32,995 nucleotides of DNA from an uncultured Clostridia bacterium. Lineage in GTDB: Bacteria > Bacillota > Clostridia > Oscillospirales > Ruminococcaceae. The position numbers were made by a program, and so were the translations under genes. The stretch spans positions 1-32,995 of the forward strand of contig CANRZX010000004.1 of assembly GCA_947644575.1 (NCBI GenBank). Direction: 5' to 3'. The notes under the pieces were generated by a model, which ran no database searches, was not told where the DNA came from, and was given only the letters and a program-made list of their open reading frames with translations. Of this stretch, positions 1-32,995 are shown in pieces (the stretch's first letter is position 1; each line of letters starts with the position of its first letter).

Positions 1-747
1 TCCTCCAACCGCACGTTTGCCGGAGTGGAAAATTACATCTATCTGCTGAAGGACTAATACTTTATACAGGCGCTTTTCAACACTTTGAAATTGATGGTAG
101 GCGTGCCCGTGGTTACGCTTGTACTTGCGCTGCTGATGGCCGTGATCATTACCCAAGGGCATCTGCGGGAAAAGAAATTCTATCGCGTGGTCATGTTTCT
201 GCCGAGTATTCTTTCAACAACGGTTATCGGCATGCTGTGGACTTTTATCTATAATCCCAATATGGGGCTTTTGAACAACTTTTTGGACCGCATCGGGCTT
301 GATTTTTGGGCACACGCATGGCTGGGCGACCCGAAAGTGGCGTTGTTGGCTGTGGCGGTGGTCCTGATCTGGACAAATGCGGGCTATTATATGGTTATGT
401 ACATTGCCGGGATCGACGGTATTTCCCCCGACATATACGAAGCCGCCACCATAGACGGCGCCGGGGAGTTGAATAAATTCTGGCGAATCACGCTTCCGCT
501 TCTGCGGGGTGTGATAAAGACGACCATCGTGTTGTGCATTTCCACAGTGCTTTCGTCCAGTTTTGTGTTGGTGACGGTTATGACGAATGGCGCGCCCGCC
601 GGGGCAACCAGCGTCCTTTTGCAATATATGTACCAGCAGGCTTTTACCAATGCCAATTTCGGCTATGCAATGGCAATTGCAGTAATTACGCTGATGATTG
701 CTTTTCTTCTGTCCAGATTGAGCAATCGCCTGACAAGGAAGGAATAA
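1..747 (+). pseudogene. ABC transporter permease (MalF/UgpA-like, CUT1), 5'-truncated by window edge and interrupted by in-frame TAA at 55-57
   Basis: Frame 1 reads SSNRTFAGVENYIYLLKD*YFIQALFNTLKLMVGVPVV...; permease sequence continues in the same frame on both sides of the stop; EAATIDGAGELNKFWRITLPLL is the EAA loop of sugar ABC permeases. Confidence 0.75.
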
Positions 748-765
748 CGGAGGCGGGAAACAGAA

Positions 766-1617
766 ATGAACGCAAAAAGAATTGATTTGAGCGGGATGCT
801 CTGCCGCCTGCCGATACGCTTGCTGCTGATGCTGCTGTCGCTCACGGTGGTATATCCTCTTATATGGAATCTGTATTCATCACTGAAGTCAAACACCGAA
901 ATTATGGAGAACCCCTGGGCGCTGCCGGAAACGTTCCAATGGCAGAACTATGTTTCGGCCTTTGAAAAAGCGCGTATGGGTGATTACTTTTTGAATTCGG
1001 TCATGGTTGTCGTGTTGGCCACGGCTTTGCACCTTCTGCTTGTGATTCCCATTACCTATGCGCTGAGCCGCTATCGCTTTATGGGGAGCGGCGTGCTGTT
1101 CGGGCTGCTTACCGCATGCATTTTCATCCAGGAACCATACATCCTCGTGCCGATGTATTTACAGCTGAGCCAGATCCACATGCTGGACAATTTGGTTGTT
1201 CTGGCGATGATTTATGCCGTGGTGCGCATGCCGTTTTCGGTATTTTTGCTGTCGGGTTTCGTCAAGTCCATTCCGGTGGACTATGAACAGGCAGCGATGC
1301 TGGACGGTTGCTCGTACACCCGTAACCTGTGGCGAATTGTAGCGCCGCTGGCAAAACCGGGGATTTTCACGGTGGGGCTTCTGGCGGTTTTGGGCTACTG
1401 GAACGAATACGCAATCGCCCTGACAATGATTTCTACCGACACGCATTATACATTGCCGGTAGGGCTTGTAAATTTGTACGAGGTGCAGCGTTATGCCACG
1501 GACTGGGGCGCATTGTTTGCCGGGCTGATGATTGTATTGATCCCAACGGTTGCTGTATACCTGTTTGCACAGGAACGTCTGACACAGGGCATGAGCATCG
1601 GGGGTATTAAGGAGTAA
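766..1617 (+). CDS. Carbohydrate ABC transporter permease (MalG/UgpE-like)
   Basis: 283 aa, multiple TM segments, EQAAMLDGCSYTRNLWRIVAPLAKPGIFTV EAA loop; directly follows the first permease. Confidence 0.92.
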   Translation: MNAKRIDLSGMLCRLPIRLLLMLLSLTVVYPLIWNLYSSLKSNTEIMENPWALPETFQWQNYVSAFEKARMGDYFLNSVMVVVLATALHLLLVIPITYALSRYRFMGSGVLFGLLTACIFIQEPYILVPMYLQLSQIHMLDNLVVLAMIYAVVRMPFSVFLLSGFVKSIPVDYEQAAMLDGCSYTRNLWRIVAPLAKPGIFTVGLLAVLGYWNEYAIALTMISTDTHYTLPVGLVNLYEVQRYATDWGALFAGLMIVLIPTVAVYLFAQERLTQGMSIGGIKE

Positions 1618-1622
1618 AATCC

Positions 1623-2894
1623 ATGAAAGATGGCGCTGCGTTGAAACTGTCGGCACAGGAGCAGCACACGCTGCTGTTTCTGCTATGCTTTACTGCATAT
1701 GTGACGGCATATCTGGGGAGGTTGAATTATTCCGCCTGCCTTTCCCGGATCGTGTTGGACTGCGGCTTCACACGGGCCGAGGGCGGTATGACGGGGACGG
1801 CATTTTTTATGGTGTACGGCCTGTGCCAGCTAATTAACGGGATGACTGGAGACCATATAAAACCGCAGCATATGATTGCTGCTGGGCTGGCTGGCTCCGG
1901 CGCGGTCAATCTGCTATTTCCTTTCTGCAAAGATGCTGTTGCCATGGCGGTGATTTGGTCCGTCAACGGCTTGTTTCAGGCCATGCTCTGGCCGCCGATT
2001 ATTCGGATTTTTGCGGAGTGGTTCCACCCGGAATACCGGAAAGCCGCGTGCCTGCGGATAAATATTACGACCCCTGTCGGAACGGTAGCCGCCTATCTGG
2101 CGGCGGCGGCTTTTATCCGCATGGGAAACTGGCGGGGAAGTTTCTACATGGCGGGCATCCTGATGCTTTTAACGGCGGGTATATGGATGTGGATAGCCGG
2201 CCCTCTCGCGGAAAGCCCTGTGTTCCAGCAGGAGACCCGGCCGGGAAAAGAGCGGTGGAACGGTGATAAAGCCGCTCTTTCTGTGCTTTTTGTGCGGGCG
2301 GGCATCCCGACGCTTTTTATGGCTCTGGTCGCGCAAGGCGTTTTGAAAGATGGGATCACTACATGGGTTCCAAGCTTTGCGGAAGAACAGTTCGGCATCA
2401 GCCCGGCATTGTCGGTGCTCGGTACGGTTATTCTGCCCATAGCGAACATATCCGGTGTATACCTAGCCAGCAGTTTGGAACGCCGGATAAAGAAAGGAGA
2501 ACTGGCCGCGTCCGGTGCTCTGTTTGCCGTCAACGTATTGCTGCTTGGACTTTTGCTCTTCCTGAAGGAGGCCGGCCTGTGGGTTACATATCTTCTGCTG
2601 GCTTTTGCAACGACCGGGATGATGGGAGTGAATACGCTGTTTGCCAGCTGTATGCCCTTGGCTTTTGCACCTTGGAGAAAGGCGAGTTCGGCGGCGGGAA
2701 TTTTTAATTTCTGCATTTATATAGGGGCAGCAATCTCCGTATGGGGCACGGGCCTGTTGAGCACACAAATTGGATGGGACAAAACCGTTCTATGCTGGTG
2801 CGCGGTCTCGGTGCTGGGAGGCATCCTATGCGCGGCGGACATCCGAAAATGGAACAATTTTGTTTTTGAGGCAAACAGCCGTCAGCATAAGTAA
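1623..2894 (+). CDS. MFS transporter, OPA (GlpT/UhpT-like) type
   Basis: 423 aa hydrophobic protein; LGRLNYSACLSRIV...GGMTGTAFFMVYGLCQLINGMTGD typical of the OPA family; follows the permease by 5 nt. Confidence 0.8.
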   Translation: MKDGAALKLSAQEQHTLLFLLCFTAYVTAYLGRLNYSACLSRIVLDCGFTRAEGGMTGTAFFMVYGLCQLINGMTGDHIKPQHMIAAGLAGSGAVNLLFPFCKDAVAMAVIWSVNGLFQAMLWPPIIRIFAEWFHPEYRKAACLRINITTPVGTVAAYLAAAAFIRMGNWRGSFYMAGILMLLTAGIWMWIAGPLAESPVFQQETRPGKERWNGDKAALSVLFVRAGIPTLFMALVAQGVLKDGITTWVPSFAEEQFGISPALSVLGTVILPIANISGVYLASSLERRIKKGELAASGALFAVNVLLLGLLLFLKEAGLWVTYLLLAFATTGMMGVNTLFASCMPLAFAPWRKASSAAGIFNFCIYIGAAISVWGTGLLSTQIGWDKTVLCWCAVSVLGGILCAADIRKWNNFVFEANSRQHK

Positions 2895-3196
2895 GCTGCC
2901 GGCAGAAAACGGAACCGATACGAAAAATGAATGTGTTTGCGGGACAAATAGATGCGGAACTGTGCTATGAGAACAATGCCGGAAAATTGCGGCCCGGGCG
3001 AATACTCCTGTGGTCTGGCAGGATATATTTGATACGCTCCTCAGCCTTTGCCGTCGTTTGAGCCCAAAGCAGAGAGGAAAGACATATATGCGCACTATTG
3101 GCACCGTATGATGTCCGCTTTGAATCCGAGTGCGAATCGACTGGAACGCAAGAGCTGCGCGGGACAGGATAAATATACAGAACGGAAGGCTGAACA

Positions 3197-5392
3197 ATGA
3201 AGGGTGATTTTCAAAAGGGGCGCGTGACGATCCCGACAGATGTGGACGTGGTGCCCGAGACTCTGGAGCTTTTGGAACGCTGGGGAGCGGATGCCGTCCG
3301 CGACTGTGACGGAACGGATTACCCCGAGGCGCTGAAAGGCGTGGACGCAAAGGTGTATTCTACGTATTATACCACGCGCAAGGACAATGCATGGGCAAAA
3401 GCAAACCCGGATGAGGTGCAGCAGTGCTATATCATGACGGGTTTTTACACGGCAGTATCCGATTCGCTTTCCATTCCGCTGATGCAGGGCATCAGCCCGG
3501 AACTGATGGCGGTGAATACACGGGATGATATCAAGCGCTGGTGGGAGGTTATGGACCGCACCAGCGGTGAAACAGTGCCGCCGTCGCGTTGGGATTATGA
3601 TGAAAAAAACGGGGACGTTGTGATACATGCGGCAAAAAAATTTCACGAATACACCGTAAGCTTCCTTGCTTATCTGATTTGGGACCCGGTGCATATGTAC
3701 AATGCGATTACTAACGGCTGGGAAAATTTCGAGCATCAGATCACCTTTGACGTACGCCAGCCGAAAACGCGCAGGTATACGATGGAACGACTGCGAAAAT
3801 TCATCGCGGAGCATCCGTATGTGGATGTTATCCGCTACACTACGTTTTTTCACCAGTTCACGCTGATATTTGACGAACTGCGAAGGGAAAAGTATGTGGA
3901 CTGGTACGGCTATTCCGCCAGCGTATCCCCGTATATACTGGAGCAGTTTGAACAGGAGGCCGGCTACCGGTTCCGGCCGGAATTCATCATTGATCAAGGC
4001 TATTATAATAATCAATATCGCATCCCATCGAGGGAATTTAAGGATTTTCAGGCGTTCCAGCGGCGTGGAGTGGCGGAGTTAGCCAAAGAAATGGTGGCGA
4101 TTACCCATGAGCTGGGCAAGGAAGCAATGATGTTTTTAGGCGATCATTGGATCGGTACCGAGCCGTTCATGGAAGAATTCAAAAGCATCGGGCTGGACGC
4201 CGTAGTGGGCAGCGTGGGCAACGGTAGCACGCTGCGCCTCATCAGCGATATTTCAGGAGTGAAATATACAGAGGGACGCTTCTTACCCTATTTCTTTCCG
4301 GATACCTTCCATAAAGGAGGGGATCCGGTGCGCGAAGCAAAAGAAAACTGGGTAACGGCACGCCGCGCTATCCTGCGCAAACCAATCGACCGCATCGGAT
4401 ACGGAGGGTATCTGAAGCTTGCCTGCGAGTTTCCGGAATTTATCGACTATATAGAAAGCGTGTGCGGCGAGTTTCGGGAGCTGTATGGGAATATCAAAGG
4501 AACCACTCCATATTGTGCCAAGACAATAGCCGTTTTGAACTGCTGGGGTAAGATGCGCGCATGGGGCTGCCACATGGTGCATCACGCATTGTACCAAAAG
4601 CAGAATTACTGCTACGCGGGCATTATTGAAGCGCTTTCGGGCGCGCCGTTCGATGTGCGATTCATCAGTTTTGACGACCTGCGCGCGGACGCCCATGCGC
4701 TGGATGGCGTGGACGTGCTCATCAACGTGGGCGATGGCGATACGGCGCACACTGGCGGCTGGGAGTGGGAGGATCCGGCTGTGACAGCAGCTGTGCGCGG
4801 TTTTGTGTACAAGGGCGGAGGCCTGATCGGCGTGGGTGAGCCGTCGGGCCATCAGTACGAAGGACACTATCTTCAGTTGGCCAGTGTGCTTGGCGTAGAG
4901 AAAGAAACCGGCTTCACGCTGGGGTACGACAAATACAACTGGGATGAACATCCCGGACACTTCATTCTGGCGGACTGCACAAAGCCTGTGGACTTCGGTG
5001 AAGGCAAAAAGGGAATCTACGCACTTCCGGGCACGGAGATCCTTGTGCAGCGGGAAAAAGAGGTGCAGATGGCTGTGCACGCGTTTGGCAAGGGACGGGC
5101 GGTGTACATCAGCGGCCTGCCGTACAGCCTCGAAAACAGCCGCGTTTTGTATCGCAGCATTTTATGGAGTGCCCGTGATGAAGAAAGCCTGCGCAAATGG
5201 TTCAGCAGCAACTTCAACGTGGAGGTTCACGCTTATGTAAAGAACGGAAGGTATTGTGTTGTAAACAATACCTTCGAGCCGCAGAGCACCGTTGTTTACA
5301 GGGGCGACGGCTCCGGTTTTACATTAGACATGGCGCCCAACGAGATCAAATGGTATAAGATACCGGATTCTGCCGCTGAATCGGCAACTTGA
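3197..5392 (+). CDS. gnpA: GH112 1,3-beta-galactosyl-N-acetylhexosamine phosphorylase (galacto-N-biose/lacto-N-biose phosphorylase)
   Basis: 731 aa; conserved blocks HEYTVSFLAYLIWDPVHMYNAITN, GKEAMMFLGDHWIGTEPF, GLDAVVGSVGNGSTLRLISDI, GVKYTEGRFLPYFFPDTFHKGGDP recognised from LnpA/GnpA family. Confidence 0.96.
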   Translation: MKGDFQKGRVTIPTDVDVVPETLELLERWGADAVRDCDGTDYPEALKGVDAKVYSTYYTTRKDNAWAKANPDEVQQCYIMTGFYTAVSDSLSIPLMQGISPELMAVNTRDDIKRWWEVMDRTSGETVPPSRWDYDEKNGDVVIHAAKKFHEYTVSFLAYLIWDPVHMYNAITNGWENFEHQITFDVRQPKTRRYTMERLRKFIAEHPYVDVIRYTTFFHQFTLIFDELRREKYVDWYGYSASVSPYILEQFEQEAGYRFRPEFIIDQGYYNNQYRIPSREFKDFQAFQRRGVAELAKEMVAITHELGKEAMMFLGDHWIGTEPFMEEFKSIGLDAVVGSVGNGSTLRLISDISGVKYTEGRFLPYFFPDTFHKGGDPVREAKENWVTARRAILRKPIDRIGYGGYLKLACEFPEFIDYIESVCGEFRELYGNIKGTTPYCAKTIAVLNCWGKMRAWGCHMVHHALYQKQNYCYAGIIEALSGAPFDVRFISFDDLRADAHALDGVDVLINVGDGDTAHTGGWEWEDPAVTAAVRGFVYKGGGLIGVGEPSGHQYEGHYLQLASVLGVEKETGFTLGYDKYNWDEHPGHFILADCTKPVDFGEGKKGIYALPGTEILVQREKEVQMAVHAFGKGRAVYISGLPYSLENSRVLYRSILWSARDEESLRKWFSSNFNVEVHAYVKNGRYCVVNNTFEPQSTVVYRGDGSGFTLDMAPNEIKWYKIPDSAAESAT

Positions 5393-5446
5393 CTGAAAGG
5401 GCTAATTTCATGAAGCGTTGACTTGGTCAAGAATAAGCTCCGGTAA

Positions 5447-5853
5447 TAAAGTAAGTGCTGAATAAATCGGAGTGTACATCGGCCGCGGTTGGAACGCGCG
5501 GCCCATGCTTTCCCCGCGAGAATATGCGGGGTCGCGAAGCGGCGAGCAAATTTTGTGTCAGAGAAAACAAAATACGCAGGGGCAACGCCTGCCGGCCCAA
5601 AATCACGGCCAGTATTCCGCCTGCGGCGGACACGCCGTGCTTTGTGCATTGGCGAGTATTTTTGTAATCATAGCTGCGTTGCAGCTATGATTGCGCATCT
5701 GCCCACTGCGTGGGCGGGCGCTATTGATTCAAAGGCCGTGGGCGCACAGCGCTTACATGGCCAATTTTACAGCTTTGCAGCGCAAAGCTGTAAAATCTGA
5801 CGGAACAATTTTCCGCCGATGCGTGCGCGGCGATTTAGTCAGTGCTTACTAAA
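5447..5853. mobile_element. MITE-like element A: 19-nt imperfect TIRs (5451-5469 / 5831-5849), 4-bp TSD TAAA (5447-5450 / 5850-5853), hairpin-packed interior
   Basis: Left GTAAGTGCTGAATAAATCG, right end reverse complement GTAAGCACTGACTAAATCG (16/19); hairpins at 5481-5503, 5512-5531, 5668-5690 (10-bp stem), 5701-5715, 5764-5796 (15-bp perfect stem); no convincing ORF. Confidence 0.82.
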
Positions 5854-6012
5854 GAAGCAAATCATACCGCCGTCGAGAAATATGTGGATAAAGCAATCCC
5901 TCTTTCCCGTATCCCCGTATCGACTGGGATTTATGGGAAGCCTCATGGGACTTCAAAAAACATCCGCTGATTTAGAAGCCGGTTAAAAATGCTTTCTGAT
6001 TGCGCCGCTCGG

Positions 6013-6978
6013 TTATGCCGACGTCTCCTGATACGCACAGAGCGCCGCGCCGATCAGCCCGATTTTCTGCGGATCCAGCTTGGAAACGGTGATGTTATCG
6101 AGCAGCGCGAGGTTATTGGGAGGCAGCCAGCCGGTCAGGCCGTCAATGATCCCCTGCAGCAGCCATGGATCGCGAAAAACACCGCCGCCGCAGACGATTG
6201 CCTGCGGATCCATAAAATTGATAATATCCTGCACCATGGAAAGCTGCGCTTTCATCATCAGTTCCGCCACGCGGATGGCGAGCGCGTCGCCCTCGCGCGC
6301 CGCCTGAATGATTGTGGAGGAAACCATGCGTCCCTCCCGGTCAAGCTGCGCCAGAACGGAATCCGGGTACTGTTCCATCAGTGCCCGCGCGTGGCGGATC
6401 ATCCCGCCGCCGGAGGCATAGGCTTCAATGCAGCCCACACGCCCGCATTCGCACGGGACGTCAATATTGGCGACGATATGCCCCACTTCCCCCGCGTTGT
6501 TTTGATGCCCGCGGATCAGCCGGCCGTCGCTGACAAGCCCGGCGGCGATGCCGGTACCGACGTTCAGATAAACGAAATCGCGGAACCTCCGCCCCACACC
6601 GAACCGAATTTCCGCCAATGTAGCGCAGTGCACGTCGTTGTCCGCAATGACGGGGATTTGAAACTGCTCCGAAATTTCCCGCCCCAGCGGATAGGGCGTC
6701 AGGATCGGCGTGGCCATGGAAAACACCCATTCCGCGCGGCGGTGGTCCACCTGCCCTACCAGCCCAAGGCCGATCGCGTCCGGCCGGGGAATGGCTCCGC
6801 TCTCCACCAGCTCCGCCCAGTAGGCCGCAACCGCGCGCTTTACGGCGGCGATCGCGATCTCCTGAGACCCGCGCTGCGATGGATACCGGCGCTCGTGGGT
6901 TATCGTCCCGTCCAACCGGACAAGGCCGATGAGTATTTTGGTTCCGCCGACGTCTACTCCCATTACCGTATCCATCAT
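6013..6978 (-). CDS. ROK family sugar kinase
   Basis: 321 aa; MGVDVGGTKILIGLV N-terminal phosphate motif; GTGIAAGLVSDGRLIRG; zinc motif GHIVANIDVPCECGRVGCIE. Confidence 0.93.
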   Translation of the reverse strand: MMDTVMGVDVGGTKILIGLVRLDGTITHERRYPSQRGSQEIAIAAVKRAVAAYWAELVESGAIPRPDAIGLGLVGQVDHRRAEWVFSMATPILTPYPLGREISEQFQIPVIADNDVHCATLAEIRFGVGRRFRDFVYLNVGTGIAAGLVSDGRLIRGHQNNAGEVGHIVANIDVPCECGRVGCIEAYASGGGMIRHARALMEQYPDSVLAQLDREGRMVSSTIIQAAREGDALAIRVAELMMKAQLSMVQDIINFMDPQAIVCGGGVFRDPWLLQGIIDGLTGWLPPNNLALLDNITVSKLDPQKIGLIGAALCAYQETSA

Positions 6979-7322
6979 AAGCTTCCTCCGGTTACAAACG
7001 GTGTTGCGAAAAAACGAAGGGGTGCCGCGCAGACGTCAAGGCGCCCCGTTTTCCGGTTTCTTCATCCTGTTCTCAACGCTTCTCATTATAGCCCGGGCAA
7101 TACAGCGCGGGCAAGAGCTTCTAATAATAATTGAGAAAGCTGCAACGATATGCAAAACGCGCCGTGTTCTTCCGGGCATCCTCCAAGAATGATTGTGGAT
7201 GCGCGCAGCGGGCATATGCTATAGTAGAAGCAGATGGAATCCGCTTCGGTTTTTTGGCGGATTCGGTTTTCTGCCGCGATCCCAAACGCAAATTCGGGCC
7301 CTTAGAGAAAGGACGGAGAACA

Positions 7323-8726
7323 ATGGCTGTAAAAGAACGCGCGATCCATCTGGATTATTTTGACCCGGCCGTAGGCAAGGTGCCTAACCCCGGGATGGGC
7401 GTACAGGGCTATGTCTACAGCGACCATATGCGCTTTGGCTACACATGGGAGGAGATTCAGCCCAGTGTGCCGCACGAAATGACGCCGCTGGATCGGGAGA
7501 GCCTCGAACGCATGGCCGCCTCGCCCCACTGCGACAACCTCTATTATCGCTGCGAATGGCGCGATATCCAGAAGGAAAAGGGCAAGCTTTCTCTGCCCAA
7601 GGAATTTGAGTGGATGCTGGAGGCGTGCGAAAAATACAATAAGACATGGTCGTTCCGGATCATGTCCAGCTCGGTAACGTCTGTTTACAGGGACAGTGTC
7701 CCTGAATTCATCAAGGATCAGGTGAAGATGATCCCCTACTGGCGTACCATCGGCGTACAGGAGTGGTACCCGAAATATTTCCCGGAATACTCCCCGGAAT
7801 TTCTCAAATACTGGGACGAGCTGAACTGCCTTTTGGGCGCGCGGTTTGACAGCGACCCGCGCCTTGAATTCGCGGATGTATCCGGCTATGGCTTCTGGGG
7901 CGAGGCGCACCATTACAGCCTGCAAAGCCCCGATCAAAAGGAAGAGATCAACTGGGAGCCCGAGAACGTGGAAGAGGTTACGGAATTTTTGATGGAGAGC
8001 CATCTGAAGGCTTTCCCCACCACGCCCGCGTGCATGAACCTGCATTACACGGAGTACGGCTTTGCCGGACGCGTTCTCAATCAGAATGGCGTGTGGCTGC
8101 GGCGCGACAGCTTTCAGGCGCACATGAACACCGAGGAATACCGGTGGATTCACCGCGGCGCGAAGAAGGGCGCGATGATCTGGGAGCCGATTCGCGCGCA
8201 CATCACGCGCACCGCACCGCTGCTGTTCACCCCGTCCCAGATGGTGCAGCATTGTCTGGATTACGGCGCGAACTATTTTGGCGTGTCGTTTACCCCATGG
8301 GATTTTGTCATGAGCACACACAATTATCAGGATCTGATGGACCAAATGGATGCGCATGTCGGCTACCGCCTGCGTCCCGCAATGGCATGGCGCCGGGAAA
8401 ACGCGGACAAATCGCAGGATCTTGTCCTGCAGCTGCTGAACGACGGGTGCGGCGCGGTTCCCGGCGCGCTGCGGCTGAAGGCGCGCTTCCCGGACGGCTC
8501 GACAGCGGAAAAAGAGCTTCCCGTGGGAGCTCCCTTCCAAGGCGAGGAAAACCTGTTCAACCTTCCGCTTCCCGAACGGTATTGGGGCGCGTCGGAGCGC
8601 GAGGTCATCCGAGTCTCGGCGAGCCTGAAAATGCGCGGAAAAGAGAAACCGATTCGCTGGGCCGTTCGTCAGGAACTGGACAATCCCTTTGAAATCGTTC
8701 TCCCGTTGCGGGCATTTGTGGATTAA
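7323..8726 (+). CDS. Putative glycoside-hydrolase-like TIM-barrel protein, related to DUF4832 family
   Basis: Start moved from ORF-track 7131 to ATG 7323 (upstream GAAAGGACGGAG); shares NPGMG, YYRCEWRDIQKEKGKL, RFDSDPRLEFADVSGYGFWGE signature positions with the protein at 17618-18940. Confidence 0.7.
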   Translation: MAVKERAIHLDYFDPAVGKVPNPGMGVQGYVYSDHMRFGYTWEEIQPSVPHEMTPLDRESLERMAASPHCDNLYYRCEWRDIQKEKGKLSLPKEFEWMLEACEKYNKTWSFRIMSSSVTSVYRDSVPEFIKDQVKMIPYWRTIGVQEWYPKYFPEYSPEFLKYWDELNCLLGARFDSDPRLEFADVSGYGFWGEAHHYSLQSPDQKEEINWEPENVEEVTEFLMESHLKAFPTTPACMNLHYTEYGFAGRVLNQNGVWLRRDSFQAHMNTEEYRWIHRGAKKGAMIWEPIRAHITRTAPLLFTPSQMVQHCLDYGANYFGVSFTPWDFVMSTHNYQDLMDQMDAHVGYRLRPAMAWRRENADKSQDLVLQLLNDGCGAVPGALRLKARFPDGSTAEKELPVGAPFQGEENLFNLPLPERYWGASEREVIRVSASLKMRGKEKPIRWAVRQELDNPFEIVLPLRAFVD

Positions 8727-8791
8727 CGGGCCGGAAAATCCGGAAAAGCGGACGGCTGCGCCGCATCGCCGGCGGTCTGAAGCAGAATATC

Positions 8792-8838
8792 AAAAAGGCG
8801 AACAGGGCGCCAAAAGGGCTGTCCGGTTCGCCTTTTCC
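8792..8838. terminator. Bidirectional rho-independent terminator between convergent genes
   Basis: AAAAAGGCGAAC...GTTCGCCTTTT inverted repeat between convergent 7323-8726(+) and 8930-9778(-). Confidence 0.8.
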
Positions 8839-8929
8839 ATTTGCGCAACGCAAAGCCGCAGGTTTTTGAGGCAATCGGCTATGTGTTCCGCGGCCTGCGG
8901 GGAAGCGGTGCCGGCTCGGTGCCCCGCAG

Positions 8930-9778
8930 CTATGCCCTTCCGCCGCAGCCGCAGACGCGGATGCGGCTGAACACCAGTTCCTTTACCGTGGCGCGCCCCG
9001 CACGCCCATAAAGCTTCGGGTCAATCGCCTCTGGGCTTTCCTCCAGCGTCCGGCGCACCGCAAGGGTATACGCGGCGCGCAGCTCCGTGGCGAAATTCAC
9101 CTTGCAGATTCCCCGGGTGACACATTCCCGGATGGCCCGCTCCTCTAAGCCGGACGCACCGTGCAGCACCAGCGGTACGTGCAGCCGCTGCCGGATGCGG
9201 CCGACCAGTTCGACATTGAGTACCGGCGGAGCGGCATAGACGCCGTGCGCCGTGCCAACGCCCACGGCAAGGCTGGAAACCCCTGTTTCCCGTTCAAAGC
9301 GCTCGGCTTCATCCGGGTCGGTATAGCCGGCATCCGCGCACACAAGATCCTCTTCCTTGCCGCCGACGCGGCCCACCTCCCCCTCCACAGGGACGCCGTT
9401 CGCGGCGCACATTCGCACCACTTCGCGCGTCAGCGCAATATTCTGCTCCAGCGGCAGCGCGCTTTTGTCAATCATCACACTGGTATAGCCCGCGCGTAGA
9501 GCCTGCGCGCACAGCTCAAAGCTGTTCCCATGATCCAGATGCATTGCCACCGGCACGTCAGCGCGCTCCGCAAGCGCCCGCACGCTGCCCATGTACAGCT
9601 GCGGGTCCGCGTACCGCAGCGTAGAAGGCGTTGTCTGCAGAATTACCGGCGCGCGCGCTTCCTGCGCGGCCTGAACGACGGCCTGCGCCATCTCCATGTT
9701 TTCCACATTGAACGCGCCGACGGCATAACCGCCCGCCTGCGCGGCGCGGAGCATTTCATCTGTAGCTACAAAAGGCAT
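8930..9778 (-). CDS. Class II fructose/tagatose-bisphosphate aldolase (GatY/KbaY/Fba-like)
   Basis: MPFVATDEMLRAAQAGGYAVGAFNVENMEMAQAVVQAA; MHLDHGNSFE; LVLHGASGL; RBS AAAGGAGG before ATG at 9778. Confidence 0.93.
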   Translation of the reverse strand: MPFVATDEMLRAAQAGGYAVGAFNVENMEMAQAVVQAAQEARAPVILQTTPSTLRYADPQLYMGSVRALAERADVPVAMHLDHGNSFELCAQALRAGYTSVMIDKSALPLEQNIALTREVVRMCAANGVPVEGEVGRVGGKEEDLVCADAGYTDPDEAERFERETGVSSLAVGVGTAHGVYAAPPVLNVELVGRIRQRLHVPLVLHGASGLEERAIRECVTRGICKVNFATELRAAYTLAVRRTLEESPEAIDPKLYGRAGRATVKELVFSRIRVCGCGGRA

Positions 9779-9821
9779 GGGGGCCTCCTTTGGCTCTGTT
9801 TGGCCGGTTCCCTCCGGTAGT

Positions 9822-11222
9822 TCAGGCGCGATCCACAACATTTTGGATCCAGCGCCCCTTTTTGATCAGAAGCATGCCCAGACCGGTTTTCAGAATTTCC
9901 GTACACTGACAGAAGCCATAAATCCACAGGATGCCAAGCCCGGTAAAATGGACAAGGCCGCCGGCGGGCACGACACATGCCAGCCAAATAAACACCGTGT
10001 CAAAAATCAAGGTCAGGCTGGCGTTGCCGCCCGTGTGGAGCACACCGGAGACGACTGTCAGGTAAGAGGTGAACGGCAGAATCAGCGCGCTGATGAGAAT
10101 AAAGGAAGACGCGAGTTCCCGCACCTCGCCGGTTGTGTTGTAGATCAGCGGGAAATACCGCCCCGCCAGCGCGTAAAGCAGCGAAACCACAAGGCTTGAC
10201 GCAAAGCACAGACCGATGAATTTCCGGTAAACGGCGAGGATTTTCCCCGGATCCTCCGAGCGTCCCATCATATGTCCGATGACAATCCGCGCCGTGTTGC
10301 CGACGGCGGTTGCCGCAACAATAATCAGGCTGGAAAGCGTGCTGACAATACTGTTCGCGCTGACGACATGCAGCCCCCGGACGGAATAGCACTGCGTCTG
10401 CGCGGCGACGCCCATGGACCAAAGCAGTTGGTTGAGCGCGAACGGCGCGCTTTTTTTCACAATGCGCAAGGCGAGCCAGCCGGGAATATGCAACGAGCGA
10501 TACGCGCCCCGGATAAAGGGAACGCCGCGCGCATTGAGATGCGTCCAGCCCGCCACACCGGCCAATTCAATGAACCGCGCAATCAGCGTTGCGATGGCGG
10601 CCCCATAGCAGCCCATAGCGGGAATCCCCCAAAAGCCGAAGATCAGCACATAATTCAGGGCCAGGCTTACCATCATGGACAGGACGCACGAAATCATGGG
10701 CACCTTTGTTTGCCCAAGCTCCCGCAGCGTGGAGGAATAGACGTTGATGAGCGCGTAAGGCGGCACGCCGGCCAGCATAATCCACAAATAGCCCATCCCG
10801 TAGAAGAGCGACGCCTCGGCGTCCGCGGCAAGACCCTCGCCGTTCAGATAGCTTTGAATCAGCAGCCTGCCCCAGATGCCCAGCAGCAGAATTGTCGCTG
10901 CGCTCAGAAGAAAGCTTGTGATCAGCTTGAAGCGGAAGGTGAACCGGATGCCCTCATCGTCGCCCTTTCCGCTGAACTGCGCGGTGAAAACGCCGATTCC
11001 GGCAAAAATTCCCGAGATGCAGGAATAGAATACAAACATCAGCTGATTGACCACCGCGACGCCGTTCATCTGAACGGTGCTGACACGGCCGACCATGATG
11101 TTGTTCAGCAGCCCGATCAGGTTATAGATGCCGCCTTGCAGCATCATGGGCAGCGCGATGCGGGATGCTTTCGTGTAAAAGGATTTCTCCCCGACGTATT
11201 CATGGATCCTGCTCATAAGCAC
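9822..11222 (-). CDS. MATE family efflux transporter
   Basis: 466 aa, 12 TM-like; ALPMMLQGGIYNLIGLLNNIMVGRVSTVQMNGVAVVNQLMFV. Confidence 0.92.
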   Translation of the reverse strand: MLMSRIHEYVGEKSFYTKASRIALPMMLQGGIYNLIGLLNNIMVGRVSTVQMNGVAVVNQLMFVFYSCISGIFAGIGVFTAQFSGKGDDEGIRFTFRFKLITSFLLSAATILLLGIWGRLLIQSYLNGEGLAADAEASLFYGMGYLWIMLAGVPPYALINVYSSTLRELGQTKVPMISCVLSMMVSLALNYVLIFGFWGIPAMGCYGAAIATLIARFIELAGVAGWTHLNARGVPFIRGAYRSLHIPGWLALRIVKKSAPFALNQLLWSMGVAAQTQCYSVRGLHVVSANSIVSTLSSLIIVAATAVGNTARIVIGHMMGRSEDPGKILAVYRKFIGLCFASSLVVSLLYALAGRYFPLIYNTTGEVRELASSFILISALILPFTSYLTVVSGVLHTGGNASLTLIFDTVFIWLACVVPAGGLVHFTGLGILWIYGFCQCTEILKTGLGMLLIKKGRWIQNVVDRA

Positions 11223-11249
11223 TCCCGTTTTCTGCGTCCGGCAAAAAGG

Positions 11250-12137
11250 TCAGCGCCGGTCCTGCTTCTGTTTCTTGCGGTATTCGCTTGGGCTTGTTTC
11301 CGTAAGTTGGCGGAATGCGCGGTTGAAATTGGCGGCGTTGTTGAAGCCGGAACGCAGCGCTACCTCCAAAATGGAAAGCTTCTCGTCCTTCAGCAGCTCG
11401 ATGGCCAGACGGATGCGCTTGCGGGTGATGTACTGAACCGGGGACTCGGACATCTGCTTTTTGAAGAACGTGGAAAAATAGTAGCGGTTCATGGCGGCAA
11501 CCTGGGAAAGCTGGTCGATCGTAATGTCGTGCGTCAGGTGTTCCTCAATGTAATCCAGCACTCTCGTAAAGGAATCCTGCAGGACGGGGGCCTCTCGCCG
11601 AGACGGGTTCAGGCTGGGTACGGTTTTTTGATAATAGCACGCGATTTCGGAAAGGATCAGAAAAAGGTACGCCTTCACCATAAGCGGGTAGCCTTCCTTT
11701 TTCTCGTACAGCGCCGTCTGGATTTTCCCGAACAGGCCGCTCACCTCTTTGGCGCAGGCCTCCGTATGCGGAATCCTGCACGAGCGGTTTGTAAAATAAA
11801 ACGGCTCGAGGTACCGCAGGTTGAAATCCTCCATTTCCAGAGAGGAGATAAAGGAGGGCACAAAATTGAGCGATAAATACTTCAGTTTGGCCGACGCGTT
11901 TTCGGAAAAAATATTGTGCTGCTCCATACTGTTGAAAATGAAGCAGTCGCCCTTTTCAAAGGGCTGCTCCGCGTCGCCGCTTTTGAAAAAGCCCTCTCCG
12001 TCCACAAGCAGCGTAATCTCCATTGTGGAATGAAAATGGGCCTGTGTTTCCGTGTAATCACCCGACGCGGCAAACTCCATAAATTCCAAGCAGGTATCGT
12101 GTCCGTGCTTGATCAGTTCGACCTGATAAAACAGCAT
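11250..12137 (-). CDS. AraC family transcriptional regulator with N-terminal cupin sensor domain
   Basis: C-terminal YIEEHLTHDITIDQLSQVAAMNRYYFSTFFKKQMSESPVQYITRKRIRLAIELLKDEKLSILEVALRSGFNNAANFNRAFRQLTETSPSEYRKK. Confidence 0.95.
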   Translation of the reverse strand: MLFYQVELIKHGHDTCLEFMEFAASGDYTETQAHFHSTMEITLLVDGEGFFKSGDAEQPFEKGDCFIFNSMEQHNIFSENASAKLKYLSLNFVPSFISSLEMEDFNLRYLEPFYFTNRSCRIPHTEACAKEVSGLFGKIQTALYEKKEGYPLMVKAYLFLILSEIACYYQKTVPSLNPSRREAPVLQDSFTRVLDYIEEHLTHDITIDQLSQVAAMNRYYFSTFFKKQMSESPVQYITRKRIRLAIELLKDEKLSILEVALRSGFNNAANFNRAFRQLTETSPSEYRKKQKQDRR

Positions 12138-12204
12138 ACGGCTCTCCCTCCGGTCAAATTAGCTTGATTATATCGTGCCGCGATTTCAAAAATCAAGGGA
12201 ATGC

Positions 12205-12231
12205 AACAATAATTGTGAAGATAACAATAAT
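12205..12231. promoter_or_regulatory. Candidate AraC-type binding site: direct repeat AACAATAAT with 18-bp period
   Basis: AACAATAAT at 12205-12213 and 12223-12231 in the AraC / ROK-like divergent intergenic region. Confidence 0.45.
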
Positions 12232-12403
12232 CCATGAAGCCGCCAAAAAGAGACGAAAAAAATGAAGATTTTCTTTGTAGAAAAAGCGCGTACAGGCAGC
12301 GTATACTGAAAAATAAGGTGAATTTACATCTTGAATGGGCAGGCGCGCCGCTATTTTGCGAGGTTCGGGCAGGCGCTACCTGCAAAAGCTGGGAGGAGAT
12401 GCC

Positions 12404-13414
12404 ATGAGCTGCACAGAGCCGTACAGGGCGCAGACGGCAATGGCGATTGATATCCGCGAGGAGCGGATCAAAGTGGGGATTGTCTCCCGGGAGGGGAGCG
12501 TGCTGTTCAGCCGGCGCTACCCGTGGGAAACCTCCTCCGTCGCCGGCTTCCTCGACACATTGATGCTTGATATCGCGGACTTTCAAAGCCGGACAGACGG
12601 CCAGTGGAGTTATGACCGAGTGGGTGTGAGCATCGGCGGCTGGATTGACCGCGAGACGGGCACGTGGCTTTATACCGCGAAGGTGCATGGCTTTGCGGAT
12701 CCCGTCCCGTTGCGGTACCTAATTGAGCGCGCCACGGGCCGCCCTGTTTTTATTGACAATGACATCCACGTCAGCACGCTTGCGGAAAACCGCTTTGGCA
12801 TCGGCAAAATCTATCCGAACTTTACGTATTATCACATCGGCAGGGGCATCGCGGTCGGTGTTGTCAGTGAGGGCCGGCTGATCCGCGGCGCGGCGAATTA
12901 CGCGGGGGAATATGGAGGATACTTATACGATTTCGGTGGGCAGGACAGCATCTGCCGTCTGGAGGAATTCGCGTCCGGGCGCGGCATGGTTCGCTGGGCG
13001 CGCAGTCTGTTCGGGCAGTATCCCAATTCCGCGCTGTGTCAGGCGGACCGGGAGGGCATGCTTTCCCCGGCGAAAATTTTTGAATGCGGCGCGGTGAATG
13101 ATCCGCTGGCCGCGCACATTGTCCACCATGTGCAGCGCGGCATCGGCCTGTCGGTGGTGAGCTTGTTGAGCTTCACAAACAGCGAGGCAATCGCGTTCGG
13201 CGGAGAGCTTGCCGGGATGAACGGGCTTTTGCCCGCGCTGACGGATTTCATTGAGGAGTACTGTGCGCCCCCGACCAGACGTTCCCTGAACTACATTGGC
13301 AGCGGGCGGCTCAACGTCCAGGAAGAGGGAATGATCGGCGCGGCATGGCTGACGTGGGAGGAGCCCGGCCCGCAGCCCGCAGGCGGCCCGTCCCCGGCCG
13401 GGCGGGCAACGTGA
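12404..13414 (+). CDS. ROK-fold protein, degenerate (probable pseudokinase / sugar sensor)
   Basis: Aligns with the ROK protein at 6013-6978 (NDIHVSTLAENRFGIGK; GRGIAVGVVSEGRLIRG; EFASGRGMVRWARSLFGQYPNSALCQADREGML) but lacks DxGGT and CxCGxxGCxE. Start set at ATG 12404 (GGGAGGAGATGCC upstream). Confidence 0.88.
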   Translation: MSCTEPYRAQTAMAIDIREERIKVGIVSREGSVLFSRRYPWETSSVAGFLDTLMLDIADFQSRTDGQWSYDRVGVSIGGWIDRETGTWLYTAKVHGFADPVPLRYLIERATGRPVFIDNDIHVSTLAENRFGIGKIYPNFTYYHIGRGIAVGVVSEGRLIRGAANYAGEYGGYLYDFGGQDSICRLEEFASGRGMVRWARSLFGQYPNSALCQADREGMLSPAKIFECGAVNDPLAAHIVHHVQRGIGLSVVSLLSFTNSEAIAFGGELAGMNGLLPALTDFIEEYCAPPTRRSLNYIGSGRLNVQEEGMIGAAWLTWEEPGPQPAGGPSPAGRAT

Positions 13415-13487
13415 GGGGCGGTGGGCCTGTGCCGTGCGGGCGCCATCCATACAGGCCATAAAGCTGTCTGTCAAAAGGAGAACCCTT

Positions 13488-14627
13488 ATGGAAGAAAAAG
13501 ATCGTCTGCTGCAGCGCATTCTGTCATTGACGACAAGCGCCCCCTGGTCGGAAAATCTCCGCTTGAATCGGGAGAGCATCCGGACGCTTTGCGCAAAGGG
13601 GGCGCTGGGCGGCATCCGGCGAATGTATCTGACGGGCGGAGGCACCTCGCTGTACGCGGCGGAGGTGGGGCGAAGCTATATGGAGCGGATTGCGGGCATC
13701 CCCGCACAGGCGGTTCCCTGCTACAGCTTCAGCTATTATATTCCGGAGGAACTGCTGGGGCCGGATGTCTGCCTGCTTGCCATTTCGCAGACAGGGACGG
13801 CCCGGTCCGTGGAAAAATGCGTTCGTGCGGCACAGCGGTCGGGAGCGCTTGACATCGCCGTCTCCGGCTCCACCGACGCGCCGGTTCCGGCGGCGGCGCG
13901 CCGCCTGATCCTGACGGATGCCAAAACGGAGGGGCCGTCCGCAAAGAGCACCTCCTATGTTCAGGCGCTCACCGCGGTTTATCTGCTGGCGGTCGCGATC
14001 GGGCGGGCAAACGGGCGCTTGACGGAACAGCAGGCCGCGTGGTGGGACGCACAGCTGGAGGAAGCCGTTCAAAAATCGGCGCAGCTGGCCGGGCTCACGG
14101 AGCAGATGTACCGACTCGCTGCACAATACAAAGACGCGCCGATCCACCACTGCCTGGCCGTGGGGCCGAATGTCGGGACAGTGGAGGAGGGCGCGCTGAA
14201 AATCATCGAAATGGCGTGGGTGCCCGCAGAAGGCCGGGAAATGGAGGACTTCCTGCACGGAAGGTACCGTGAGGCGGATGAGACAACGCCCCTTCTGCTG
14301 ATTGCCCCTAAGGGACCATCCAAGGAGAAGCTGATGGATACGCTCGGTTCGGCAAAGCGGATTCATGCGCCGACGATCGTTCTGACGGACGACCCGGACC
14401 CCGCCATCGCGCGGCTGGCAACCCATGTGGTAAAAATGCCGGGTGGCGTGGATGAATTCCTCACACCGATGTTCTATATCACACCGCTTTGGCTCTATGC
14501 GCATCGGCTGGGAATCCTGCGCGGCGCGGACCCCGCGGGCAACCGCCACGGATTTATCCCCACGGGATATGAATATCGCGCGCACTATGACGAAAACGGA
14601 ATGCCGCTTGTGCCGGCTGCTCCATAA
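13488..14627 (+). CDS. SIS domain protein (sugar isomerase/deaminase, GlmS-isomerase/AgaS-like)
   Basis: MYLTGGGTSLYAAEVGRSYMERI; LLAISQTGTARSVEKCVRAA; GAKSTSY-type motif; RBS AAAAGGAG before ATG 13488. Confidence 0.9.
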   Translation: MEEKDRLLQRILSLTTSAPWSENLRLNRESIRTLCAKGALGGIRRMYLTGGGTSLYAAEVGRSYMERIAGIPAQAVPCYSFSYYIPEELLGPDVCLLAISQTGTARSVEKCVRAAQRSGALDIAVSGSTDAPVPAAARRLILTDAKTEGPSAKSTSYVQALTAVYLLAVAIGRANGRLTEQQAAWWDAQLEEAVQKSAQLAGLTEQMYRLAAQYKDAPIHHCLAVGPNVGTVEEGALKIIEMAWVPAEGREMEDFLHGRYREADETTPLLLIAPKGPSKEKLMDTLGSAKRIHAPTIVLTDDPDPAIARLATHVVKMPGGVDEFLTPMFYITPLWLYAHRLGILRGADPAGNRHGFIPTGYEYRAHYDENGMPLVPAAP

Positions 14628-14789
14628 GCGCCTGTTTGGGAGTTCGGGGCAGGCCGGACGGGAGGAATGTTCCCGCTCTGCTGAGGACAAACGCGCGGAA
14701 AACCTTTGTGGGCTCCGGGCGTTGGGGCGGCAAAGGGCGACGCAACGGCCCGCAGGCGGCGCGCGGGAAAACGGGAGAATGCGCCCTGC

Positions 14790-15800
14790 TCAGACGGATG
14801 CGCGCACGACCTTGGCGATCGGCAGATAAAGTTTGCGCGGCGGCAGCGTGCAGCCGCGCAGCCGCTCGTCCAAAAGCTCGGCCGCTACCTGGCCGATTGC
14901 CTCCATCGGTACGGCATACGTCGTCAGGGGCGGGCTGGAAAATTGGGAGAGCTGGATGTTGCTCAAGCCGATTACCGCCATTTGCTCCGGCACGCGGACG
15001 CCGATGGAATACAGCGCGCTGAGCGCAGCCATCGCCATCAGGTCGCTGGCCGCGCAGATGGCCGTGGGGGGATCGGGCTGCGCCATCAACGCCTTGATTA
15101 GGTCGATGCAGAGAATTTCATCCCACTTGCAGTCCAGCACCCACTCGGAACGGATGGGCAGGCCCGCGACGTGCATCGCCGCGACAAAGCCGAGATAGCG
15201 CCGGCTCACCGCGCCCCTCGGCCCAAAGATGGTCCCGCCCAGAAAGGCGATTTTCTGATGGCCCTTCCGGATCAGGTGATTGGCAAGGCGCATGCCTGCC
15301 TCAAAATGGTCGTAGCCGACGATGTCAATATCGGGGTTTCTCGTATCAATTCCCACACACGCGGGGATGCGCGCGCGCAGGCTGCTGTAGAGCGCCGGGT
15401 CAAGCTGCTCCATCAAAATCAGCCCTGTCGGGGGCGCTTCCAGAATCGCGCGGAGGGTCTCCGGTTCCTGCATTTCAAAATATGTTTTCAAAAACGCGAC
15501 GGAATAGCCTTTTTCAAGCAGGCGCGCTTCCAGCCCGGCATAGATGCTGATGAAATAGGGATCCCGGTATTTGTCCTTTGTTACGCTCAGGATACAGCCG
15601 ATGCGCTTACCCGCCGGCGCGGCCGCCGCCCTGCCCGAATGGGCGGACGCCTTCTGTTTATAGCCCGTCTGCGCGGCGGCGTTCCATACTTTGTTTTTCG
15701 TTTCTTCCCGTATCTTATAGGTAGTATCGTTGTTGAGCACGCGGGAGACAGTGGCGGCGGATACGCCGGCCAAAGCGGCAACCTCCCGGATAGACGCCAT
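14790..15800 (-). CDS. LacI family transcriptional regulator
   Basis: MASIREVAALAGVSAATVSRVLNNDTTYKIREETKNKVWNAAAQTGYK HTH; periplasmic-binding-like C-terminal domain. Confidence 0.96.
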   Translation of the reverse strand: MASIREVAALAGVSAATVSRVLNNDTTYKIREETKNKVWNAAAQTGYKQKASAHSGRAAAAPAGKRIGCILSVTKDKYRDPYFISIYAGLEARLLEKGYSVAFLKTYFEMQEPETLRAILEAPPTGLILMEQLDPALYSSLRARIPACVGIDTRNPDIDIVGYDHFEAGMRLANHLIRKGHQKIAFLGGTIFGPRGAVSRRYLGFVAAMHVAGLPIRSEWVLDCKWDEILCIDLIKALMAQPDPPTAICAASDLMAMAALSALYSIGVRVPEQMAVIGLSNIQLSQFSSPPLTTYAVPMEAIGQVAAELLDERLRGCTLPPRKLYLPIAKVVRASV

Positions 15801-15830
15801 GAAAATCCCTCCTTTTTAAGATAATTTTAG

Positions 15831-15852
15831 CGTAACACATTACGAAACAAAA
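15831..15852. promoter_or_regulatory. Candidate LacI-family operator O1 (palindrome CGTAA-CACA-TTACG)
   Basis: CGTAACACATTACGAAACAAAA, repeated with 3 mismatches at 16047-16068; overlaps promoter region of the LacI gene. Confidence 0.72.
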
Positions 15853-15987
15853 GTAAAGCGTTTTTTCTTTGAAAAGATTCTTTTTTCTTTGCGGCGCATG
15901 GGTTTGTGCGAAACAGCCCACACCGAATGCGGCGTAGGCATGGGTAAATTTCCGAATTATCGTAGATAAACTTGTGCGTTTTGCCAA

Positions 15988-16015
15988 TTGCATTCTTTTG
16001 CGTTAGCTTTATAAT
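15988..16015 (+). promoter_or_regulatory. Predicted sigma-A promoter for the oxidoreductase operon
   Basis: TTGCAT (15988-15993), 16-bp spacer, TATAAT (16010-16015). Confidence 0.6.
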
Positions 16016-16046
16016 GAAAATATCATTTAATAGACGCAAATTATAA

Positions 16047-16068
16047 CGCAACATTTTACGAAACAAAA
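16047..16068. promoter_or_regulatory. Candidate LacI-family operator O2
   Basis: CGCAACATTTTACGAAACAAAA, second copy of the O1 sequence, downstream of predicted -10 and upstream of the GTG start. Confidence 0.68.
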
Positions 16069-16101
16069 TAGGCCCCTGTGATGAGCGAGGAGGAATGTGC
16101 T

Positions 16102-17358
16102 GTGAAAATTGTTTTGATTGGCGCCGGACAGCGAGGACGGATCTATGCGGATTACATAGCGGAAAAGGACGGCATACAGGTTGTGGCGGTTGTGGAGCCG
16201 AACGACGCGCGCCGGAACGCGGCCGCCGCGCAGCTGGGCATCGCCGGGGATCGGTGCTTTTCATCCGTCGAGGCGCTGTGGGCCCAGGGAAAAATTGCGG
16301 ACGCGGCAATTATCGCTTCGATGGACCGGGATCATTACGCGCAGGTGATGAAGGCGCTGGAGCTGGGCTACCATATTCTTCTGGAAAAGCCCATTTCCCC
16401 CGACCCCGCTGAATGCATGGACATCCTGCGCTTTGCCAAGAAGAGAAAGCTGCATGTGGTAGTCTGCCACGTCTTGCGCTACACGCCGTTTTTCTCCCGA
16501 ATCAAGGAGATTCTCGATTCCGGGCGCATCGGCCGCCTTGTGTCGGTCCGGCTGGACGAAAATATCGGGAATTTCCATTTTGCGCACAGCTTTGTGCGCG
16601 GCAACTGGCGCAGGGCGGAGCTGGCCAGTCCCAGCATCATGCAGAAGTCCTGCCACGACATGGATTTGCTGAACTGGCTGGTGGGCGCGCAGGCAAAGCG
16701 CGTTTCCTCCTGCGGCTCGCTGCATTATTTCAAGGAGAGCAACGCGCCCGCCGGCAGCACGGACCGCTGCGCGACCTGCCCCGCCGAGAGCGCCTGCCGC
16801 TTCAGCGCCTATAAAAGCTATCTGCCCGCTGCGGGGGAGTGGCCCGCAGCCGTCATCACTCCCTCGGCGGACCCCGAGGCGTTGCGCAAGGAGCTCGAGC
16901 ACAGTCCCTATGGTCGCTGCGTGTACCGCTGCGACAACGACGTGTGCGATCAGCAGGTGGTCGCGGTGGAATACGAGGGTGGCCAGACGGCAAGTTTCAA
17001 CATGTCTGCCTTTACCAACCGGATGAACCGCACGATCCATGTGATGTGTGAGGACGGGGAAATCTTCGGCGACGACGGCCTGCACGAGATTGAGGTGATT
17101 TCCTTTGCATCCAATCAGGTGGAAGGCTATCAATCCGAAAAGATCTATGTGCCGGAGCCGCGCAGCGGTCATGGCGGGGGCGACGCGGGCGTCGCGGATG
17201 ATTTCATCAGTCTTTTGCAGGACGACCGGCCGGCCCGCTCCGAAATCGGCATGTCTGTGGACAGCCACGTGATGGCCGCGGCGGCGGAGCTGAGCCGGGC
17301 GACCGGACGGACCATTGATTTAGACGCCTACCGCTGCGAGCTGCGGAAGGAAGAATGA
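16102..17358 (+). CDS. Gfo/Idh/MocA family oxidoreductase
   Basis: VKIVLIGAGQRGRIYADYIAEKDGIQVVAVVEPN (Rossmann), GYHILLEKPISPD; GTG start with GCGAGGAGG upstream; start placed at 16102 rather than ORF-track 16078. Confidence 0.93.
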   Translation: MKIVLIGAGQRGRIYADYIAEKDGIQVVAVVEPNDARRNAAAAQLGIAGDRCFSSVEALWAQGKIADAAIIASMDRDHYAQVMKALELGYHILLEKPISPDPAECMDILRFAKKRKLHVVVCHVLRYTPFFSRIKEILDSGRIGRLVSVRLDENIGNFHFAHSFVRGNWRRAELASPSIMQKSCHDMDLLNWLVGAQAKRVSSCGSLHYFKESNAPAGSTDRCATCPAESACRFSAYKSYLPAAGEWPAAVITPSADPEALRKELEHSPYGRCVYRCDNDVCDQQVVAVEYEGGQTASFNMSAFTNRMNRTIHVMCEDGEIFGDDGLHEIEVISFASNQVEGYQSEKIYVPEPRSGHGGGDAGVADDFISLLQDDRPARSEIGMSVDSHVMAAAAELSRATGRTIDLDAYRCELRKEE

Positions 17359-17564
17359 AGCGGCTTGCCTGCGCGGCCTGCGGAGCGCCGATGACAAACG
17401 ACGAAATCGCTTTTTGCCTGCACCTGCACGGGGGCGCGGCGGCCCGCTTCCTCTGCGTGAAGTGCATGGCGGCGGACTTTGGATGCCCGCCGGAGCATCT
17501 GCAAAAAAAAATCGGGCTTTTAAGAAACAGCGGCTGCAGATATTTTGCTGAAACCTATGTGTGA
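17355..17564 (+). CDS. Small CxxC...CxxC zinc-ribbon-like protein of unknown function
   Basis: 69 aa MKRLACAACGAPMTNDEIAFCLHLHGGAAARFLCVKCMAADFGC...; ATG overlaps oxidoreductase stop (ATGA). Confidence 0.72.
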   Translation: MKRLACAACGAPMTNDEIAFCLHLHGGAAARFLCVKCMAADFGCPPEHLQKKIGLLRNSGCRYFAETYV

Positions 17565-17617
17565 CGGCGCCGCGCGGACAACCGCCGCACGCAGGATTAT
17601 TTTGGAGGAGGAACGAC

Positions 17618-18940
17618 ATGCAGACGGTGATCCCAAAAACAATCCCGGATCTTCTGACCAATCCCGGCATCGGCTTTATCGCGGCCCCGCATCTGATGGG
17701 GAACCCCGCCGAGCTGCGGGATAACCGGGGCGTTCCGGTGGAAGAATACCGCTTCCTGCAGAGTACAAAAACGTGGAACCACCCGGATTCCGGCCTGTAT
17801 TACTGCGGGGGCCGGTGGAAGGAGCTGGAGCCGGGGCAGGGTAAATACCGCTGGGATATTCTGGACGAGGGTCTGGAAAAGGCCCGCCGGATGGGCTGCA
17901 CCTCCATTGTGCGCGTCGCGCCCTATGCGCTGCGCCCAGAGGAAGATGTTCCCTCGTGGATGCGCGAGAAATGGCCGGAGGAGCCGGACTATCCGTTCTG
18001 GCGCGTCGATCCCAATACGACGGATTACGCCGACCGCTGGGCGGAATTTGTCCGCGCATTCGCGGCGCGCTTTGACGGGGATGAGCGCATTTCCTCTGTG
18101 GATCTCGCCATCACGGGCGCGTGGGGCGAGGGCGGAGGCTCGGAGTTTATGGATCCGGAAAAGTTAGAGCAGATCATTTCCGCGTATCTCGACGGCTTCA
18201 CCAAAACGCCGATCCAGGCGCTGCTGCACGACCCTGTCAGTGTGGCGTGCATCCGCAGGCACCGGGCGAAGGTAGGCTTCCGAGTAGACTGCCTCGGCGA
18301 TATGGGCGGCTTCCATCCCGGGCGCTGGAGCCATATGGAGGACTACTATCCGCAGAATGTAGTCAATTTCCATATGCAGGACGCGTGGAAGGAAGCCCCG
18401 GTTGTGTTTGAGGCCTGCTGGCACACCAACGACTGGTATCTGCAGGGCTGGGACATCGATTATATCATCGACGAAAGCCTGAAATGGCACATTTCCTCCT
18501 ATAACGCGAAGGGCACGACGATCCCGCAGGCGTGGCAGAAAAGCGTGGAGCGCTGGGTACGGAAAATGGGCTATCGGTACGAGATCCACTCCTGCGCTGT
18601 CTCCGAGCAGGCGCAGCCGGGCGGCGCGCTGGATTTCGAGATGCTCGTCAGCAATACGGGCGTCGCCCCGTGCTACCATAATTATGCCCCCGTGCTCCGC
18701 TTTGCCGGGGAGAACGCTTCGTTTGATCTGCCCATCGATACGGATATCCGCCGGTGGATGCCGGACGCGGATCTTCGCGTCGCTCAAAGGCTGACGATCC
18801 CGGAAAGCGCGCCCAAGGGGACTTATATGGTGAAGCTGGGTTTCCCGGTACCCGGGTATCTCGACAAGACGCTCCGGCTTGCCATCGAAGGGCGGGACGC
18901 GGAGGGCTTTTATCCGCTGTGTCCGGTGCGGATCGGATAA
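17618..18940 (+). CDS. DUF4832-family glycosidase-like protein
   Basis: NPGIGF, YYCGGRWKELEPGQGKYRWDILDEGLEKAR, RFDGDERISSVDLAITGAWGEGG, C-terminal beta-sandwich region; RBS TTGGAGGAGGAA before ATG 17618. Confidence 0.78.
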   Translation: MQTVIPKTIPDLLTNPGIGFIAAPHLMGNPAELRDNRGVPVEEYRFLQSTKTWNHPDSGLYYCGGRWKELEPGQGKYRWDILDEGLEKARRMGCTSIVRVAPYALRPEEDVPSWMREKWPEEPDYPFWRVDPNTTDYADRWAEFVRAFAARFDGDERISSVDLAITGAWGEGGGSEFMDPEKLEQIISAYLDGFTKTPIQALLHDPVSVACIRRHRAKVGFRVDCLGDMGGFHPGRWSHMEDYYPQNVVNFHMQDAWKEAPVVFEACWHTNDWYLQGWDIDYIIDESLKWHISSYNAKGTTIPQAWQKSVERWVRKMGYRYEIHSCAVSEQAQPGGALDFEMLVSNTGVAPCYHNYAPVLRFAGENASFDLPIDTDIRRWMPDADLRVAQRLTIPESAPKGTYMVKLGFPVPGYLDKTLRLAIEGRDAEGFYPLCPVRIG

Positions 18941-18957
18941 GCGCCTGAACGGGCTCT

Positions 18958-19238
18958 GAGAGTAATCACTGATTCAATCGGTAGGTCAGACCGGCGAGCA
19001 GATTTCCCGCCTGTTGAAGGTGAAAAATCGCAGGAATACTTGGTGCCCCCGCAAGGGGGATGCCAAAATTCTAAAGCGGCACAGCCGCTAAGAATTTTGC
19101 AATATTTTAAGGTTTTGAGGCAAAAACAGGCGGTCGTCGGCCACATAAGGAACGTGCGGCCGACATTTCCCCGCGGGAATATGCGGGGTCAAAGATGCCG
19201 CAGAGATGTGCCTGACGATTTATTCAGTGATTACGAGA
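18958..19238. mobile_element. MITE-like element B: 19-nt TIRs (18962-18980 / 19216-19234), TSD GAGA (18958-18961 / 19235-19238), hairpin-packed interior
   Basis: Left GTAATCACTGATTCAATCG, right reverse complement GTAATCACTGAATAAATCG (17/19); hairpins 19046-19059, 19064-19099, 19136-19164, 19169-19188; TIRs and CCCCGC-hairpin module shared with element A. Confidence 0.85.
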
Positions 19239-19253
19239 AAGGAGAGATGCGGA

Positions 19254-20546
19254 ATGACGGAATTTGCACGTCTTACAGCCCAATTTGAGCTTTCCGGTTT
19301 TCCGGAGGGGCTGGATTCCCTGTATGACCAATACGCGGTCGGTTATCAGCCGCATGCGCTGATGCGCCGGGAACTGATCGGCGAAATGTGTGCGCGGTTT
19401 GAGGCGGGCGCGCAGGCCGAGCAGCGGCTGCTGGCCGCGCTGGACGAGATCGGGGCCAATCCGGAGCTGCTGAAGCTTTCAAGTTTTCTGGTGCACGATA
19501 TGTGCGCGGCACGGCACCGGCTTGATCTGGACGATTACCACGTCATGGAGCCCAAAAAGGGTGTGGAGCATGCCGAGCTGTATTCCTGCCTGCTGCTGTT
19601 CGCTTGCATCGAGCCGTCCATGCGGCGTTTGGAAAAGCTGGGAATGCCGCCGGAATACTATGAAAAAACGCCGTTTTCCCCCGCGAAGCGGCAGCTGGAA
19701 AAACTGCGCAGCACAGGAGACGGCCGTGTAAGCGATTTCCCGTGGGATATGAACTTCTACACCTGCAGTCTGTTCCCGCTCGGTCGCTTTAACTTCATCC
19801 CCTTCCGCGTGGACGACCCGATCCGGGTGTTCCGCAAAGGGAAGGAAACCGTCGCCTTCTTCACCGAGCCGCACCGCATCCGCCGCGACGGGATGATCGA
19901 CGGCGTAAACGGCCAGAAGGATCCGGAGGCGTTTGACATCCGGTATGAGGAAAAGGACGGTATTGTCACCGGCTGGCCGATCTGCCCCGCCGGAACGGTG
20001 GAGCCGCAGCCGCGTAGCATCGCTCTGGCGGAATGGGAAATGGTGCTCCAAAAAGGGGATATCCTGATGGGCTTTCACATCCCGGGCGGGCCGGGGTATG
20101 ACCCGCAGCACCTGCGTGACGACTGCCTGATGTGCTACGAATTCTTCAAAAAATGGTTTCCGGAGATTGAGATCAAGGGCTTTGGCAGCGAGAGCTGGCT
20201 GTACGACCCCCATCTCGCGATGCTGTTGGAGGGGCGCGGCAACATTGCCAAAATGCAGTGCCAGATGTATATTTATCCGATCGAGAGCGGCGACGGGCAG
20301 GTGTGGCGCGAGCTGTTCCACGGCAGACGCTCGCCGGACGAGGTCGAACCGAAGAGCCGTCTGCAGAAAGCGGCGGCGGAATATATGGAACAGGGCGGAC
20401 GCTTCACGCCTTGCAGCATGTTTGTGCTGGCGCAGGATCTGCCCCGCGTAGAGCGCGAGCCGCTTTATGCAGAGGAGAGCGTTTATCGGAGCGTTTGGGA
20501 GCGCATGCGCCAGCCGCTGTCTGCGCAGGAAGGGAACGAAACATGA
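19254..20546 (+). CDS. Acyltransferase-domain (DUF5596-like, GNAT-related) protein
   Basis: 430 aa; MPPEYYEKTPFSPAKRQLEKLRSTGDGRVSDFPWDMNFYTCSLFPLGRFNFIPF...FKKWFPEIEIKGFGSESWLYDPHLAMLL; family recalled from clostridial annotations; RBS AAAGGAGAG. Confidence 0.65.
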   Translation: MTEFARLTAQFELSGFPEGLDSLYDQYAVGYQPHALMRRELIGEMCARFEAGAQAEQRLLAALDEIGANPELLKLSSFLVHDMCAARHRLDLDDYHVMEPKKGVEHAELYSCLLLFACIEPSMRRLEKLGMPPEYYEKTPFSPAKRQLEKLRSTGDGRVSDFPWDMNFYTCSLFPLGRFNFIPFRVDDPIRVFRKGKETVAFFTEPHRIRRDGMIDGVNGQKDPEAFDIRYEEKDGIVTGWPICPAGTVEPQPRSIALAEWEMVLQKGDILMGFHIPGGPGYDPQHLRDDCLMCYEFFKKWFPEIEIKGFGSESWLYDPHLAMLLEGRGNIAKMQCQMYIYPIESGDGQVWRELFHGRRSPDEVEPKSRLQKAAAEYMEQGGRFTPCSMFVLAQDLPRVEREPLYAEESVYRSVWERMRQPLSAQEGNET

Positions 20547-21574
20547 ATATCTATTCTTTAGAGTATTTTGAGCGAACGCTTCCTGTGGAAAAAATCCGTC
20601 CGCCGTACAAAAAGCCGGAACCCGACGGTTCGCGTCTGTCGGTTTGCGGCGTGGAGCAGGCGGCGTGGGACGGCGCTCCCGTTCCGGCGCCGGACAGCAT
20701 GGCGCTGCTGGCGCCGCAGCCCGCACGCGGAGAGGGCCCGCGCTGCACGGAGGTTTTCCTGCAGCGGCTTGGCATGCAGACCGAAGGCGGACGCGATTTC
20801 GCGGGCGTCTTGCTCGATGAGGATGCCGCAGATCCCGCCGAATTCGCCGTATGGCGGCGCGCGTTTGACAACGCGACGCTGATTGCTCGGGCAGCGCGGC
20901 CGGAGCAGGTTGCGGCGCTGCGCACCGAGGGTGTTCCCTTCGGTTTGCTGCTGGACGCCCGCGCGGGGCTTCTGCCGGTTCGCCGCCAGCTTGCACAGCA
21001 GAGCTTGCAGTTCGTGTGGGAAACCGCCCCGGTTTTTCTGCTGGCAAAAGGATGTCCCGATGCAAAATCGGCGCTGCGGCAGGCAATGGACGGCTGGCAC
21101 GTGCTGGCCGCGGACGTTCCCGGCGCCGTGCCCGGTTCGCTTCTGGTGCGCAGGGTTACCTATCCGAAAGCGCTGTCCGCCGGAGGGGCGCTTCCCCTGC
21201 GTCTCTGGCTGCAGAATGTGGGCAACACGCCTGTCTATGCTGCCTCCCGGGTACGGCTGCAGCTGAAAGGGGCGGACGGCTGCTTCCCGGTGGCGGTGCA
21301 GCTTGCGCCGCGCGTCTGGCCGATTGGCGATACGGTGTACAACGAGATCACCCAGCTTCCGGGCGTCGCCCCGGGCGGCTATGCGCTGCGGTGCCGTGTG
21401 TGGAAAAATGACGGTTGCGGCACGGTTCCGCTCGGCGGGGAAGGCGCGGACGGTTGGCTCGCGCTCGGCACGGCCGTGCTGGATGATGTACCCCGGCCGG
21501 AATTATACGCCGTGTGGGATACATATTATCCGGATGGGTACTACCCGCTGGAGGACCCGAAGCTTCCGGAATAA
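20543..21574 (+). CDS. DUF4832-like protein, divergent/shortened barrel
   Basis: ATG overlaps the upstream stop (ATGA). C-terminal half ETAPVFLLAKG...ALRQAMDGWHVLAADVPGAVP...ALPLRLWLQNVGNTPVY resembles EAPVVFEACWHTND...DESLKWHISSYNAKGTTIP...ALDFEMLVSNTGVAPCY of 17618-18940. Confidence 0.6.
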   Translation: MNIYSLEYFERTLPVEKIRPPYKKPEPDGSRLSVCGVEQAAWDGAPVPAPDSMALLAPQPARGEGPRCTEVFLQRLGMQTEGGRDFAGVLLDEDAADPAEFAVWRRAFDNATLIARAARPEQVAALRTEGVPFGLLLDARAGLLPVRRQLAQQSLQFVWETAPVFLLAKGCPDAKSALRQAMDGWHVLAADVPGAVPGSLLVRRVTYPKALSAGGALPLRLWLQNVGNTPVYAASRVRLQLKGADGCFPVAVQLAPRVWPIGDTVYNEITQLPGVAPGGYALRCRVWKNDGCGTVPLGGEGADGWLALGTAVLDDVPRPELYAVWDTYYPDGYYPLEDPKLPE

Positions 21575-21694
21575 TCCGGAGCGCATATCCCTTTGCGCCG
21601 GGATGGGACGATCTGAAAGGCAAAGCGGATGCCGAAGCTTTTGGCACGCATGGCTTTTCAGACCGCTCAGGATAGGAAAGGAGAGAGCGGAACG

Positions 21695-22645
21695 ATGGCA
21701 AAAAGTGAGACAAAAACGGACCGGAGCGGGAGGAAAAAGGGTATTCTGCATGAGCTGAGCACAAACAGGACGCTGTACCTGATGTGCGCGCCGGCCATGC
21801 TGCTGCTCTTCCTGCTGTGCTATCTGCCGTTCGGCGGAATCTGGATGGCCTTCACCGATTTCAACGCGCTGGACGGTGTGTTTGGCAGTCCCTTTGTCGG
21901 GCTGCGGAATTTCCGCATCTTTTTCAATCAGCTGACGGCGTGGAATGTGGTAAAGAACACGCTGATTATCAATTTCTTTGGCATCATCCTCGGCCTGATC
22001 GTCCCGATTTCGCTCGCCATCTTCCTCAACGAGATGCGGCTCGGCATTTATAAGCGCGTGGTGCAGAGCGTAATGTTTTTCCCTTACTTCCTGTCGTGGG
22101 TTGTTGTGGGCGCGATCATTTACGGCCTGCTCGCCACGGACGTGGGCGTGGTAAACAATATGCTCGAATCGATGGGGCTGGAGCCCGTGCGCTGGTTCGC
22201 CGAGCCGAAATACTGGAAAACGATCCTCATCGTTGCGAATGTATGGAAATGGAGCGGGTACAACAGTATCGTCTATCTCGCGGCCATTACGAACTTCGAC
22301 CCCAATCTGTTTGAGGCGGCGGAGGTGGACGGCGCATCCCGTTTCCAGCAGATCCTGCACCTCACAATCCCGATGCTGAAGCCCACCGCGGTGGTGCTCA
22401 CACTCTTGAGCGTCGGCCGGATTTTCTTCGGCGACTTCGGCATGGTATACGGCATTGTGGGCGAGAATCCGATCCTTGTGGACGCGGTGAACGTCATCGA
22501 CACCTATGTGTACCGCAGCATGCGCGGCATGGGCTTCTCCTACGGCACCGCGGTGGGCCTGATGCAGTCGGTGCTGGGGCTGATCCTTGTGAGTTTGGCG
22601 AACCACGCCGCCAAAAAGATTAACGACGGGGAGGGGCTGTTCTGA
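21695..22645 (+). CDS. Carbohydrate ABC transporter permease (LplB-like)
   Basis: LMCAPAMLLLFLLCYLPFGGIWMAFTDFNALDGVFGSPFVGLRNF; EAAEVDGASRFQQILHLTIPML EAA loop; RBS AAAGGAGAG before ATG 21695. Confidence 0.95.
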   Translation: MAKSETKTDRSGRKKGILHELSTNRTLYLMCAPAMLLLFLLCYLPFGGIWMAFTDFNALDGVFGSPFVGLRNFRIFFNQLTAWNVVKNTLIINFFGIILGLIVPISLAIFLNEMRLGIYKRVVQSVMFFPYFLSWVVVGAIIYGLLATDVGVVNNMLESMGLEPVRWFAEPKYWKTILIVANVWKWSGYNSIVYLAAITNFDPNLFEAAEVDGASRFQQILHLTIPMLKPTAVVLTLLSVGRIFFGDFGMVYGIVGENPILVDAVNVIDTYVYRSMRGMGFSYGTAVGLMQSVLGLILVSLANHAAKKINDGEGLF

Positions 22646-23538
22646 TGCATATCAAAAAGCGCACCGGAGACCGCATATTCAAAGCGGTGGCGGTTCTGTT
22701 CGTTTCGCTGTTTGCCCTGGTCTGCCTGTATCCTCTGGTGATGGTCGTCTCGGTTTCGTTTTCCAATGAGACTGAGGTGCTGCTCAACGGGTATTCCGCG
22801 TTTCCGCAGAAGCCCACGCTGGACACCTACCGGTATATTTTCGCGAACAGCGGCGCAAAGATCGTCCGCAGCTACGGCGTAACGATTTTCATCACCGTTG
22901 TCGGTACGCTGGGCTCGCTGCTGATCACCAGCATGTGCGCGTTCGCGCTCTCCATCAAAAAGCTGCGGTATCGGAACATCATCGCCTATCTCTGCAATTT
23001 CACCATCATCTTTTCGGCTGGTCTGATTCCGTGGTACATCATCTGCACGAGCGTGCTGCAGCTGAAAAACAGCATATGGGCGCTGGTGATCCCCAGCCTT
23101 ATCAGCGTATGGAACATGTTCCTGATGCGGACGTATCTGTCGCAGGTTCCGTACGCGCTGTATGAATCGGCGCTGATCGAGGGCGCGGGCTGGATGCGCA
23201 TCTTCTGGCGCATCGCGGCGCCGCTTTCCAAAACGGCGTTTTTGACCGTGGGCCTGATGTACGCGCTCACCTACTGGAATGACTGGTGGAACGCGCTGAT
23301 GTTTATCGAGAAGAAGGAGCTTTTCCCGCTGCAGTATTTCCTGTACGGCATTCTTTCCAACGTCAACGCCATCAGCTCCGGGCGTGTGCCGGCGGGCGTC
23401 ACGGGCACGCTTCAGCTCCCGGCGGAAACGGTGAAAATGGCCGTCACCATCATTACCATCGGCCCGATTATCTTCATGTATCCGTTTATCCAGAAATATT
23501 TCGTCAGCGGCGTGATGAGCGGCGCGGTGAAGGAATAA
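22645..23538 (+). CDS. Carbohydrate ABC transporter permease (YtcP-like)
   Basis: VCLYPLVMVVSVSFSNETEVL...; ESALIEGAGWMRIFWRIAAPLSKTAF; overlaps preceding stop (TGATG). Confidence 0.95.
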   Translation: MHIKKRTGDRIFKAVAVLFVSLFALVCLYPLVMVVSVSFSNETEVLLNGYSAFPQKPTLDTYRYIFANSGAKIVRSYGVTIFITVVGTLGSLLITSMCAFALSIKKLRYRNIIAYLCNFTIIFSAGLIPWYIICTSVLQLKNSIWALVIPSLISVWNMFLMRTYLSQVPYALYESALIEGAGWMRIFWRIAAPLSKTAFLTVGLMYALTYWNDWWNALMFIEKKELFPLQYFLYGILSNVNAISSGRVPAGVTGTLQLPAETVKMAVTIITIGPIIFMYPFIQKYFVSGVMSGAVKE

Positions 23539-23808
23539 GCCCGCGCGGGGCGGCTGCTTTTGGTTGGAGGATCCTTTTGCGCGGCGCGCTCTGGGATCTG
23601 CAAACATAAGGCAATCCCGCACAAAGAACGCCGAACGGCTTTGTACCCATCTTGCTTGCAGATTTCCCGTCCTATTTTACAAAAATTTTCGGCAAGCCAC
23701 AAAGGCTTTCCTGCGGTTTTTGTCTCATCTGACAGAAAATCTGCCGGCGCAATCCGGGCACAATCTTTATGCGGTATTGCCATAAATCACAGAAAATGGA
23801 GGATGAAT

Positions 23809-25299
23809 ATGAAAAAAACAATCAGTCTGCTGCTTTGCTTCGTCATGGCGCTGCTCCTGATGACTTCCTGCGGTCAGAGCGGCGGCACGCAGAGCGGCTC
23901 CACGGCGGCTCCCACCAGCGGGAACGACGCGGCCTCCGGCACGCCGGAGGAAATCACCATTCTGTATCCCGGCGAGGAATCCGACCGCATGACGAGCTTT
24001 TTGAACGGCGAGTTCGCCGAGCGGATGCTCCAGGACCTGAACATGAAGGTGAACGTCATCTTCGTGCCGTGGGATCAGTACTGGGACAAGAAGAGCATTA
24101 TGCTGGGCTCTCAGGAGCCGATCGACCTGTACTGGGACGGCCTTGTGGATTTGGGACAGTTTGTGAATAAGAAAGAGGCCCAGCCCCTGGACGAGCTGAT
24201 CGAGCAGTACGGGCAGGACATGCTGAAGGTTCTGCCGATGGAGCACATTCAGGGCGGCGTTATCGACGGCAAGATCTACGGCATCCCCTCCGCATATTCC
24301 CCCAGCTCCGCCATGTTCCAGCAGGTCTGCCTGCGGCAGGATCTGCTCGAGGCTGTCGACATGACAGAGATTTCCACACCGGAGGATCTGAAGGAATTCG
24401 CGACGCGCGCGATGGACAAATTCCCCAACATCAAGGGCGCGGGCGACCCGATCCTGATGCCGCTCACCCGCTATTTTTCCGAGCAGCCCGCGCATAACAT
24501 CGGCGCCGGTTACCTCGCGTTCTTCAACGAGGAAACCAAGGAGGTCTTCAGCTACTACGAGAGCGAGACGTTCCAGAACGTGGCGAAATTCAACCGCGAG
24601 ATGACGCTGGCCGGCCTGTACCCGGACGAGATGACGACCAACTACAACGAGCGCGATTCCCGTGTGCAGAGCGGCAACTACCTGTGGGTAGAGGGCAGCC
24701 TCGGCAAGGAAACCGAAATTGTGGACGCCGTGCGCGCCAACGCGCCCGACGCGGTGATGAAGAACTATCTGCTCGCCCCGGAAAAGCCCAAGTATATCAC
24801 AGCGGCCGGCGGCGAAGTCATCTGCATTCCGTATTCCGCGCCCAACCCGGCCGGCACCATGAAGTGGCTGAACTGGCTGTATTCCAGCCAGGAGAACTAT
24901 CTGTTCGCGATCTACGGCGTGGAGGGCAAGGACTATGAGATCGTGGACGGGCGGATCAACCGGCTCATCGGCGACGAGCTGTTCTACGAGTGGATGTTCC
25001 GCAACAAGAACTATCAGCTTTTCTCCGCCGAGGCGGACGAGGAATATATCGAAACCTATCAGGCGTGGGACGACGGCGCGATCTACAGCCCCATTTTCGG
25101 CTTCGCCTACAAGGACGAAAACGTGAAGGAGCTGGAGCTCAACCTCAAGGAAATTGAAAAACAGTTCGAAGCCATCCGTTCCGGCTTTGTCGATTTTGAC
25201 AGCGAATATCCCAAGGCGGTGGAGGCTCTGAAGGCCGCGGGCATCGACGAATATATCGCCGACCTGCAGCGTCAGGTGGATGAATTTATGGCGTCATAA
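23809..25299 (+). CDS. ABC transporter substrate-binding lipoprotein
   Basis: MKKTISLLLCFVMALLLMTSCGQSGG lipoprotein signal and lipobox; follows two permeases; upstream GGAGGA. ORF-track start 23560 is too early. Confidence 0.94.
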   Translation: MKKTISLLLCFVMALLLMTSCGQSGGTQSGSTAAPTSGNDAASGTPEEITILYPGEESDRMTSFLNGEFAERMLQDLNMKVNVIFVPWDQYWDKKSIMLGSQEPIDLYWDGLVDLGQFVNKKEAQPLDELIEQYGQDMLKVLPMEHIQGGVIDGKIYGIPSAYSPSSAMFQQVCLRQDLLEAVDMTEISTPEDLKEFATRAMDKFPNIKGAGDPILMPLTRYFSEQPAHNIGAGYLAFFNEETKEVFSYYESETFQNVAKFNREMTLAGLYPDEMTTNYNERDSRVQSGNYLWVEGSLGKETEIVDAVRANAPDAVMKNYLLAPEKPKYITAAGGEVICIPYSAPNPAGTMKWLNWLYSSQENYLFAIYGVEGKDYEIVDGRINRLIGDELFYEWMFRNKNYQLFSAEADEEYIETYQAWDDGAIYSPIFGFAYKDENVKELELNLKEIEKQFEAIRSGFVDFDSEYPKAVEALKAAGIDEYIADLQRQVDEFMAS

Positions 25300-25338
25300 C
25301 CGCCGCGGCAGCCCGGCTGCCGAAAGCTGATTCCGATC

Positions 25339-25381
25339 GGGGGGATCGCCGTACAGGTACCTTGCGGCGATCCCCCTTTTG
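25339..25381 (+). terminator. Rho-independent terminator after ABC operon
   Basis: GGGGGATCGCCG...CGGCGATCCCCCTTTT. Confidence 0.88.
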
Positions 25382-25420
25382 CCTAAGGATGCGGACAGGA
25401 AATCGCCGCGGGCGTTTTTT

Positions 25421-25499
25421 GCGCGGCATCCCGTGCCGCGCCTCGAAAAGTACCTCTTTTCGAGTGTGTCGATGATAAAAAGCGGCTCTGCCGCTTTTT
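25421..25499. repeat. Array of three perfect short-loop hairpins
   Basis: GCGCGGCA-TCCCG-TGCCGCGC (25421-25441), CTCGAAAAG-TACCT-CTTTTCGAG (25442-25464), AAAAAGCGGC-TCT-GCCGCTTTTT (25477-25499). Confidence 0.8.
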
Positions 25500-25536
25500 G
25501 CGTGATTTGACTACATCGCGTGAGAGGATTGCAAAA

Positions 25537-26811
25537 ATGCGGTTGCGTGAAAAATTTTTCCCTCCTGCGCCTCCGACAGAGCGTCAGCTGGCGCAAAGCC
25601 GCCGGATTATTCTGGCGGAGGAGGCTATTGCCGGTACGATTTTTTCTCTTGGCATCGGGAACTTTTTGGTTGGATACTTAACCTGGATGGGTGCGAGCCC
25701 CGCGTTCAGCGCGCTTGTGGGCGCGCTGCCGATGTTAGGGTGCATTTTACAGGCGGTATCCCCGTTCCTGTTTGAACGGCTGCGCTACCGCAAGCTGAGC
25801 GTGGTTCTGGTATGCTTCGGCTTCCGGTTCAGCATGGGGCTTGCTGCCTTTGTCCCGTTCCTGTTTTCCGGTTCGCCGGCACGGCTTGCGGCGGTATTTG
25901 CGCTTTATTTCTTCGCCTGCATGTGCGCCGGCTTTGTCTCGCCGGGCCTGAACCAGTGGATTATGGCAACCGCCCCACAGGAAGGCAGGGGCCATTTTTT
26001 TGCGAAGAAAAATATCCTAAGCTCCATTGTCAACGCGTCCGTGATGTTTTTGATGGGGCGCCAGTTGGATTATTTTATCAGCAAGGGACAGCCGCAAACC
26101 GGCTATTTCATTGTATATGGAACCATTTTGCTTCTGACCTTTCTGGATATCGCAATGCTTTCTCAAGTATGGGAGGCTCCGTCTCAAAGGGTTCTGAACA
26201 TCAAGCCCCGGGATTTCCTGCGCCCATTTCGCGACCGCAGATTCCGTCCGGTCATCCTGTTCGATACACTGTGGTTCATCGCGGGGAATTTTTCCTCGGT
26301 ATTCCTGCCGGTCTACCTCCTGCGCGGACTGGGGCTTTCCCACAGCTACATCAGCGTCATGACCATTTTGGCCTCCGTTACGGGGATTCTCTGCAACTGG
26401 ATCTGGGGGCGTATGGCGGACCGCAGAGGCTGGCGCGCCGTACTCACCGCCGCCAGCGCACTCGCTTGCTGCGGCTATCTCGGCTGGTTCTTTCTCACCC
26501 CGGCAGCGGCGCTGTTCCTCGCGCCGGTGCTGCAGTGTGTCGCCACCGCAGGCACGTCGGCCTCCAGCCTTGCCACGCTCAACATGGAATACGCCTCCTG
26601 TCCGCAGGAGGGAAAAACCGTCTATCTCGGCGCGGTGGCGGTGGTTTCCAATTTGATGGGATACACAGCGTCGCTGACTGCCTCCGCCATTCAATCCATG
26701 CTGGAGCACAGCCTTGGCACCGAGCGCAGCATTTCCGTCCTGTTTGCTATCAGTGCCGTCGGAATGCTTGCATGTCTGTGGCACGCACGGAAAAATCTGC
26801 CCAAAATATAA
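25537..26811 (+). CDS. MFS transporter
   Basis: Hydrophobic 12-TM-like protein; AEEAIAGTIFSLGIGNFLVGYLTWMGASPAFSALVGALPMLG; GRMADRRGWR loop; start at ATG 25537. Confidence 0.85.
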   Translation: MRLREKFFPPAPPTERQLAQSRRIILAEEAIAGTIFSLGIGNFLVGYLTWMGASPAFSALVGALPMLGCILQAVSPFLFERLRYRKLSVVLVCFGFRFSMGLAAFVPFLFSGSPARLAAVFALYFFACMCAGFVSPGLNQWIMATAPQEGRGHFFAKKNILSSIVNASVMFLMGRQLDYFISKGQPQTGYFIVYGTILLLTFLDIAMLSQVWEAPSQRVLNIKPRDFLRPFRDRRFRPVILFDTLWFIAGNFSSVFLPVYLLRGLGLSHSYISVMTILASVTGILCNWIWGRMADRRGWRAVLTAASALACCGYLGWFFLTPAAALFLAPVLQCVATAGTSASSLATLNMEYASCPQEGKTVYLGAVAVVSNLMGYTASLTASAIQSMLEHSLGTERSISVLFAISAVGMLACLWHARKNLPKI

Positions 26812-26871
26812 CTGCGGCGGGCTGTTTTCACGCGCCCGGGCCGCGCATCAGAAAAAGGAAAGGGAATCCGT

Positions 26872-27612
26872 ATGCAAAAAACCATCGTATCCCGCGCGGC
26901 GTTTGACCGCGCGGCCGCGCAGAGGGTGTTGCGCCAAGTGCTGCAAAAGCCGGACAGCACCCTCTGCCTTGCCACAGGCGGCACAACCGCCGGTATTTTT
27001 ACCCGGATGATCGAATTGAAGCAGGTGCTTGATCTGGAGCTTTCGCGCGTAAAATGCATCAATATGGATGAGTATGTCGGGGTACGCAAGGACGATCCTG
27101 CCAGCTGCTACTATCGCATTGTGCGGGATCTATATGCGCCGCTGGGCCTGCGGGAGGAGCAGTTCTATGTCCCGATCGCACCGGCAGAGCAGGCGCAGCG
27201 GGAAAGCGCGCGCTTTGCGCAGCGGCTGCGGGAATTTGGCGGGATTGATTTCATGCTGCTCAGCGTTGGCGGGAACGGACACATCGCGTTCAATGAGCCG
27301 GGCGCGGATTTCGGTGCGCACATCCATGTGACGGATCTCACACAGGGCACACGGCGGGCAAAAGCGGAGTTGTTTGGCGATGTGGAAAAGGTTCCGGCAC
27401 AGGGCCTGACGCTGGGGATCGCCGATGTAATGGCGGCGCGGCACATCCTGCTGGTGGCGAACGGTTCCCATAAGGCGGAGATCATCCGCCGCGCGCTGGA
27501 GGGCCCGGTCACACCGGAGGTGCCGGCCTCCGTACTTCAACTGCATCCCAATTTAGAAATCCTGCTGGACGAAGCGGCGGCACAGGAAAGGAGCACTCGC
27601 GATGAAGGATAA
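26872..27612 (+). CDS. nagB: Glucosamine-6-phosphate deaminase / 6-phosphogluconolactonase-like isomerase
   Basis: LCLATGGTTAGIFTRMIE; VKCINMDEYVGV; LLSVGGNGHIAFNEPG; KAEIIRRALEGPVTPEVPASVLQLHPN. Confidence 0.94.
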   Translation: MQKTIVSRAAFDRAAAQRVLRQVLQKPDSTLCLATGGTTAGIFTRMIELKQVLDLELSRVKCINMDEYVGVRKDDPASCYYRIVRDLYAPLGLREEQFYVPIAPAEQAQRESARFAQRLREFGGIDFMLLSVGGNGHIAFNEPGADFGAHIHVTDLTQGTRRAKAELFGDVEKVPAQGLTLGIADVMAARHILLVANGSHKAEIIRRALEGPVTPEVPASVLQLHPNLEILLDEAAAQERSTRDEG

Positions 27613-29134
27613 AAAGAGCCTGCGGATCGGGCCGTGCGAAGCGTGGTACGGCCTGTGCGTAGAGGACGGAGCCGATCTGCCCATCACCCATGAAAGCCGC
27701 TACAGCCGATCCCTCGCTCCGAATGAAACCGTAAACGGCGCAGCGGCCATTCTGGTCTCCAGCGACGGGCGCTATTTGTACTGCGCGAGCGGCGCGCAGG
27801 TGTCTGCGCAAAACGGCGTTCTGGAAATGTGCTCGCCCGACGCGGAGATTTTCATAGGAGAGGGCTTTGAAACGCTGCGCGGCGCGTGGCGCGCGCTGGT
27901 GCGGGACCATCTCCCGGCGGGCGGGCAGGCTCCCCCGGCGCTTTTCTTTACCGCGCCGCAGTACAACACGTGGATCGAGCTGTTGTATGATCAGAGCCAA
28001 GAGGGAATCCTTCACTACGCCCGCTCGCTGCTGGCAAACGGCTATCCCCCTGGCGTGCTGATGATCGATGACGGCTGGATGCGCGATTACGGCATGTGGG
28101 ATTTTGACGCAGAGCGTTTCCCGAACCCGCGCGAGATGGTGGCGCGGCTGCACAATATGGGCTTTCGCGTGATGCTGTGGGTCTCCCCCTTCGTCTCCCC
28201 GGACAGCCCTGTGTTCCGGGTGCTGCGGCAGACGAATGTCCTTGTACGGGACGCGCAGGGAGAGCCTGCCGTGCGCGAGTGGTGGAACGGATGGTCCGCC
28301 CTGTTGGATCTGTCCGGCAAGGAGGGCGTGGAATGGCTGAACCGCCAACTGGACAGCCTTGTGGAGCGCTACGGCGTGGACGGCTTTAAGATGGACGGCG
28401 GCGACGCGAAATTCTATCGGAACGACGACCACACCGCGGGGCGCGTGAGCGCAAACGAGCAGAGCACGCTTTGGGCTAAAGCGGGCCTGCGCTATCCGTA
28501 TAATGAATTCCGCGCTTGCTATGGGATGGCAAACGCCCCGCTGGTGCAGCGCCTCGCGGACAAAAACCATAGTTGGGAGCAAAACGGCGTAGGCTCTCTT
28601 GTGCCCAATACGCTCACGCAGGGCATGCTGGGCTACGCGTTCAGTTGTCCGGATATGATCGGCGGCGGGGAGTACGCCAATTTCATGGCAAACAGCGGCA
28701 AGCTGGACGCCGAGCTGTTCGTGCGCTACGCACAGTGCGCCGCGCTGATGCCCATGATGCAGTTTTCGGCGGCGCCGTGGCGCGTGCTGCCGCCGGAAGC
28801 GGCCACGCTTTGCGTTCAGGCGGCAAAGCTGCATGGGCAGTATGCCGAAATGATCCTTTCGCTGGCAAGGCATGCCGCGCAGACCGGCGAGCCAATTGTC
28901 CGATATCTGGAATACTGTTTCCCGCATCAGGGGCTGGAGGCCGTCCGCGACCAGTTTATGCTGGGGGATTCTCTGCTCGTCGCACCAGTTCTGACGAAAG
29001 GTGCCCGCGTGCGGAGCGTCGTGTTGCCGCAGGGCCGTTGGAAATACGTGGACGGAACCATTTACGACGGCGGATGCATCGTCACCGTTCCGGCAGAGCT
29101 GGATACGCTGCCGCGCTTTGTCCTGCAGGCATAA
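27602..29134 (+). CDS. Glycoside hydrolase family 31 protein
   Basis: PGVLMIDDGWMRDYGMWDFDAERFPNPREMVARLHNMGFRVMLWVSPFV; YGVDGFKMDGGD; overlaps nagB by 11 nt. Confidence 0.88.
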   Translation: MKDKKSLRIGPCEAWYGLCVEDGADLPITHESRYSRSLAPNETVNGAAAILVSSDGRYLYCASGAQVSAQNGVLEMCSPDAEIFIGEGFETLRGAWRALVRDHLPAGGQAPPALFFTAPQYNTWIELLYDQSQEGILHYARSLLANGYPPGVLMIDDGWMRDYGMWDFDAERFPNPREMVARLHNMGFRVMLWVSPFVSPDSPVFRVLRQTNVLVRDAQGEPAVREWWNGWSALLDLSGKEGVEWLNRQLDSLVERYGVDGFKMDGGDAKFYRNDDHTAGRVSANEQSTLWAKAGLRYPYNEFRACYGMANAPLVQRLADKNHSWEQNGVGSLVPNTLTQGMLGYAFSCPDMIGGGEYANFMANSGKLDAELFVRYAQCAALMPMMQFSAAPWRVLPPEAATLCVQAAKLHGQYAEMILSLARHAAQTGEPIVRYLEYCFPHQGLEAVRDQFMLGDSLLVAPVLTKGARVRSVVLPQGRWKYVDGTIYDGGCIVTVPAELDTLPRFVLQA

Positions 29135-29187
29135 CCGGCGCGGATGTAAAATATCCGGCATCAGCCGGCTGCAAAGGAGGCTCCGAT

Positions 29188-29538
29188 ATGGAGGTTGTAA
29201 ATTTTCTGCGCCGGCCCGCTCAAAGGGAAGCGGTTCACGGCGGTGACAGCCAATGTTTGAACTGCCGCGTTCTGGGCCCGGAAAGCTTCGATACCCCGGT
29301 GCGGTTCCTTTATTATACGATTTTGCCATCCGGCGCGTCCTTTGGAGAGCATGCGCACGGGGATGACAACGAGGTTTATATCATTTTAGAGGGTGTCGGC
29401 ATCTATGGCATGAACGGAGAAACCGTATCCGTTGAGGCCGGAGACATTCTGATCAACAAGCCGTTCGCCTCTCACTTTTTGAAAAACACGGGAAGCGGCG
29501 AAATGCGTGTTCTGGTATTCGAGGTATATAACCGCTGA
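29188..29538 (+). CDS. Cupin domain protein
   Basis: SFGEHAHGDDNEVYIILEGVGIYGMNGETVSVEAGDILINKPFASHFLKNTG; RBS AAAGGAGG before ATG 29188. Confidence 0.85.
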   Translation: MEVVNFLRRPAQREAVHGGDSQCLNCRVLGPESFDTPVRFLYYTILPSGASFGEHAHGDDNEVYIILEGVGIYGMNGETVSVEAGDILINKPFASHFLKNTGSGEMRVLVFEVYNR

Positions 29539-29581
29539 TCCTCCGTGGCCTTGTCTGTATCTCCGTCCATAGGTCATCAGA

Positions 29582-29615
29582 AAAAGCCCGGCTGCTTTAT
29601 TTAAGCCGAGCTTTT
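29582..29615 (+). terminator. Rho-independent terminator after glycan cluster
   Basis: AAAAGCCCGGCT...AGCCGAGCTTTT. Confidence 0.75.
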
Positions 29616-29657
29616 AGCACTTTATGAACCATATGTGGTGAATATTCGTAAAAATGT

Positions 29658-29693
29658 AAATTGTCCGGTCAAATCACTCTGACCGGACAATTT
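29658..29693. terminator. 14-bp perfect stem hairpin 3' of the tRNA fragment (probable tRNA terminator)
   Basis: AAATTGTCCGGTCA-AATCACTC-TGACCGGACAATTT. Confidence 0.65.
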
Positions 29694-29694
29694 C

Positions 29695-29753
29695 TGGCTC
29701 CCCCTGTTGGGCTCGAACCAACGACCCTGCGGTTAACAGCCGCATGCTCTACC
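29695..29753 (-). tRNA. Partial tRNA-Asn(GTT): 3' 59 nt only (D-loop to CCA), 5' part absent
   Basis: Minus strand GGTAGAGCATGCGGCTGTTAACCGCAGGGTCGTTGGTTCGAGCCCAACAGGGGGAGCCA; anticodon stem-loop TGCGG-CTGTTAA-CCGCA, T-arm GTTGG-TTCGAGC-CCAAC, encoded CCA; no matching TCCCCCT acceptor 5' strand upstream. Confidence 0.88.
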
Positions 29754-29850
29754 ATATAGCACATTGTATACCCAAAATGGAGTCTGCCGGACGCTTTGAC
29801 TGTGTCAGTGGCGTTCTCCATTGTAAAGCATTGGCATAGAGGGCTTTGGT

Positions 29851-31461
29851 TCAAACGGCGAGAGGGATGTCCGGTGCGACACCTTCCAGAAACTGCCGGT
29901 AGTTGAGATCGACCTCGAACCGGATCTGATAGCCCCGGTCAAGTTCGATCCTCGAAAAAAGCTCCGACAGGATCATGCGTTTGCGCTCCATTGAAGCAGC
30001 GTCAAATTCATCGGCCCAGCTTGTGAATTGGTCGTAGTATCGGCCCAACTCCAGCGCGATTTTCTCCTGATTCTTCGCCTGTGCATCGAGCTGCCTGACG
30101 GCGTCCTGCGCCGCTTTCAGCTCGGTTTTCTTTTTGTCGATCAGTGTTCCCAGCGTTTCCTCCGTGAATCTGCTTTCTCCCAAAAGGCACTTACTGATTT
30201 CCTCGGTCAACGCATCCAGTTCACGCTTGGCCTTGTCCATTTTCGCCGCCGCATCCTTTTTTGCCGCGAGGAGCTGTACGATCTTGCCCTGCATCCGCAG
30301 CTCGATGGATGCGTCGCGGGGCGTCTCTTGAATGGAGCGGAAGATCATATGCGCAATTTCCGTGACGATCTTATCGACGCGCTCGGCCTGATAGGTCTGC
30401 TGGCCCGCGCAGTTGTTCAGCTGACGGGTGGCATGATAGCAGATATAACGCGGAACTTCGTTTTCGGTCACTCTGCCGTCCACGCATTGATACCGCTCCT
30501 TCTTGATCACCGAGGCCAGCCGCTTGCCGCAGCAGGCACAGAACAGGTTGCCGCCGAGCATACTGTGCGACCGGCATGTCCATGACTGGCGGCGCTTGTC
30601 GCTGTTGATCCTCTGGCGCTCCTGCACCAGCTTGATCGTCTGCATCTTGGTTTCTTCGTCGATGATTTCCAGATCAGGCAAGTGAGGGGACATGGCTTCC
30701 GCTGTGATCAGATATCCCATGTACTCCGGATCCAGCAGGATTCGGCGAATCGTGTTGGCTTGAAACCTTGTGCCGTTATGCGTGCGCAGACCGCGCGCAT
30801 TCAATTCCTCGGCCATTGTGTGTGTCCCGACGCCCTCGTAGAGCGCCCGTCGGTGAATCTCCTGCACAATGAGCATTTCTGTCGGATCAACTTCCTTGTC
30901 TTTAACAGGTACGCCCTTTTTGTTTGTCCGGCCTTTATCGGCCAGCCGATAACCGTATTGCACTCTGCCGCCTGCGAATACGCCCGCTTCTGTCATCTGC
31001 TTGATGCGGGTTTTGATGCGGGTGGATGTCTTGCCGGATTCGCCGGACGCCTGCCAGAAGCGGATATAGTTCAGCAGATAATCCACATGGTCGTCAAACT
31101 TCTGCTGCCCCTCGCGGGTACTCCAGACCTCGATGCCCTGTTTGACAAACCACTCCACCACAAACGGCGTTTCGTCCTCGCGGCGGCCAAGACGGTCGAA
31201 CATGAAGACGAGCAGGACGTCAAATTTTCCCTGTTCCGCATCGGCTTTGATGAGCTGCAGCTTGTCGCGGCGCTCGGCGGACACCTTATAGCCCGACACG
31301 CCAAGTTCGGCTTCTTCCCGCAGGATCGTCCAGCCCTTTTCTTCAGCGAATTTCCGGCATTCAATGCGCTGCATCGGGATGTCGTTGTGATCGACCTGTC
31401 CTTTTGTCGAAACTCTGTATAGGCAATAAACTCGTTTCATTCGTTTCCCTCCATATACCAT
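29851..31461 (-). CDS. Large serine recombinase (site-specific integrase)
   Basis: 536 aa; RVYCLYRVSTKGQ catalytic Ser region, VFMFDRLGRREDE, recombinase domain, zinc ribbon GNLFCACCGKRL...YICYH, C-terminal coiled coil. Confidence 0.96.
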   Translation of the reverse strand: MVYGGKRMKRVYCLYRVSTKGQVDHNDIPMQRIECRKFAEEKGWTILREEAELGVSGYKVSAERRDKLQLIKADAEQGKFDVLLVFMFDRLGRREDETPFVVEWFVKQGIEVWSTREGQQKFDDHVDYLLNYIRFWQASGESGKTSTRIKTRIKQMTEAGVFAGGRVQYGYRLADKGRTNKKGVPVKDKEVDPTEMLIVQEIHRRALYEGVGTHTMAEELNARGLRTHNGTRFQANTIRRILLDPEYMGYLITAEAMSPHLPDLEIIDEETKMQTIKLVQERQRINSDKRRQSWTCRSHSMLGGNLFCACCGKRLASVIKKERYQCVDGRVTENEVPRYICYHATRQLNNCAGQQTYQAERVDKIVTEIAHMIFRSIQETPRDASIELRMQGKIVQLLAAKKDAAAKMDKAKRELDALTEEISKCLLGESRFTEETLGTLIDKKKTELKAAQDAVRQLDAQAKNQEKIALELGRYYDQFTSWADEFDAASMERKRMILSELFSRIELDRGYQIRFEVDLNYRQFLEGVAPDIPLAV

Positions 31462-31599
31462 GCTTGTGTGATATATGGGTTCACAATGTTGCTATCTTCT
31501 GTTTTCAAGGTGCTGCCGCGCCGCACTTTTCTGTGCTTCGCGTCAACATACAGTATACCATGAACCCGTTCTCTCGGTTATCACCAGAACCAACAAAGA

Positions 31600-31740
31600 T
31601 CAGCCCGTAATACTGACACATTGCATTCGGCGTTGCTCATAGGCGTCCAGCAGATTTTTCATGAGGCGCCGTTTTAGTTCCGGGCGTTTATCTTTCGTAA
31701 AGCAAAGCCGAACACGGCACTCATCGATCCGCAGATCCAT
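31600..31740 (-). CDS. Small ORF next to the recombinase (46 aa)
   Basis: MDLRIDECRVRLCFTKDKRPELKRRLMKNLLDAYEQRRMQCVSITG; intact frame but no clear Shine-Dalgarno. Confidence 0.4.
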   Translation of the reverse strand: MDLRIDECRVRLCFTKDKRPELKRRLMKNLLDAYEQRRMQCVSITG

Positions 31741-31798
31741 GACGTCGCTGAATTAATCAGACGTCTAAACAATGTAAAGGTATCTGTCGATTACAAAT

Positions 31799-31855
31799 AA
31801 AAACTCGCGCAAGCCGGATGCTGCGGTTTCACGGCTCACTACGAGTTTTTACTCA
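31799..31855. terminator. Terminator-like inverted repeat
   Basis: AAAAACTCG...CGAGTTTTT between small ORF and the AT-rich module. Confidence 0.55.
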
Positions 31856-31997
31856 AATTGTTTTTATGTTACTAACTATTTTATATACCAGTCAGTATGT
31901 ACAGTAATAATAAGAAATCAGTAAAAAATCCAATCTTTTACTCGAATATATTTATCTTTTCTCACGACTATAATTTCCACGACATTTATGTTTCTAT

Positions 31998-32579
31998 CTA
32001 ATACTCTTTAAGAATTCGAAAATATTCTTCTGCCGTTTCCCTGTTAAAGGTACATAACAAGCATATATATTCTAACAAGAAAAACTTGTCAGCTAATTCC
32101 ATCTCATTTAACTGATAATCCTTTTGTGCGAAATACAAATTCCGACATACAACATCAATATAATCGGTATCACACGACCATGCTTTTGGGTATAGAAAAT
32201 CATCCAATGGTTCTAATTTGGATTTTTGAGTAATTATTTCGTTAATCTGTGCAATCAAATAATCAATAGCACATAACAGCAAAATCTTAGCTGAAGCAAT
32301 ATTGATATAACCCTCACTGTTCTCAGGCGCAGCCGCACTGCTATCAATAATACCCAATTTCAATCCCTGAACCACCATAATTGCCGCCACTTTATGTCTG
32401 TCCAAAAACTCCACGTCCGTAGACATATAGGTATCTTTATAGGCATTATAGCGATTCTTTGTTCCCTCCAGATATTCTTGCCTTTTTTCCTCTTTAAATT
32501 GGACATTTAATCCTTTTTCGGAAAACGCTTTACAATATTCCTTTGCTAAATCTAAAAAAGAATTAAGAGTGTTATTCAT
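31998..32579 (-). CDS. Hypothetical protein, 193 aa, unknown function
   Basis: Helical protein with TKNRYNAYKDTYMSTDVEFLDRHKVAAIMVVQGLKLGII; AAAGGA before ATG; AT-rich coding. Confidence 0.8.
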   Translation of the reverse strand: MNNTLNSFLDLAKEYCKAFSEKGLNVQFKEEKRQEYLEGTKNRYNAYKDTYMSTDVEFLDRHKVAAIMVVQGLKLGIIDSSAAAPENSEGYINIASAKILLLCAIDYLIAQINEIITQKSKLEPLDDFLYPKAWSCDTDYIDVVCRNLYFAQKDYQLNEMELADKFFLLEYICLLCTFNRETAEEYFRILKEY

Positions 32580-32881
32580 AGTTTATCCTTTCTCTTTGCA
32601 TAGAAAAAGTCTTTTGGTATCTCCATCGCCTTATACTTCTCTATATTTTTGGATATGAAAGAATGTTTACATGGATCCGGTCCTGCATTGGATACATGAA
32701 ATTTAATTTTTATTACTGGAGGGGAAGAAACTTTTATTTGAACAAAATTTTTCAGTCTTGCTTTAATTATATCGTGTAATTCAACTTTCTGTATTTTAAT
32801 AGCAGACAGGCTATAAATCAGAAAAACAATGAATACGATTGTTAGGAACGAAATACTTAAAATTGCATAAGTTAAAATCAT
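32576..32881 (-). CDS. Hypothetical small membrane-anchored protein
   Basis: MILTYAILSISFLTIVFIVFLIYSLSAIKIQKVELHDIIKARLKNFVQIKV...; one N-terminal TM; stop overlaps the next start (ATGA); upstream GAGGGA. ORF-track TTG start 32947 not supported. Confidence 0.65.
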   Translation of the reverse strand: MILTYAILSISFLTIVFIVFLIYSLSAIKIQKVELHDIIKARLKNFVQIKVSSPPVIKIKFHVSNAGPDPCKHSFISKNIEKYKAMEIPKDFFYAKRKDKL

Positions 32882-32995
32882 CTCAAAAAGTCCCTCACAA
32901 ACAAGTCTAAAGTCATTATATTTCCGTAGCACTATACCAAAAAACAATCTGTTCTATAATGCCATCCATGATAGGTATTATAAGAAGCAAGATAT

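Follow-up and report, generated by a model that had tools for sequence, protein, structure and literature searches.

Probable IS5-derived MITEs with a conserved hairpin core, several sets of ends and exchangeable cassettes in a Clostridia MAG

The usual picture of a MITE is that of a parent IS reduced in size, with its ends kept and its middle lost. IS5-family MITEs are known from P. gingivalis, namely BrickBuilt, MITE239 and MITE464/PgRS (PMC4596501). E. coli IS5 itself is 1195 bp long, with 16-bp IRs and CTAA/CTAG or YTAR targets (PMC11677980, PMC10359306). Modular hairpin repeats have also been described: the pneumococcal BOX elements are built as boxA-boxB(n)-boxC, and in S. suis boxE and boxF ends surround the same boxB modules (PMC3049150). 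Finally, Correia/NEMIS and ERIC/RU-1 are TIR-bordered, palindromic intergenic elements of 100-200 bp and high copy number, and Correia elements exist in forms with and without an internal segment (PMC2229807, PMC10969869).

The elements analysed here resemble the P. gingivalis MITEs in being non-coding, in having TIRs that match full-length IS5-family elements, and in having interiors unrelated to the IS (type II). They were found in a window (the whole stretch of 32,995 nucleotides analysed) that is contig C4 of a 2.73-Mb MAG, G000, which is 94.6% complete. The host MAG is that of a gut-type bacterium. A preliminary description had proposed two MITE-like copies with 19-nt TIRs and 4-bp TSDs. 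All four ends were recovered (5451-5469, 5831-5849, 18962-18980 and 19216-19234), and the window holds 4 TIR matches at ≤3 mismatches against 0.03 expected. The two elements, assigned from ends, fold and flanks, are as follows.

5447..5450, unstranded: left target-site duplication of A, TAAA
5451..5849, + strand: element A, MITE, 399 bp, TIRs GTAAGTGCTGAATAAATCG / GTAAGCACTGACTAAATCG
5850..5853, unstranded: right target-site duplication of A, TAAA
18958..18961, unstranded: left target-site duplication of B, GAGA
18962..19234, + strand: element B, MITE, 273 bp, TIRs GTAATCACTGATTCAATCG / GTAATCACTGAATAAATCG
19235..19238, unstranded: right target-site duplication of B, GAGA

Element A has a lacto-N-biose phosphorylase gene on one side and a ROK-kinase gene on the other, and element B is flanked by the genes for a DUF4832 protein and a GNAT-type protein. 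The pair at window:6082-6265, which sits within the ROK gene, was rejected as a false pair. Directly 3' of the right GAGA of B comes AAGGAG, presumably the ribosome-binding site for the gene downstream. As had been claimed, the interiors hold no convincing ORF, and no coding gene could be identified in either. When the window was searched with Rfam covariance models, the only match was a tRNA elsewhere in it, with none in A or B. Both interiors nevertheless fold far better than their shuffled versions (z of -10.3 for A and -7.5 for B).

The genome has about 80 copies in all, A and B among them. Ends were counted over the whole genome, giving 162 TIR ends at ≤3 mismatches and 0 for the reversed-pattern control, while element pairs were taken from the 1.53 of 2.73 Mb that were read base by base. 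Among the 53 inverted pairs in this portion, the 4-bp flanks are identical in 27, whereas random re-pairing of flanks yields a mean of 3.1 exact matches and a maximum of 8; the remaining 26 have no exact TSD, 17 of them having flanks one base apart. Duplications of 5, 6, 8 or 9 bp are absent from the 53 pairs, and the pattern seen at A and B recurs genome-wide. IS66 was considered for the GTAA-starting ends, but its TSD is 8 bp and does not fit. With one 1076-bp pairing left out, 52 elements with 19-nt TIRs span 27-537 bp, and the target consensus in this genome is T-N-R-A (TTGA, TAAA, TTAA, TCAA). The elements are almost always intergenic: only 4 of the 52 intervals, one of which is a known false pair, fall within long ORFs, compared with about 35 expected at random. 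A further 93 ends are unpaired; 23 of these lie ≤600 bp from a contig end, which shows that the repeats break the assembly.

An empty site is available for B. In the sister species G007, the orthologues of its two flanking genes are parted by a short spacer alone, and removal of B together with one GAGA restores the alignment of AGAAAGGAGA with GAAAAGGAGA at the ribosome-binding site. Reciprocally, a 160-bp element of G007 with a CTTG duplication is lacking from the orthologous spacer in this genome. For A no empty site was found in G002, G007 or G008, where synteny downstream of the lacto-N-biose phosphorylase gene is gone. The hallmarks of MITEs observed in this family are short non-coding elements with TIRs, a TSD of constant length, an empty orthologous site, and high copy number in intergenic positions. 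Neither outcome named beforehand as refuting the preliminary description, a lack of further copies or loci that are never empty, was observed.

The earlier description of the interiors as tandem hairpins holds but is not the whole picture: a single hairpin core of ~160 bp is accompanied by distinct hairpin cassettes that are reused from element to element. At 159-161 bp an element is one long hairpin, and longer elements are this core with separate blocks at fixed places. Seven hairpin cassettes with fixed slots make up the repertoire: M1 is found after GGAGTGT or after GACGG, M2 after ATTTTT, M3 just 5' of the apex, M4 in the apical loop, and M6 and M7 in the 3' arm. Every cassette block comprises two or more hairpins, and no block has a duplication at its junctions. 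Element A carries M1, M3 and M6, and element B carries M4 and M1'.

5476..5533, + strand: cassette M1 of A, slot P1, two hairpins, about 57 bp, without counterpart in the similar module-free core L037:423-583
5581..5637, + strand: cassette M3 of A (shortened form), slot P4
5664..5797, + strand: cassette M6 of A, slot P6, four hairpins, 134 bp
19046..19103, - strand: cassette M4 of B, 57 bp, apical loop (slot P5), ends approximate
19134..19190, + strand: cassette M1' of B, slot P2

Altogether, 15 cassette combinations occur among 46 elements, and M1-M4 are found in the same kind of element in G007. M1 is almost confined to TIR elements, with 22 copies inside them. It might be argued that the cassettes were ancestral in one long element, and that short copies arose from it by precise hairpin deletion; palindrome deletion by replication slippage is well known, and the duplication-free junctions suit this account. 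Nevertheless, in other genera and families the element usually takes the form of a module-free core of ~160-172 bp, and the cassettes described here were seen only in this genus. Moreover, the MAG U.11_5 carries a cassette different from those of this genus (L150, L186), and M2, M3, M4, M6 and M7 are found in other contexts in this genome as well. We consider such wholesale loss unlikely; given that other genera are usually module-free, cassette gain in this genus is the more likely course.

A third element of the same build, which the preliminary description had not listed, is also present in the window.

23606..23609 and 23782-23785, unstranded: target-site duplication of C, ATAA, in its two copies
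23610..23781, - strand: element C, 172 bp, TIRs GGCAATCCCGCACAAAG / GGCAATACCGCATAAAG, same hairpin core (core HMM E = 1.7e-13)

Element C folds with -85.5 kcal/mol. Its TIR is unlike that of A and B and is that of a second IS5 clade, so that this one chassis has probably been mobilised by two IS5 clades inside the window. To follow the core itself, a profile was made of the interior alone, with the TIRs left out. It gives 48 matches at E<1e-3 in this genome and 0 in its reverse, and half of the matches lie outside paired A/B-TIR elements, although these include a few truncated A/B-family members. The core is also flanked by AAACTGTCTAAAAA repeats; between GGCAATACCGCATAAAG repeats, element C included, it has a 4-bp TSD; between GAAGCGGTATTCATAAG repeats, a 3-bp TSD is found in 3 of 4 cases; and between GAGCCTGTTTAGAATC repeats, the sole full-length pair has a 3-bp TSD. 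In S. variabile, the core has GGCAACACCGCACAATTC ends with TTAA or TAAG duplications. Hence, the core is common to the A/B TIR and at least four other TIR sets, with TSDs of 3 or 4 bp. That the same core stands between TIRs of other types indicates that it has changed its ends during evolution.

Across the TIR sets, the total length is constant at 160-161 or 172 nt, with internal loops at similar places. When 21 cores from all sets are compared, the share of paired cells is 90%, against 37-49% after sliding; compensatory change is seen in 13 of 19 pairs, and covariation is 0.507 against 0.07-0.13 when slid. These figures suggest that selection on the fold maintains the core, the likeliest reason being that transcript ends and the spaces between operon genes tolerate a compact hairpin, or that the hairpin aids transposition. 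Template switching between the arms could likewise restore core pairing and so mimic selection, but the persistence of internal loops at fixed places favours selection on geometry. A different objection is that the core common to the TIR sets reflects convergence, or arises artificially from a hairpin model that is palindromic and A/T-rich, given that the core is partly of low complexity (A and T runs) and that any hairpin profile can catch other hairpins. We hold this to be very unlikely: the reversed genome keeps both composition and palindromes and yet gives no match at E<1e-3, and non-structural motifs such as GCGCAGGNAATACTTTGTG, as well as total length, are common across the TIR sets.

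Beyond this MAG, the exact TIR is found in many Clostridia genomes, foremost U.11_5, which has 155 ends, ~170-bp elements and mostly TTAA as TSD; it is also found in Ruminococcus HAN024, UBA7147 and RGIG8518. High copy numbers are reached in several other genomes; among the 396 genomes of the order, G286 is the only other high-copy carrier, with 83 ends of the variant GGAACCACTGATTAAATCA. Nine of ten same-genus species are without the TIR, and G007, the tenth, carries a variant specific to that species, GGAAGCTCTGATTAAATCG. Viral and phage collections gave 2 single-end TIR matches, both partnerless, and the core has no match in phages.

The transposase had been noted as missing from the window, and an IS5-family (NF033581) enzyme was traced elsewhere. 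Full-length IS copies with the same TIRs are present in other Oscillospirales genomes (G286, G349, G137, G204 and S. variabile), where they span 1.07-1.25 kb, and in all of them the left TIR lies 147-180 bp upstream of the start codon. The intact IS of G286 is 1216 bp long, with TIRs GGAACCACTGATTTAATCT / GGAAACACTGAACAAATAG, inexact flanks (CTAA/TTAA) and a 303-aa protein that scores 292 bits for NF033581 (IS5 family) against a cut-off of 140. Exact 4-bp TSDs surround the copies in G349 (CTAA/CTAA) and G137 (TTAA/TTAA), and the 1068-bp IS of Subdoligranulum variabile TSDC17.2 has an ATAA/ATAA TSD and its transposase in two pieces. In the genome of the window, a DUF772 search gave a match on C90, where an unpaired TIR lies 208 bp outside it: this transposase fragment is frame-broken, shows 61% identity over 93 aa, and ends where IS3-like sequence starts, and its TIR, GTAAGCACTGAATAAATCT, lies 148 bp before the inferred start codon. 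In G007, a transposase relic is next to GGAAACTCTGAATAGATCG, whose CTCTGA variant is the same as in that species' own MITEs. IS ends match the local MITE variant in three genomes.

Three other searches led to rejected candidates. The intact C85 match of a DDE_Tnp_1 (PF01609) search is on a contig without a matching TIR and reads as ISAs1-like. In U.11_5, TIR pairs 0.7-5 kb apart, considered as autonomous copies, enclose ordinary genes (ylqF, rnhB, phospholipase D-like). Y1 transposases (PF01797) are present in this genome, without a link to the cassettes.

In a broader set of genomes, the A/B-type TIR (TIR a) accompanies proteins 52-100% identical to the G286 protein, and TIR c, GGCAAYACCGCACAA, accompanies proteins 46-49% identical to it; TIR type thus follows transposase clade. 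Given the same-TIR IS5 copies with 4-bp TSDs and the decayed local copies, the members of the A/B family are very likely IS5-derived (type II) MITEs. No intact transposase of this clade was found in this MAG, which is why the case for mobilisation rests on TIR and TSD; these suggest that an IS5 transposase acted on these very copies. No transposase of this clade at all was found in U.11_5, whose element copies are the most uniform. In the present genome, the family may be old or idle.

Taken together, our results favour a model, to which we would assign a probability of about 90%, of IS5-moved MITEs with a hairpin core and cassettes. Elements A, B and C would be non-autonomous and moved in trans by IS5-family DDE transposases (NF033581). 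The transposase would bind the ~19-bp TIRs and then cut out or copy the element, and insertion at a 4-bp target with staggered ends (T-N-R-A in this genome, TTAA in U.11_5) would give the 4-bp duplication. Within this genus, seven fixed slots of the core would have come to take up optional hairpin cassettes. The least credible alternative is that these are regulatory or structural repeats of the host, REP/ERIC-like terminators or RNA elements, which recombination has spread and in which the TIRs are no more than the hairpin base. It accords with very stable, almost always intergenic hairpins whose pairing is kept through compensatory changes, but it is largely refuted by exact 4-bp duplications at TIR ends far above chance. 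Empty sites, IS5 elements that share both the TIRs and the 4-bp TSDs, and the absence of any Rfam family match also speak against it.

The model of IS5-moved MITEs can be extended, tentatively and at somewhat less than even odds. The chassis would then be the unit of inheritance, having repeatedly gained ends that belong to different transposases (4-bp TSDs for two IS5 clades, 3-bp TSDs for further TIR sets), so that it parasitises several transposases in one genome, while one genus exchanges cassettes among fixed slots in the manner of a combinatorial array. A conserved middle with changing ends raises the questions of what the hairpin is selected for and of how non-autonomous elements switch transposase, and the fixed-slot cassettes are a natural record of hairpin gain and exchange. 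In practical terms, the repeats fragment Oscillospirales MAG assemblies at element ends. Elements also lie directly beside ribosome-binding sites within operons, where they may affect expression.

How, then, do these elements compare with the described systems? Like E. coli IS5, the full-length relatives belong to the same NCBIfam family, are of similar length and make a 4-bp duplication, with CTAA and TTAA among their targets; they differ from it in TIR sequence, and this genome has no intact copy. The YTAR target of E. coli IS5 (PMC10359306) does not hold for the MITEs, whose T-N-R-A target is looser, and YTAR does not define the family. BrickBuilt has a tandem minisatellite, TSDs of varying length, and similar ends around unrelated interiors (PMC4596501), whereas in the present elements the ends vary around a conserved interior hairpin, with another TIR and a constant 4-bp TSD. 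Most Correia/NEMIS and ERIC/RU-1 elements have terminal TA and one internal length variant, and exchange of TIRs is not described for them. In the literature, with ISfinder outside the comparison, we came across no account of the family, nor of cassettes in fixed slots or a hairpin core that is used with at least five TIR sets. BOX elements are likewise small mobile hairpin repeats with modular interiors, and they insert into one another; however, they have one or two module kinds that vary mainly in number, in contrast to seven unlike cassettes in fixed slots, and what is conserved here is a hairpin core of full length, found with at least five TIR sets. The class to which these elements belong, that of IS5-family type II MITEs, therefore appears ordinary, while their build, an end-changing chassis with exchangeable cassettes, appears unusual.

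The smallest members of the MITE family are 27-bp palindromes, perfect or near-perfect, which consist of two fused TIRs and nothing else, with their 4-bp duplications intact (L-numbers denote the sequences read, with coordinates within each):

L161:1711-1737, 27-bp palindrome
L081:3105-3131, 27-bp palindrome
L236:6712-6738, 27-bp palindrome

Elements of the MAG U.11_5 carry a different hairpin cassette of ~105 bp:

L150:2173-2445, element with the different cassette
L186:5163-5440, element with the different cassette

The gain of a cassette is therefore independent in this other lineage.

M7, found as a cassette in the MITEs, is a separate multi-hairpin element family of ~190 bp with ends TAGTCAGCACACTTG and TAATCGACACACTCG, and TA appears to flank its elements. 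Outside the IS5-type MITEs this family has about 10 copies, and another 2 are nested within them; the copies include, among others:

L032:15430, M7 copy
L054:14491, M7 copy
L103:7326, M7 copy
L061:1712, M7 copy
L043:3996, M7 copy

The source genome's decayed IS5 transposase copy is broken by an IS3-like sequence (L069:10217-10745), which has an orfA-like ORF. Three records deposited as Subdoligranulum variabile TSDC17.2 plasmids (OY725839, OY725846 and OY725879; <=387 kb, with annotation nearly absent) may be chromosomal contigs instead.

Within the window, a further element and a tRNA-like match were recorded:

23610-23781, element C, third hairpin element, with an ATAA duplication and second IS5-clade TIR; a solute-binding protein gene lies directly downstream
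29706-29760, minus strand, tRNA-like match (model positions 10-63 of 71, 36 bits)

Finally, in window 18958-19262, hairpin element B was inserted directly 5′ of the presumed ribosome-binding site of a GNAT-type gene (GAGA|AAGGAG), probably within an operon; the duplicated GAGA has preserved this site, which is still intact.
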